Assembly (NCBI GenBank): GCA_902531885.1
Contig: CACAFZ010000001.1
Location: 62,001 to 126,000, forward strand
Length of the DNA: 64,000 nt
Source of the DNA: an uncultured Pelagibacteraceae bacterium
GTDB lineage: Bacteria; Pseudomonadota; Alphaproteobacteria; Pelagibacterales; Pelagibacteraceae
Direction of reading: 5' to 3'
The position numbers were made by a program, and so were the translations under genes. Below are positions 1-64,000 of the stretch, piece by piece. The notes beneath the pieces were generated by a model. It was given only the letters and a program-made list of their open reading frames with translations. It did no database searches and was not told the DNA's origin. Positions within the stretch are counted from its first letter, which is position 1. Each line of letters starts with the position of its first letter.

Positions 1-2
1 TT

Positions 3-1559
3 AAAGACTGGGAATACAAAAGAGACTTATTTGAATTAGATGAAAATGGTTTTGGAAAAGCAATTTATTCTTTTAATAAAAATAATAAAATTTATTCACT
101 ACTTTGTTTTTCTAATTATATTAAAGATGAAGATAGATCAGATAGAGTTATAGCTACAAAATGGGATGCTGCCTTTGTTCTGCATGATGGTATGCCAGAA
201 AAAAAAGATATTGAGCGTTTATATCAAAATGTTCCAAAACAAGAAATTGGAAGAGTTTCATATAAAGAGTTAAGTCTTTCAAGAGCAAACAAGTCAGTTA
301 GAATATTTAATCATGTAGTTGAAAGTTTATCTGTTGGGAAGCAACCAGATAAAAAAAAATTATCAGAAGTAGGGTACCTTTATAGAACTACAGCTGTTTA
401 CGGATCAGGAAAATTTGGTTTGGCAGATCGTTTTAGATTAAAAAATAGAGAAGAGATCAATGGACCTTTTCGACTTGAGATGATGTTAGTTTATCTCGTT
501 AGGCAATTTACATTCGATCAAGTTAATCATATAGCTAAATTAAAAAATCCAAACAAAGCTATAGAACTTGACAAAGAAATTTGCCGAAATCTTGGAATAG
601 GAAATTCAACTGGATTGGGCATGGCACCTTTTATAATTAACCATCCTACACTTTTAAATAATTGGATTTTAGCTAGGGAAACAGCACTAAAAAAAATAAG
701 AGAAATACAGAAAGTTAAATCAAATGATAAAGATTTATTCTTAAATTGCTTAAAAAGATCTTTAAATAATATTACAACTTGGAACTCTGATAGTGAATTT
801 CAAAAAAATAAAATTAATCAATTATTATCTGATCTGAATAAATTTATTAATTTTATAGAAAATGAGTTTGATTTTAATCAAGAATATGTATTTAACAAAA
901 TATACCTTTGGATTGAATCAAATCTTAAAGACGAATGTATTGAGTATATAGTCTCAATTATGATGGAGCCTTATGAACAAATTACAAATCCATTAGTTAA
1001 AAAAATGAGCTCCGATGAGGAAAAATATTTTAATATACCAGCCGATAGAACAATTTTTGATTTAAGAGGAATTTTAGAAAAAAATTATAAAAATATTATA
1101 AAGATAGATTTTAATGATAAAGAAAATAACAAATTTTTTTGGTTTGTTTCTAAGAACAAAGAGGAACCAAGGTTGGCGGACAGATATTTAGAAGAAGGTC
1201 ATGAGTTAGAACAACCATTAGCAATAGCTAGAGATATAAAAAAATTACATGAAAGAATTTCAAATGAAAAAAACTCATGCACTATAGCTAATTTTTTAAT
1301 AGAAAATAATGATCTAAGACACATTGTTAGAAGAGCATTTATAATTGAAAAATTTCCATACTCTGAAATTCAAGACAATATTATCGGATCCAAATTGATT
1401 CCTATAGACATGTTAAGATTGAAGCTATCCTTTTTTGGAGCACTAAAGTTTGATCCAAGATCTGATAAATGGCTGAGAATTACAATGTTTCAAGGGGCCC
1501 CTCTCCCTTATGAACTTAAAAAATTTAACGACCACTGGATATATAATTCTATAAATTAA
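3..1559 (+). CDS. conserved hypothetical protein, 5'-truncated by window edge
   Basis: Reading frame of the 192..1559 ORF stays open to the window start (KDWEYKRDLFELDENGFGKAIYSF...); the ATG at 192 is probably internal. Confidence 0.7.
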   Translation, partial: KDWEYKRDLFELDENGFGKAIYSFNKNNKIYSLLCFSNYIKDEDRSDRVIATKWDAAFVLHDGMPEKKDIERLYQNVPKQEIGRVSYKELSLSRANKSVRIFNHVVESLSVGKQPDKKKLSEVGYLYRTTAVYGSGKFGLADRFRLKNREEINGPFRLEMMLVYLVRQFTFDQVNHIAKLKNPNKAIELDKEICRNLGIGNSTGLGMAPFIINHPTLLNNWILARETALKKIREIQKVKSNDKDLFLNCLKRSLNNITTWNSDSEFQKNKINQLLSDLNKFINFIENEFDFNQEYVFNKIYLWIESNLKDECIEYIVSIMMEPYEQITNPLVKKMSSDEEKYFNIPADRTIFDLRGILEKNYKNIIKIDFNDKENNKFFWFVSKNKEEPRLADRYLEEGHELEQPLAIARDIKKLHERISNEKNSCTIANFLIENNDLRHIVRRAFIIEKFPYSEIQDNIIGSKLIPIDMLRLKLSFFGALKFDPRSDKWLRITMFQGAPLPYELKKFNDHWIYNSIN

Positions 1560-2171
1560 ATGATAAGTTTTAGCGAAATAGACACGACAACAAAAAGAGC
1601 TTCAAAAGCAATTGGATTTTCATGGGGAATAGCTGAAGAAGTTGGAAAAAATATTCGAAATATGGAACTTTTTGGTTTACCTGGCGTTAAAAATTTAAAT
1701 GAATATTTTAAGATTTATCCTAATAAACAATTTCAAAAAATAAGTCTAATATCTGAAAAAAATATTTCAGATAAAATTCCTTATTGTCCAATTATTTTGG
1801 GAGTAAATTTTTTAGACCAAATAAAAGTTTTAGAAAATAAAAAAGAAATAAATTTTAAAAATATTGCTTATCCAATGCTTTTTTTACCTTTTGCTAGTAG
1901 AGGTTCAGAGTTAATTGGAAAAAAAATTTTTTTAAATATTGATGAAAAAAAATTTTTACTTAGTTTTAATCAAGCTATTTATTCTAACGCTTCAGATAAA
2001 TTAATTATTGAAAAAACTGAAAATTTAAGATTAAGCTTCATTGAAAATAATAATTCTTTTTCGGAGGATGAATGGAAAGAAATCTATAAATTATCAGAAA
2101 AGACATTTGTTGAAGAAAAAGATTCTTTAAAAGAGTATAGTGCTGGAGCAGGACTGACAGATAATGACTGA
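1560..2171 (+). CDS. hypothetical protein (possibly DUF3726-like)
   Basis: 203 aa ORF starting directly after the preceding stop; family call is a weak recollection. Confidence 0.6.
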   Translation: MISFSEIDTTTKRASKAIGFSWGIAEEVGKNIRNMELFGLPGVKNLNEYFKIYPNKQFQKISLISEKNISDKIPYCPIILGVNFLDQIKVLENKKEINFKNIAYPMLFLPFASRGSELIGKKIFLNIDEKKFLLSFNQAIYSNASDKLIIEKTENLRLSFIENNNSFSEDEWKEIYKLSEKTFVEEKDSLKEYSAGAGLTDND

Positions 2172-2319
2172 TAAATCGCACGAAAACGACCTTAAAGATT
2201 TAAACAATATTTGTGAAGAATGCAAAAACGAAGATGAAAGTGTTTCTCAAAATCTAATTTTAACAGGTTTTAAAATTTGCAAATCATGCAAGACTTCAAA
2301 AACGGTTTTTCCTATTTAG
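2164..2319 (+). CDS. small zinc-ribbon-like protein, 51 aa
   Basis: Not in ORF track. ATG overlaps upstream stop (aatgactga); translation MTDKSHENDLKDLNNICEECKNEDESVSQNLILTGFKICKSCKTSKTVFPI with two CxxC pairs. Confidence 0.6.
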   Translation: MTDKSHENDLKDLNNICEECKNEDESVSQNLILTGFKICKSCKTSKTVFPI

Positions 2320-2861
2320 CTTATAGCGCTTATAGGTAGTGCTTCCATTTTACTCATAACAAATGAAATGGATAAAAATGCAATAATTAAAAAAGATAAA
2401 AAAATTATTCCAAAGGATTTAAAATTTGATTTAAGATTAAGTATTTGTTTGGTAGCAATAATTAATGATGCAAAGATCCAAAATTGAGTAAGAAAAATAA
2501 TTGGAATTACTAGCTCAGGTATTACTGCAAAAAATCTAATTAATCCTGGTGAATGAGCATAGCCTACTCCAATTAATATTTTTTTAAATGATACCTTGCT
2601 TTCTTTGTCTGGAAAAAGCTTGGTGCCTATAACAAAAATAAACAAAGCCCATATAATCCATGTAATAACTGCAGTTAGTCCTGACATTCCAATTGCAGTC
2701 TTTATAATCGTATTAGCGGCAACTGCTCCTGCCAGACCATCAAGTATCATTATTAGACCAGCAAAATAAATGCCTGCTTCTCCAAAGTATCGATTATCTT
2801 TATAAAGACTTTTATCTAATTTTATTGATCTAACAATTATATTTAAAAAAAGAGCAAACAT
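2316..2861 (-). CDS. Yip1-like multi-pass membrane protein
   Basis: 181 aa hydrophobic ORF with YIP1-like organisation. Confidence 0.6.
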   Translation of the reverse strand: MFALFLNIIVRSIKLDKSLYKDNRYFGEAGIYFAGLIMILDGLAGAVAANTIIKTAIGMSGLTAVITWIIWALFIFVIGTKLFPDKESKVSFKKILIGVGYAHSPGLIRFFAVIPELVIPIIFLTQFWIFASLIIATKQILNLKSNFKSFGIIFLSFLIIAFLSISFVMSKMEALPISAIS

Positions 2862-2890
2862 TATCTATTGATAAACAATTTAACATTTAA

Positions 2891-2917
2891 AATTAGGGAC
2901 AATAAATATCCCTAATT
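2891..2917 (-). terminator. hairpin downstream of the DmdA-like gene
   Basis: aattaggga-caataaata-tccctaatt, perfect 9-bp stem just after the stop at 2926; no strong U-tract. Confidence 0.55.
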
Positions 2918-2925
2918 ATAAATTA

Positions 2926-4284
2926 CTAACCTTTCACAACCTCTCTGGTATTTGCATTGAAAGATTGTTTAAACGGTATATCTACAACAACTGCATCTAC
3001 TGGTTGACCAGGTTTATCAGAGTATTTTTCAGGAAGATGAACTTTATATTTTGTTCCTACTTTTCCTTTAGGAAAACCATTTGCATTTAAAGTTCCATCA
3101 AAAGGTACATATCCCATTGCAATATTTTGTTTTTTTTCTGGGTGGTACCATGGAGATGTTATAAATCCAACTGGATCTCCACCATCTGTATTTGAAATTA
3201 ACCAAAAATCAGGTGCATACTCTTCAATTGGTTTTCCACCTAATTCGAGACCAACTAATTGAAGCTTGTAAGGTTTTTTACCAGCCTTGATTTCTGTGCC
3301 CATTTTTTCTAAAGCGGCTTTACCAACATAGTCAGTTTTTTTATTCCACTCGCCTTTTCCAGACAAGGAAACTTGATAACCAAGATTACATTGGTAAGGA
3401 TTATGCTCTGTATCCATATCTTGTCCCCAAGAAAGAATTCCAGCTTGAATTCTTCTATGATGAGCAGGAGCAATAACCATCAAATTATGTTTTTTTCCTG
3501 CTTCAAGAACAGCATTCCACATATCTTCTGCATATAAAGTTGCGTTTCTTAAATATATTTCATAGCCAGCCTCTCCCGAGAAACCAGATTGTGAAATTAC
3601 ACAACTTCTTCCAGCGACTTTAACTTCCGCTAAACCATAAAAAGGCATATTGTCTAAATCTACTTGATCTCCAAGTAAATCTTTCATTAAAGCTTTTGAC
3701 TTAGGTCCTTGGATTTGTACCGGACAAGCATCAATCTCTTCTATTCTACAATTAAATCTTCCGTCTGCATTAACACCTTGTAGATACATACCAATATCCG
3801 AGTCTGATAATGAAAACCAAAATTCATCTTTTGAAATTCTTAGTAGAATTGGATCGTTTAAAACTCCACCATATTGATTACATAAAATTACATACCTAGC
3901 TCTCATAGGAGAAATTTTTGTTGCATCTCTTGTTATTACATAGTCAGTAAATTTTTCTGCATCTGGTCCTTTAACTCTTATTTGTCTTTCAACAGCAACA
4001 TTCCACATTGTTACGTGATTAACAATCGCATCATACTCAACCATTGCACCACCATCTTCTGGTTTTACATATCCTCTTGGATGATAAATTCTATTATAAA
4101 CTGTTGCTCTCCAACAACCAGCCTGCATTGATAAATGCCAATAAGGTGATTTTCTTACTCTTGTAGAAATTAGCATTTCTACTTTTGTTGGACCACTTTG
4201 TCTTAAATTATATGGAACTTCTCTATCAGATTGATCAACTGAAGTTACATGTTTTAGTTTAGTATAGTCAAATTCATTAGACAT
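2926..4284 (-). CDS. GcvT/DmdA-like tetrahydrofolate-dependent demethylase
   Basis: 452 aa; DmdA-like features (WNVAVERQIRVKG, VLNDPILLRISKDEFWFSLSDSDI, RRIQAGILSWGQDMDTEHNPYQC). Confidence 0.75.
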   Translation of the reverse strand: MSNEFDYTKLKHVTSVDQSDREVPYNLRQSGPTKVEMLISTRVRKSPYWHLSMQAGCWRATVYNRIYHPRGYVKPEDGGAMVEYDAIVNHVTMWNVAVERQIRVKGPDAEKFTDYVITRDATKISPMRARYVILCNQYGGVLNDPILLRISKDEFWFSLSDSDIGMYLQGVNADGRFNCRIEEIDACPVQIQGPKSKALMKDLLGDQVDLDNMPFYGLAEVKVAGRSCVISQSGFSGEAGYEIYLRNATLYAEDMWNAVLEAGKKHNLMVIAPAHHRRIQAGILSWGQDMDTEHNPYQCNLGYQVSLSGKGEWNKKTDYVGKAALEKMGTEIKAGKKPYKLQLVGLELGGKPIEEYAPDFWLISNTDGGDPVGFITSPWYHPEKKQNIAMGYVPFDGTLNANGFPKGKVGTKYKVHLPEKYSDKPGQPVDAVVVDIPFKQSFNANTREVVKG

Positions 4285-5005
4285 AACTATTCTCCTTCAA
4301 CCACTTGTTTGTTTCCTTCAAGCCGCCGAATGTATAAATGTGGAAGTTTTCTGAATATTTTTTTACTTTCCCAATTAATTCATTAGGGTCTTTAGGTCTC
4401 ATTAAATCTAACGCCTTACTAAAATTAGACTTAAGAAAGTTTAAGGAATTTTTTGCTCCTACAATATTAGCAAATTTAATTAAGCTAGTTATTTTTAGAG
4501 GTCCAGTAATTCCAACATGAACTGGTACTGTTTGTTTGGAAATAAAATCTATGATTGGCTGAGGATCCAATAACCATTGGGTTACTATATAATCAGCGTA
4601 AGGCTTTTTATCTTTCATAGCTTTTTCTAAGTCAGAATCGGATATATCAGGACTCCCCTCGGGATGTCCAGCGATTCCTATCTTCAATTGTTCAAAATAG
4701 CCCGTCTCTAAAAGCTGAATTGAACTATCAAATTTTCCAACTGGTTCTCTACCACCACCAATAACAAGAACTTGTTTTACACCGCCATCTTTACATCTAG
4801 AGACATATTCTTTGAGTTGTTCATCATTTTCAATAGATCTAGCAGGAAAATGAGGTATTGGATTAAACCCTTTTTTGGCTAGTTTAGTAGCTTGTTCAGA
4901 AGTATCTTTATAATCACCCCCTGGAAGCATAGTTATGTATACATCCTTTAAAGATGGCAAAGTATCAAGGTCTGTCTTAGGCCCAATTTCCAAAGAAAAA
5001 TTCAT
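4277..5005 (-). CDS. methylenetetrahydrofolate reductase-like protein
   Basis: 242 aa MetF-like barrel features (ITMLPGGDYKDTSEQATKLAKKGFNPIPHFPARSI, KIGIAGHPEGSPDI); overlaps start of the DmdA-like gene. Confidence 0.7.
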   Translation of the reverse strand: MNFSLEIGPKTDLDTLPSLKDVYITMLPGGDYKDTSEQATKLAKKGFNPIPHFPARSIENDEQLKEYVSRCKDGGVKQVLVIGGGREPVGKFDSSIQLLETGYFEQLKIGIAGHPEGSPDISDSDLEKAMKDKKPYADYIVTQWLLDPQPIIDFISKQTVPVHVGITGPLKITSLIKFANIVGAKNSLNFLKSNFSKALDLMRPKDPNELIGKVKKYSENFHIYTFGGLKETNKWLKENSYV

Positions 5006-5069
5006 TAAAGGATATTTATTTATTTTAAAATATCTGTCTATAAAAATCGGCTCAAGTGAGCCAAGAAGT

Positions 5070-5954
5070 CTATTTTTTTATGCCTCTGTGTTTTTGAATT
5101 CTTCGACCATATTCTTGAGTAATTCTATCAAATATTATTGCTAAAGCTACTATAGCTAAACCATTCATTAAACCTAAAGCTAAATATTGATTTGATATAG
5201 CTCTTAAAATTGGAACACCTAACCCTTTTACTCCTATCATAGAAGCAATAACAACCATTGCTAAAGCCATCATAATTGTTTGATTAACCCCTGCAAAAAC
5301 AGTTGGTAGAGCCAAAGGTATTTGTACAGTTCTTAATTTTTGTATTTTAGTTGCCCCAAAAGCTTCACTGGCTTCTATTGTTTCTTTATCAACTTCTCTT
5401 ATTCCTAAATTTGTTAATCTTATAACCGGAGGTATTGCATAAATACAAACAGCAATTAAACCAGGAATTTTTCCTATACCAAGTAACATTAAAATTGGAA
5501 TTAAATAGACAAAACTAGGAATAGTTTGCATCATATCTAAAACAGGAAGCATAGCTTTTTCAACTCTATTAGATCTTGCCATAAGTATTCCAACAGGGAT
5601 TCCAACTGCTATACACATAATTGTACATACTGTTATTATAGCTACTGTTGCCATACAATCTTTCCACATGCCAAAATACCCGATTAACATAAAAGCTAAA
5701 ACACTTCCGACAACAAGCTTCCAACTTCTTGAACCTAACCATGCCAATATACCAAGCACCAACATTATTATTGGCCAAGGTGTAGCTAGTAATAATTTTT
5801 CTAACCTAATTAAAAAAAATAATAATGGATCAAAAAAAGCTTCTATACCGTCACCATAAGCTCTAGAAAATTCTCTAAATGTATGATCAATCCCTTTTCT
5901 TAATTCCATTAGGGAGGTACGTTCCATTACTGGAAATTTAGTTAAAAATTCCAT
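5070..5954 (-). CDS. proW: glycine betaine/proline-type ABC transporter permease (ProW/OpuAB family)
   Basis: Multi-pass, BPD_transp_1 signature (EASEAFGATKIQKLRTVQIPLALPTVFAGVNQTIMMALAMVVIASMIG). Confidence 0.85.
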   Translation of the reverse strand: MEFLTKFPVMERTSLMELRKGIDHTFREFSRAYGDGIEAFFDPLLFFLIRLEKLLLATPWPIIMLVLGILAWLGSRSWKLVVGSVLAFMLIGYFGMWKDCMATVAIITVCTIMCIAVGIPVGILMARSNRVEKAMLPVLDMMQTIPSFVYLIPILMLLGIGKIPGLIAVCIYAIPPVIRLTNLGIREVDKETIEASEAFGATKIQKLRTVQIPLALPTVFAGVNQTIMMALAMVVIASMIGVKGLGVPILRAISNQYLALGLMNGLAIVALAIIFDRITQEYGRRIQKHRGIKK

Positions 5955-5970
5955 CTAATTCCTAAAAAAG

Positions 5971-6002
5971 TTAACGAGCCTACTTAATTATAGGCTCGTT
6001 AA
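5971..6002 (-). promoter_or_regulatory. intercistronic hairpin between binding protein and permease genes
   Basis: ttaacgagccta-cttaatta... perfect 12-bp inverted repeat ttaacgagccta / taggctcgttaa with 8-nt loop. Confidence 0.8.
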
Positions 6003-6014
6003 ACAAATTATATT

Positions 6015-7034
6015 TTAAAGACCAGCTTTGATTTTTTTAGCAGCTGCTGAAGAAACCCATTTACTCCAAACGGCTTCATGCTGTTTTAAAAATTCAATTG
6101 CTGCATCTGAACCTTTAGCTTGGTTGTCTGCCATATATACAAGCATTCCATTCATTACTTCACCTGGGTAAGTACGTTTTTCAACATAACTTAAAGCTTC
6201 TTTTCCACCAGTTTTTGCAAAGTTTGCTGTAACAATAGAATTAACTTCAGACTTTGTCCATGATGTAGGTTTAGGATTAGCACAATCTTGTTCAGCTAAT
6301 GTTATACAGTTATCCCAGTTATCTCTTCCACCAAATGGAACTCCAAAATCAACTGAAATTAAACCATATTTTCCAACCATTGATGTTGGATTCCAATAGT
6401 AACCAAACCAAGGATTTCCAGAATCAGCTGCCTTAGATATTGTACCATCTAAACCTGCTGCAGAACCTGGATCTATTAATACCCATCCTTTTTTTTCCAT
6501 TTCAAAAGCTCTGAAAAGGTTTGCATTAGCTAACTGACATCCCCATCCAGCTGGGCAACCAACAAAAGCTCCTTTAGAAGGATCTTCTTTTGATGGAAAC
6601 CATTCAGGATGTTCTAAGATTTGCATTGCAGTCATACCTTTTATCTCAGGAATTTTTTTAAGAGTTCCTGGAGTTATCCACCAGCCTTCACCAAGACCAG
6701 TAATAGGCGCTCCGTTTGCAATGATTAATCTTTTCTCTGAAACAGCTTTCTTTAAAGGTGTGTAAACAGCGTTAGCCCATTGTTCTGGGTTCATATCTGG
6801 TTCACCTTTTTCATCCATTGAAGTAAAAGTGGGCATAGTAGCACCTGGTATTAACTCTACTTCACAACCATATCCTTTTTCTAAAATTATTTTATCTACA
6901 TTGGCCATTAATTCAGCCGATGCCCAGTTTTGTTCAGCAATAACTAATTTTCCACATCCTGCATTAGCTACACTTGAAAAAGCACCGAATAAAAATACTG
7001 ACAACATAGTAAAAAGTATTTTTCTTATTTTCAT
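6015..7034 (-). CDS. proX: glycine betaine-type ABC transporter substrate-binding protein (OpuAC/ProX family)
   Basis: Signal peptide; OpuAC-like features (KLVIAEQNWASAELMANVDKIILEKGYGCEVELIPG). Confidence 0.85.
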   Translation of the reverse strand: MKIRKILFTMLSVFLFGAFSSVANAGCGKLVIAEQNWASAELMANVDKIILEKGYGCEVELIPGATMPTFTSMDEKGEPDMNPEQWANAVYTPLKKAVSEKRLIIANGAPITGLGEGWWITPGTLKKIPEIKGMTAMQILEHPEWFPSKEDPSKGAFVGCPAGWGCQLANANLFRAFEMEKKGWVLIDPGSAAGLDGTISKAADSGNPWFGYYWNPTSMVGKYGLISVDFGVPFGGRDNWDNCITLAEQDCANPKPTSWTKSEVNSIVTANFAKTGGKEALSYVEKRTYPGEVMNGMLVYMADNQAKGSDAAIEFLKQHEAVWSKWVSSAAAKKIKAGL

Positions 7035-7116
7035 TATTTCCTCTTACGTAAGTTTATTTTGTAAAAGAAAACATATTTAAGCAAAAAAATCAAATTTGAT
7101 TCAACTACAGATAGAT

Positions 7117-9522
7117 TTATGATCTCATTTTAATACCTTTTGGGTCATACAAAGGCTGTTTTATTATTGAACAATCATAAAAATCACCATTAATTTCAAC
7201 TTGAAACTTTTCGTTAGATTTACAAATTGTCTCATCTAGATACGAGTAGGCAATACTTTTCTTTACATAGTGAGCATATCCTCCTGATGTTATGTAACCA
7301 ATACTTTTTCCATCTTTCATAACTGCTTCATTGTTAGTTACATCAATGTCTTTTGTTTCAACAATTAAAGGAGTAAGTTTTAAATTGCTTTTGTCATTTT
7401 CTGCACTTTTTTTACCAATAAAATCTTTTTTCCAATCAATAAAAATATCTAAACCGGACTCTTTAGCAGTAAAGTCTGGTCTAAAATCTAATGTCCAAGC
7501 ACCCCAGCTTTTTTCTAGTCTCATCGACATTAAAGCTCTTCCACCAAATGGTTTTAAATTGAATTCTTTTCCTGCATTTTCTATTTCCTCATAAAGCTTC
7601 AATTGAAAATGAGGAGCAACATAAATTTCGTATCCCAGCTCTCCAGTAAATGAAATTCTATTTACTATTGCAGGCACACCTGCAACAAACATTCTTTTTG
7701 TATCTCTAAATTTAAAATTATCATTAGAAACATCTTCTCTAACTAATTTTTGAAGCAAATCTCTTGATTTAGGGCCGGCAATTGAAATTCCATGAAAATC
7801 ATCTGATCTATTTATATATTTAACATTAAATTTACTTATATGGCTTTCAAACCATCTTCTATGCATTTCTTGTGCAGCACCAGAACCAAAAATCATAAAT
7901 TCATTTTCATCAAGACATGCAACAGTTAAATCTCCGTATAATTTTCCTTTGTAAGTAAGCATTGGACTTAAAGAAATCCTTTTCTGCTTTGGTAGTTTTC
8001 CAGCTAAAATATGATCTAAAAATTTTCTGGCATCTGGACCTTTAAATTCGTGTTTTGAAAAGTTTGCTACCTCAATAGCTCCTACATTTTCTCTTACATT
8101 TTGAACTTCTTTTGAGACATAGTCATGTGATCTTGATCTTTTAATTGTTGGCTCTTCATGAGCATCCTCTTTATTATTTGCAAACCATAAGACATTTTCT
8201 AGTCCAAAACTATCCCCCATGACTGCTCCTTTTGATACGAAACGATCATAAAGAGCTGTAGTTTTTTGTTTTCTACCTTTTGGTAAAGTTTCATTAGGAA
8301 AGGTCATAATAAATCTTCTTTCATAATTTTCTGAAGATTTAATTGTTCCATATTCAGGAGATGCATAATCTCCAAATCTTGCAATATCCATTGCCCAAAC
8401 ATCAATTGATGGTTCTCCGTCGATTATCCATTCAGCAATACATTTTCCAACACCACCACCTTGACAGAAGCCTGCCATAACACCAACTGCTACCCAATAG
8501 TTCTTCATTCCAGGCACGGGTCCAATTAGAGGACTACCATCTGGACCAAATGTAAAAGGGCCGTTTACAATATTTTTAATACCTGCTTTTTCTAAAGCTG
8601 GCATTCTTTCAAAACCAATTGCTAGCCTGTCTTGTATATTATCTAGCTTTGGTTCTAAAAGTTCATGGCCAAAATTCATTGGTGTCCCATTTACTTTCCA
8701 TGGAGTAGATTTTGGTTCATAAGTTCCAAGCAACATTCCTTTGCCTTCTTGTCTAAAATATATATTTCCTTCAAAGTCTGTTCCAATTGGTAATCTTTGA
8801 TCACCCATTGCTTCTATTTCTGGAATAGCTTCTGTAATTAAATAATGATGCTCCATTGGTTGAACAGGTAAATTCAATCCTGCTAATTTACCAACTTCTC
8901 TTGCCCACAAACCTCCAGCATTAATAACTATTTCTGCATTAATATTTCCTTTGTCAGTAATTACTTCCCAAGTTCCATCATTTTTTTGTTTAGTATCTTT
9001 AACAGTTGTATGAGTATAATATTTTCCTCCATGCACTTTTGCAGCTTTGGCAAAAGCATAGGTTACTCCAGACGGATCTACTTCACCATCAATTGGATCC
9101 CATAATGCTAAAAGATATCTTTTAGGATCGATTAATGGATTTTTCTTTTTAACTTCTTCTAGAGAAATAAATTCTTGATCAAGACCCATGTATCTTGCTT
9201 TTGATCTTTCTCTTTTTAAATAGTCAGCCCAAACTTCATTAGAAGCTAAATAAAAACCACCACTTGGTTTAAATCCAATTGCGTGTCCAGACTCTTTTTC
9301 AATTTCTTTATAAAGACCAATAGTATAAGCCATCATTCTTGAAATGTTTGGATCAGAAGAAATTACGTGAACATTTCCTGCGGCATGCCAAGAAGAGCCA
9401 GAAGTTAATTCGCTTCTTTCTAAAAGAATACAATCTTTTAAACCGAATTTAGATAGATGATAAAGTATAGAACAACCAACTACACCACCGCCTATTACAA
9501 CTACTTTGGCATGTTTTTCCAT
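7117..9522 (-). CDS. FAD-dependent dimethylglycine/sarcosine dehydrogenase-like enzyme with C-terminal GcvT domain
   Basis: 801 aa; N-terminal DAO fold ([43 protein letters not shown]), C-terminal aminomethyltransferase domain. Confidence 0.85.
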   Translation of the reverse strand: MEKHAKVVVIGGGVVGCSILYHLSKFGLKDCILLERSELTSGSSWHAAGNVHVISSDPNISRMMAYTIGLYKEIEKESGHAIGFKPSGGFYLASNEVWADYLKRERSKARYMGLDQEFISLEEVKKKNPLIDPKRYLLALWDPIDGEVDPSGVTYAFAKAAKVHGGKYYTHTTVKDTKQKNDGTWEVITDKGNINAEIVINAGGLWAREVGKLAGLNLPVQPMEHHYLITEAIPEIEAMGDQRLPIGTDFEGNIYFRQEGKGMLLGTYEPKSTPWKVNGTPMNFGHELLEPKLDNIQDRLAIGFERMPALEKAGIKNIVNGPFTFGPDGSPLIGPVPGMKNYWVAVGVMAGFCQGGGVGKCIAEWIIDGEPSIDVWAMDIARFGDYASPEYGTIKSSENYERRFIMTFPNETLPKGRKQKTTALYDRFVSKGAVMGDSFGLENVLWFANNKEDAHEEPTIKRSRSHDYVSKEVQNVRENVGAIEVANFSKHEFKGPDARKFLDHILAGKLPKQKRISLSPMLTYKGKLYGDLTVACLDENEFMIFGSGAAQEMHRRWFESHISKFNVKYINRSDDFHGISIAGPKSRDLLQKLVREDVSNDNFKFRDTKRMFVAGVPAIVNRISFTGELGYEIYVAPHFQLKLYEEIENAGKEFNLKPFGGRALMSMRLEKSWGAWTLDFRPDFTAKESGLDIFIDWKKDFIGKKSAENDKSNLKLTPLIVETKDIDVTNNEAVMKDGKSIGYITSGGYAHYVKKSIAYSYLDETICKSNEKFQVEINGDFYDCSIIKQPLYDPKGIKMRS

Positions 9523-9531
9523 TACAGAATA

Positions 9532-10578
9532 TTATAAGGTTTTTGCTGCGTCTGTGTTGTGTTTTTTTAAACTTGAATCAGTTCCATGTGCATAGTGCTT
9601 AGACATATCCGGGTAGTACTTATATGAAATAGGTTTTCTGCCCAACGCAACTGCCATTTCTCTAACATGATGAGGTTCCGCTCCACAACATATTCCTATG
9701 AAATTGATTTTTTTTTCTGCACATTCTTTTGCAAATTCTGCCATTTCAAATCTATTACAATACAAATTGTCTAATGCAACAGGGAAGGCATTTCCACCAG
9801 GTATACAGTCACAACCATCATCAATCTGATTTAAAAAACCAGGATTTTTTTCTGTAGTTCTATAAGGAACAGGTAGTGCAGCAACATGACAAGAAACTGC
9901 TTTTCTTATTTCTGGTAAAAGTTTCATTGTCATTTTTGGACCCCTAAAGCAATTTAATCCAACAACATCAGCTCCGTTATCTTCTAGTATTTTGCACGCT
10001 TCTCCAGGTGAAGTTCCTTCTCTTGTTTTACCATCTCTTCTAAATGCATAATTACAAACCGCTATTAAACCTGCATCTTTAATAACTTTAAGTGCAATTT
10101 TTAATTCTTCTACCCAAGTTATTGTTTCAGCAATAACAAAATCAACTCCTGCTTCTTTTGCCCAACCAACTTGCTCTTCAAACATTTTTTGACACTCAAC
10201 ATTGCTTTTTTTATCGTTTGGATCATATAAATTTGTATTAGCTACATTTCCTGCTACCAACAGATCAAGATCTTTAAATTCATCTCTTGCATCTTTGGCA
10301 ATTTTTAAAGCATTTTTTTGTAGTGGTTCAAGAAGATTCTCTTTTCCGATTATTCTAAGTTTTTCTCTATGTCCGTAATAAGTAAATGCTTGAACAACTT
10401 CGCTTCCCGATCTTATAAATTCTCTGTGTAATTGTGAAACTACTTCTGGATGCTCTAAAACTACTTCAGGTACAAAAGCTCCAGCTTGTAAATAACCTCT
10501 TCTTTCCATTGCAAAAAGATAACCTTCTGCACAAAGGACAGGTCCGTTATTAAGCCTTTCAATTAAATTTTTTCCCAT
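9532..10578 (-). CDS. bhmT: betaine-homocysteine S-methyltransferase-like (homocysteine S-methyltransferase family)
   Basis: 348 aa; GADVVGLNCFRGP and GICCGAEPHHVREMA zinc-site Cys motifs. Confidence 0.85.
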   Translation of the reverse strand: MGKNLIERLNNGPVLCAEGYLFAMERRGYLQAGAFVPEVVLEHPEVVSQLHREFIRSGSEVVQAFTYYGHREKLRIIGKENLLEPLQKNALKIAKDARDEFKDLDLLVAGNVANTNLYDPNDKKSNVECQKMFEEQVGWAKEAGVDFVIAETITWVEELKIALKVIKDAGLIAVCNYAFRRDGKTREGTSPGEACKILEDNGADVVGLNCFRGPKMTMKLLPEIRKAVSCHVAALPVPYRTTEKNPGFLNQIDDGCDCIPGGNAFPVALDNLYCNRFEMAEFAKECAEKKINFIGICCGAEPHHVREMAVALGRKPISYKYYPDMSKHYAHGTDSSLKKHNTDAAKTL

Positions 10579-10667
10579 AAGCTTTTCCTTTTTTTTAATA
10601 GCTAATCATATTTTTATTCATTTTAAAATATATTTGTGAAGTTCAATTTTTACTGGTAGCCTTTAGA

Positions 10668-11297
10668 ATGGCACAAAAAGACGTAGGAAATAAAATACCA
10701 ATATACAAATTAAAAAAAACCGATGAGGTAATGAAATATTACGATGAATGGGGAGAAGGTAATAAATATGACAAAGATATGGTTGACTGGAATTATACAG
10801 GACCAAAGGAAACATCGGAGGTATTGGTTAAACATCAGAAAAATAAGGATGCTAAAATTTATGATGCTGGTTGTGGCACTGGATTAGTAGGTGTTGAACT
10901 TAAGAAGTATGGTTTTTCAAATTTTTATGGCGCAGATCTTTCACAAAAACTTTTAGATCTAGTTCCAAAAGATCTTTATCAAAAGTTAGATAAAGTTGAT
11001 TTAAATAAAACAATACAAGAGAAAGATAACTATTTTGATGTTGTTATGTGTGTAGGCACTTTTACTTTTGGGCACGTTAAACCTCCAGCTTTAGATGAAT
11101 TTATAAGGATTACAAAAAACAAAGGATTAATTTGTTTTACAATAAATGAAGGTATTCATGAAGAATATGGTTTTGATAAAAAAATAGACCAACTCAAAAA
11201 AGATAATAAATGGAAAGAAATAGAATTTTTTAAATCAAATTATATAGCAAGCAAAGATGTAAATGCTTGGCTTGGTCTTTACGAGGTTATCAAGTAG
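10668..11297 (+). CDS. class I SAM-dependent methyltransferase
   Basis: IYDAGCGTGLVGVELKKYGF motif I; NYFDVVMCVGTFTFGH. Confidence 0.8.
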   Translation: MAQKDVGNKIPIYKLKKTDEVMKYYDEWGEGNKYDKDMVDWNYTGPKETSEVLVKHQKNKDAKIYDAGCGTGLVGVELKKYGFSNFYGADLSQKLLDLVPKDLYQKLDKVDLNKTIQEKDNYFDVVMCVGTFTFGHVKPPALDEFIRITKNKGLICFTINEGIHEEYGFDKKIDQLKKDNKWKEIEFFKSNYIASKDVNAWLGLYEVIK

Positions 11298-12472
11298 TGT
11301 CAGAAGTATATAACATCATAGAAAAGAAAAAATTAGATGTTGTAAGCAATCCAATAGAAAAATCTCATGGCCTTCCAAATGAATGTTATACAAGTGAAAA
11401 ATATACTCAACTTGAAAGAAAAAAACTATTTGAAGACAAATGGGTTGTTATAGGTGTAGCAAGTTCATTGCCAAATAAAGGTGATGCAAAACCTTTTGAT
11501 CTATTAGGTATTCCAATAATAATTTTAAGAGATAAAAAAAATAAAATACGAGTTTTTCACAATGTTTGTAGTCATAGAGGGTACAAAATTTTACAAAAAA
11601 GCTGCAAAATTAAAAATCTTATAAGATGCCCATATCATTCTTGGTCCTATGATACGAGTGGCAAACTAATTGCAACTCCACATTTAGGAGGAATGAATAA
11701 ACATGAATGTAAAAAATTTGATAAATCTAAAAGTAATCTTAAAGAAATTAGATCAAGTGTTTGGTTGGATATGATATTTATAAACATTAGTGAAAACGAA
11801 ATTTCATTTGAAAAATACATAAAACCCTTAAGTGATAGATGGGAACAGTTTTGGCCTAAAAAGGATAGAAAACTAATGGTTTATTCAAATGATTTTGGAT
11901 ATTTTAATTTAAATGCAAAATGTAATTGGAAATTTGCAATAGAAAATTATTGTGAAAGTTATCATTTGCCATGGGTACATCCTGGTTTAAATTCTTATTC
12001 GAAGATTAGTGATCACTATCATATTCAAGGATTACCCAATCGTTTTGCAGGACAAGGTACCAAAGTTTATAATCCAAAACTTAAGGGAAAAGAAAAATTT
12101 CCTTGTTTTCCAAACTGGCCTAAAGATAAAGAACATATTGCAGAGTATGTAGCTTTATTTCCTAATGTTATGTTAGGTATTCATAAGGATCATTTTTATG
12201 CATACTGGCTTGAACCAGTGGATCATAAATTTACTAAAGAACATATGGAGATTTATTATGTGGGAGAAAAAGCCGCTAATTCAAAAAAATATAAATCTTT
12301 AAGAAAACAGAATCACAAACTTTGGAAAAGTGTTCAAGTTGAAGATGTTGGCATAATTGAAGGTATGCAAGAAGGAAGAAATTCACCATCTTATAATGGT
12401 GGAAATTTTTCACCAGTTATGGATAATCCAACTCATCACTTTCATAAATGGGTTGCTACAAATATAGTTTAA
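11297..12472 (+). CDS. Rieske [2Fe-2S] non-heme iron oxygenase alpha subunit, quaternary-ammonium oxygenase-like
   Basis: Rieske motif CSHRG-x(n)-CPYHSW; iron site ENYCESYHLPWVH with Glu at the bridging position. GTG at 11297 overlapping upstream stop is the preferred start over 11267. Confidence 0.8.
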   Translation: MSEVYNIIEKKKLDVVSNPIEKSHGLPNECYTSEKYTQLERKKLFEDKWVVIGVASSLPNKGDAKPFDLLGIPIIILRDKKNKIRVFHNVCSHRGYKILQKSCKIKNLIRCPYHSWSYDTSGKLIATPHLGGMNKHECKKFDKSKSNLKEIRSSVWLDMIFINISENEISFEKYIKPLSDRWEQFWPKKDRKLMVYSNDFGYFNLNAKCNWKFAIENYCESYHLPWVHPGLNSYSKISDHYHIQGLPNRFAGQGTKVYNPKLKGKEKFPCFPNWPKDKEHIAEYVALFPNVMLGIHKDHFYAYWLEPVDHKFTKEHMEIYYVGEKAANSKKYKSLRKQNHKLWKSVQVEDVGIIEGMQEGRNSPSYNGGNFSPVMDNPTHHFHKWVATNIV

Positions 12473-12473
12473 C

Positions 12474-13709
12474 ATGAAATTTAAAAGAAAGATTAATCCT
12501 GATTTAAAACCTAAAACAAATTTCATTACCAAAAAAAGATTAAGAGAAGATGAAATTAATTTTGATAAACTTAGATCTTACAGACTAGATAGAGTTAAAA
12601 AAGAATTAGAAAAAAATAATTTAGAAGCCTGTATATTATTTGATCCAGTTAACATCAGGTATGCATTAGATACCGTAAACATGAGCGTTTATAATATGCA
12701 TAATCTTACACGATACTGCTTTATTCCGGTGAGTGGACCAGCAATACTTTATGAGTATTTTAATTGCGAAATACTATCCAAGCATTTAAATTTAATTGAT
12801 GAAATAAGACCAGCAATAACATGGGATTATTTTAGCAATGGTGACCAGGCAAGCTCACAATTAAAGAAATGGATTAACGAAGTTAAGGAATTATCAAATT
12901 CTTATTTTAAAAGTAAAAAAATAGCAATTGATGTTATTAATGGCTCTGCAGTAACAGCTTTAAATCAAGAAAACATTAAAGTTGTTGATGCTAAATTAAT
13001 TTTAGAACAAGCAAGAGTGATTAAATCTTCTGAAGAATTAAAATGTATGAAGGCAGCAATAGATGTTGCTGAAATTGGTGTAACTAAAATGCGTAATGAA
13101 TTAAAAGCTGGTATGACCGAAGATGAACTTTGGTCAATTTTACACAAAACCAATATTGAACACGGTGGAGAATGGATTGAGTGTAGAATTTTATCTTCTG
13201 GTGAAAGAACAAACCCATGGATGCAAGAAAGTAGCAATAAAGTAATTCAAAAATGTGAAATAGTATCTTTTGATACAGATATGGTTGGCCCTTATGGATA
13301 TTGTGCGGATATATCAAGAGCATTTGTAGAAGGACATAAATTTAATGATGATCAAAAAAAATTATATCAAATGGCTGTTGAGCAAATTAATCATAATTAT
13401 AGATTAATAAAATCTGGGACATCTTTTAAAGAATTTACTGAAAAATCTTGGAAACTTCCTGATGAATATTATGGAAACAGATATTCATGTATGCTTCATG
13501 GAATTGGTCTATGCGATGAGTGGCCACAAATAAAATATCCAACTGATGGTGGACAAAGAGAAGGTCATTTTGAAAAAAATATGACCATCACACTTGAGAG
13601 TTATATTGGCAAAGTAGGTGGTAAAGAAGGGGTTAAACTTGAACAACAGTACTTAGTAGGTGAGAATAACCTTGAACTTATGTCCCATCATCCTTTAGAA
13701 GATATCTAA
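12474..13709 (+). CDS. M24-family protein closely resembling DMSP lyase DddP
   Basis: LFDPVNIRYALDTVNM, WIECRILSSGERTNPWMQE, EIVSFDTDMVGPYGYCADISR, YSCMLHGIGLCDEWP, TLESY and KLEQQ; D-x-D...D/H/E/E spacing as recalled for DddP. Confidence 0.75.
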   Translation: MKFKRKINPDLKPKTNFITKKRLREDEINFDKLRSYRLDRVKKELEKNNLEACILFDPVNIRYALDTVNMSVYNMHNLTRYCFIPVSGPAILYEYFNCEILSKHLNLIDEIRPAITWDYFSNGDQASSQLKKWINEVKELSNSYFKSKKIAIDVINGSAVTALNQENIKVVDAKLILEQARVIKSSEELKCMKAAIDVAEIGVTKMRNELKAGMTEDELWSILHKTNIEHGGEWIECRILSSGERTNPWMQESSNKVIQKCEIVSFDTDMVGPYGYCADISRAFVEGHKFNDDQKKLYQMAVEQINHNYRLIKSGTSFKEFTEKSWKLPDEYYGNRYSCMLHGIGLCDEWPQIKYPTDGGQREGHFEKNMTITLESYIGKVGGKEGVKLEQQYLVGENNLELMSHHPLEDI

Positions 13710-14125
13710 TGAAAATAATTTTAATTATGGGATTGCCTGGTGCAGGCAAAACGACTTTAGCAAATGAGCTAGCTAAATTAATTAAAGCAAAAAGATTAAA
13801 TGCAGATGAGATTAGAAAAGCTGCTAATGATTGGGATTTTTCTGAAGAAGGTAGAACAAGACAATCAAAAAGAATGTCAGAAGCTGCGCTAAAAATTAAA
13901 AATGAAGGCAACAATGTAATTGCTGACTTTATATGCCCAACACCTGAAGCAAGAAAATTATTTCCAGCAGATTATGTTGTTTGGGTAGATACTATTCAAA
14001 AAGGTAGATTTGAAGATACTAATCAAATGTTCGTCAAACCTGAAAAATTTGACTTTCATGTCACTTCACAAGACGCGCAGACTTGGGCTCCTAAAATATT
14101 TGAAAATATAAAAATAATTCTATAA
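13709..14125 (+). CDS. small P-loop kinase (adenylylsulfate-kinase-like)
   Basis: Walker A GLPGAGKTTLANELAK; RLNADEIRKAANDWDFSEEGR. Confidence 0.65.
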   Translation: MKIILIMGLPGAGKTTLANELAKLIKAKRLNADEIRKAANDWDFSEEGRTRQSKRMSEAALKIKNEGNNVIADFICPTPEARKLFPADYVVWVDTIQKGRFEDTNQMFVKPEKFDFHVTSQDAQTWAPKIFENIKIIL

Positions 14126-14138
14126 AAATTATTTTTTT

Positions 14139-16370
14139 ATGAAGTTTTTAATAAAAATCATTTGGGTTCTGTTAATAATATTTCCGATTTCTAATTCATA
14201 TGGAGCCATGGTTACTAAAGTACAGAGAGTAGTGGTCGATAATAGTGGTCGAGTTATAAGTGGTATTCATTTTAATACTGATGGAACAAAAATGTTTACA
14301 ATATACCAAACTAAAGCTTCTGGCGATTATACGCATGTAAGTGAATATAATTTAGCTAAAGCATTTGACGTCTCTACAAGATCTTACGCAGGCGATAGTG
14401 AAAGATGTATATTAAATCATGGTGGTACGATGACTACTACGTATGATTTAGAATTTAGTAGTGATGGAATGAAACTATTTTTTGTAGAGGGACCGAATGC
14501 TAGTGGAAATGATGCAGACAAGGTATTTCAATTTGATTTGACTTCGCCTTATGATGTTTCAACATGTACATATGCAAGCAATGCAACATCAAATCTAGAG
14601 GGTGATAATGACTTACAAAATGGAAGTAACGCTGGAAGTCGTACCAGTAAATCTAAAAATCGCCTTCAAGGATTTGAAATTAATGATGATGGAACAAAAA
14701 TATTTTTAGTTTATCATGGTGCAGGAACTGAAAAAGCAAGATTATTGGAGTATCAACTTTCAACTCCATTTGACTTAACATCAATATCTCTTGTTACTTC
14801 TGCAGGAATTTTATTAGAAGGACAAGGCGTAGAAAACCCTATGGGAGCGAGATTTAGTCCAAATGGAAAAAGACTTTGGATTACCAGTCATAATTCATCT
14901 ACAGTAGCCGTTACTCAAATTTCACTTAGCAAGTCTTACGATACTTCATCATTCACAATAGATGGTTCATTTTCACTAACTGGCATTGTTACACAACCAA
15001 GAGGAATTTCATTCAATGCAAATGGTTTAAAAATGTATATTGGTAGCGACCCTGATGAGGATGGAACTGACCACATTTATGAATTCGATTTAGTTTGTCC
15101 TTTCAATATTATTTCAGGAAGCTGTCCTTCGATTACAGATAATAGTGATAGAACTGGAATGGCAGAAGCTCAAATAGAATTAGCAAAAAGATCAATTACT
15201 CTATCAACAAATACGGCTTTAAATAGACTTAAGTGGATTAGAAGAAACAAAGATAAACAAGATTTATCTAATCAAAATGTAAAATTAAATTTTTCAAACA
15301 GTATGCTTTCATCTTTAAAAGCACTACCAATTTCATCATTTAAAAAAATTTCATCTTCTAAACATGAAAACGACTCAAAAAAAAAATATTTTTCTTGGAG
15401 CGAAGGCAGCGTTTCTTTTGGAAGAGTAGGAGATACCAGTATTGCATCGACAAAAGAAACTCATACAAATTCTTTAACTATTGGTTTTGATAAATTTACA
15501 GATGATTATAGTCTTGAAGGTTTTGCCTTTAGAATTGGTAATGATGATGTTGATGTTGGTAATACTGGGAGCAATTTAGCTTCAAATACTTATAATATTA
15601 CATATTATAGTACATCACCTGTAAAAGATGACACAAAATATGTCGATAAGATCTTTGGTATAGGAAAAATAATATCAGATATACATACAGTTATTGATGG
15701 CAAAAATATAGAAGCAGATAGAACAGGAAATCAAATATACGGTACAGTAAAAATTAAAGATGAGTATAAAAAAGACAATCTTACTCTTATCCCATCCGGA
15801 CAATTTAATTTTGGACACACTATTTTAAATGGATACAGAGAAGAAGGTGCCGGAGCTATTAAAGTTGAAGATCAACATATTCGAACGAGAAAGTTAAGAA
15901 CAGCTATGGCACTGGTAGAAGATTTATCAAATGATAAATACACCTTAAAAAGACATGGTAAATTGGAATATGTAGCTGATATAGATCGTTCATCTAGCTT
16001 TAAATACACTTATGTTTCAGATGATAGTTATTCATTGAATGATACATTACATACTGGCGCATTACACAATCTTAACGGCGAGATTGGTTTTGATATAATT
16101 TTTCCAGATCATTATAGTATTTTTGTAATATATGAGAGAAACCATGCTTTCGGCTCAGGGTATACGGATAATATATATATTGCTTTAGGATATTTACCTC
16201 AAAAAGATACTGAGTATGCATTTTCAATTAATGGCTCAGAAAACTTAATGTCTCAATTTGAAATAAAGAAAAATATTAACGAGTATGATTTTAGCTTTAA
16301 TTTAAACAACGATTTAACGAATTTAGGAAAAAATAAAGAGGCAAGTATAAATTTAAATAAAGTCTTTTAA
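14139..16370 (+). CDS. secreted beta-propeller-like repeat protein with C-terminal autotransporter-like beta-barrel
   Basis: 743 aa; signal peptide; repeated F-x-x-DGTKMF...YxLxxPFDVST motifs; C-terminal amphipathic strands ending in Phe. Confidence 0.65.
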   Translation: MKFLIKIIWVLLIIFPISNSYGAMVTKVQRVVVDNSGRVISGIHFNTDGTKMFTIYQTKASGDYTHVSEYNLAKAFDVSTRSYAGDSERCILNHGGTMTTTYDLEFSSDGMKLFFVEGPNASGNDADKVFQFDLTSPYDVSTCTYASNATSNLEGDNDLQNGSNAGSRTSKSKNRLQGFEINDDGTKIFLVYHGAGTEKARLLEYQLSTPFDLTSISLVTSAGILLEGQGVENPMGARFSPNGKRLWITSHNSSTVAVTQISLSKSYDTSSFTIDGSFSLTGIVTQPRGISFNANGLKMYIGSDPDEDGTDHIYEFDLVCPFNIISGSCPSITDNSDRTGMAEAQIELAKRSITLSTNTALNRLKWIRRNKDKQDLSNQNVKLNFSNSMLSSLKALPISSFKKISSSKHENDSKKKYFSWSEGSVSFGRVGDTSIASTKETHTNSLTIGFDKFTDDYSLEGFAFRIGNDDVDVGNTGSNLASNTYNITYYSTSPVKDDTKYVDKIFGIGKIISDIHTVIDGKNIEADRTGNQIYGTVKIKDEYKKDNLTLIPSGQFNFGHTILNGYREEGAGAIKVEDQHIRTRKLRTAMALVEDLSNDKYTLKRHGKLEYVADIDRSSSFKYTYVSDDSYSLNDTLHTGALHNLNGEIGFDIIFPDHYSIFVIYERNHAFGSGYTDNIYIALGYLPQKDTEYAFSINGSENLMSQFEIKKNINEYDFSFNLNNDLTNLGKNKEASINLNKVF

Positions 16371-16402
16371 TTTTTTTTTATTAGGAATAAACTGAAATTC
16401 TT

Positions 16403-16777
16403 ATGAGCTACAAATGGGATAACAAAAAACCAACAGCACAAATGCTAGGAAGATGGCAACCGTTCCACGATGGTCATTATGCTTTATTTGAAGAAATCAT
16501 AAAAAAAACTGGTCAAGTTTGTATTCAAATTAGAGATGTACAAGGAGTAGATGATAATCCTTTTGATTTTGAAACAGTTAAAAAAAAAATAGAAGAAAGA
16601 TTAAATCCAAAATATGAGGGTAGATTTAAAATCATTCTAGTACCAAATATAACTAACATTTGTTACGGCAGAGGTGTTGGTTATAAAATAGAAGAAATAG
16701 TTATGCCTGAAGAAATACAAAAAATTTCAGCAACTAAAATTAGAGCTAAGATGCGAGAGGACGGAGATTTAAAGTGA
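16403..16777 (+). CDS. cytidylyl/adenylyltransferase-family protein
   Basis: GRWQPFHDGHYALFEEI (HxGH-type) and ISATKIRAKM. Confidence 0.75.
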   Translation: MSYKWDNKKPTAQMLGRWQPFHDGHYALFEEIIKKTGQVCIQIRDVQGVDDNPFDFETVKKKIEERLNPKYEGRFKIILVPNITNICYGRGVGYKIEEIVMPEEIQKISATKIRAKMREDGDLK

Positions 16778-17625
16778 ACGAAAGACTTAAGTCGATAGTA
16801 GATTTAGAAAAATATCCAATCTATGACTTAAATTCTCCAATAATTAAAAATTTAATTAAAAGATGCAAAGAAGAACTAGACCAATTTAGTTGTTCAACTA
16901 TTCCTAATTTCATTTTACCAAAATCATTAGAGATAATGAATTCAGAATTAGAAAAACAGTTAAATGAGGTTTATATGTCTAAAGAAAGTATAAATGCTTA
17001 TTTGTATGCTGAAGACGATCCAAAATTACCTAAGGATCATCCAAAAAGAACTTTTATGAATAGATATAACGGATATTTAAATTCTGATTGTTTTCCTAAA
17101 AATTCTGAAATGAAATATCTTTATGAAACAGATGAACTTTTAAAATTTGTATCTGCATGTTTAGGAGTTTCTCCAATATATAGATGGGCTGATCCTTTAG
17201 CTTGTCATGCTTATAATGTTATGGAGCCTGAAGGAATACTTCCTTGGCATTTTGATAGTTGTGAATTTACATTAAGCTTAATGATTCAAAAACCAGAGAA
17301 AGGTGGAATATTTGAATACTGCCCAAATATAAGAGAACCTGGTAATGAAAATTTTGACGAAGTTAAAAAAGTTTTAAATGGTGATAGAGCACGAGTTAAA
17401 CAATTAAAATTAGAACCAGGTGATCTGCAAATATTTAAAGGAAGATTTACTTTACATAGAGTTACAAAAATAGAAGGGCAAAAATCAAGATACATGTGCA
17501 TACCAGCTTATGTTTTAGATCCCTGGAGAGTAAACACTCCAGAACATTCAAAAGCAATTTATGGTAAAGTGTTACCAATTCATTTAGAGAGAAATGTTGC
17601 TAGATCAGATGGCCTAGCAGATTGA
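16774..17625 (+). CDS. Fe(II)/2-oxoglutarate-dependent oxygenase (BesD/HalD-like sequence group, hydroxylase-type HxD)
   Basis: LPWHFDSCEFTLSLMIQ (HxD), distal LHRVTKIEGQKSRY. Confidence 0.65.
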   Translation: MNERLKSIVDLEKYPIYDLNSPIIKNLIKRCKEELDQFSCSTIPNFILPKSLEIMNSELEKQLNEVYMSKESINAYLYAEDDPKLPKDHPKRTFMNRYNGYLNSDCFPKNSEMKYLYETDELLKFVSACLGVSPIYRWADPLACHAYNVMEPEGILPWHFDSCEFTLSLMIQKPEKGGIFEYCPNIREPGNENFDEVKKVLNGDRARVKQLKLEPGDLQIFKGRFTLHRVTKIEGQKSRYMCIPAYVLDPWRVNTPEHSKAIYGKVLPIHLERNVARSDGLAD

Positions 17626-17639
17626 TATGAGAATTAATT

Positions 17640-17837
17640 ATGATAAAAAAATCTAAAGAGCATTTAGATTTAGTAAACGAGACTTATATTAAACATTTTA
17701 AAGTTGCATTTAGTGTTAGTAGCTTAATGATTATAGGAGGTTTCCAAGCAATAATTCACGCAATATGTCCTGCAATATTTCAGACTTCTGCAAGTGACAA
17801 GATAAAAAAATTACACGAAAAAATTTCTAAAAGATGA
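17640..17837 (+). CDS. small conserved protein (DUF6356-like)
   Basis: 65 aa, HLxxVxETYxxHFxxA pattern; overlaps next start. Confidence 0.55.
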   Translation: MIKKSKEHLDLVNETYIKHFKVAFSVSSLMIIGGFQAIIHAICPAIFQTSASDKIKKLHEKISKR

Positions 17838-18781
17838 AAAGCAATATTAAAAATGTTGCTGTTGTTGGCACAGGGGTAATTGGAACTGGATGGATAATTA
17901 GATTTTTAGCTCATAATAAAAAAGTTGTAGCATTTGATAAAGATCTTAAATTAAAAAAGAGAATAATTGCAGAGATAAAACGTACTTGGCCTTATGTAAA
18001 AAAATTATTCAATAAAAAAAAATTAAATATAAAAAATTTTATTTATGTTACTTCAATTGAAGAAGCCTTAAAGGAAGCAGATTTTATCCAAGAATGTGCA
18101 TCTGAAAATTATAAAATCAAAACAAAGCTGATGAACGTGATTGGTAATTATGCAAAACCAAATGCTATAATCTCATCAAGTTCATCTGGGTTACTTCCAA
18201 CAAGAATATATTCAAAATGTAAAAATCCAGCTCGCACCATGATAGCGCATCCATTTAATCCAGTTTATATGTGCCCTGGCGTTGAAATTGTTCCAGGTAA
18301 AAAAACAAAAAGTAAGTTTTTGAATGTAGCTAATAAATTTTACAAATCTATCTCGATGAATCCAATCATGGTAAAAAAAGAATTACCAGGTTATCTATCA
18401 GATAGACTCCAAGAAGCCTTATGGAGAGAAGCATTACATATAGTAAATGAAGGATATGCTACTACAAAAGATTTAGATAGAGCAATTGAAGATGGTCCTG
18501 GCCTAAGATGGTCATTAATGGGAACCTTCCTAACATTTCATTTAGCAGGTGGTAAAGCTGGTATGAAACATATGTTAGAACAATTTGGACCTGCGTTAAA
18601 ATTACCTTGGACAAAACTGAAAGCTCCAAAGCTTTCAAAAAAACTTTCATCGAGAGTTATTATTGGCACTAGAAACCAAGCAAAAGGCAAATCAGTAGAA
18701 CAATTATCAAAAATTAGAGATGAATATTTAGTTAAACTTCAGAAGTTAAGAAAAAAATATGAAGACAAGATAAGAAAATGA
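17834..18781 (+). CDS. 3-hydroxyacyl-CoA dehydrogenase family; L-carnitine dehydrogenase-like
   Basis: NVAVVGTGVIGTGWIIRFLAHN Rossmann motif; MIAHPFNPVYMCPGVEIVPG. Confidence 0.75.
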   Translation: MKSNIKNVAVVGTGVIGTGWIIRFLAHNKKVVAFDKDLKLKKRIIAEIKRTWPYVKKLFNKKKLNIKNFIYVTSIEEALKEADFIQECASENYKIKTKLMNVIGNYAKPNAIISSSSSGLLPTRIYSKCKNPARTMIAHPFNPVYMCPGVEIVPGKKTKSKFLNVANKFYKSISMNPIMVKKELPGYLSDRLQEALWREALHIVNEGYATTKDLDRAIEDGPGLRWSLMGTFLTFHLAGGKAGMKHMLEQFGPALKLPWTKLKAPKLSKKLSSRVIIGTRNQAKGKSVEQLSKIRDEYLVKLQKLRKKYEDKIRK

Positions 18782-18796
18782 TAGTAATAAAATATC

Positions 18797-19570
18797 ATGA
18801 ATGTCTTGGTCAAAAATTTGGGTAACGGCATAAAAAATATAACAATAAACGATCCAAAAACATATAATTCTCTATCTTTTGCAACTTTAAGATCTCTTTT
18901 AAATACTTTTAAAAAACTTGATAAAGACAACAATACAAAAGTAATAATTTTGAATGGAGCTGGAAAAGGCTTTAGCGCAGGTCATAACCTGAAAGAAGTA
19001 AAATCTTTAAAAGTAAGATCAAAATATCTCAAACTATTTAATCTTTGCTCAAAATTAATGATCCAAATAGTTGAAGGAAGAAAACCAGTTATAGCAAAAG
19101 TGCATGGAGCAGCTTATGCCGCTGGATGCCAACTAGCAACAAGTTGCGACTTGGCTTACAGCACTACTAATGCAACATTTGCAACTCCTGGAGTTAATAT
19201 TGGATTATTCTGTAGTACACCAATGGTTGCCGTTAGTAGAAAAATTAGCAGAAAGAGAATGATGAAAATGCTTTTAACTGGTGAACCCATTAATGCAAAA
19301 TATGCAAAAGAAATAGGATTGATTAATGATTGTTTTTCAAAATCGAAACTTAATAAGGAAGTTTTAAAAGTTGCAAAAACAATCGCATCCAAATCAAATT
19401 TAACAATTAAAATTGGAAAACAAGCTTTTTATAAACAATTAGAAATGCCATTAAGAAAAGCTTACGCATATACAAGCAGAGCGATGACTTTAAACATGAT
19501 GTCTGTTGATGCTCATGAGGGTATATCGGCGTTTTTAAACAAAAGAAAACCTAAATGGAAAAATAAATGA
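18797..19570 (+). CDS. enoyl-CoA hydratase/isomerase family protein
   Basis: GAGKGFSAGHNLKE and AKVHGAAYAAGCQLATSCDLAYST. Confidence 0.85.
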   Translation: MNVLVKNLGNGIKNITINDPKTYNSLSFATLRSLLNTFKKLDKDNNTKVIILNGAGKGFSAGHNLKEVKSLKVRSKYLKLFNLCSKLMIQIVEGRKPVIAKVHGAAYAAGCQLATSCDLAYSTTNATFATPGVNIGLFCSTPMVAVSRKISRKRMMKMLLTGEPINAKYAKEIGLINDCFSKSKLNKEVLKVAKTIASKSNLTIKIGKQAFYKQLEMPLRKAYAYTSRAMTLNMMSVDAHEGISAFLNKRKPKWKNK

Positions 19571-20034
19571 ACGATGATCAAGTAAAAGAAATTCTAAAAA
19601 ATTCTAAAACAATTGCAATGATCGGTGTAAGTTCCGAAAAGAAAGGCGAAGATCCAAAAAACTTAAAAAGAAAACCAGCAAATGTTGTTATGAAATATAT
19701 GCAAGATTTTGGTTATAAAGTAATACCTGTAAACCCTTTTGCTAAAGGAGAAGTTATAAATGGAGAAACAGTAGTTGAAAGTTTAGATAATATTTCTGAA
19801 AAAATAGACATAGTCGATGTATTTCGACCATCAAAAGAAACACCAGGTTTTGCTAAAGAGGCCGTTAAAATTGGAGCTAAAACTCTGTGGCTGCAGTATG
19901 GAATTCAGAATGAGGAAGCTAAGAAAATTTCTGAGGAAGCTGATGTAAAGTACATAGATAACAAATGTATTAAACAAGAATACCAAAAATTATTTCAAAA
20001 ATCTAACCCAGTATTTCCAGTATTAAAAAAATAG
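19567..20034 (+). CDS. CoA-binding domain protein
   Basis: 155 aa; TIAMIGVSSEKKGEDPKNLKRKPANVVMKYMQDFGYKVIPVNP. Confidence 0.8.
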   Translation: MNDDQVKEILKNSKTIAMIGVSSEKKGEDPKNLKRKPANVVMKYMQDFGYKVIPVNPFAKGEVINGETVVESLDNISEKIDIVDVFRPSKETPGFAKEAVKIGAKTLWLQYGIQNEEAKKISEEADVKYIDNKCIKQEYQKLFQKSNPVFPVLKK

Positions 20035-20603
20035 TGAAAAAAATTTTATTTTTCCTTTTTTTGTTTCAAACATCAGTATTCGCCCAGAATCTTGATAAAG
20101 CATATTTTGCAGGTGGTTGTTTCTGGTGTATGGAAGAATCATTTGAAAAAAAAGAAGGAGTGATTCAGGTAATTTCAGGTTATTCAGGTGGTAATACAAA
20201 AAATCCAACATATGAAGAAGTTACATACGGAAATACGGGGCACTTTGAAGTTGTTGAGATTATTTATGATAAAAATAAAATTAATTTTAAAGACCTGCTA
20301 GATCATTTTTGGATTAATATCGATCCTTTTGATTCAAGAGGCCAATTTTGCGATGTAGGATATAGTTATAGATCAGTTGCATTTTATAAAACAATTGATC
20401 AAAAGGACGATATAAAGAGATCAATAGTAAAATTAGAGAAGAAATTTAATAAAAAGGTAGTTACATTCATAAGAAAATTTGATGAATTTTATAAAGCAGA
20501 AGAATATCATCAAGATTATTATAAAAAAAAATTTTTAAACTATCTTAAGTATAAAAATGCTTGTGGAAGAGAAAAAAAATTAAATAAAATTTGGAAATCA
20601 TGA
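20034..20603 (+). CDS. msrA: peptide-methionine (S)-S-oxide reductase with signal peptide
   Basis: AYFAGGCFWCMEESFEKKEGV...GYSGG; N-terminal hydrophobic leader; GTG start. Confidence 0.9.
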   Translation: MKKILFFLFLFQTSVFAQNLDKAYFAGGCFWCMEESFEKKEGVIQVISGYSGGNTKNPTYEEVTYGNTGHFEVVEIIYDKNKINFKDLLDHFWINIDPFDSRGQFCDVGYSYRSVAFYKTIDQKDDIKRSIVKLEKKFNKKVVTFIRKFDEFYKAEEYHQDYYKKKFLNYLKYKNACGREKKLNKIWKS

Positions 20604-21169
20604 AAAAAATTTTTTTAGTTTATAGTCATTATAATGACAAATCTTTTAATGCAGCAATAAAAGATACATTTATAAAGGCAGCAGAAGAGAATGGTCATAA
20701 AGTTGATTGCGTAGATTTATATAAGGAAAAATTTGATCCAGTATTTGCAGGTGAAAAACCATCATCTGAAGTTTTAGATCACAGAAAAAGAATTGAACAA
20801 TGTGATGTTATTACTTTAGTTGCACCTATCTGGAACTTTAGAATGCCAGCAATACTTGAAGGATGGATTGATAAAGTATTGGCTCCACCCTGGGCATTTA
20901 GTTTTAAAAAATTGTTTGGTAATTATGGTTATCCCGTGGGAAACTTGAAAGGAAAAAAAGCAATTGTATTTTGCACTTATGGATCTCCTCAATTCGCAAT
21001 AAGAACATTTTTTTTAAATATGCCTACTAAAAGACTTAGAAGAGGAGTCTTTAATATATGTGGAATAACAGATGTAATATATAAAAGATATTTTGCGGTA
21101 CCATTTGTAAGTGATGAAAAGAGAAAAAAATTCTTAGAAGACGTTAAAAAAACAGTAAAAAATATATGA
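20600..21169 (+). CDS. NAD(P)H dehydrogenase (quinone)/flavodoxin-fold oxidoreductase
   Basis: MKKIFLVYSHYNDKSFNAAIKDTF; VAPIWNFRMPAILEGWIDKVL. Confidence 0.8.
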   Translation: MKKIFLVYSHYNDKSFNAAIKDTFIKAAEENGHKVDCVDLYKEKFDPVFAGEKPSSEVLDHRKRIEQCDVITLVAPIWNFRMPAILEGWIDKVLAPPWAFSFKKLFGNYGYPVGNLKGKKAIVFCTYGSPQFAIRTFFLNMPTKRLRRGVFNICGITDVIYKRYFAVPFVSDEKRKKFLEDVKKTVKNI

Positions 21170-21627
21170 ACAAATTAATTAGCTATTTTATTTTTTTTAT
21201 TATTTTTACGACAAATTCATTTTCCGATGTAATAAAACCTAGTAAAAAAATTGAGCCTGACCAAGTTGTGAAAATTCAGCTTAAGGGTTTGATGAATAAT
21301 AACGACCCTTATTCAGATGTTGGAATTGAACAAACTTGGGAATTTGCTCATCCAAAAAATAAAAAATACACAGGACCTTTAGAAAAATTTAAAAAAATGT
21401 TAAAAGGAGATTCTTATTATATGTTATTAGGACACAAAGAGCACCAGATTGAGCAAGTTTATTTAAATGAAAACGTAGCAACTTTCCTAGTAACTATTTT
21501 AGATTCAGATAAAACTTATTATAAATTTAAATGGCAGGTTGAAAAATATATCAATCAAGGACCTTTAAAAGACTGTTGGTTAACAACAGCAGTCTCTCAG
21601 CCTGTGTCTTTAGGCTCTTCAATATAA
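21166..21627 (+). CDS. DUF4864-like secreted protein
   Basis: Signal peptide; QLKGLMNNNDPYSDVGIEQTWEFAHPKNKKYTGP. Confidence 0.6.
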   Translation: MNKLISYFIFFIIFTTNSFSDVIKPSKKIEPDQVVKIQLKGLMNNNDPYSDVGIEQTWEFAHPKNKKYTGPLEKFKKMLKGDSYYMLLGHKEHQIEQVYLNENVATFLVTILDSDKTYYKFKWQVEKYINQGPLKDCWLTTAVSQPVSLGSSI

Positions 21628-21673
21628 AATAATTTTGTTTCGTTAATAATAAAAATTTAGTAGAAATTCCAAG

Positions 21674-24106
21674 ATGAAATCTAAAGCAAAAGTAGTTGTA
21701 ATAGGAGGTGGAGTAGTTGGAGTAAGTGCCCTCTATCATTTAGCTAAAAAAGGTTGGTCAGATGTAGTACTTGTTGAAAGAAAAGAATTAACTTCAGGCT
21801 CAACTTGGCATGCAGCTGGATTATTGCCACTCTTTAATATGAGTTATTCTGTAGGACAACTACATAAATATGCGGTTGATCTTTATAAAACTTTGGAAGA
21901 AGAAACAGGAAAAAATGTAGGTTTTAGTGTCGTATCAAACATTAGGTTGGCTAGCACAAAAGATAGAATGGATGAATACCATCAGTATGCAGGTGTAGCG
22001 CAGACTATTGGAGTTAATTATAAATTTTTAACTCCAGACCAAGTAAAAGAAATATGGCCTTTATGTAATACTTCAGATTTAATTGGTGCAATTCAACATC
22101 CAGAAGATGGATACATTCAACCCGCAGATTTAACACAAGCTCTAGCAACTGGTGCAAGAAATAAAGGAGCAGAAATTTATAGAAATACAAATGTTACAGG
22201 AATTAAACAAACAAAAGATGGATGGGTAGTTGAAACTGACAAAGGTGCAATAGAATGTGAACATGTAATGTCTTGTTCAGGAAATTTTGCAAGACAAACT
22301 GGTCAAATGGTTGGATTAGACATTCCAGTAATTCCAGTAGAACATCAATACATAGTTACCGAACCTCATCCAGAAATACAGAAAAGAAAAAAAGAAGGCC
22401 TTCCAGAAATGGGAGTTCTTAGAGATAGTGATAGCAGATGGTACATGAGAGAAGAGGCAGGAGGTTTAATATTAGGACCTTATGAAGATGGTGCACCTTG
22501 TTGTTATGTAGATGGACCATCAAAGAATTCAGAATATGAATTGTTTCAAGAAGATTTAGAAAGACTTGCTCCTCATATTGAAGGTGCAATTCATCGAGTT
22601 CCTGCTTTTGGAGAAGTTGGAGTTAAGAAAGTTTACAATGGTGCAATCTGTTATACACCAGATGGAAATCCTATTGTTGGCCCTGCTTGGGGTTTAAAAA
22701 ACTTTTGGATTAACGAAGGTCATAGTTTTGGAATTACTGCAGCAGGTGGCGCAGGTTGGCAACTTGCAGAATGGATTGTTGATGGAGAACCAACAATTGA
22801 TATGCTTGGAGTTGAACCTAGAAGATATGGAGATTATGCAACTAAATCGTATTTAAAAGAAAAAAATGAAGAAGCTTATCGAAACGTATTTATCATTCAC
22901 TATCCAGATGAAGAAAGAGGTGCAGCAAGACCTTTAAGAACGGCACCATGCTATGACAGATTGAAAAACTTAGGAGCAGTATTTGGTCAAAAATTTGGAT
23001 GGGAAAGAGCTAACTTTTTTGCAACTGACGGAATGGAACAAAAAGATGATTGGTCATTCAGACGATCAAAATGGTTTAAAGCTGTAGAAAAAGAATGCAA
23101 AAATGTTAAAGAAAATGTTGGGTTGTTAGATATGACAGCATTTGCAAAATGTAGAATTAAAGGACCTAAAGCGGAGGAGTTTTTGGATTATTTAGTTGCT
23201 AACAAATTACCAAAAAAAGTTGGGCGAATTAATTTATGTCATGCGCTTAATACAAAAGGTGGCGTTCACTCTGAATTTACCATCATGAGAGAAGCAGAAG
23301 ATAGTTTTTATTTAGTATCTGCAGGAGCTTTTCAAAGATTAGATCATGATTGGATTTTAAAATGGATGCCAAAAGATGGATCGGTTCAATTTGAAAATTT
23401 AACTAATAGCATAGGGGTATTGGTTGTTTCAGGTCCTAAAGCAAGAGAATTGATGAAAAGAGTTTCTAAAGATGATTTTTCAGATGAAAACTTCAAGTGG
23501 TTAAGCTCAAAAAATGTGAACATAGGCTATGCACCAGTTAATGCTATGAGAGTTAACTTTGTTGGAGAATTAGGATGGGAACTTCATCATCCAATGGAAT
23601 ATCAAAATCATATTTTTGATAAATTAATGGAAGCTGGAAAAGATTTAGGATTAAAGCCTTATGGTATTAGAGCAATGAACAGTTTACGTGTTGAAAAGTC
23701 TTATAAACTTGTTGGAACCGAGCTATCTATTGAATATTCGCCTTACGAATCTGGTTTAGATAGGTTTATTCATCCAAATAAAGGAAAATTTATAGGTTTA
23801 GAAGCTTTAAATAAATGGAGAGAAAAAGGTTTTAATAACAAATTAGTAACATTCGAAGTACACAATATAGCTGATGCTGATGTATTGGGGAATAATCCAA
23901 TTTATCAAAATGATAAAGTTGTTGGTAGAGCAACAGGAGGAGATTTTGGCTTTAGATTAAATAAATCAATAGCTCTAGGAATGGTAAAACCCGAACTTGC
24001 GACAACTGGTCAAAAATTTAAAATTGATATTTTGGGAAAAATGCACGACGCTACTATTTTAGATGAAAGTCCTTACGATCCAGAAAATAAATTGTTAAGA
24101 GCATAA
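21674..24106 (+). CDS. FAD-dependent dimethylglycine/sarcosine dehydrogenase-like enzyme with GcvT domain (second copy)
   Basis: 810 aa, same architecture as the 7117..9522 product. Confidence 0.85.
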
Positions 24107-24855
24107 TGAAAATATTAGTCGCGGTAAAAAGAGTAATTGATTACAATGTCCAAGTTAGAGTTAAAGAAGATGGAACTGGCGTTGTTACAGACAATGTTAA
24201 AATGTCAACTAATCCTCCAGATGATAATGCAGTTGAAGAGGCAGTAAAAATAAAAGAGTCTGGCAAAGGAAAAGAAATTGTTGCAGTAACTATTGGAGAA
24301 GACAAAGCACAAGAAACCGTTAGAAAAGCTTTAGCTGTTGGTGCTGATAGAGGTATTCATGTAAAGTCAGAAGGAATATTAGAACCATTAGCAGTTTCAA
24401 AAATACTTCAAAAAATTGTTGAAAAAGAAAAACCAGATCTAGTTTTCATGGGCAAGCAAGCCATTGATGATGATTGCAATCAAACCGGACAAATGCTTGC
24501 AGCGCTTTTGAATTGGCCTCAAGCAACATTTGCTTCAAAAATAAACGTCAAAGATAAATCGTTAGAAGTAACAAGAGAGGTTGACGAAGGTTTAGAAACA
24601 ATTGAAGTAAACACTCCTGCAATAGTAACATGTGACTTGAGATTAAATGAACCAAGATACGCTTCTTTGCCTAATATAATGAAAGCAAAGAAAAAACCTT
24701 TGGAACAAATTAATGCTAGTGATTTAGGTGTAGATATTAAATCAAGAATTGAGCAAATTAAAGTTGAAGAACCACCAAAAAGAAAAGCAGGTATCAAAGT
24801 CGCAAATGTTGCAGAATTAGTTCAAAAATTAAAAAATGAGGCAAAGGTAATTTAA
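24106..24855 (+). CDS. etfB: electron transfer flavoprotein beta subunit
   Basis: [64 protein letters not shown]. Confidence 0.95.
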
Positions 24856-25808
24856 TGTCAGCATTATTGATAGCAGAACATAATAATAAAGAAGTAAGAC
24901 CATTTACATTAAATGCAATAACTGCTGCTAGCCAAATAGACCAAGATCTTCATGTTTTATTAATTGGTAGTAAAGCAGATGAAGTTGCGAAAACTTTAGC
25001 GAACGTTCCAAATGTTAAAAAAGTTATTCATGTTGATAATGAAATTTATGAAAATTACTTAGCTGAAAACTTTACTCCTGTAATAGTAAAACATGCAGAA
25101 AATTATTCTCATATTATTTGTTCAGCTAATACTTTTGGAAAAAATTTAATGCCTAGAGTTGCAGCTTTATTAAATACGTCTCAAGTTAGCGATATAATAA
25201 AAGTTATTTCACCAGATACTTATTTAAGGCCAATCTATGCTGGCAATGCATTTGCAACTGTAAAAAGTACAGATCAAAAAAAATGTATTACTATAAGACC
25301 CACTTCTTTTGATCCTGCTGCTACATCTGGTGGATCAGCAGAAATTGTTAAAGGTGAAGCTGCTGAAGCTTTTCAACAAATAAAATTTATTAAAAGAGAA
25401 GAAGTTAAATCGGATAGACCCGAACTTGGAACTGCTAGGGTAGTTATTTCAGGTGGTAGAGGAATGCAAAATTCAGATAACTTTAAATTAATCACTGCTA
25501 TAGCTGATAAATTAAATGCTGCAGTAGGAGCATCAAGAGCTGCAGTAGATGCAGGATACATTACAAATGACCACCAAGTAGGTCAAACTGGCAAAGTAGT
25601 GGTCCCAGATCTGTACATTGCAGTAGGAATTTCTGGTGCAATACAGCACCTAGCAGGAATGAAAGAAAGCAAAATAATTGTAGCTATAAATAAAGATGGT
25701 GAAGCACCAATATTTAGTGTTGCAGATTACGGCTTAGAAGCAGATTTATTTGAAGCTCTTCCACAATTTTTAGAAGAATTGAACAAATTAAATACTATAC
25801 AAAAATAA
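24855..25808 (+). CDS. etfA: electron transfer flavoprotein alpha subunit
   Basis: [56 protein letters not shown]. Confidence 0.95.
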
Positions 25809-25832
25809 CAAATACTGTAAAAAAATATCATT

Positions 25833-27452
25833 ATGTCCAGAGAAGTAATGGAATATGATGTTGTAATAGTTGGAGGTGGACCATCAGGTCTTGCCACGGC
25901 TATAAAATTAAAACAACTTAAATCAGATTTGAATGTATGTATTTTAGAAAAAGGGTCAGAAATTGGTGCCCATATTTTATCAGGAAATGTTTTTGAAACT
26001 AGAGCACTTGACGAATTAATTCCAAATTGGAAAGAATTAAACTCACCAATTAAAACAAAAGTAACAAAAGAAAAATTTTTATTTTTAGGAAAAACCAAAT
26101 CATTAAGTTGGCCAACTTGGTTGCTACCAAAAGTTCAACAAAATCATAAAAATTATATTATAAGTTTAGCAAACCTTTGTAGATGGCTAGCAGAACAAGC
26201 AGAAGGTTTAGGAGTAGAAATTTTTCCAGGATTCCCTGCGAGTGAAATATTATATCATGAAGATGGATCTGTGAAAGGAGTGGCAACTCAAGACATGGGT
26301 TTAGACAAAGAAGGAAATAAAAAAGATAGTTTCGAGTCTGGTATGGAGCTCCATGCTAAAGTTACAGTTTTTGCAGAAGGATGTAGAGGACATTTAGGAA
26401 AAGAATTAATTAAAAAATTTGAATTAGATAAAGGAAAAGATCCACAACAATATGGAATTGGCTTTAAAGAAATTTGGGAAATAAAAGACAATAATCATCA
26501 AGAAGGAATGGTCATGCACACTGCAGGTTGGCCGTTAGATAAAAATACTTATGGTGGAAGTTTTATATACCATGCAGAAAACAAACAAGTCTTCCTTGGA
26601 TATGTAATAGGTTTGGATTATAAAAATCCGCATCTTTCTCCTTTCGATGAATTTCAAAGATTTAAAACTCATCCAGCAATTAAAAAAATAATTGAAGGTG
26701 GAAAAAGAATTTCATATGGAGCTAGAGCACTAATAGAAGGAGGATTACAAAGTCTTCCGAAAATGTTTATGCCTGGGGCACTACTAGTTGGCTGTGATGC
26801 AGGAACTTTAAATATGCCAAAAATAAAAGGATCACACACTGCAATGAAAAGCGGAATGATTGCTGCAGAAACAATAATTGATTATATAAATGATAAAAAA
26901 AATCTTTCTAATTATGAAGATAAATTTAAAAAAAGTTGGGTATATAAAGAATTACATGCCGCAAGAAATGTTAAACCAAGTTTTAGCTGGGGATTATTTT
27001 TAGCAATAATTTTTACTGGCATTGATCAAATTTTATTTAGAGGAAAATTACCTTTTACTTTGAAACACAAACATGCTGACCATGACACTTTAAAATTAGC
27101 AAAAGATATGCCCAAAATTGATTATCCCAAACCAGACAACATTATTACTTTTGATAAAACAAGTTCAGTTTATTTAACTGGAACTAATCATGCAGATAAC
27201 CAGCCAGTACATTTAAAGTTAAAAAACCCTGATTTACCAATAAAATATACACTTGATAAATATGATGAGCCTGCTCAAAGATATTGCCCAGTTGGAGTTT
27301 ATGAAGTTCAAGTTGAGAATAATGTTTCAAAATTTGTTATAAATTCACAAAACTGCATACACTGTAAAACCTGTGATATTAAAGAACCTTCCCAAAATAT
27401 TACCTGGGTAACACCCGAAGGTGGTGGTGGACCTAAATATGGTAATATGTAA
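25833..27452 (+). CDS. electron transfer flavoprotein-ubiquinone oxidoreductase
   Basis: YDVVIVGGGPSGLATAIKLKQL; C-terminal CIHCKTCDIKEPSQNITWVTPEGGGGPKYGNM. Confidence 0.95.
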   Translation: MSREVMEYDVVIVGGGPSGLATAIKLKQLKSDLNVCILEKGSEIGAHILSGNVFETRALDELIPNWKELNSPIKTKVTKEKFLFLGKTKSLSWPTWLLPKVQQNHKNYIISLANLCRWLAEQAEGLGVEIFPGFPASEILYHEDGSVKGVATQDMGLDKEGNKKDSFESGMELHAKVTVFAEGCRGHLGKELIKKFELDKGKDPQQYGIGFKEIWEIKDNNHQEGMVMHTAGWPLDKNTYGGSFIYHAENKQVFLGYVIGLDYKNPHLSPFDEFQRFKTHPAIKKIIEGGKRISYGARALIEGGLQSLPKMFMPGALLVGCDAGTLNMPKIKGSHTAMKSGMIAAETIIDYINDKKNLSNYEDKFKKSWVYKELHAARNVKPSFSWGLFLAIIFTGIDQILFRGKLPFTLKHKHADHDTLKLAKDMPKIDYPKPDNIITFDKTSSVYLTGTNHADNQPVHLKLKNPDLPIKYTLDKYDEPAQRYCPVGVYEVQVENNVSKFVINSQNCIHCKTCDIKEPSQNITWVTPEGGGGPKYGNM

Positions 27453-27454
27453 TT

Positions 27455-28231
27455 TTATTTAAATCTAAACAAAAATTTATTTTTAAATCTTTCTATAATA
27501 TTTCTATTATCCCCAAACTTAGGCTCATCTACACCTGGTCTTCTTTTCCAACGAGCATAGAAATATTTTGTTCTTCTAAAAAAAGAATTTTCCTTAATAT
27601 AATAATAGACCGCAATAGATTTTCTACCTTCATTATCAGGACATTTAATTGGATCAGGAAATCCATGATTTGACTCTGTATCAGTTCTAAATACTACAGC
27701 GTTATTAATATGTGGATATACTTTTAAAAAATTATTTTCCATTTTTTGATCCCATAATTCTATTGCACCACCCCAGCTTTTATTCCAATTTTTATTCAAA
27801 TAAATTAGTAGATTTAACATTCTCTTTACTTTTCTTTTCCTAATATAGATGAAATCTGAATGAAGTTTAAGATAACCACCTTTTCTAGACTCATGCATTC
27901 CACCACCAAATAAAGTTGGATCTGGTATTAAACCTGGGATTTTAAATTTATTTTCTAAAATCTTTACGAATGTTTCAGAATTTAAATGATCGATAAAATT
28001 TTGAATAGATTTAGGAAATTGCTTATAATCATCTAATCCTCTTTTTGTTTTTTGAAATAATGCATCACTGCTTGGTCCAAGTCCTTCTGGAAAAGAAAAA
28101 TTTTCACTTACTTTTTCTATTAAATCATCAGGTAAAAAATTTTCTATGTGCGAATGTTGGTAAGGAGTATCTTTTACAAAGATTGTTTTATTATGGTGAT
28201 CAAAAACTTTTTCAGAAGAAAAAATATTCAT
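27455..28231 (-). CDS. 2OG-Fe(II) oxygenase (prolyl-hydroxylase-like)
   Basis: GGYLKLHSDFIYIRKRKVKRMLNLLIYLNKNWNKSWGGAIELW; HGFPDPIKCPDNEGRKSIAVYYY. Confidence 0.8.
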   Translation of the reverse strand: MNIFSSEKVFDHHNKTIFVKDTPYQHSHIENFLPDDLIEKVSENFSFPEGLGPSSDALFQKTKRGLDDYKQFPKSIQNFIDHLNSETFVKILENKFKIPGLIPDPTLFGGGMHESRKGGYLKLHSDFIYIRKRKVKRMLNLLIYLNKNWNKSWGGAIELWDQKMENNFLKVYPHINNAVVFRTDTESNHGFPDPIKCPDNEGRKSIAVYYYIKENSFFRRTKYFYARWKRRPGVDEPKFGDNRNIIERFKNKFLFRFK

Positions 28232-28233
28232 TT

Positions 28234-28608
28234 TTATGATAGATCGATTGCGTGTTTTTTTAAATCTTCAATAGAAATTAGCTTTAAAGTTTTTTCATGA
28301 GTTCTTTTTATGTATATTGGACAACCCTTTCCTGCATCGATAGCTTTAGCATACCATCCCGCACATACACACCAACTGTCACCTTCTTTTAATCCTGGAA
28401 ATCCAAACTCAGGGTGAGGGGTAATTAAATCATTACCAGCTTCTTTACACCATTCCAAAAAATCATTAGTTACTTTTGCACAAACAGTATGAATTCCATG
28501 ATCGTTTTTGTCAGTATTACAACATCCATCTCTTAACCATCCTGTTATAGGATCTAATGAACATTCTTCTAAATCTTCTCCTAAAACATTTTTTTGCTTT
28601 TCAGACAT
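28234..28608 (-). CDS. DUF2237 family protein
   Basis: NVLGEDLEECSLDPITGWLRDGCCNTDKNDHGIHTVCAKVT. Confidence 0.8.
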   Translation of the reverse strand: MSEKQKNVLGEDLEECSLDPITGWLRDGCCNTDKNDHGIHTVCAKVTNDFLEWCKEAGNDLITPHPEFGFPGLKEGDSWCVCAGWYAKAIDAGKGCPIYIKRTHEKTLKLISIEDLKKHAIDLS

Positions 28609-29096
28609 TAGATTTTTGTGGGATTAGGTTTACCTTTATATACAACATCGGGATCAAATTTTTTTTCGTTTTCTTCAAATTTCATTTCTATTTTTCTTCC
28701 GTTATCTATTTTTCCCATTGGTATTGATCTATAAAAACATGAACGATAGCCAACATGACAACTAGCTCCATCTCCAATATCTACAGACATCCATATTGAA
28801 TCTTGATCATCGTCAATTCTGATTTCTTTTACTTTCTGAATAAATCCACTTGTAGCACCCTTGTGCCAAACTTCTTTTCTTGATCTGCTCCAATAATGAG
28901 CTTCTTTAGTTTCTATAGTTTTTTTAAGTGCCTCAACATTCATATATCCATGCATTAAGATTTCTTTAGTGTTAAAACATGTTGTTACGACGGGAATAAG
29001 TCCATCATTATCAAACTTTGGAGATAACAACTTTCCTTCTTCTATTTCTTTAACATTTTCGCGTTTTTTAAACATATTGGTGCGTTTTATTAGCAC
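28608..29096 (-). CDS. hisI: phosphoribosyl-AMP cyclohydrolase
   Basis: HGYMNVEALKKTIETKEAHYWSRSRKEVWHKGATSGFIQKVKEI; DIGDGASCHVGYRSCFYR. Confidence 0.95.
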   Translation of the reverse strand: MLIKRTNMFKKRENVKEIEEGKLLSPKFDNDGLIPVVTTCFNTKEILMHGYMNVEALKKTIETKEAHYWSRSRKEVWHKGATSGFIQKVKEIRIDDDQDSIWMSVDIGDGASCHVGYRSCFYRSIPMGKIDNGRKIEMKFEENEKKFDPDVVYKGKPNPTKI

Positions 29097-29153
29097 ATTA
29101 GATGATATATTAAATATTTAAAATTACAAAAAGATATATATATAAAACGACTT

Positions 29154-29759
29154 ATGAAATTAGTTAAAGACATTGAAAAAGAACTATCGAAAGAAAAGAT
29201 TTCCGAACAGGAAGCTGAAGAAGCATTTATAAAAATTTTAAAATGGATAGGAGAAAATCCAAATAGAGAAGGCCTTAAATCAACGCCCAAAAGATTAGTT
29301 AAAGCGTTTAAAGAATATTTTAAAGGTTATAGCGAAGACCCAAATATAATTTTACAAAAAACATTTGGAGATGTTCAAGGATATGATGACATGGTTATTC
29401 AAAAAAATATTTCACTACAAAGTCATTGCGAACACCATATGGCCCCAATAATTGGAGTTGCACATGTTTCTTATATTCCTAAACAAAGAGTAGTAGGATT
29501 AAGTAAATTAGCAAGAGTAGTTGAAGTTTTTTCAAAAAGATTACAAACTCAAGAAAGACTAACAATGCAAATAGCAACTACTTTAATGCAAGCCTTGGAT
29601 GCTAAAGGTGTTGCTGTATCTATTGATGCTACACACCAATGTATGACCATGAGAGGAATAAAAAAAGAACAAGCAACAACAATTACAAATTATTATTTAG
29701 GAAAATTTAAGGAAGATTTAAGTTATCAAAATAGATATTTAAGATTTATAAGTAAGTAA
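29154..29759 (+). CDS. folE: GTP cyclohydrolase I
   Basis: SLQSHCEHHMAPIIGVAHVSYIPKQRVVGLSKLARVVEVFSKRLQTQERLTMQIA. Confidence 0.95.
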   Translation: MKLVKDIEKELSKEKISEQEAEEAFIKILKWIGENPNREGLKSTPKRLVKAFKEYFKGYSEDPNIILQKTFGDVQGYDDMVIQKNISLQSHCEHHMAPIIGVAHVSYIPKQRVVGLSKLARVVEVFSKRLQTQERLTMQIATTLMQALDAKGVAVSIDATHQCMTMRGIKKEQATTITNYYLGKFKEDLSYQNRYLRFISK

Positions 29760-29779
29760 ATTTTTCAAAATTAAAAGTC

Positions 29780-30778
29780 ATGTCGGATAAATTTAAAGCA
29801 ATCATAATCAATCAAGATGGTGAAAAATTTTCAAGGGAAATAAAAGAAGTAGATAAAAATTTTTTAGAGGGAGATGTTTTAGTTAAAGTTGATTATTCAG
29901 ATTTAAATTTTAAAGATGCACTAATATTAAACAATGGTGGAAAACTTGTAAAAGAATTTCCGAGAATACCAGGAATTGATTTTTCAGGTAAAGTTGTTGA
30001 AAGTAATGCTGATAACTTTAAAGAAGGAGATGAAGTTGTTATTACAGGATGTAGAGTTGGAGAAATTTCTCATGGTGGATACTCACAATTTGCAAAAGTA
30101 AAAAAAGATTTTCTAGTTAAATTACCAAAAGGCATTTCTACTAAAGAGGCAATGATACTTGGCACTGCAGGTTTTACATCTTTAATGTGTGCTTTTGCAA
30201 TCAAAGCAAGAGAAGAAATTTTATTAGGTGAAAAAGTAAAAGACGTTCTTGTAACTGGAGCAACAGGTGGAGTTGGTTCTATCGCTATTATGGTTTTGTC
30301 TAAATTTGGTTACAATGTTACTGCTGTTACTGGAAAAATGGATAAATCTGATAGCTTAAAAAAACTAGGAGCATCAAGTATTATTGATCGAAAAGAATTT
30401 GAGGGCGAGCCTAAACTTTTAGGAAAAGGTGTTTGGGATGGGGTTGTTGACACAGTAGGTGGAAATATTTTAGCTCATGCAATTTCTCAAACTAAGCACT
30501 CAGGAATTGTTGCGGCATGTGGAAATGCTGGTGGTATTAAATTAAGTACTAGTGTAATGCCTTTTATTTTAAGAGGTGTAAAACTTTGGGGAATAGATTC
30601 TGTAGCAGTAAGCCTTAAAAGAAGAGAATTTGTTTGGAGTCAGGTACCAAACTTAATAGATTTTAACCTTCTAAATGAAACTATAAAAATTGTAAGCATG
30701 AAAGAATTATTAGATATATTTCCTCAAATGCTTAAAGGTCAAACATCAGGTAGAATTGTAGTTGATGTAAATAAATAA
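29780..30778 (+). CDS. acuI: acryloyl-CoA reductase / YhdH-family oxidoreductase
   Basis: VDYSDLNFKDALILNNGGKLVKEFPRIPGIDFSG; VLVTGATGGVGSIAIMVLSKFGYNVTAVTGK. Confidence 0.8.
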   Translation: MSDKFKAIIINQDGEKFSREIKEVDKNFLEGDVLVKVDYSDLNFKDALILNNGGKLVKEFPRIPGIDFSGKVVESNADNFKEGDEVVITGCRVGEISHGGYSQFAKVKKDFLVKLPKGISTKEAMILGTAGFTSLMCAFAIKAREEILLGEKVKDVLVTGATGGVGSIAIMVLSKFGYNVTAVTGKMDKSDSLKKLGASSIIDRKEFEGEPKLLGKGVWDGVVDTVGGNILAHAISQTKHSGIVAACGNAGGIKLSTSVMPFILRGVKLWGIDSVAVSLKRREFVWSQVPNLIDFNLLNETIKIVSMKELLDIFPQMLKGQTSGRIVVDVNK

Positions 30779-31668
30779 TGGATTGGGATAAGTTAAAAAT
30801 ATTTCATGCTGTAGCAGAAGCAGGAAGTTTTACTAATGCTACTGTAAATTTAAATTTAAGCCAATCTGCAATTAGTAGACAAATCCAATCTTTAGAAGAA
30901 GAATTAAAAGTAAAATTATTCGAAAGACATGCAAGAGGTCTTACGTTGACTGAAAATGGTGAGTATGTTTTTAGAACTGCTCATGAAGTAATAAGTAAGC
31001 TTAAAGAAGTAGAAACAACACTGGGTGATAAAAAAGACAAACCCTCAGGAAAACTAACGGTTACAACAGTAGTTAGCTTTGGAACAACATGGTTGACGCC
31101 TAGAATTCAGGAATTTATGCAATTAAATCCTGAAATTGAGGTTGAACTTATATTTGATGACAAAGAATTAGATTTAAGCACAAGACAAGCAGACATTGGA
31201 ATTTTTATGAGAAGACCGAAGCAGCTTAATTATATTCAGAAAAAACTTATAGATATTAATTACCATATATATGCATCACCAAAATATTTAGAAAAATTTG
31301 GATATCCAAAAACTATTAATGATTTAAATAAGCATAAATTCATATCTTTTGGTAAAGGTGCACCTTCTCCAGTTTATAATCCTGATTGGGCATTAAAACT
31401 TGGAATGAAAGATAATAAAAAGAGAAAAACTGTTATGAAGGTAAATAGTGTATATGGCCTACTTTTAGCAGTTCAAACAGGAGTGGGGCTTGCAGCACTT
31501 CCAGATTATTTAACAGTAAAACAGCCAAATATTGTTAAGGTTTTACCTAACATAGAAGGACCCATAACCGAGGCCCATTTTGTATATCCTCAATCAATGA
31601 AAAATGTTGCCAGGGTTCAAGCTTTTAGAAACTTCCTTTATAGTAAAATCTCAGAGTGGGAGTTTTAA
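30778..31668 (+). CDS. LysR-family transcriptional regulator
   Basis: N-terminal HTH WDKLKIFHAVAEAGSFTNATVNLNLSQSAISRQIQSLEEELKVKLFER. Confidence 0.9.
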   Translation: MDWDKLKIFHAVAEAGSFTNATVNLNLSQSAISRQIQSLEEELKVKLFERHARGLTLTENGEYVFRTAHEVISKLKEVETTLGDKKDKPSGKLTVTTVVSFGTTWLTPRIQEFMQLNPEIEVELIFDDKELDLSTRQADIGIFMRRPKQLNYIQKKLIDINYHIYASPKYLEKFGYPKTINDLNKHKFISFGKGAPSPVYNPDWALKLGMKDNKKRKTVMKVNSVYGLLLAVQTGVGLAALPDYLTVKQPNIVKVLPNIEGPITEAHFVYPQSMKNVARVQAFRNFLYSKISEWEF

Positions 31669-31693
31669 TACAACCTGCGACAATCAGTGCGAT

Positions 31694-31724
31694 TGATAAC
31701 TATTATCATTGATAATAGTTATCA
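31694..31724. promoter_or_regulatory. Fur-type iron box
   Basis: tgataactattatca t tgataatagttatca: perfect 15-bp arms around a single central t, upstream of the iron-binding protein gene. Confidence 0.85.
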
Positions 31725-31767
31725 TTTTCAATAATATATAAACAAAAGTGCGGGGAAAAAGGTAAAA

Positions 31768-32796
31768 ATGAAAAAAATATCAATTTTAAGTTTAATTCTT
31801 TCATTGATTGTATCCACATTTGCAATCGCAAATGAGGTAAATATTTTCAATGCAAGACATTATAAAGCTGATGCTGAACTTTATGGAAAGTTTACTAAAG
31901 CGACTGGAATTAAAGTAAATTTAATTAACGGAAAATCAGGAGCATTAGAAAAAAGAATGATAGAGGAAGGCGCTGATTCAGCAGCAGACCTTTACATCAC
32001 TGCAGATGCAGGAAGATGTGGTGCTTTTCAAGCAAAAGGTATGACACAAGGTGGATTAACTTCTCCGACAATTAAATCATCAGTTCCAAAAAACTTTAGA
32101 ACATCACACTGGGTAGGAGTAGCAAAGCGAGCAAGAATAATTTATTACTCACCAGAAAGAGTTACTGGTGCTGAACTATCAGGAATGACTTATGAAGGTC
32201 TAGCAGATCCAAAATGGAAAGGTAGATTAGTAATTAGAAAATCAAGTAACATTTACAATAAATCTCTTGTAGCTTCATTAATTGCAAATAATGGAAAAAA
32301 AGCCACTGCAGAATGGGCAAAGGGAGTTGTTGCTAACATGGCAAGACCATCTGAAGGAAACGACAGAGCTCAAATCATGGCAGTAGCCGCTGGAGAAGCA
32401 GACATAGCTGTAGCTAATACATATTATTTGGCTCTTATGTTGTCTGGTAAAAAAGGCGCAGAACAACAGGAAGCTGCAAAAAAAGTTAAAGCATTTTTTC
32501 CAAATCAAGATGGTAGAGGAACTCACATGAATATTAGTTGTGCTGCTCTAGTTAAAGGTGCTCCAAACAAAGCAAACGCTATTGCTCTTGTTGAATTTTT
32601 GCTAACACCTGAATCTCAAGAACACTTTACAAATAATACTTTTGAGTTTCCAATGATTGGTGGTGTTTCGCCAAGTCCACTAGTAGTAAACAACTTGGGA
32701 TTAGATTTTAAACAAGATCTAAAAACAAAAGTTTCTACTTACGGAAAAAATCAAGCTGCTGCATTAGAAGTAATGACAGCTGCTGGATGGAAATAA
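31768..32796 (+). CDS. futA: Fe(III) ABC transporter substrate-binding protein (FutA/FbpA-like)
   Basis: EVNIFNARHYKADAELYGKFTKATGIKVNLINGKSGALEKRMIEEG; preceded by Fur box. Confidence 0.9.
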   Translation: MKKISILSLILSLIVSTFAIANEVNIFNARHYKADAELYGKFTKATGIKVNLINGKSGALEKRMIEEGADSAADLYITADAGRCGAFQAKGMTQGGLTSPTIKSSVPKNFRTSHWVGVAKRARIIYYSPERVTGAELSGMTYEGLADPKWKGRLVIRKSSNIYNKSLVASLIANNGKKATAEWAKGVVANMARPSEGNDRAQIMAVAAGEADIAVANTYYLALMLSGKKGAEQQEAAKKVKAFFPNQDGRGTHMNISCAALVKGAPNKANAIALVEFLLTPESQEHFTNNTFEFPMIGGVSPSPLVVNNLGLDFKQDLKTKVSTYGKNQAAALEVMTAAGWK

Positions 32797-32799
32797 CCA

Positions 32800-32967
32800 G
32801 TGGTAAAAAAAGAATTTATTACTGATATTGATTATAATAAATCTTCTGAGTCATGTCCTACATGCGCAACAGAGTGTAAAAAAATCAATAACAGAATAAA
32901 TGATAGAGAGTTATATGAATTGGAAACAAAGGAGGTTCCGCACATCCTAAAAGTTTTTAATTTATAG
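32800..32967 (+). CDS. Cys-rich microprotein in the iron operon, 55 aa
   Basis: GTG-start frame: VVKKEFITDIDYNKSSESCPTCATECKKINNRINDRELYELETKEVPHILKVFNL; starts 3 nt after the futA stop. Confidence 0.5.
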   Translation: MVKKEFITDIDYNKSSESCPTCATECKKINNRINDRELYELETKEVPHILKVFNL

Positions 32968-32982
32968 ATACTTTCTTGAATT

Positions 32983-33020
32983 AGTGCCTGCGGCACAGGT
33001 TCTCCTTTCTCGCAGGCACT
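32983..33020 (+). promoter_or_regulatory. GC-rich hairpin between binding-protein and permease genes
   Basis: agtgcctgcg ... cgcaggcact, perfect 10-bp stem with 18-nt loop, no following U-tract. Confidence 0.7.
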
Positions 33021-33055
33021 TATAAAAGCTTTCAGATTATAAGGCGGATTATAAT

Positions 33056-34678
33056 ATGAGACAGCTAAATGCCTGGTATATTTCTTCTTTTTTAATCTCT
33101 GTTGTAGTAGCTATTCCAATAATAACAGTTTTTTCAAGTTTTTTTGAAGATACGTCAAATTATTTTGCAATTCTTAAAGAAACTTTTTTTTTCGAATATA
33201 TATTTAATTCACTAACTCTTTTAATTGGAGTTATATTTTTAACATTCATTTTAGGAGTTGGATCAGCATATTTAGTTTCTTTTTATGAGTTTCCTGGTGC
33301 TAATTTTTTTAAATGGGCTCTAATATTATCTTTTGCAGTACCTCCTTATATATATGCTTATTCTTTATTCGCTTTTTTTGAAAATTATGGGACCGCGTTT
33401 ACAATCTTAAAATTTTTGTTTGGAGATGGAAATTACAATAAACATATACCAAAGTTTAGTGGAATGTTTGGTTTGATTTTATCAATCTCTTTCTCATTGT
33501 ATGTTTATGTATATATACTTGCGAGATCGTCATTTATGTATCAGTCACAAAACTTAATAGAATTAGGTAAAAACCTTGGTTTTACAAAATTTAAATCATT
33601 TTATTCAATAATATTACCAGCCGCTCGTCCTGCTATTGTTGCTGGTTTATCATTAGTAGCAATGGAAACATTAGCTGAATTTGGAGCAGTAGATTTTTTT
33701 TCTGTAAATACTCTTACTACCGGTATTTATAATGCTTGGATAACATATGATGACTTGGCATTTGCAAACCGAATATCTTTTTTCCTCTTATTATTTATAT
33801 TTATATTGTTTGTAACTGAAAATTTATCTAGAAAAAAAGCCAGGTATCATTTGGATACAAAAGGTGGTTTTAAGAAAAAGGAAAAAATCAAACTTTACGG
33901 ATCAAAATCTTTTTTTGCATTTTCATTTTGTTTTATTTTATTTTTTTTAAGTTTTTTATTTCCATTAAGTCAAATGTTGTATTGGACAATCAAATTTCCT
34001 GAAAATTTGATTGGCGTAGAAATAATTGATCTTTTACTAAATACTTTATACCTAGTTTCTCTATCAAGTTTAGTCTTAATATTTTTTGCTTTAATATCCA
34101 ATTACGGAAATAGAGTTTCAAATAAAAAGGTTTTAAATATGTTGTCCACTTTATCGATTTCTGGATATGCAATACCAGGAGTAATTCTTGCCATAGCTTT
34201 TATAACTTTTATTGCGTGGTTTGATGAAAATATAATTAAAGAATTAGGATTTTTATCAATTAAAAAGATATTTATTGGTTCGATTTTAGGTTTAGTTCTA
34301 GTTTATTTTGTAAGATTTTATTCATTAGCTTTTAATGGAATAAAATCAGGATATGAAAAAATGAATATTGCCGTAGATGAGAGCGCATATCTTCTTGGAT
34401 ATTCTAAATCAAAAACTTTTTTAAATATTCATGTTCCTTACTTAAGAAATTCACTTTTATTTGTTATTATATTAATTTCACTAGAAATAGTCAGGGAATT
34501 GCCAATTACACTAATTTTGAGACCTTTTAATTTTGAAACTTTCGCAACTACAGCATATATTTCTGCATCTGAGGATTTATTGGAGGCTGCAGCTGTTCCA
34601 TCATTATGTTTGATAGTTATTGCAAGTATCTTTATTTTACTTACGTCTAAATATATTTTAAGAGATAATAATGAGTAA
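33056..34678 (+). CDS. futB: Fe(III) ABC transporter permease (FutB/FbpB-like)
   Basis: 540 aa, two fused permease domains; NLGFTKFKSFYSIILPAARPAIVAGLSLVAMETLAEFGAVDFF. Confidence 0.9.
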   Translation: MRQLNAWYISSFLISVVVAIPIITVFSSFFEDTSNYFAILKETFFFEYIFNSLTLLIGVIFLTFILGVGSAYLVSFYEFPGANFFKWALILSFAVPPYIYAYSLFAFFENYGTAFTILKFLFGDGNYNKHIPKFSGMFGLILSISFSLYVYVYILARSSFMYQSQNLIELGKNLGFTKFKSFYSIILPAARPAIVAGLSLVAMETLAEFGAVDFFSVNTLTTGIYNAWITYDDLAFANRISFFLLLFIFILFVTENLSRKKARYHLDTKGGFKKKEKIKLYGSKSFFAFSFCFILFFLSFLFPLSQMLYWTIKFPENLIGVEIIDLLLNTLYLVSLSSLVLIFFALISNYGNRVSNKKVLNMLSTLSISGYAIPGVILAIAFITFIAWFDENIIKELGFLSIKKIFIGSILGLVLVYFVRFYSLAFNGIKSGYEKMNIAVDESAYLLGYSKSKTFLNIHVPYLRNSLLFVIILISLEIVRELPITLILRPFNFETFATTAYISASEDLLEAAAVPSLCLIVIASIFILLTSKYILRDNNE

Positions 34679-35732
34679 TAATTTTTTAGAAATTAAAAAT
34701 GTTAGTTTTAGAGCTGGAGGAAAGACTAAAGTAAAAAACGTTTCTTTTAATATTAAAAACAAGGGAGATATAATTTGTCTCTTGGGACCTTCTGGTGTTG
34801 GCAAGACTACAATCCTTAGGACAATTGCAGGATTAGAAAAAATTAAATCAGGATCAATAAAGCTTAAAAATAAAACCTTGTCATCTGCAAAAGACCATAT
34901 TGAACCAGAAAATCGAAATATATCTCTATCATTTCAGGAAAATAGTTTATTTCCTCATTATACAATTGAAAAAAATATAAATTTAGGAGCAGAAGCAAAA
35001 AAGCTAAATGGGAAAAAGAAAATTAGTCCTAAAAAAATAATCAAATTGTTAAATATCGAAAAAATATTAAGCAAATATCCTCACCAAATAAGTGCAGGCG
35101 AAGCACAAAGGGCAGCTCTTGCTAGATCTTTAGTTACGCAACCAGATCTCTTATTGTTAGATGAGCCATTATCAAATGTTGATCAAAGTTTTAAAGAAGA
35201 AATACAAGTTCAGCTAAAAAAGCTTTTAAATGATTTAAAAATAACAACCATTGTTGTTACTCATGATTCTTATGAAGCCTTTTATCTAGGATCAAAATGT
35301 GGAGTAATTTTAAATGATAAACTAAAGCAATTTGACGATCCTTATAATGTTTATCATTTCCCGAATTCAGTTGAAGTTGTTAATTTTTTAAATAGAGGAA
35401 TACTTATTCCTGCAAAAGTTACTGGTGAAAATAGCCTTGAAAATGAGGACCTTGGTAAAATAAAAGGCAATTTTATTAAACATTATCCAAAAGGCTCAGA
35501 TGTGCAGCTATTGTTGCAACCTGAAGACTTGGAACATGATGATAAAAGCAACCTAAAGCTGGATGTCGTTGATAGAAAATTTAGAGGGACTAACTTTATT
35601 TACACACTTAGAACCCGAAGTAAAAAACTAATTCCAGTTTTTGTTCATTCCCACCACATTCATCAGCATGAAAAAGATGAAAAATTTGGAATTAAAAGAC
35701 CAATTCATATTGATCATATTGTTTGTTTTTAA
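34671..35732 (+). CDS. futC: Fe(III) ABC transporter ATP-binding protein (FutC/FbpC-like)
   Basis: GPSGVGKTTILRTIAG; ISAGEAQRAALARSLVTQPDLLLLDEPLSNVD. Confidence 0.92.
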   Translation: MSNNFLEIKNVSFRAGGKTKVKNVSFNIKNKGDIICLLGPSGVGKTTILRTIAGLEKIKSGSIKLKNKTLSSAKDHIEPENRNISLSFQENSLFPHYTIEKNINLGAEAKKLNGKKKISPKKIIKLLNIEKILSKYPHQISAGEAQRAALARSLVTQPDLLLLDEPLSNVDQSFKEEIQVQLKKLLNDLKITTIVVTHDSYEAFYLGSKCGVILNDKLKQFDDPYNVYHFPNSVEVVNFLNRGILIPAKVTGENSLENEDLGKIKGNFIKHYPKGSDVQLLLQPEDLEHDDKSNLKLDVVDRKFRGTNFIYTLRTRSKKLIPVFVHSHHIHQHEKDEKFGIKRPIHIDHIVCF

Positions 35733-35760
35733 GTATTAACTTAAATATATTTATAAATTA

Positions 35761-36603
35761 ATGGATACAAACGTATTTTTTATAATTCTATTAGCAACTG
35801 TAATGCACGCTGTTTGGAATGGGATGGTAAAAAAACATCCAGACAAAGTAGTTGCAGTGTCAGGAATTGTTTTTGGTCACGTTCCTGCATCAATCATTGC
35901 AATTATCTTATTACCAGCACCATCTTTAGAATGCATTCCTTATATAATTGCCAGCGCATTAATTCACCAAGGATACAATTGGTATTTATTATCTTCTTAT
36001 AAAATTGGAGATCTGACAAAAGTTTATCCTATAGCAAGAGGTTTTGGACCTTTGGTTGCTACACTAATTTCAATATTAATTTTAGGTTTGGTTTTGGATA
36101 ATTTAATAATTCTATCAATTTTTTTAATATGTGCAGGAATTATGATCCTTGGAATTTTTGATCAAAAAAATAAAAAAAATTCTAAAATAATACAATATTC
36201 TTTGATTACAGGTTTTTTTATTGGGCTTTATTCAATCGTAGATGGATATGGTGCAAGAATTAGTTTGTCAGCTATAACTTATATGAGCTGGTCATTTATT
36301 CTAATAGCAGTTTTTTTTCCAATAGTGCTTAAAATTAAAAAACAAAAAAACATATTTAAAAATGTAATGAATAGAGGAAAACAAATATTTTGGATTGGGG
36401 GAACTTTATCTTATATAATTTATATTATTGTTGTTTGGGGTTTTACAAAAGCACCAATTCCTATGGTTGGTGCATTAAGAGAATCTAGTATATTTTTTTC
36501 CATATTTATTGGATATTTCTTTTTAAAAGAAAAGATTACTCCAACAAAGATATTCTCTATTCTATTAATTCTTGTTGGAGTAATCGGTTTAAAACTATTT
36601 TAA
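35761..36603 (+). CDS. EamA/DMT-family transporter
   Basis: 280 aa, ten hydrophobic segments; DLTKVYPIARGFGPLVATLISILILG. Confidence 0.8.
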   Translation: MDTNVFFIILLATVMHAVWNGMVKKHPDKVVAVSGIVFGHVPASIIAIILLPAPSLECIPYIIASALIHQGYNWYLLSSYKIGDLTKVYPIARGFGPLVATLISILILGLVLDNLIILSIFLICAGIMILGIFDQKNKKNSKIIQYSLITGFFIGLYSIVDGYGARISLSAITYMSWSFILIAVFFPIVLKIKKQKNIFKNVMNRGKQIFWIGGTLSYIIYIIVVWGFTKAPIPMVGALRESSIFFSIFIGYFFLKEKITPTKIFSILLILVGVIGLKLF

Positions 36604-37565
36604 AACCACCCCTTTGGAACAATTATATAGTGAATAGCAAGCACTATTCCAACTGATACACTTAATCCAAAGATCATTTTTATAAAGTCCTTACCAATAA
36701 GTGGGAAAACGTATTTAAATTTATAATCTTTATTCATTGTTGAAATTGCTAATTCTCGACCACATAATAATCCAACAAACACCCAAGTTGTTGACATTGG
36801 TAGATCATTTAATTCTTTAAAGTAAAATAAAACTGCCGCGTAAATTACATTAATAATAGTAGCTGATCGTGCATATCTAGTTCCTGTTTTATCCAAAACT
36901 ACCTTTTGAATAGGACCACCATGAATATAAAAAATATAAAATAATAAGACTGTAAAATAAGCCATTACAGTAATCAGGAGAGTAGGGCTTAATTGTCTTG
37001 GTAAATATACAGCTATGTTTGCAACATCATGTGATAGCCAAACCCACCATAACCAACCAGAAGTTACCCAAACAGAGTTACGCCAGAAACCAATCCATTT
37101 ATCACTTACTTCATCAAACTTTTCATTGATAAATTTTGATACAACTATCCAGGCAATATAAGCAACTACTGCAGCTAAACCGTAGCCAACAACACTTTTC
37201 ATTAACATTTTTTCTAAAACAACAGTTGATGCAAAAGCTGAAAGAACCAAGAAAGTAGTAGAAACTGGAATTCCAATTCTTGTTAATAATAAAAGTATTC
37301 CAGGAGCAACAGCGTGATACCATTGAATTTCTTGATAAGGTATTCTTGTTAACCTTCCATATGAGATATCACCATCATAAGCATACCAACCCCAACCAAG
37401 AGCTAGTATCATTACAAATGATGCTGAAGCAGCAAGTGTATACCATTTAAACCACTTTTGTTTTGAAGCAATAAAAGTACCCAATGTTTGAATTGAGTCA
37501 TTTCCAATTACAGACCATCCTGCTAGTCCAAATCCTACTATTGTATATATTAATGAGAGTTCCAT
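36600..37565 (-). CDS. divergent inorganic phosphate transporter (PiT)-like membrane protein
   Basis: SVIGNDSIQTLGTFIA, WLSHDVANIAVYLPR, LPMSTTWVFVGLLCGRELA resemble PiT GND/STT signatures. Confidence 0.6.
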   Translation of the reverse strand: MELSLIYTIVGFGLAGWSVIGNDSIQTLGTFIASKQKWFKWYTLAASASFVMILALGWGWYAYDGDISYGRLTRIPYQEIQWYHAVAPGILLLLTRIGIPVSTTFLVLSAFASTVVLEKMLMKSVVGYGLAAVVAYIAWIVVSKFINEKFDEVSDKWIGFWRNSVWVTSGWLWWVWLSHDVANIAVYLPRQLSPTLLITVMAYFTVLLFYIFYIHGGPIQKVVLDKTGTRYARSATIINVIYAAVLFYFKELNDLPMSTTWVFVGLLCGRELAISTMNKDYKFKYVFPLIGKDFIKMIFGLSVSVGIVLAIHYIIVPKGWF

Positions 37566-37785
37566 ATTTTTAATGAGAATTCCTTATTTTTATTGTTTTA
37601 AATTTTAATCGATTCATATCGATAAAGATTATTTAATGTGTGAGAGATTATTTATCTATAGTTAAATTTATTATTATTTTTTATGGAGAGGCGATTCATC
37701 CTGATTATATTATCTTATTTAAAAGTCTAGTAAGTAAATTGACTATCTTAAATTTAATACTTTAAGTTGTATTTACTTGATCAAT

Positions 37786-38184
37786 TTATTTATTTTTGCA
37801 TTTTTTGCACAAACCGAAGAATTCTAAATTATATTTGTTATATTTCATTCCAGAATTATCTTCAAAATTTGTTAGATATTTAGAAAGCTTAGAGTTGTTT
37901 ATTTCAGTGACTTTTTCGCAGCTTTCACAAATTGAAAAAGCAGTAGCTTTAGAAACTTGGCAACTAGAGTTTTTACATGCAACAAAAGCATTTCTACTTT
38001 CAATTTTATGGATTTTACCTATTTCAACCAACTTATCTAAAGCTCTATAAACCTGCAGTGGTGCTTTTAATCCTTTTTTCTGAACATTAAATAAAATCGA
38101 ATAAGCTTTTAATGGCTCAGAAGATTTTTCTACAAGATCTAAAACAATTTGTTGATTTTTTGTAAGGTATTGTTGTTTTTGCAT
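37786..38184 (-). CDS. zur: Fur-family transcriptional repressor, probably Zur
   Basis: LTKNQQIVLDLVEKSSEPLKAYSIL; CKNSSCQ/CESCEK/CKKCKN Cys pairs; adjacent to znuBC. Confidence 0.85.
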   Translation of the reverse strand: MQKQQYLTKNQQIVLDLVEKSSEPLKAYSILFNVQKKGLKAPLQVYRALDKLVEIGKIHKIESRNAFVACKNSSCQVSKATAFSICESCEKVTEINNSKLSKYLTNFEDNSGMKYNKYNLEFFGLCKKCKNK

Positions 38185-38208
38185 TTTTAATATTTTACCA
38201 GTTGTTCA

Positions 38209-39012
38209 TTAGTTTTTCAATTGAATGGATTGTTTTATTTTTAATAATGAAAGTATAAATAAAATTAAAGACGCTGTTATTATTGAAGGTCCTGATGCTG
38301 TATTAAATTCCAGTGAAGAGAACAACCCAATAATTACTGATAGCAAACCTCCAATTATTGCAAACAGTACCATTTTTTTTGGATTGTCAGAGATATTTCT
38401 AGCCATTGCAGCTGGAATAATTAACATTCCAGTGATTAATAACAAACCAACCATTTTTATAGAAATTGCAATAATAGCTGCCATTAAAATTGTAAATACT
38501 GCTTTTGCTCTATCCGGGTTTAATCCTTCTGCTTCAGCTAATTCATAATTTACTGTTGATGCAAATAAAGGTTTCCAAATTAATTTTAATACTAATAAAA
38601 TTAATGCTCCACCAAACCATATAATAGTTAAATCTTTAACCGTTACAGCTAATATGTCTCCAAATAACAATCCCATAATATCAAATCTGATAAACGTTAA
38701 AAATCCAATTACTACCAATCCAACAGCTAATGAAGAATGAGCTAAAAGTCCGAGCAAGGCATCACCTGGAAGATTAGTTTTTTTTTGAAGTTGAATTAAA
38801 AATAACGCTATTATGGACGAAATTAAAAACACGGAAACCGCAATATTTAATTCAAAAGAATATGCAATGGTAACTCCAAGTAATGCTGAGTGTGAAAGTG
38901 TATCTCCAAAATAAGACAATCTTCTCCAAACAACAAAACAACCAAGTGGACCTGTTACTAGAGCAACTCCAATTCCAGCAATTAATGCTCGTATAAAAAA
39001 ATCATCAAACAT
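38209..39012 (-). CDS. znuB: zinc ABC transporter permease
   Basis: ABC-3 family: LGCFVVWRRLSYFGDTLSHSALLGVTIAY. Confidence 0.95.
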   Translation of the reverse strand: MFDDFFIRALIAGIGVALVTGPLGCFVVWRRLSYFGDTLSHSALLGVTIAYSFELNIAVSVFLISSIIALFLIQLQKKTNLPGDALLGLLAHSSLAVGLVVIGFLTFIRFDIMGLLFGDILAVTVKDLTIIWFGGALILLVLKLIWKPLFASTVNYELAEAEGLNPDRAKAVFTILMAAIIAISIKMVGLLLITGMLIIPAAMARNISDNPKKMVLFAIIGGLLSVIIGLFSSLEFNTASGPSIITASLILFILSLLKIKQSIQLKN

Positions 39013-39013
39013 T

Positions 39014-39760
39014 TTAATTTTTCTTTATTTCTCCCTCATTAGAATGAACATGATCATGTCTATGCTCATAAACAGAAAGTATTTGAGAAGCTTGTTCGCC
39101 AAATAAAGCTTTATATTCATTGTTCTTTGCAACATCAATTGGTGAGCCTGAGCAACAGACATGTCCATTTAAACAAACAACATGGTCAGTAGCACTCATC
39201 ACCGTATGTAAGTCATGAGATATTAATAAAATTCCACAATTTAATTCATCTGATATTTTTTTAATTAGTTCATACAAAGCTATTTCCCCAGTAAAATCTA
39301 CTCCTTGAACAGGTTCATCAAGGACTAATAATTCTGGTTTTTTTGAAATAGCTCTTGCTAGTAAAACCCTTTGAAATTCACCACCTGATAAATTTCCTAA
39401 ATTTTTATTTTTAAGATGTTCAACACCAGTTAAAGATAAAGCCTCATTTATAGCATCATCTTTGAGGTTTTCTGTTAGCACCATGAAGTCATTAACCCTT
39501 AATGGCAATGTCCAGTCTATTGAAACCTTTTGAGGAACATACCCAACTTTTTTGGTATATTTTTCAACTTTACCTTCAATTTTTTTATAAATACCCAAGG
39601 CAATTTTTGCAGTTGTGCTTTTTCCAGAACCGTTAGGTCCAATAAGAGTTACAATTTTCCCTTTTTCAACCTCTAGTGATACACCTCTGACAAGCCACTT
39701 ATTATTTTGGGAATAGCCAGCATTCTCTAATTTAACTAAAGTATTTTTTTCTGAGCTCAT
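39014..39760 (-). CDS. znuC: zinc ABC transporter ATP-binding protein
   Basis: GPNGSGKSTTAKIALG; LSGGEFQRVLLARAISKKPELLVLDEP. Confidence 0.95.
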   Translation of the reverse strand: MSSEKNTLVKLENAGYSQNNKWLVRGVSLEVEKGKIVTLIGPNGSGKSTTAKIALGIYKKIEGKVEKYTKKVGYVPQKVSIDWTLPLRVNDFMVLTENLKDDAINEALSLTGVEHLKNKNLGNLSGGEFQRVLLARAISKKPELLVLDEPVQGVDFTGEIALYELIKKISDELNCGILLISHDLHTVMSATDHVVCLNGHVCCSGSPIDVAKNNEYKALFGEQASQILSVYEHRHDHVHSNEGEIKKN

Positions 39761-39781
39761 TTTATTACTTGACTTTGTTAT

Positions 39782-39815
39782 TTGTTATATTATTACAAAC
39801 TGTTATAATATAACA
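39782..39815. promoter_or_regulatory. two Zur-type operators between divergent znuC and znuA
   Basis: ttgttatattattacaa (39782-39798) and tgttataatataaca (39801-39815); the second is a perfect odd palindrome. Confidence 0.75.
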
Positions 39816-39835
39816 ACTAATTAACACTTAAAACT

Positions 39836-40936
39836 ATGAAAAATCTAAAAAAATTACCTTTCATTCTGTCAATTCTATCATTTTTAACACTATTTACATC
39901 TGCAAATGCTGAAATAAAAGTAGTTGCCTCAATTAAACCAATTCATTCCTTGGCTAGCTATTTAATGGAAGGTGTAGGTACTCCAAACTTAATAGTGGAC
40001 GGATATGCTTCACCTCATGGATTTGCAATGAAACCATCACATGCAAAAATGTTACAAGAAGCAGATCTTATATTTTGGGTAGGTGAGGGATTAGAAAATT
40101 TTTTAGAAAAACCATTGAAATCAATTGCTAAGAAAGCTGAAAAAATAGAGTTATTAGAAATTAAAGGATTACAAAAATTAAAATTTAGAGAAAAAAATAT
40201 CTTTGATGAACATGATGACCATGGTCACAAAGAAGATAAGCACGATGATCACGGACATGACGATGATGGTCACAAAGAGGACGATCACGATGACCACGAT
40301 CATGATAAAGATGGCCACAAAGAAGACGATCATGATGACCACAAAGAAGATGGTCACGATGACCACGATCATGATAAAGATGGCCACAAAGAAGACGATC
40401 ATGATGACCACGGACACGAAGGTCATGCACACGGAGAATATGACCCACACATTTGGTTAGACCCTATTAATGCAAAAGTAATTTTAAATGAAATGGTCGA
40501 GCATTTAATAGAAAATGATGAAAAAAATGCTTCGATTTATAAAAGTAACTTAGATAAAGCGCTTAAAGATATTGATAAACTTATTAGCGATGTAAAGAGT
40601 GAGCTAAATAAAGAAATTTCATTTATTGTATTTCATGATGCATATCAATATTTTGAAGAAAGATTTAATGTAAGTGTATTAGGTGCATTTACAGTGAATA
40701 CAGATATCATGCCAGGAGCAGAACAGTTATCAGAAATTAGAGAGATTATTGAGCACGATAAAGTTAGCTGTATATTTTCAGAACCTCAATTTAATCCAGA
40801 TATTATAAATACTGTTGCAAAAGATATGAAAATAAAAACTGGCGTTTTAGATCCATTAGGAGCTACTTTAAATCCAGGAAAAGATTTATATTTTGATCTT
40901 ATTAGAAATATTTCTTCATCATTTAAAGGTTGTTAA
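39836..40936 (+). CDS. znuA: zinc ABC transporter substrate-binding protein with His/Asp-rich loop
   Basis: IKVVASIKPIHSLASYLMEGVG; about 80-aa HDDHGHKED-type loop; EYDPHIWLDPINAKVI. Confidence 0.95.
   Translation: MKNLKKLPFILSILSFLTLFTSANAEIKVVASIKPIHSLASYLMEGVGTPNLIVDGYASPHGFAMKPSHAKMLQEADLIFWVGEGLENFLEKPLKSIAKKAEKIELLEIKGLQKLKFREKNIFDEHDDHGHKEDKHDDHGHDDDGHKEDDHDDHDHDKDGHKEDDHDDHKEDGHDDHDHDKDGHKEDDHDDHGHEGHAHGEYDPHIWLDPINAKVILNEMVEHLIENDEKNASIYKSNLDKALKDIDKLISDVKSELNKEISFIVFHDAYQYFEERFNVSVLGAFTVNTDIMPGAEQLSEIREIIEHDKVSCIFSEPQFNPDIINTVAKDMKIKTGVLDPLGATLNPGKDLYFDLIRNISSSFKGC
40286..40411 (+). repeat. tandem repeat in znuA: 57-bp exact copies, 69-bp period
   Basis: cacgatgaccacgatcatgataaagatggccacaaagaagacgatcatgatgaccac at 40286-40342 and again at 40355-40411. 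Confidence 0.9.
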
Positions 40937-40955
40937 TAAATACAGCTTAAAAAAT

Positions 40956-41711
40956 TTAAATCGGAAATATTGATAATTTTAGTCCCATTCTAATAGCTAC
41001 AAAGATAACTAATACTGCAGTTAATAAAGCTAATATTTTTGTTGGAAAAACTTTAAGGTTCAAAAAGTTACCTATTTGTCCACCAATAATAACGGCTAAC
41101 AAAAGTACCCAATAATTACTTATTTCATTAAAAACTGCATTTTTTGTAAGCTGACCAATAATTCCAGATAAAGAATTAATTAAAATAAATAATGATGCAG
41201 TTGTTACTATATGTTTTGGTCTACCAGCTCTTAATAAAAAAAGTATTGGGCTTAAAAATATACCACCACCTATGCCAACAATTCCTGATACAAATCCTAG
41301 ACAACAACCAATTAAAAAAGAAATAATTAATGGAATTTTTCTATAATTTTCTTCGTTATCATCATAAGATTTAAATTTAAATAATAATAAAACACCAGCA
41401 GAAGACAAAACTATAAAAAGCAATAATTCAAATAAGTTTTTATCTATTTCTAGTGATCCACCAATAAATGCTAATGGCACTGATCCAATTAGGTAAGGTA
41501 GTAATAATTTTAAATTAAGATTTCCAGCTCTTATGTAATTATAAGAATTACCAGATACGACAAAAATATTACATAATAAAGCGATTGCAGGAAATATGTG
41601 ATAGGGAACTCCCCATATCAAAAGAAGTGCTAAATAAGTTGAGCCACCTCCAAATCCAACACTTGAATAGATTGTTGCTGTAACAAAGAATAAAACTGAT
41701 AATAAAATCAT
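40956..41711 (-). CDS. TauE/SafE-family membrane protein
   Basis: SSVGFGGGSTYLALLLIWGVP; GFVSGIVGIGGGIFLSPILFLL. Confidence 0.85.
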   Translation of the reverse strand: MILLSVLFFVTATIYSSVGFGGGSTYLALLLIWGVPYHIFPAIALLCNIFVVSGNSYNYIRAGNLNLKLLLPYLIGSVPLAFIGGSLEIDKNLFELLLFIVLSSAGVLLLFKFKSYDDNEENYRKIPLIISFLIGCCLGFVSGIVGIGGGIFLSPILFLLRAGRPKHIVTTASLFILINSLSGIIGQLTKNAVFNEISNYWVLLLAVIIGGQIGNFLNLKVFPTKILALLTAVLVIFVAIRMGLKLSIFPI

Positions 41712-41781
41712 ATAAAATACTTATTTTTATTTGAATAAAAAATTTAAATCAAAAAAAAAATATAATATATTATTAATATAA

Positions 41782-41845
41782 AAGGGGTGTCTTTAAGACT
41801 GAGAATATACTCTTAGAACCTGTCCGGTAATTCAGAAAGGGAGAA
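41782..41845 (+). ncRNA. TPP riboswitch (THI element)
   Basis: aaggggtgtc..actgaga..atactcttagaacctgtccggtaattc..gaaagggag immediately before the symporter ATG. Confidence 0.93.
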
Positions 41846-43270
41846 ATGGATCAAATAAATATAATCAATCAAAACTTAACTTTAATTTTATTAATAATAA
41901 TTTGTTTAAGTTTTGTAATATTTGGAATTCATTATTCAAAAAAGTTTCAAGGTTTAAACAATTATTTAGTAGCCAATAGAAATGTCGGCACATTATCTTT
42001 AACTACAAGTTTAGTAGCATCAGCACTTGGAACGTGGATTTTATTTGGGCCAGCATCAGCGGCAACGTGGGGAGGGATAGGAGCCGTCATTGGATATTCT
42101 CTTGGTACAGCATTTCCTTTATTTATTTTAATCTACTTAGGCAAAAAATTTAGAAATCTATTTCCTAAAGGAAAAACCTTAATTGAAGTTGTTCGATTAA
42201 AATTTGGTAAAAAATTATTCAAATTAATTTTATTTTTAACAATTTTTTATATGTTTATTTTTCTCATTGCTGAATTAACAGCTGTTTCAATATTGGTTAA
42301 TTATATATCAGGTACACCTTTATGGATAACTGCTTTAATAGTAATATTAAGTTCACTTACCTATACTCTTTATGGAGGTTTAAGAGCTTCTATTTTTACT
42401 GACAATATTCAGTTTTTTGTAATTTTAATTCTGCTTTTATTTTCTTTTTTATATTTAATAAATGCTAACGATTTCAGCTTTAATTTCATAAAAGAAAATA
42501 AATCAATATTATTAAGCTCTAATTATTTACCTAATTTTACAGCTGGATTAACTTTCTTTATTGCGGTTGCTGCAACTAATTTGTTTCACCAAGGAAATTG
42601 GCAAAGAGTTTATGCTGCAAAAAATTATAATGTTTTAAAAAAATCTCTTATAATTTCTTTTTTAATAATCATTCCTATTGTTTTCTTTATGGGTTTTAGT
42701 GGTCTAGTAGCGGTATCTGCAAACAATAACGTTATTCCAGATCTTGCTTTTTTTTCTTTAATATTAAAAGAGCAATCGTTAGCTATTTCGGTAATAATTA
42801 TAATTTTAGCCATATCTTTAACAATTAGTAGTTTGGATACATTAATAAATGCCATTTCAAGTCTAGTTATTGTTGATGGAAAAAAGATATTAAATATTAA
42901 AAATGATTATTTAAAATTATCAAATCAATTTATAATATTTCTGTCATTAGTTGCATTTATTATTGCTTCAAAAGGACTAAGTATTCTTTATCTTTTTTTA
43001 TTGGCAGATTTATTATGTTGTTCGGCTGTTTTAACTATTTTTTATGGTTTTTATGATAAGAAAATTAATGAAAAAAATGCGTATGTATCGATCATTTTTG
43101 GACTTGTTTTAGGATTATTGTTATTTCCAAGTCCTGATTTTTCAAAATCTATTTTAGTGGGTATTTTACTACCAATTTCTTCATTTCCTGAATTTTTAAC
43201 TCAATCTTTGTTATTTTCTTCTTTTTTTGTCGCAACATTTTTACCTATATTGGGTTGGAAATTAAAATAA
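41846..43270 (+). CDS. thiV: sodium/solute symporter, probable thiamin-precursor transporter ThiV
   Basis: SSS family 474 aa; directly preceded by TPP riboswitch. Confidence 0.85.
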   Translation: MDQINIINQNLTLILLIIICLSFVIFGIHYSKKFQGLNNYLVANRNVGTLSLTTSLVASALGTWILFGPASAATWGGIGAVIGYSLGTAFPLFILIYLGKKFRNLFPKGKTLIEVVRLKFGKKLFKLILFLTIFYMFIFLIAELTAVSILVNYISGTPLWITALIVILSSLTYTLYGGLRASIFTDNIQFFVILILLLFSFLYLINANDFSFNFIKENKSILLSSNYLPNFTAGLTFFIAVAATNLFHQGNWQRVYAAKNYNVLKKSLIISFLIIIPIVFFMGFSGLVAVSANNNVIPDLAFFSLILKEQSLAISVIIIILAISLTISSLDTLINAISSLVIVDGKKILNIKNDYLKLSNQFIIFLSLVAFIIASKGLSILYLFLLADLLCCSAVLTIFYGFYDKKINEKNAYVSIIFGLVLGLLLFPSPDFSKSILVGILLPISSFPEFLTQSLLFSSFFVATFLPILGWKLK

Positions 43271-43290
43271 TATGTGTAGAGTGCTTTGAA

Positions 43291-44400
43291 ATGCTAAACT
43301 TTGTAATACCGTTTATAGTTCTTATTCTTGTAGTAGTTTTTATTCATGAATATGGACATTATTATTTTGCTAAGAGATATGGTGTAGGAGTTACAGATTT
43401 TTCCATAGGTTTTGGCAAGGAAATATTTGGTTGGAAAGATAAATCTGGCACCAGATGGAAGATATGCTGGATACCATTAGGTGGTTATGTCAAATTTTTT
43501 GGCGATAGAAATGTTTTTTCTCAAAGTGATCAAGAAGAATTAATTAAGAAATATAGTGAAGAAGATAGAAAAAAATTATTTACTTTAAAGCCTTTATACC
43601 AGAGATCATTAATAGTTGCTGCAGGACCAATTGCTAATTTTATCTTAGCAATTTTCATATTTTTATTCATTTATATGTTTATTGGTAAGGATTTTACTCC
43701 TGCAATGATTGATGAAGTTACAAAGGATAGCCCAGCTGAAGTTGCGGGACTTAAAAAAAATGATGTAATTATTGAAATTGATGGCACTGAAGTAAAAAGT
43801 ATTCTTGATGTCTCAAAATTAATTACAATGTCTACATCTGAATATATTGATTTTAAAGTATCGAGATTTGATCAGGATTTACTTTTAAAAGTAAAACCAA
43901 AAATGGTTTTATCTGAGGACAATTTAGGAAATAAAATTAATAAAAGAATAGTTGGTATAAAGTTAAGCCCATATAATAATGAAATTAATCATGTTAAATT
44001 AGGACCAGCCCAAGCGCTATATCATTCAATAAATGAAGTTTATTTTGTAATTACTGCTTCACTCAAATATTTGGGATCAATGTTTACTGGTAGTGGGGAT
44101 AGTTCTCAGTTAGGTGGACCTATTAGAATTGCTAAAATGACAGGTCAAGTTGCTGAGTTTGGTATTATTCCTTTTATAAGTATGATGGCTTATATTTCTA
44201 TAAGTTTGGGTTTAATAAACTTGTTTCCTATACCTCTTTTAGATGGTGGACATTTAATGTTTTATGGTTTTGAAAAAATATTAGGAAGACCATTAAGTCA
44301 AAAAACACAAGAAGGATTCTTTCGAATCGGTATGTTTTTATTGCTATCTTTGATGTTTTTTGCGACTTTTAATGACCTCAAAGATTTAGGTCTATTTTAA
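43291..44400 (+). CDS. rseP: RseP-like site-2 protease (M50)
   Basis: VVFIHEYGHYYFAKRYGVGV; PDZ domain; NLFPIPLLDGGHLMFYGFE. ATG at 43291 preferred over 43255. Confidence 0.92.
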   Translation: MLNFVIPFIVLILVVVFIHEYGHYYFAKRYGVGVTDFSIGFGKEIFGWKDKSGTRWKICWIPLGGYVKFFGDRNVFSQSDQEELIKKYSEEDRKKLFTLKPLYQRSLIVAAGPIANFILAIFIFLFIYMFIGKDFTPAMIDEVTKDSPAEVAGLKKNDVIIEIDGTEVKSILDVSKLITMSTSEYIDFKVSRFDQDLLLKVKPKMVLSEDNLGNKINKRIVGIKLSPYNNEINHVKLGPAQALYHSINEVYFVITASLKYLGSMFTGSGDSSQLGGPIRIAKMTGQVAEFGIIPFISMMAYISISLGLINLFPIPLLDGGHLMFYGFEKILGRPLSQKTQEGFFRIGMFLLLSLMFFATFNDLKDLGLF

Positions 44401-44548
44401 AGGGTTTTTAAACACAAAAAAAACCAATAAAATCAATACTTTTTTAGCACAAGATATAGTGTGAATTAATTAAATATATACTAAAAAAAAGCTTGAAAAA
44501 TAAAGGATTTTGTTAAGTATCTAAATAACCTTTAAAACCGGAGCTAAA

Positions 44549-44824
44549 ATGAACAAAAAACAATTAGTGGCTAAATTGGCTGGTTCTTTAAACCAAAGTA
44601 AAGCTGATGCTGAGCGTACTTTTGATACTATTACCAACACTATTTTAGATGCATTAAAAAATGACGATGCAGTTAAAATTGCTGGTTTTGGCACTTATAA
44701 AGTAGCTAAGAGAAAAGCAAGAATTGGCAGAAACCCAAGAACTGGAGAGCAAATCCAGATTGCGGCTTCTCAAAAGGTAAAGTTTTTACCTGCTAAAGCG
44801 CTTAAAGAAATATTCAATAAGTAA
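44549..44824 (+). CDS. HU-family DNA-binding protein
   Basis: FGTYKVAKRKARIGRNPRTGEQIQIAASQKVKFLPAKALKE. Confidence 0.95.
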   Translation: MNKKQLVAKLAGSLNQSKADAERTFDTITNTILDALKNDDAVKIAGFGTYKVAKRKARIGRNPRTGEQIQIAASQKVKFLPAKALKEIFNK

Positions 44825-44835
44825 GTCTATCTTAG

Positions 44836-44873
44836 ACAGCCTTTAATAAAATTAATTTTTTATTAAGGGCTGT
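44836..44873 (+). terminator. Rho-independent terminator after HU gene
   Basis: acagcctttaataaa ... tttattaagggctgt, long stem with one G-U, followed by tttattt. Confidence 0.9.
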
Positions 44874-44884
44874 TTTATTTGATT

Positions 44885-45931
44885 TTATACCTCATTTTCT
44901 TCCCAAACTTTTTTCCAATCAAAATTTGGTGGTATTCCATATATAGAATTTACATTTGCGCAATGCATTGAAAGTGATGGAATTGGAGATAAACAAATTT
45001 CTTTTTCATATATTTCGTGTAATTTTTTTTCCATTGGGTGATGTCTTTTTGTACACATAGACACAAGTTCTTTCATGTATTTTTGAAGCATTTTTTTACT
45101 AGTAAAAAATGTGATCAAAGTTTCATTGATTTGTCTCCAATGTCTCATATTTCCAAAAAATACTGAAGTTTTTTCAATATTTGAATATAAATAAGGGTAA
45201 TCAGCAGGACATAAAAAAAGCTCTTTATTTAGCTGAGATGAAAGTTTTTCGTAGGTAAATAACATTTCAGAAATTGCCATTTTTTCATGAATATAGTCAT
45301 CTTCTAAAATATAGAATAAATCTGAATTTTCACTTTCTGCGATTTCAAGGGATTTATATATATTTCGCATATTTGATAACATATTTTTAGATATTTCTTT
45401 TCCATTAGTGTCTAATTTTTCAATTTTATCTAAAAATTCATCATTCTTAATACTGACTAGTTTAGTATCTAAATCACTCTTATTTAGAATGGAGTTAATT
45501 TTATCTAAAGTTTTTTGTTCTGATTTATCATCGGTAACTATAATTTTGAAATTAATATCTTTAAAATAGTTTTTGGCATAATTACACGATTTAATTACAG
45601 AGTTAATCGTTCTATAAGTATACTCACTTTTTTGACTTTCAAATATTCTGCTTTTATTTTGATCAAGCATTACTTGATTATTTTCTAGATCACCGAAAGT
45701 ATATGATCTTATTATTATAGTGAGACTTTCTATTTTTCTAGATATAGTTGTTTCACCCAAAGGAATTGATATTGATTTAACACCACTTTTACTTAAATTT
45801 TTTTTAATATATAAATCTTCATCTGCAATATTAAGATTAGATTGGTCAACCATTTCATATCCTAATTTTCTCACTAATTTTAGAAGTATTTTTTTAAAGA
45901 AACTACTTTTTGAAGATTTTTTTATTTTCAT
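44885..45931 (-). CDS. glycosyltransferase-like (GT-A-like) protein
   Basis: FKIIVTDDKSEQKTLDKI and LFYILEDDYIHEKMAISEM. Confidence 0.45.
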   Translation of the reverse strand: MKIKKSSKSSFFKKILLKLVRKLGYEMVDQSNLNIADEDLYIKKNLSKSGVKSISIPLGETTISRKIESLTIIIRSYTFGDLENNQVMLDQNKSRIFESQKSEYTYRTINSVIKSCNYAKNYFKDINFKIIVTDDKSEQKTLDKINSILNKSDLDTKLVSIKNDEFLDKIEKLDTNGKEISKNMLSNMRNIYKSLEIAESENSDLFYILEDDYIHEKMAISEMLFTYEKLSSQLNKELFLCPADYPYLYSNIEKTSVFFGNMRHWRQINETLITFFTSKKMLQKYMKELVSMCTKRHHPMEKKLHEIYEKEICLSPIPSLSMHCANVNSIYGIPPNFDWKKVWEENEV

Positions 45932-45980
45932 AAATTAATAAACTTTCAAATTTTTTTGCCTATGTTATATTTATACTATT

Positions 45981-46364
45981 ATGTCAATTAAGTCATCTCA
46001 AACACTTATTAAAGAAGCGTTAAGCGAAGTTAAAACTATAACACCTAAAGAAGCTTTAGAAATGGTCAATAGTAATCAATGCAATCTTATTGATATTAGA
46101 GACGGTTTAGAACTTGAAAGAGAAGGAAGAGTAGAGAATTCTCATCATGTTTCAAGAGGCTTATTAGAATTTTCTATTCATCCAGAAAGTCCATATGTTC
46201 AAAAAGAAAACTTAGATCTAAATAAAGAATTAGTACTATTTTGTGCTGCAGGAGGAAGATCAGCTTTAGCAGCCAAAACTCTTAAAGAAATGGGATTTAA
46301 AAAAGTATCTCATATTGATGGTGGATTTAACTTAATGAAGAACAGTGGATTTAAAATAGTTTAG
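45981..46364 (+). CDS. rhodanese-like domain protein
   Basis: NLIDIRDGLELEREGRVENSHHVSRG; LVLFCAAGGRSALAAKTLKEMGF. Confidence 0.9.
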   Translation: MSIKSSQTLIKEALSEVKTITPKEALEMVNSNQCNLIDIRDGLELEREGRVENSHHVSRGLLEFSIHPESPYVQKENLDLNKELVLFCAAGGRSALAAKTLKEMGFKKVSHIDGGFNLMKNSGFKIV

Positions 46365-46945
46365 TTTTTATATTCATCCAAAGCATAGTCTAATCTATCT
46401 TGACCCCAAAATATTTTATTGTTTACAACAAATGTTGGAGCACCAAATATTTTTTTATCGAATGCTTCTTGAGTTAATTTTGTTAATAGTTCTTTTGTTT
46501 CTTGCTTTTTAATATTTTCATAAAAATGAACACCATCCACTTTTAATTCATTGATGACATTTGTGGTATTTTTTTCATCGTTTAGATCTATATTTAATAA
46601 CCAGTAAGCATCAAAAAACTTATCAATGTATTCTTTTTTAATTTCATCTTTAACTATCAATAAACCTCTCATCAATTTTAAGGAATTAATCGGGAATTTT
46701 TTATTAAACACAAAATTAATATTGTATTTTTTTGCAATCATCTCGCAATCTTCTACTAAATAATTTTTTTTAGATTTTATTAAAGCAGGAGCTGTTATTC
46801 CTGCCAAGTTATGTAATCCTCCTAGCAATATGGGTTTATAAGAAAACTTTATATTTTCATTTTTTTGAATCTTAACTATTCTTTTATGAGCTAAATAGGA
46901 ATATGGACTTATAAAGTCAAAGTAAAAATCTATAACCTTAGTCAT
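46361..46945 (-). CDS. 2-hydroxychromene-2-carboxylate isomerase/DsbA-family protein
   Basis: VIDFYFDFISPYSYLAHKRI; FGAPTFVVNNKIFWGQDRLDYAL. Confidence 0.85.
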   Translation of the reverse strand: MTKVIDFYFDFISPYSYLAHKRIVKIQKNENIKFSYKPILLGGLHNLAGITAPALIKSKKNYLVEDCEMIAKKYNINFVFNKKFPINSLKLMRGLLIVKDEIKKEYIDKFFDAYWLLNIDLNDEKNTTNVINELKVDGVHFYENIKKQETKELLTKLTQEAFDKKIFGAPTFVVNNKIFWGQDRLDYALDEYKN

Positions 46946-47411
46946 AAAGTGAAACTCGCTTTGCAAAGAATATTCTTATTATCCAATAAACGAATATACC
47001 AACTGGACCTATGAAATAAGTAAACAAGAGAGGAAAAAAAACAATAATTTTAGATATATTTAATTTTTGACTATCTTTAACAATCCATGAACCACAAAAT
47101 AAATTTATTGCTAGAAAATGAACCCAAAATAAAATTAGAAATGAACTATTTGAAAATAAATCGCTAAGCTCGTCAATGCCTAGGTATAAATTAAAATTGT
47201 TTAAAAAGTCATAATCTTGAATAAATACATAGTATAGAAGATAAATATATATCGCTCCGAATAGAAAATAAGGAAATATCGAAGAAACAAAAAAACTGGA
47301 AATTTTAGATTGAGGGAAAAATAACAAAATAATCCAAAAAGGAATAACCCCTATGTTCAACCATAAATAGATCATATCTATAGTGAAGAAAGTATAAATT
47401 TGTTCGATCAT
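46938..47411 (-). CDS. hypothetical multi-pass membrane protein
   Basis: 157 aa hydrophobic ORF overlapping downstream start. Confidence 0.6.
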   Translation of the reverse strand: MIEQIYTFFTIDMIYLWLNIGVIPFWIILLFFPQSKISSFFVSSIFPYFLFGAIYIYLLYYVFIQDYDFLNNFNLYLGIDELSDLFSNSSFLILFWVHFLAINLFCGSWIVKDSQKLNISKIIVFFPLLFTYFIGPVGIFVYWIIRIFFAKRVSLYD

Positions 47412-47439
47412 TAATATATATATTATATTAAATTAAGCT

Positions 47440-48003
47440 GTGATTCCTATAAAAAATAAAAAAAAAACACTAGAGGCTACTGTTGATGAAATGAGACAAT
47501 TTTCATTTTCTTATATTGAAAAATACGCTCCATCAAAGCAACAATTAAAAACCTATTTATTAAAAAAATATTTAAGAACATCAATAACGAATATTAATAA
47601 AAAAAACATAAGTGATTTAATAGATGTTGTTATTCAAGATTTAGAACAGACAAAATTTTTAAATGATAAATATTATTCTAAAACTAAAGCAAAAAATTTA
47701 ATTCAAAAAGGTAGTTCTATAAATAAAATTAGAAATTATCTTTTTTTAAAAGGAATAAAAAATAGCTACATAACTGAAACTATTTCAGAAATTAAAGAAA
47801 ATAACGAAGACCAAGATTTTTTTTCCGCAATTAAACTTTGTAAAAAGAAAAGAATTGGCCCTTCGAGAGATGAAAATAATAGATCTTTATTTTATAAAAA
47901 AGATATGGGTATTTTGGCTAGATCAGGCTTTGATTTTGAAACATCAAAAAAAGTTATTAATATTGATAAAGATGAATATCTAAAAATAATTAATTTACTT
48001 TAA
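47440..48003 (+). CDS. recX: RecX-like regulatory protein
   Basis: FSYIEKYAPSKQQLKTYLLKKYL; repeated three-helix RecX pattern; KKVINID. Confidence 0.7.
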   Translation: MIPIKNKKKTLEATVDEMRQFSFSYIEKYAPSKQQLKTYLLKKYLRTSITNINKKNISDLIDVVIQDLEQTKFLNDKYYSKTKAKNLIQKGSSINKIRNYLFLKGIKNSYITETISEIKENNEDQDFFSAIKLCKKKRIGPSRDENNRSLFYKKDMGILARSGFDFETSKKVINIDKDEYLKIINLL

Positions 48004-48132
48004 TCTTTTTTTTTCATTTAGATAATAATTTATCTTATTTTTAATGTAATTCTTTACAAATACAAAAGCTATTAAACCAAAAATTGATACAGATACAATT
48101 ATTATTAATATTATTCTTAACTGTTCATCCAT
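47995..48132 (-). CDS. small single-TM protein, 45 aa
   Basis: Not in ORF track: MDEQLRIILIIIVSVSIFGLIAFVFVKNYIKNKINYYLNEKKRLK, ATG abutting the cysQ stop. Confidence 0.45.
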   Translation of the reverse strand: MDEQLRIILIIIVSVSIFGLIAFVFVKNYIKNKINYYLNEKKRLK

Positions 48133-48905
48133 TACAAAGTTTCACTTCTTTTCAAAATTAAACCTGGATTTTTAAAGTCTTTCTTCCCATACAACACTTC
48201 ATTTCCTTGCAAATCAGTAACTACACCACCAGCATTATTTAGTATTGCATGACCTGCTGCTATGTCCCATTCACTGGCCCTAGGTTCAGCAACATAAAGA
48301 TCATACTCTCCTGTTGCTATTACACAAAATTTTAGTGAGCTTTTCATTTTTTTATGTTCAGTTACACCAATTTTTTTGTGTATATCTGAAATAATTGGTT
48401 TTAGGTTATCGGAATAGGAAACTGCTTTGATTTCATTTTTTTTAGTTTTTTTTGCACAATTTAATATTATTTCTTTCTTATCTTTTAATTCATATGAATT
48501 TTTTTCGGCAAAACTATAAAACAATCTTTTTTTAGCTGGTGCATTAATTATTCCTATAACTGGTTTTCTATTAATTATTAGTGCAGCATTAAGAGTAAAC
48601 TCTTCCCTGTTATTTATATAATCGAATGTTCCATCAATTGGATCTATTAACCAAAAATTACTTAAATCTTTTATATCTTTATTTTTTGAAGCTTCTTCAG
48701 ATATAATTGGAATTTCTGGAGTAAGTTCACTGATCTTATTAACTAAAAGTTTATTAACTTCTAAATCACCGTTTGTAACAGGGGTATTATCTTCTTTGAT
48801 TTCTTTTATAAGGCCTTTTTTTCTTAGCTCCAAAGAAAGATCTCCAGCTTTAATAAAAGTATCTAATAGTTCATTGTTAATTTTTTTTCTGTCTTCTATT
48901 TTCAT
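48132..48905 (-). CDS. cysQ: 3'(2'),5'-bisphosphate nucleotidase CysQ-like (inositol monophosphatase family)
   Basis: IISEEASKN; FWLIDPIDGTFDYINNREEFTLNAALI; EWDIAAGHAIL. Confidence 0.9.
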   Translation of the reverse strand: MKIEDRKKINNELLDTFIKAGDLSLELRKKGLIKEIKEDNTPVTNGDLEVNKLLVNKISELTPEIPIISEEASKNKDIKDLSNFWLIDPIDGTFDYINNREEFTLNAALIINRKPVIGIINAPAKKRLFYSFAEKNSYELKDKKEIILNCAKKTKKNEIKAVSYSDNLKPIISDIHKKIGVTEHKKMKSSLKFCVIATGEYDLYVAEPRASEWDIAAGHAILNNAGGVVTDLQGNEVLYGKKDFKNPGLILKRSETL

Positions 48906-49075
48906 TTGTTTTCAACTTTTCTTAATTCAATATTAGAAGAAATAATTACTTTTTTACCAGCATTTTCAAAGTTTACAGTAATTTTATCATTAATTATTGA
49001 TTGTACTTGGCCTATGCCCCAATCTTTATTTGAAGGATTTACCACTTTATCACCCGGTTCAATATCTAAAATCAT
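48902..49075 (-). CDS. DUF3553-like small protein, 57 aa
   Basis: Not in ORF track: [57 protein letters not shown]; overlaps cysQ start. Confidence 0.75.
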
Positions 49076-49117
49076 TTATTTAAAGTTATATTAGAAATAA
49101 GTATAAATACCATCAAT

Positions 49118-50230
49118 ATGAAAACAAAAATAAATTCTCTCGGTATTGAAAAAGACCCAAAAGATACAAAAGTAATTGTGGCAATGTCTGGTGGAGTAGA
49201 TTCATCAACGGTGGCCGGGCTAATGAAAAAAGAAGGATACAAAGTTACGGGTATAACTTTAAAACTTTACGATGATAGTAAACAAGTTGCCAAATCGAAA
49301 CAATGTTGCTCAGGTCAAGATATTATGGACGCAAAAAGAGTAGCAAATAAATTAGATATAGATCACAAGATATTATATTACCAAAATAAATTTAAGACTG
49401 GAGTAATAGATAACTTTGTAGAAAGTTATTTAAAAGGAGAAACTCCTATACCATGTGTGCAATGTAATAAGACAGTAAAGTTTAAAGATCTATTTGAAGA
49501 GTCAAAAAATCTAAATGCAGATGCTTTAATTACCGGACATTATGTAAAAAATATAGCTGAAAAAAATAAAAATGAAATGTACAGAGCTACAGATGAGGGT
49601 AGGGATCAAAGTTATTTCTTATTTAATACCACAAGAGAACAATTAAATTTTTTGAGGTTTCCTTTAGGAGCAATGTTAAAGGATCAGACCAGAAGAATAG
49701 CAAAAGAACTTGAGCTTAATGTTGCTGATAAACCAGATAGTCAAGATATTTGTTTTGTTCCAAATGGAAACTATGCATCAGTAATACAAAAGTTTAAACC
49801 TGAATCTTTTAAAAAAGGAAACATAAAAAATTTAGAAGGAAAAGTTATTGGAGTCCACGAAGGTATAATAAACTATACAGTTGGACAGAGAAAAGGGATA
49901 AAAGTGTCAGATAAAGAAGCATTATACGTAATTAAAATTAATGCAGATAAAAATGAAATCATAGTTGGTAGAAAAGAAGCTTTAGCAAAAAAAATTATTT
50001 ATTTAAAAAATTTAAATTTATTGGTTGATAATGAGGAATTTAAAGATGATATTTTTGTTAAAGTAAGATCTACGGGTAAATTGCTTAAATCAAAAGTTAA
50101 AATAAATAACACTTCTGCAAATGTGAATTTATTTGAAAATGAATATGGAATATCTCCAGGTCAAGCATGCGTGTTTTATAAAAAAAATATTAATGGTTAT
50201 AAAGTTCTTGGTGGTGGCTGGATTAAGTAA
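49118..50230 (+). CDS. mnmA: tRNA 2-thiouridine(34) synthase MnmA
   Basis: [60 protein letters not shown]. Confidence 0.97.
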
Positions 50231-50235
50231 TTAGT

Positions 50236-50946
50236 TTAATTTTTTTTCCACATCAAATAAGTTAATAAATAAAAAGTTATTACACCTAAAAAATAATCCC
50301 ACTCTAATGCGTGTTTAAAAAATTTTAAATTAAACCCTAAAAAATCATCACCAGGCAAGCTAACAATAGGTATACTAATCATTGCAACAATAATAAGAAT
50401 TGATACTAAAATTAATTTTAGTTTTAATATTGTAGGATTTATATAGTTTATCAATTTATCTTTTAAAGAATAAAAAGTTGCAACAAGATAAGCTTGAGCA
50501 ACAATTTCAAAAATAATAAATGATAACATTATTACTCTTCTAAAAAGTTTGTATAGGTCATTATCAAATTTAATACCTAAAAATATTGAGTGTATTGTTA
50601 AAGCAATTGCTGAAGCTACACCAAAGAAAAATATTTTTTTTATATTTTTATGATCAATGCTAAAAAAATTTATTATTTGTTTGTTGTATAACCAGTATTT
50701 AACAAGAAGAAACGACGTAAAAAACATACTGGGCTTAAAAATTAACCAAGTAGGGTAAGGTCTAGCAGTTCTACTGATAGATGCGCCACCATCTAAATAC
50801 GGAAAGGTATTATGAATTATATCTTCTTGGTTAGGAAAAAGTTCATGAAACTGTGTTATTAAAAGCAAACAAGTATTAATAGCAATAAATGGCACAATAA
50901 ATATCCATATACTTATGGATCTTGCCTTGTTGATTTGCTCCATCAA
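50236..50946 (-). CDS. hypothetical multi-pass membrane protein
   Basis: 236 aa hydrophobic ORF. Confidence 0.65.
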   Translation of the reverse strand: MMEQINKARSISIWIFIVPFIAINTCLLLITQFHELFPNQEDIIHNTFPYLDGGASISRTARPYPTWLIFKPSMFFTSFLLVKYWLYNKQIINFFSIDHKNIKKIFFFGVASAIALTIHSIFLGIKFDNDLYKLFRRVIMLSFIIFEIVAQAYLVATFYSLKDKLINYINPTILKLKLILVSILIIVAMISIPIVSLPGDDFLGFNLKFFKHALEWDYFLGVITFYLLTYLMWKKN

Positions 50947-51085
50947 AAAATTTATTTTTTCTTATTTTTTTTTCTAGCTCTTCTTTTTTTAGAGCCCATT
51001 TTTCTTCTTCCTCTATGTTTTTTTGGGTATCCCATATTATTTCCTTTCTAATTAATTTGTTGACCTTGAATCGCGGATATAGCAT
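50876..51085 (-). CDS. small charged protein, 69 aa
   Basis: Internal ATG of the 50876..51169 ORF: MLYPRFKVNKLIRKEIIWDTQKNIEEEEKWALKKEELEKKIRKNKFFDG...; overlaps next gene by about 70 nt. Confidence 0.4.
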   Translation of the reverse strand: MLYPRFKVNKLIRKEIIWDTQKNIEEEEKWALKKEELEKKIRKNKFFDGANQQGKIHKYMDIYCAIYCY

Positions 51086-51121
51086 TGTGTAAAATAATTC
51101 GCAATCTATAAAAAAAATTAT

Positions 51122-52300
51122 ATGTCTAAGTCTATAAAAACCTTTCTTATTAGTGCAGAAAAAGATCATTTAAATAAATCAGCTAATCCAGCGATAGTTA
51201 GAGCATCTACTGTTTATTTTAAATCAATTCAAGAAATGCAAAAGCTACAAAAAAAAATAGGAAAAGGAATTAAAACTAACTATTTTGATTATGGAAGACA
51301 AGGAAGTCAAACTTCTATTGCTCTTCAAAATATTCTCAAGGAACTAGAACAATCTTATCATGTATTTTTAACTCAAACAGGATTTGCTGCAGTTGCACTT
51401 GCTATTATGAGCGTTTGCAGACCAGGAGATGAAATTGTAATTTCAGATTGTGTTTACAGACCAACGCAAAAACTAACAAGTCAACTTTTAAAAGAATTTA
51501 ATGTTAAAGCTATCTGGTATGATCCAAATAGTTTTGATGATTTAAAAAAAAAAGTAACCAAAAAAACAAAACTTATTTATGTTGAGAATCCTGGAAGCAA
51601 TTCTTTTGAGTTTCAAGATTTGGGCAAAATTGTTTCATTTGCGAAAAGAAGAAAAATTTATACGGCTATAGATAATACTTGGGGAACGGCATATTTTTTT
51701 AAACCAATAAAATTAGGTTTTGATTTATCAATTACTTCAGCTACAAAATATTATTCTGGGCATTCTGATGTTATGGCAGGCACTCTAGCTGTTAGTAAAA
51801 AAGTATATAAAAAAGTTTGGTGGTATAACCATCTTTCAGGATATCGATTGTCAGCAGATGATGCTTACTTGGTTATAAGAGGATTAAGAACTTTAAGTTT
51901 AAGATTAGAAAAACATCAGGAAAATACTTTAAAGATAATAAAATGGATGACGAAACAAAAAAAAATAACAAAAATTTTATATCCCTACAAAACATCATCC
52001 AAAGAATATAAACTCTGGAAAAAATACTATAGTGGTGCATCAGGTTTGCTAAGCATAATAATTAAAAGTAAAAGCAAATCTTCGGTGTATAAATTCGTAA
52101 ATTCTTTAAAACTATTTGGCATAGGTTATAGTTGGGGCGGATATTCCAGTCTAGCAGTTTACAATCATCCTGTAGAAATGGGTAAAAGACATTTTTTTAA
52201 TTTAGAAAAAAATTGTCATTTGATAAGAATACATATTGGATTAGAAGATCCTAATGATTTAATTAATGACTTAAAAAAGTCTCTAAAATATATTAAGTGA
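51122..52300 (+). CDS. metC: cystathionine beta-lyase-like PLP enzyme
   Basis: NYFDYGRQGSQTSIALQNILKELEQ; DNTWGTAYFFKPIKLGFDLSITSATKYYSGHSDVMAG. Confidence 0.92.
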   Translation: MSKSIKTFLISAEKDHLNKSANPAIVRASTVYFKSIQEMQKLQKKIGKGIKTNYFDYGRQGSQTSIALQNILKELEQSYHVFLTQTGFAAVALAIMSVCRPGDEIVISDCVYRPTQKLTSQLLKEFNVKAIWYDPNSFDDLKKKVTKKTKLIYVENPGSNSFEFQDLGKIVSFAKRRKIYTAIDNTWGTAYFFKPIKLGFDLSITSATKYYSGHSDVMAGTLAVSKKVYKKVWWYNHLSGYRLSADDAYLVIRGLRTLSLRLEKHQENTLKIIKWMTKQKKITKILYPYKTSSKEYKLWKKYYSGASGLLSIIIKSKSKSSVYKFVNSLKLFGIGYSWGGYSSLAVYNHPVEMGKRHFFNLEKNCHLIRIHIGLEDPNDLINDLKKSLKYIK

Positions 52301-53517
52301 TATTAAAAAATTTTATACCAAACAAGACAGCTTTAGTTACGTTAATTGCAGCATGTTTAGTTGTTATAATTTCTCTAGGAATTAGACAAACATTTGGTCT
52401 ATTTTATTTTGATTTTGAAACTGATTTAAATATTACAATGACTCAATTTGGTTTTGCAATTGGGTTACAACTATTTTTATGGGGTCTTTTCGGACCTTGG
52501 TTTGGAATAATTACAGATAAATACGGAGGAAATATTGCTGTTTTTATAGGTTTTTTATTTTACTTAGCGGGAGCAGGATTATTATATTCAGGAATTAATA
52601 CTGGTTTTTATTTTACTTTAAGTATGGGAGTTTTAATTGGTATAGGCTTAGGAGCCACAGCAATTAGTATACCAGTTTCAATTGTTGCCAAACATTTTCC
52701 GTTATCAAACAGAACTATAGCAATTGGAATTGTTACATCGGCGGGATCTTTTGGATACTTTTTATCTCCTTTGTTTACTCGTTATTCATTAAGAGAAGTT
52801 GGCTGGGAAACAACCATATTATTTTTTATTATATTATTATTTTTAGGTTTAATAGTAGCGTTTTTTCTTTCAACTCCAAAAATTGATAGCGGAACTAATT
52901 TTGAAAATAAACAAACTGCTACTGAAGCAATTAAAGAAGCTTTTAATAACAAAAGTTACGTTTATTTAACATTAGGTTTTTTTGTTTGTGGATGGCACAT
53001 AGCACTTGTTGCAACACACATACCAACCTATGTAAATGACAGAGGTTTACCAGACTGGTGTGCGGCAACTATTTTAGCTCTAATCGGTCTTTTTAATATG
53101 ATAGGGACCATTACCGCAGGATATCTATCAACAAAATATAGTAAAAAAAATATTTTAAGTGCAATATATTTTTTAAGAGGCGTATCAATAATGTATTTTA
53201 TTTTTTTGCCACCAAGCGTTTTTAATGCAATAATATTTGGAATTACTTTCGGTTTTCTATGGTTAGCAACCGTACCACCAACAAATGGAATTGTGGGTCA
53301 TATTTTTGGAACTAAATACATTGCATTACTTTATGGATTTGTATTCTTGAGCCATCAAGTTGGCTCTTTTCTTGGAGCATATCTTGGCGGATTATTTTAT
53401 GATTTATATGGTTCATTTGACTATGCATGGTACATTTCTATCGCTTTATCTATTTTTGCAGGTTTGATACATTTACCTATAAAAGAGAAAGCAATTGAAA
53501 GAACTCAAACTGCATAA
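52297..53517 (+). CDS. MFS transporter (oxalate/formate antiporter-like)
   Basis: 406 aa, twelve hydrophobic segments; RQTFGLFYFDFETDLNITMTQFGFAIGLQLFLWGLFGPWFG; GTG start overlapping metC. Confidence 0.85.
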   Translation: MILKNFIPNKTALVTLIAACLVVIISLGIRQTFGLFYFDFETDLNITMTQFGFAIGLQLFLWGLFGPWFGIITDKYGGNIAVFIGFLFYLAGAGLLYSGINTGFYFTLSMGVLIGIGLGATAISIPVSIVAKHFPLSNRTIAIGIVTSAGSFGYFLSPLFTRYSLREVGWETTILFFIILLFLGLIVAFFLSTPKIDSGTNFENKQTATEAIKEAFNNKSYVYLTLGFFVCGWHIALVATHIPTYVNDRGLPDWCAATILALIGLFNMIGTITAGYLSTKYSKKNILSAIYFLRGVSIMYFIFLPPSVFNAIIFGITFGFLWLATVPPTNGIVGHIFGTKYIALLYGFVFLSHQVGSFLGAYLGGLFYDLYGSFDYAWYISIALSIFAGLIHLPIKEKAIERTQTA

Positions 53518-54709
53518 ATTAAGATTTAGTCCATATTTAGATAAGCTTTATCATTCTGATAAGCCTTTAATAATTTATAAAGTAAAAAATGGATACAATT
53601 TATACACTGATTTTTCAAAAAAAATTATAATTACTAAAAACAATATAAATAAATTTTTTAATAATTTTTCGAAAAAAAAATTTACGAAAGAAACTGATTT
53701 GTATATTGGATTTTTAGGTTATGAGATTCTTTGTAATTTACTAAAAATTAATATAAAAAATCAAAAAAAACTTAATTTTTATAAGGGTATATTTTATAAG
53801 CCAGAAACAATAATAAAAATAAGAAAAGATATTAAAATAATTAGTTCTAAAAAAAATAAAAAATTCAGAAATTTTTTTAATAAAACTCAAATTTTAACCC
53901 AATTTAAAATGAATATTAGTTATAAAAAATATCAAAAAATATTTGAATTATTTTCAAAAAAAATAAAACAGGGTGAAACATATCAAATTAAAGTTTGTAC
54001 AAAATATAAAAACACGTCGCAAATAAATCCCGTAAATTTTTTTTGGAAACTTATGAAAATAAACTCTTCTCCAGAATCCTTTATGATTAGAGATAAAGAT
54101 TTTTCTATAGTAAGCTGTTCTCCAGAAACTCTAATAGATAAAAAAAGCAATAAAATTATTACTAAACCAATCGCAGGAACTTTAAGAAAAAATAAAAAAA
54201 TAAACAAGTTAAAAGCACTTAATTTTTTTAGAAATAACAATAAAGAAACTAAAGAACATAATATGATTGTTGATATGGAAAGAAGTGATTTATCAAAAAT
54301 ATGTAAAGCAGGCTCTGTAAAAATATTAAAACAAAAATATGTCGAGGAATATAAGCATTTATTTCACTATGTAACCTCTATAAGAGGTGATTTAAAAAAC
54401 AAAATAAAAATTGTAGATATTATTAAATCTATGATGCCAGGAGGTTCAGTTATTGGATGTCCTAAAATCAGAACTTTAGAACTTTTAAATAAACAAGAAA
54501 CTGAAGATAGAAACATATTCACTGGAAGTTTTGGATATATAAAATTTAATCAAGACATGAGATTTAATATTATAATAAGATCAATTCTTAATTATAAAAA
54601 AATTTCAGAAATATCCGCTGCATCTGGCATTGTTTTAGAAAGCACTCCAAAAAAAGAGTTTAATGAAAATTTTATAAAAGCAAAATCTCTACTGGAATTA
54701 TACAAATGA
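53495..54709 (+). CDS. pabB: aminodeoxychorismate synthase component I
   Basis: IKQGETYQIKVCTKY; SCSPETLIDKKSNKIITKPIAGTLRK; IKSMMPGGSVIGCPKIRTLELL. Confidence 0.92.
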   Translation: MKELKLHKLRFSPYLDKLYHSDKPLIIYKVKNGYNLYTDFSKKIIITKNNINKFFNNFSKKKFTKETDLYIGFLGYEILCNLLKINIKNQKKLNFYKGIFYKPETIIKIRKDIKIISSKKNKKFRNFFNKTQILTQFKMNISYKKYQKIFELFSKKIKQGETYQIKVCTKYKNTSQINPVNFFWKLMKINSSPESFMIRDKDFSIVSCSPETLIDKKSNKIITKPIAGTLRKNKKINKLKALNFFRNNNKETKEHNMIVDMERSDLSKICKAGSVKILKQKYVEEYKHLFHYVTSIRGDLKNKIKIVDIIKSMMPGGSVIGCPKIRTLELLNKQETEDRNIFTGSFGYIKFNQDMRFNIIIRSILNYKKISEISAASGIVLESTPKKEFNENFIKAKSLLELYK

Positions 54710-55263
54710 TATATGTAGTAGATCATCAAGACTCATTTACTTGGAATGTTGTGCATCAATTTTCAAAATTTAAAAAAGTTTTTTGCACAAATTACTTTGA
54801 TTTGAATCAAAAAAAATTAGAACAATCGGAAGTTATAGTATTATCGCCCGGACCAGGATCTCCTAAAGACTATCCATTAACATCAAAAATATATAAAAAA
54901 TACAAAGGTAAAAAAAAAATTATAGGAATATGCTTGGGGTATCAGCAAATATTACATAACGAGAATGGTAAAATTATACAGCAAAAAAATATTTTTCATG
55001 GTTATCAATCAAAAGTAAAAGTAACCAAAGATAGCAATATATTTAAAAAAAAAACTTTTTTTAAAGTTGGAAGATATCATTCACTTAAGCTATATGAGCC
55101 TTATAATTCAAAAAATATAAAAATATCGATGAGATGTTCCAAAACAAATATTCCTATGGCAATAGAAGATATAGAAAAAAAAGTTTTTGGTTTTCAATTT
55201 CATCCAGAATCTTTTTTAACTGAAAATGGTGACTTTATTATTAAAAAAATCTTATCAGCATAA
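54706..55263 (+). CDS. pabA: aminodeoxychorismate/anthranilate synthase glutamine amidotransferase
   Basis: VLSPGPGSPKDYP; GICLGYQQI; FGFQFHPESFLTENG. Confidence 0.92.
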   Translation: MIYVVDHQDSFTWNVVHQFSKFKKVFCTNYFDLNQKKLEQSEVIVLSPGPGSPKDYPLTSKIYKKYKGKKKIIGICLGYQQILHNENGKIIQQKNIFHGYQSKVKVTKDSNIFKKKTFFKVGRYHSLKLYEPYNSKNIKISMRCSKTNIPMAIEDIEKKVFGFQFHPESFLTENGDFIIKKILSA

Positions 55264-55996
55264 AGACCTTAAAGAGATTAAGTTTAATGATCTTTGGAAT
55301 CTGCATGGAATTTTTACAACCATGAGAGTCATTGGCAAACCGCCGAAAATATTATTTTTTAAAGAACATATAAATAATTTAATTAAGTCATTGAAGATTT
55401 ATAAAATTAAAAAAAAAAACTTAAAAAAAAATATTCTCAATTTAATTAAATTAAATGTAAATAAAAATAAAAAATATGATCATTTATTAAGAGTTGCTTC
55501 AAATAATAAAATTATTTCAATTTCTTTGAGAAAAAGACAAAAACCAAAATTAAATTTTACACTCACTATGATTAAATATAAAAGAATAGATCCTGAGTAC
55601 AAAAATTTGAAGTATAGAAAAATTCATAGTTATTTAAAAAAAATAAATACAAATAAATCTGATATTGCATTATACAAGAATAATAGATTGCTAGAAACTG
55701 GCACTTCTAATTTACTATTTATAAAAAAAAATAAAATTTACTCGCCAATAAACAATTTTTATAAAGGAACTACACTTAGTTTTTTTATGAAAAATATTAA
55801 AATTATTAAAAAAAATATATTAATTAATTTATTAGAAAATTATGAAGAAATTATAATTGTTGGATCAGGCAAAGGAGTAGTTTCAGTGAAATCTATAAAT
55901 AATTTAAGTTGGAAAAGAAAAAGTTTAAAATATTACAGAATTTTATCAAAAATTTATCAACAATCTGTTTCGAAGTGTCCTCGATATAACGGTTGA
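55226..55996 (+). CDS. pabC: class IV aminotransferase, probable 4-amino-4-deoxychorismate lyase
   Basis: LHGIFTTMRVIGKPPKILFFKEHINNL; YKNNRLLETGTSNLLFIKKNKIYSP; start uncertain. Confidence 0.8.
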   Translation: MVTLLLKKSYQHKDLKEIKFNDLWNLHGIFTTMRVIGKPPKILFFKEHINNLIKSLKIYKIKKKNLKKNILNLIKLNVNKNKKYDHLLRVASNNKIISISLRKRQKPKLNFTLTMIKYKRIDPEYKNLKYRKIHSYLKKINTNKSDIALYKNNRLLETGTSNLLFIKKNKIYSPINNFYKGTTLSFFMKNIKIIKKNILINLLENYEEIIIVGSGKGVVSVKSINNLSWKRKSLKYYRILSKIYQQSVSKCPRYNG

Positions 55997-56044
55997 TCTA
56001 TTATCTTATCTATACTAAAAGCCTTTATTCGAAGGGATAAAACT

Positions 56045-56848
56045 ATGATGCTATCTGTAAACCCATTTGTAATACTGGCAGAATCTGTATCACCAATATT
56101 TTTACAATCATTTGTGGTTGTTATGATTATATTGGTTGTCATAGGTACTCTTGTAGACATTATCCATAAAAAAAATGTAAAATATTTTTTTAAAAATGCA
56201 AAAAAAGCTAAATTATCAGCAACAAAAAAATTAACTACTGGTGAAAAAATATCTGTAATTTCTAAAACTATTGCTAGCGATATTGCAACTACATCCGAGC
56301 TCGGTGCTGGACAAAGAAGAGCAGCACATCTTCTTGGAATGTATGGAACAATTTTATTTTGGATAAGTTCAGTTATAATGATTTTTTGTTATTCATCACC
56401 ATCTTCAACAACGCCATCTGCATGGCCAATCATGTGGCACATAGGTGCTATAATGACAGTACTTGGAGGATCATGGTTTTGGTTTTTTTTAAGAGTAGAT
56501 GTTTATTCGGAAGCTCAACCTTGGTATAGAATTATTAAAGCAGATTTATTTGTACTTGCACTGATTGCATCTTCATTGTTTGGTTTAATTTGGTCATTTT
56601 TACAATCTTTAAATTTAAATGACAGGTGGGATGATAAAGTATTTTTAGTTTTTTATATTTTATCAAACTTAGTATTATTTGGTGGTGTTTACTGGTCAAA
56701 ATTTGCACATATGTTTTATAAACCAGGAGCAGCTATACAAAAGAATTTAGCTGAAGCTGATGGCTCAAGAGATAATTTACCACCCCCAGCAGATGCACCT
56801 GAGCAATTTGGCCTAGGTATAAAAAGAGAAGAGCCAAAACATTATTAA
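56045..56848 (+). CDS. aprM: adenylylsulfate reductase-associated membrane protein AprM
   Basis: 267 aa multi-pass protein immediately upstream of aprBA. Confidence 0.8.
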   Translation: MMLSVNPFVILAESVSPIFLQSFVVVMIILVVIGTLVDIIHKKNVKYFFKNAKKAKLSATKKLTTGEKISVISKTIASDIATTSELGAGQRRAAHLLGMYGTILFWISSVIMIFCYSSPSSTTPSAWPIMWHIGAIMTVLGGSWFWFFLRVDVYSEAQPWYRIIKADLFVLALIASSLFGLIWSFLQSLNLNDRWDDKVFLVFYILSNLVLFGGVYWSKFAHMFYKPGAAIQKNLAEADGSRDNLPPPADAPEQFGLGIKREEPKHY

Positions 56849-56869
56849 TATGATAGAGGAAAATTAAAT

Positions 56870-57340
56870 ATGTCGACTTTTGTATATATGACCCGTTGTG
56901 ATGGATGTGGACATTGTGTAGATATTTGTCCATCTGACATTATGCACATTGATGAAACAATTAGACGTGCAAAAAACATTGAACCAAATTTTTGTTGGGA
57001 ATGTTATTCATGTGTGAAAGCATGCCCAAATCATGCAATTGATGTTCGTGGTTATGCAGACTTTGCTCCAATGGGACACAGTGTAAGAGTTAGAAGAGAG
57101 GAAGAAAAAGGAACTATATCTTGGAAAATTAAATTCAGAAATGGAACAGTTAAAGATTTTATATCTCCAATAACAACAAAACCGTGGGGAAAATTTATTC
57201 CAAAACTATCAGAAGGAGAAAAACCTAATCAAGGAGAAATAAATTCTCAAATACTATATTCAGAACCAAAAGGTTTAAACACAAACAAAGAGTTACCTAA
57301 AATTGAAAAAAGTGCATTTAAAAAGGGAGTTTATTATTAA
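56870..57340 (+). CDS. aprB: adenylylsulfate reductase beta subunit
   Basis: CDGCGHCVDICPSDIMHID and CWECYSCVKACPNHAIDVRGYADFAPMG. Confidence 0.95.
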   Translation: MSTFVYMTRCDGCGHCVDICPSDIMHIDETIRRAKNIEPNFCWECYSCVKACPNHAIDVRGYADFAPMGHSVRVRREEEKGTISWKIKFRNGTVKDFISPITTKPWGKFIPKLSEGEKPNQGEINSQILYSEPKGLNTNKELPKIEKSAFKKGVYY

Positions 57341-59196
57341 TGGCTAGAAAAACTATTTTTGAAGATTGTGATGTTCTAGTTGTAGGTGGAGGTATGGCTG
57401 GCACTGGTGCTGCATTTGAAGCTAGACATTGGGGTAGAGATTTAAAAATAATATGTGTTGAAAAAGCAAATATTGATAGAAGTGGAGCTGTTGCTCAAGG
57501 TTTATACGCTATCAACTGTTACATGGGAATGCAATGGGGAGAAAATATGCCAGAGGACCATGTGCGTTATGCAAGAAATGATTTAATGGGACTTGTCAGA
57601 GAAGATCTTGGATATGATATGGCAAGACATGTAGATTCAACTGTACATATGTTTGATGAATGGGGTCTACCTATGATGAAAAATAAAGAAACAGGTAGAT
57701 ATCAAAGAGAAGGTAAGTGGCAAATAATGATTCACGGAGAAAGTTACAAACCAATTGTTGCAGAAGCTGCAAAAAAATCTGCAGATAAAATTTACAACAG
57801 AATAATGATTACTCATCTTTTAAAGGATGAGAGTAAAGAAAATAGAATAGCTGGGGCAGTCGGTTTTAATATGAGAACAGGGGATTACTATGTTTTTAAA
57901 GCTAAAACTGTAATAGTGGCTGCTGGTGGAGCATCACATATTTTTAAACCAAGAGCTGTTGGAGAAGGAATGGGAAGAACCTGGTACGCTCCATGGAGCA
58001 ATGGATCTGCTTATGCTTTACCAATTGAAGTAGGAGCTAAAATGACTCAAATGGAAAATAGAATTGTTTTATGTAGATTTAAAGATGGTTATGGTCCTGT
58101 TGGTGCTTACTTCTTGCATTTAAAAACATACACACAAAATGCAAATGGCGAAAATTATGAAAAAAAATGGTACGAAGAAACTAAAAAACTAGTTGGAGAA
58201 TACATAGATCATCATCCTGTACCAACTTGTTTAAGAAACCATGCTTTTATAAAAGAAGTAGCTGCTGGAGGTGGACCAATTCATATGGTTACAAAAGAAG
58301 CTTTTCAAGATCCCCATTTAGAAACTGTAGGTTGGGAAAATTTCTTAGGTATGACTGTTGGTCAAGCAGTAGTTTGGGCTTCACAAAACATTGATCCAAA
58401 ATATACAAATCCAGAACTAACAACATCTGAACCATATGTAATGGGATCACATGCTACATGCTCTGGAGCCTGGGTAAGTGGTCCAGAAGATATTGCACCC
58501 GATGATTATTTTTGGGGTTACAATAGAATGATGTCTGTAGATGGTTTGTTTGGAGCAGGAGATACTGTAGGAGGAAGTGCACATAAATTTTCATCAGGAT
58601 CATTTACTGAGGGAAGATTAGCAGCTAAAGCAGCTGTTAAATATATACAAGATAAAAAAGCTAATGATATTGAAGTATCTGAACAACAATACCAAAATTT
58701 AAAAGAAGTTATATTTAAACCTATGGAAAACTACACTGTAGGAAGAAACGAGATAACGGGTGGAACTGTTTCCCCAAGTTATATTTCACCAATTCAAGGT
58801 CTTCAAAGATTACAAAAAATAATGGATGAATATTGTGGTGGTATTACAAATAATTATATGACTAACGATAATTTGCTTAAAAGAGGATTGGAGCTTTTAG
58901 ACTGGCTTCAAGAAGACTTAGAAAATGTTGCTGCTGAAGATTATCACCAATTAATGAGAGCTTGGGAACTGAAACACAGAACATTGACCTCACAATGTGT
59001 TACAGAACATACCTTATACCGAGAAGAAACACGTTGGCCAGGATATTATTATAGGGGCGATCACATGAAACTTGATGATGAAAATTGGCACTGCTTAACA
59101 GTATCACGTAGAGATCCTGAGTCAGGTAAATTTTCAATGGAAAAAAAACCTGTCTACCATATAGTTGATGATAAAGAGAAGAAGCAAGCTTCTTAA
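57340..59196 (+). CDS. aprA: adenylylsulfate reductase alpha subunit
   Basis: DVLVVGGGMAGTGAAFEARHWGRDLKIICVEKANIDRSGAVAQGLYAINCYMG. Confidence 0.97.
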   Translation: MARKTIFEDCDVLVVGGGMAGTGAAFEARHWGRDLKIICVEKANIDRSGAVAQGLYAINCYMGMQWGENMPEDHVRYARNDLMGLVREDLGYDMARHVDSTVHMFDEWGLPMMKNKETGRYQREGKWQIMIHGESYKPIVAEAAKKSADKIYNRIMITHLLKDESKENRIAGAVGFNMRTGDYYVFKAKTVIVAAGGASHIFKPRAVGEGMGRTWYAPWSNGSAYALPIEVGAKMTQMENRIVLCRFKDGYGPVGAYFLHLKTYTQNANGENYEKKWYEETKKLVGEYIDHHPVPTCLRNHAFIKEVAAGGGPIHMVTKEAFQDPHLETVGWENFLGMTVGQAVVWASQNIDPKYTNPELTTSEPYVMGSHATCSGAWVSGPEDIAPDDYFWGYNRMMSVDGLFGAGDTVGGSAHKFSSGSFTEGRLAAKAAVKYIQDKKANDIEVSEQQYQNLKEVIFKPMENYTVGRNEITGGTVSPSYISPIQGLQRLQKIMDEYCGGITNNYMTNDNLLKRGLELLDWLQEDLENVAAEDYHQLMRAWELKHRTLTSQCVTEHTLYREETRWPGYYYRGDHMKLDDENWHCLTVSRRDPESGKFSMEKKPVYHIVDDKEKKQAS

Positions 59197-59213
59197 AATA
59201 AGTTTTAAAATTA

Positions 59214-59564
59214 ATGAGTTTTTTAGATAAATCCGACCAGGAAATCATTAAGATTGCTGATTCAATTTGGGAAAATTTAATTAAATCTTCTAATATTAAA
59301 GATTATGGTGGTTTTACAAAAGATTTTTCATCACAGATGCTTTACGGAGCAAATGAAGTTGAGTTAGGTAAACAATGGGCAAGTAATGAACTAATTTCAA
59401 ACTTATCGGAAAATTGCAAAGCCTTTGGATGTTTGCGAAGAGGGCTATATGTAACTGTTCTATACAAGCAAACTAGTACTAAAATTCCAGGAGAATTTCT
59501 AGGTCGTTTAGTTTTGGGAGAGGAAGATGGTTTTGTTAAGGTCTTTGGTGCAACCATTTTTTAG
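59214..59564 (+). CDS. hypothetical protein downstream of aprA
   Basis: 116 aa; MSFLDKSDQEIIKIADSIWENLIKSSNIKDYGGFTKDFSSQML. Confidence 0.7.
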   Translation: MSFLDKSDQEIIKIADSIWENLIKSSNIKDYGGFTKDFSSQMLYGANEVELGKQWASNELISNLSENCKAFGCLRRGLYVTVLYKQTSTKIPGEFLGRLVLGEEDGFVKVFGATIF

Positions 59565-59637
59565 GGTCGATTTAAAAAAATTTTTAATTTTTGCAAATAA
59601 AGCTTGAAAAATTCTCTATCCAGGTGTACTTGCGAGT

Positions 59638-59787
59638 ATGCTTAAAAATTTTAATAAAAATATGATTAATATATTTAAGCAAATTCCAGAACAATTATTT
59701 TCATTTACTTCAAAATCGGTGATCTATTTTGGATTAGCAATTTACTGGGGTGTGATTTTATGGAGTACTATTATTAATATAATTTAA
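59638..59787 (+). CDS. small single-TM protein, 49 aa
   Basis: Not in ORF track: MLKNFNKNMINIFKQIPEQLFSFTSKSVIYFGLAIYWGVILWSTIINII; ends 6 nt before the TauE/SafE gene. Confidence 0.55.
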   Translation: MLKNFNKNMINIFKQIPEQLFSFTSKSVIYFGLAIYWGVILWSTIINII

Positions 59788-59793
59788 ATTTTT

Positions 59794-60876
59794 ATGGATT
59801 TCTTTCTTCCAGTCGCGGAAGTTTATGTTAGTTTACCATTAATTTTTATTCTTAGTTTAATTGTCGGGGTTCTCTCAGGATTATTTGGAGTAGGTGGTGG
59901 ATTTTTAATGACACCATTTTTAATTTTTTTAGGAATTCCTCCATCATATGCAGTTGCTAATGAAGCGAATAATATCTTAGGAACTTCAGTATCAGGCTCT
60001 ACAACACATTGGTTAAAAAACACTTTAGATTATAAAATGGGGTTTATGATTGTCATTGGCGGTGCTATTGGAACTGTCATTGGTATAATTACGTTTACAT
60101 ATTTTAAGGATATTGGAAAAATTAACATAGTTATTTCTTTGGCTTATATGTATATTTTGGCAATCATCGGAACTATAATGTTAGTTCAAGGAATCTCTGA
60201 AATTGATAGAGCAAGAAAAAAAATAGTTATAAAAAAAAAATTACATAGTCATTATTGGATACATGGACTTCCATTAAGAATGAGATTTAAAAAATCTCAA
60301 TTGTATGAGAGCGCTTTCACACCAATAATAATTGGTTTAATAGTAGGTTTTATTGCTGCAATAATGGGAATTGGTGGCGCTTTTCTGTTGGTACCTGCTA
60401 TGATTTATATAATTGGTATGCCAACCAAATTAGTTCCGGGAACATCTTTATTTGTTACGATATTTGTAAGTGCAATTGTAACAGTTCTGCATGCACTTAA
60501 TTACGGATCAATTGATTTAATTTTAGTAACAGTATTGATTTTAGGCTCAATACTTGGTGTGCAGGTAGGTCAAAAATTAGGTGAAAAAATTGATAGTTCT
60601 CAATTTAAAACCATTTTAGCAGTATTATTATTGTTAGTAGGTATAGCTATTGCTTATGACACTTTTATAGCTGAACAGACAATAAACGATTTAAACAACA
60701 ATGGAACTAAAGCGATGGGTAACTTAGAAAAATTCATATTAGACTTATCAAAAGATTTTCCTGTAATGTATGGAACGGTTTCAATTGTACTTGCTATAGT
60801 TTTGGGCATAGGAGCAGCATTTGTTAGAAAGTTTTTTTCAGATTTAAGAAAAAAAATCCAACAACCAGTCGCATAA
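59794..60876 (+). CDS. TauE/SafE-family exporter (probable sulfite/organosulfonate)
   Basis: GVLSGLFGVGGGFLMTPFLIFLGIPPSYAVANEANNI; GFIAAIMGIGGAFLLVPAMIYIIGMPT. Confidence 0.9.
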   Translation: MDFFLPVAEVYVSLPLIFILSLIVGVLSGLFGVGGGFLMTPFLIFLGIPPSYAVANEANNILGTSVSGSTTHWLKNTLDYKMGFMIVIGGAIGTVIGIITFTYFKDIGKINIVISLAYMYILAIIGTIMLVQGISEIDRARKKIVIKKKLHSHYWIHGLPLRMRFKKSQLYESAFTPIIIGLIVGFIAAIMGIGGAFLLVPAMIYIIGMPTKLVPGTSLFVTIFVSAIVTVLHALNYGSIDLILVTVLILGSILGVQVGQKLGEKIDSSQFKTILAVLLLLVGIAIAYDTFIAEQTINDLNNNGTKAMGNLEKFILDLSKDFPVMYGTVSIVLAIVLGIGAAFVRKFFSDLRKKIQQPVA

Positions 60877-60881
60877 AAAAT

Positions 60882-61199
60882 ATGATATTTAAAAAATTTT
60901 TAGTAATCATAAGTTTAATTTTTATTTTTTTTGTATCCAAAATTTCTTATTCTGACGAAGTATTTAAAAGAGGTAAAGAAATATTTTTAAATGAAGGAAA
61001 CTGCGCATCTTGCCATACATTATCAGATGCTGAGTCTATAGGAGTCATCGGACCTAATCTTGATGAGATAAAACCAAGTATAGAACTTGTTTTATCTATT
61101 GTGAAAAATGGAAGAGGTGTAATGCCTGGATATCAAGAAATTTTAAATTCGGAAGAAATTGAAGCAGTATCACACTATGTATCAAAAGCTTCTAACTGA
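60882..61199 (+). CDS. monoheme cytochrome c
   Basis: Signal peptide; heme motif CASCH; distal VMPGYQE. Confidence 0.9.
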   Translation: MIFKKFLVIISLIFIFFVSKISYSDEVFKRGKEIFLNEGNCASCHTLSDAESIGVIGPNLDEIKPSIELVLSIVKNGRGVMPGYQEILNSEEIEAVSHYVSKASN

Positions 61200-61204
61200 T
61201 AAAT

Positions 61205-62371
61205 TTAAGCACTTCTAAAAAGTTTAGTCATAATAAATTCTTTATGTCCTAGTACTTCTGCGCAAGTTAATCGACCATTGGCTGCTCTAACTGTAGTTTT
61301 GATTAATTCGTCGCCAGCTTGGTCCATATTCATTTCTCTTTTTAAAATTTTGGATACATCTAAATCGATATGCTCCTTCATATTTACTGCTGTGCTTGGA
61401 TTTCCAGTTAATTTAACAACAGGTTCAATTGCATTACCAATTATATTTCCTTGTCCGGTTGGGAATAAATGAATGTTAAAACCAGCAGCAGCTTGTAAAG
61501 TTAAACATTCCCCAGCAGCAGATGATGTGTCCATAAAATAAAGACCTGGTCCTTTTTTTGGTTCTTCAGCAGGAGTTAATACATCGATAAACTTTCGTGA
61601 TCCAATTTTTTGAAAATTACCGAAAGCTTTTTCTTCAATAGTTGTAAGACCTCCAGCAATATTACCTGCTGTTGGTTGACTTTCTGATAGATCATTTGTT
61701 GCTTCTTTTAAAATAAAATCGTTATAATCACTCCAAGTTTTCATGAATTTTTTAGAAGCCTCTGGTGTAGCACCTCTAGTTGCACATACTTTTTCAGCTC
61801 CTGTAAGTTCTGAGGTTTCACCAAAACACAAATGAACTCCTAAAGGTTCTAATTTATCCATTAAATTACCAACTGCAGGATTAGCAGCCATTCCAGAAGT
61901 TGTATCTGATTCTCCACATTTAACTGAAATCCATAAATCACTTAAAGGACATTCTTCTCTTTGTTTTTCAGAAGCCCATTGAGAAAATTCTTGAGCTTTT
62001 TGTGAAGCTTTCATTATAGTTTTAATGTCTCCACTTCCTTCAATACTAAAACCTTCTACTGGTTTTCCAGTAGTTGCTATTGCATCTACAATTCTCTTGG
62101 TCCACTTTGGTTCTATACCAATAACAACACATGCAGCAACATTAGGATTTTTTCCAGTTCCTATCATTGTATCAAAAAATAATTCTAGATCTGCTCCAAA
62201 CTGAAGTCTTCCATATGCATGAGGTATTGCAAAAGTTCCTTTTATATTATTAGCAACAGCTTCTGCACATGCATTAGAAATATCGTCCACAGGAAGAATG
62301 ACCACATGGTTTCTTGTTCCCACTCTTCCATTCTCTCTTTTATAGCCTAAAAAACTTTTTGGAATTTCCAT
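61205..62371 (-). CDS. suyB: UxaA-family lyase large subunit, probable (R)-sulfolactate sulfo-lyase beta subunit
   Basis: [47 protein letters not shown]; split-subunit form and SuyB-like length, beside xsc and apr. Confidence 0.75.
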
Positions 62372-62372
62372 A

Positions 62373-62660
62373 TTACCACTTTTTGGTTTTTACATTATGA
62401 ACATGAACATGTTCACCTTTTTTAATTGATTTTACAACTTTTCCAATATCATGTCCGTATTTAATAATTGTATCACCTTCTTTAAAATCTATCATAGCAA
62501 TTTTATGACCTAGAGGAATTTCACTAATAGATTTGATTTTTGTTGAAGAGTCATCTTCCATTATCCAACATTCACAATCTTGTCCTTTATTGACTTTTTC
62601 TATTACAATTACACCCACATTGTCTTTTTTATCGTGGATTATTATATCTGTATTAGCCAT
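62373..62660 (-). CDS. suyA: SAF-domain small subunit, probable sulfolactate sulfo-lyase alpha subunit
   Basis: 95 aa; [44 protein letters not shown]. Confidence 0.75.
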
Positions 62661-62712
62661 GTGACTTAATTTCTTTGTAGAAAATTAAGCTGAATTTATA
62701 TATTAATTTTGC

Positions 62713-62722
62713 GTTTGCAAAC
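62713..62722. promoter_or_regulatory. 10-bp palindrome in the suyA/xsc divergent intergenic region
   Basis: gtttgcaaac, perfect self-complement. Confidence 0.4.
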
Positions 62723-62750
62723 AAATTTTTTTTAGAAAGGTTTTTTATTT

Positions 62751-64000
62751 ATGACAAAAATGACCACAGAAGAAGCATTTATAAAAGTTCTTCAAATGCA
62801 CGGGATCGAACATGCATTTGGAATTATTGGATCTGCGTTTATGCCAATTTCAGATCTTTTTCCAAAAGCTGGAATAACTTTTTGGGATGTAGCACATGAA
62901 ACTAACGGAGGGTTGATTGCTGATGGTTATACTAGAGCTACTGGAAAAATGTCAATGGTGATTGCACAAAATGGACCAGGAATAACAGGGTTGGTCACAC
63001 CAATCAAAACTGCTTATTGGAATCATACACCTTTACTTTTGGTGACTCCTCAAGCTGCAAATAAAACTATGGGACAAGGTGGCTTTCAAGAAGTAGAACA
63101 AATGAATTTATTTAAAGATATGGTTTGTTATCAAGAAGAAGTAAGAGATCCTTCAAGAATGGCTGAAGTATTAAATAGAGTAATTGAAAAAGCATTTAGA
63201 GGATCAGCTCCAGCACAAATCAATGTACCAAGAGATTATTGGACTCAAGTTATAGATATAGATTTACCCCCTATAGTTAGATTTGAAAGACAGGGAGGTG
63301 GTAAGGAAGCAATAGATAAGGCGGCAAAAATACTTTCGGAAGCAAAATTTCCAGTAATTCTATCAGGAGCTGGGGTTGTCATTGGAGACGCTATAGAGGA
63401 TTGTAAAAAATTGGCAGAAAAATTAGATGCTCCTGTATGTAGCGGCTACCAACACAATGATAGTTTTCCAGGCAGTCATCCTTTAGCAGTTGGACCATTG
63501 GGTTACAACGGTTCTAAAGCAGCGATGCAATTAATCTCTAAAGCAGATGTGGTTTTAGCTTTAGGCACAAGATTAAATCCTTTCTCTACTTTACCAGGTT
63601 ATGGAATCGATTACTGGCCAAAAAAAGCATCAATAATTCAAGTTGATATGAATCCAGATAGAATTGGTTTAACAAAAAAAGTAACAGTAGGAATATGTGG
63701 AGATGCAAAAATGGTGTCTCAACAATTATTAACAAAATTATCTAAAAATGCTGGAGACAACGGTAGAGAGGAAAGAAAAAATTCTATTCACCAAACAAAG
63801 TCTGCTTGGCTTCAAACATTAAGTGGTTTAGATCACGAAGATGATGACCCAGGAACAGTTTGGAATAAGGAAGCTAGAGACAGAGATAAAGATAGAATGT
63901 CCCCAAGACAAGCTTGGAGAGCAATTCAAGCAGCAATGCCTCAAGAAGCTATAATTTCTAGTGACATAGGAAATAATTGTGCAATTGGAAATGCATATCC
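62751..64000 (+). CDS. xsc: sulfoacetaldehyde acetyltransferase, 3'-truncated by window edge
   Basis: MTKMTTEEAFIKVLQMHGIEHAFGIIGSAFMPISDLFPKAGITFWDVAHETNGG...; open to window end so absent from the ORF track. Confidence 0.93.
   Translation, partial: MTKMTTEEAFIKVLQMHGIEHAFGIIGSAFMPISDLFPKAGITFWDVAHETNGGLIADGYTRATGKMSMVIAQNGPGITGLVTPIKTAYWNHTPLLLVTPQAANKTMGQGGFQEVEQMNLFKDMVCYQEEVRDPSRMAEVLNRVIEKAFRGSAPAQINVPRDYWTQVIDIDLPPIVRFERQGGGKEAIDKAAKILSEAKFPVILSGAGVVIGDAIEDCKKLAEKLDAPVCSGYQHNDSFPGSHPLAVGPLGYNGSKAAMQLISKADVVLALGTRLNPFSTLPGYGIDYWPKKASIIQVDMNPDRIGLTKKVTVGICGDAKMVSQQLLTKLSKNAGDNGREERKNSIHQTKSAWLQTLSGLDHEDDDPGTVWNKEARDRDKDRMSPRQAWRAIQAAMPQEAIISSDIGNNCAIGNAY

Follow-up and report, generated by a model that had tools for sequence, protein, structure and literature searches.

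DddP cleaves dimethylsulfoniopropionate (DMSP) into DMS and acrylate and is represented by the solved proteins RlDddP (4RZY) and RdDddP (4B28) and by the NCBIfam model NF043017. It is a two-domain M24 protein with the pita-bread fold, in which six residues (D295, D297, D307, H371, E406 and E421) serve as metal ligands, and Tyr366 and Asp377 above the metals are the proposed catalytic residues of RdDddP (PMC4108388). An FYF primer core is conserved among the known DddP groups (PMC4304780). The M24 fold is shared by ectoine hydrolase DoeA and creatinase, whose substrates are small, nitrogenous and of the osmolyte type. Here we describe a DddP-like M24 protein, P0001, encoded in a stretch of 64,000 nucleotides (the window) from the 875-kb, 71%-complete genome of an uncultured SAR11 bacterium (Pelagibacteraceae). 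Its gene and the surrounding features are listed in Table 1.

Table 1. Features of the window, with positions counted from its first letter.
Feature	Position	Strand	Remarks
455-aa ORF	192-1559	+	adjoins DUF3726 gene; no Pfam/NCBIfam match at thresholds used
GcvT-family DmdA-like demethylase	2926-4284	-	231 bits against cut-off of 410; not DmdA
Methylenetetrahydrofolate reductase (MTHFR)-like protein	4277-5005	-	
Betaine/choline-type ABC permease	5070-5954	-	
OpuAC substrate-binding protein, DmpX-like	6015-7034	-	closest solved protein RnDmpX 7YLE (DMSP-binding)
Dimethylglycine dehydrogenase-like DAO+GcvT protein	7117-9522	-	
Betaine-homocysteine methyltransferase (BHMT)-like S-methyltransferase	9532-10578	-	
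SAM-dependent methyltransferase-like protein	10668-11297	+	
Rieske oxygenase alpha subunit, GbcA/CntA-like	11267-12472	+	start probably near 11300
DddP-like M24 protein P0001	12474-13709	+	411 aa; ATG at 12474, stop at 13709
Small P-loop kinase-like protein (APS kinase/AAA_33)	13709-14125	+	overlaps M24 stop codon
Autotransporter-like gene (beta-domain)	14139-16370	+	inside island in some relatives, missing in others
Nucleotidyltransferase-like protein	16403-16777	+	weak match
HalD-family Fe/2-oxoglutarate oxygenase	16774-17625	+	WHFD (HxD, hydroxylase-type) motif
L-carnitine dehydrogenase-like protein	17834-18781	+	350 bits against cut-off of 414; only in some relatives
Enoyl-CoA hydratase/isomerase family	18797-19570	+	
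AcuI/YhdH-family gene	29780-30778		about 16 kb from P0001

Pfam assigns P0001 to Peptidase_M24/Creatinase_N. The first-pass annotation had read the protein as DddP-like instead of as an Xaa-Pro peptidase, and our results bear this out. Every sequence block that it quoted is found in the protein (LFDPVNIRYALDTVNM, WIECRILSSGERTNPWMQE, EIVSFDTDMVGPYGYCADISR and HGIGLCDEWP), and the GEWI and RTNPW blocks are shared with DddP. The spacing of the metal site is as described as well: D267 and D269 lie in SFDTD, D279 follows 10 residues on and H342 another 63 on, and E375 and E390 are part of TLESY and KLEQQ. In the alignment these six residues coincide with the RdDddP/RlDddP ligands, and Y337 and D348 are the equivalents of Tyr366 and Asp377. 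By sequence the best solved match is RlDddP (phmmer, E 1.7e-80, 274 bits, against 67 bits for the best peptidase), and the DddP model NF043017 is matched at E 3.1e-103; with such values the likeness to DddP is far above chance. The structural model that had been proposed as a check gives the same picture: the AlphaFold model (mean pLDDT 86) lies nearest to RlDddP (TM 0.88, 1.9 A), against TM 0.64-0.74 for prolidases, creatinase and DoeA (0.65-0.74 for prolidases alone). The last two also differ from P0001 in sequence, with an identity of 14-18%. The Xaa-Pro peptidases/prolidases (M24B) are closest to P0001 neither in fold nor in sequence, which speaks against membership of that family. Overall, sequence, predicted fold and the conserved catalytic Asp and Tyr support a DddP-type M24 fold for P0001 rather than that of a prolidase.

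The active site is conserved within SAR11. Across 64 SAR11 copies no substitution was seen at the metal and catalytic positions, with gaps in a few truncated copies; position 269 is N in L007, a SAR11 relative outside this set. Differences among the 64 copies amount to 12.9, 6.3 and 35.0% at codon positions 1, 2 and 3, which indicates purifying selection on the gene. The presence of the Asp377 equivalent in P0001 is informative, since this residue is sometimes lost in other lineages of the DddP-like superfamily (Gly in 13 of 95 members). Deep DddP-like lineages were found at six loci (L224 7517, L225 7475, L218, L221, L223 and L226); in the last four a HalD gene adjoins the DddP-like gene, and Gly occupies the Asp377 position in at least L218. 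Elsewhere DddP-like M24 genes stand in tandem, up to four per alphaproteobacterial locus (L137, L147, L158, L188 and L213).

Placement relative to canonical DddP gives a different outcome. P0001 reaches 345.9 bits on NF043017, well under the equivalog cut-off of 600 bits, and its identity to DddP is 35-37%. Among the controls, DddP of another SAR11 family scores 787.8 bits, Oceanisphaera 626.5 and a SAR116-like genome 572.2; since the latter also just misses, the cut-off must be called strict. We built a careful tree of 68 rows under a mixture model, the fungal DddP sequences being left out of this and the other tree. Here one clade (100/99) unites the DddP of the other SAR11 family with the ratified RlDddP and the SAR116-like proteins linked to AcuI. 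P0001 falls outside this clade, joined with a second streamlined alphaproteobacterial lineage in a clade of their own (100/100) that is set off by a long branch. A constraint that groups the P0001 clade with canonical DddP carries a penalty of 41 log units and is rejected in this tree (AU p 0.017). A larger but quick tree of 134 rows gave an AU p of 0.81 for that grouping; it was set aside, as its free search ended poorer than the constrained one. Given this result, the sequence-based placement outside the canonical clade is favoured rather than proved.

Three further characters distinguish P0001 from canonical DddP. The first is the N-terminal loop-helix appendix (RdDddP residues 10-50), which we tracked through the motif E[IT]GPT: this is present in 21/21 canonical DddP and in 0/164 other members, and it is absent from P0001, where 31 residues precede the core against 50 or more in canonical DddP. 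Secondly, the FYF core occurs in 20/22 canonical DddP (and in some other lineages) but reads DYF in 13 SAR11 representatives. Finally, A103, F140 (Y in one case) and F155 of canonical DddP, of which A103 and F155 are invariant among canonical members, are replaced in SAR11 by Y81, D118 and W133. The suggestion that the gene encodes a candidate DMSP lyase is weakened by these findings, though a DmpX-like receptor in the neighbourhood still leaves room for it. The refuting result named beforehand, placement outside the DddP clade together with loss of substrate-pocket residues, was obtained by half: P0001 is placed outside the clade, but the metal ligands and proposed catalytic residues are all in place.

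The closest relatives of P0001 are from Pelagibacteraceae single-cell genomes (74-99% identity), after which identity falls to 48% (Kiloniellaceae, Rhodospirillales, Oceanospirillum). M24 proteins of Rhizobium, Paraburkholderia, Caballeronia and Pseudomonas are 40-47% identical to P0001 and have the same active site; they are annotated as 'Xaa-Pro peptidase family protein', and a Rieske or HalD gene adjoins several of them. They differ from P0001 in their terrestrial hosts, other accessory genes and separate clades.

A Rieske oxygenase neighbour had been reported for the M24 gene, and such a gene indeed ends 1 base ahead of the P0001 start. It resembles the betaine-type Rieske proteins CntA and GbcA: its best solved relative is carnitine monooxygenase CntA (full-length alignment, E about 7e-36), whereas on the GbcA model it scores 127.7 bits against a cut-off of 670. 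Next to it, the window shows no reductase gene. The OpuAC receptor keeps seven of the eight RnDmpX pocket residues (W35, T64, W84, E113, W152, Y200 and W202), with A153 changed to G. The DmdA-like GcvT gene overlaps the MTHFR-like gene, and several relatives have the pair in divergent orientation to the Rieske-M24-HalD genes; the two might form a THF-dependent demethylase with its own reductase, distinct from DmdA. The gene content of the island points to onium catabolism as its probable role. The neighbours indicate the class of pathway, not the step carried out by P0001.

Co-occurrence was counted in 120 same-genus genomes, of which 39 carry the M24 gene and 81 do not. HalD is present in 39/39 of the carriers and in 7/81 of the non-carriers (Fisher p 9e-25, which overstates the support because the genomes are from one genus and non-independent). 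In 10 of the 39 the two genes are unlinked, being on different contigs or more than 10 kb apart. The Rieske gene also accompanies the M24 gene in 39/39 genomes, and is found in 38/81 without it. As to AcuI, the first-pass annotation had pointed to a reductase of this type at some distance from the M24 gene. The gene is there, but it is uninformative: AcuI occurs in 35/39 genomes with the M24 gene and 67/81 without (p 0.42), that is in 102/120 overall and in 42/43 near-complete genomes. Being near-universal in the genus, its proximity was discarded as evidence for a DMSP lyase.

Neighbourhoods of DddP-like M24 genes in other bacteria show comparable combinations. A HalD homologue adjoins the M24 gene in Pseudomonas sp. 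MPC6 (172 bp, 51%), in Caballeronia SBC2 (16 bp, 39%) and in several alphaproteobacterial genomes, and the HxD motif was present in all M24-adjacent homologues that were read. An FrhB-like neighbour (47%) is common to Pseudomonas sp. MPC6 and some SAR11 loci. Operons of Rieske, reductase and M24 genes exist in Paraburkholderia and Rhizobium, with a split arrangement in Caballeronia grimmiae; in Oceanospirillum the Rieske gene is divergent to the M24 gene. MttB or dimethylglycine dehydrogenase genes flank many other DddP-like M24 loci. AcuI neighbours at 43-44% identity are restricted to the canonical DddP clade; outside it, one locus is flanked by a match of 28%. Stachydrine or hydroxyproline betaine was not adopted as a substrate, being hinted at by Rhizobium and Pseudomonas neighbours only and not by the SAR11 island. 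The open literature yielded nothing usable that ties DddP to a Rieske protein, or homarine or proline-betaine operons to an M24 gene.

Other layouts were also observed. In some SAR11 islands (L071, 8152-13988) M24 and HalD are followed by class II aldolase, carnitine dehydrogenase-like, FrhB-like and aldehyde dehydrogenase genes, a hydroxylate-then-aldol-cleave layout. In the other SAR11 family (L018, 158-4159) canonical DddP (788 bits) stands between a gamma-butyrobetaine dioxygenase-like gene (312 against 415 bits) and BHMT/dimethylglycine dehydrogenase. Rhodobacteraceae plasmids (L243, L244) carry a HalD-like gene with MttB and a dimethylglycine dehydrogenase-like FAD protein, with no M24 gene in the stretch shown.

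Taking the evidence together, we lean towards P0001 being a di-metal M24 enzyme of the DddP type, from a non-canonical clade, that would act in the degradation of betaine-type (onium) osmolytes in SAR11 with HalD as a partner. The data show the homology, the conserved site, the separate clade and the conserved partners; for the substrate, the type of reaction and the order of steps we infer the following. The substrate would be bound through its carboxylate by two metal ions whose ligands are D267, D269, D279, H342, E375 and E390. With D348 as the base, possibly assisted by Y337, a carbon-onium bond would be broken, either in an elimination like that of DddP or in a hydrolysis like that of creatinase. 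The HalD-type oxygenase would act before or after P0001, as would probably the CntA/GbcA-like Rieske protein, and the methylated product might be taken on by BHMT and dimethylglycine dehydrogenase. More tentatively, P0001 may stand for a new type of M24 enzyme for the cleavage of a betaine, hydroxylated or not, that works in SAR11 as a module with these two oxygenases, canonical DddP then being one specialised offshoot.

We regard it as rather doubtful that P0001 is a divergent but genuine lyase of DMSP (and DMSOP), with acrylate and DMS (or DMSO) as products, that forms an extra SAR11 branch. The intact set of metal ligands and Tyr366/Asp377 equivalents would allow for this, and the fungal FgDddP is reported active at only 32% identity to RdDddP (PMC4108388). 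AcuI is present in the genome, and its distance from the M24 gene is weak evidence in either case, since the known roseobacter dddP is likewise unlinked to acuI (PMC3338564). The DmpX-like binding protein fits DMSP and, as far as its sequence can tell, would count against the betaine reading; however, the host already has a true DmdA (575 bits), so that DMSP uptake is expected anyway. Against a lyase stand the model score, the position in the tree and the missing appendix motif and FYF core, and the conserved partners are betaine-type oxygenases rather than AcuI. It is more improbable still that P0001 is an ordinary M24 hydrolase lying in a betaine island by chance, be it a dipeptidase or, in the manner of creatinase and DoeA, an enzyme hydrolysing amidines or amides: the Pfam label and the osmolyte-type substrates handled by DoeA and creatinase would suit it, but all such enzymes are far more distant than RlDddP, the DddP-specific Asp377 equivalent is kept and the onium-enzyme neighbours are conserved.

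In the surface ocean, no bacteria are more abundant than SAR11. One published marine survey called DddP with an HMM at E 1e-30 and found two tested DddP sequences active, which may or may not include members of the P0001 group (PMC8520302). A search of this type could count the P0001 group as DMS-producing, since P0001 matches NF043017 at E 3e-103 and keeps the curation residues. If P0001 acts on another onium compound, as the betaine reading would have it, DddP counts for SAR11 would be inflated and a SAR11 osmolyte pathway would have gone unnoticed; should DMSP be its substrate after all, a further lyase would be added to SAR11.
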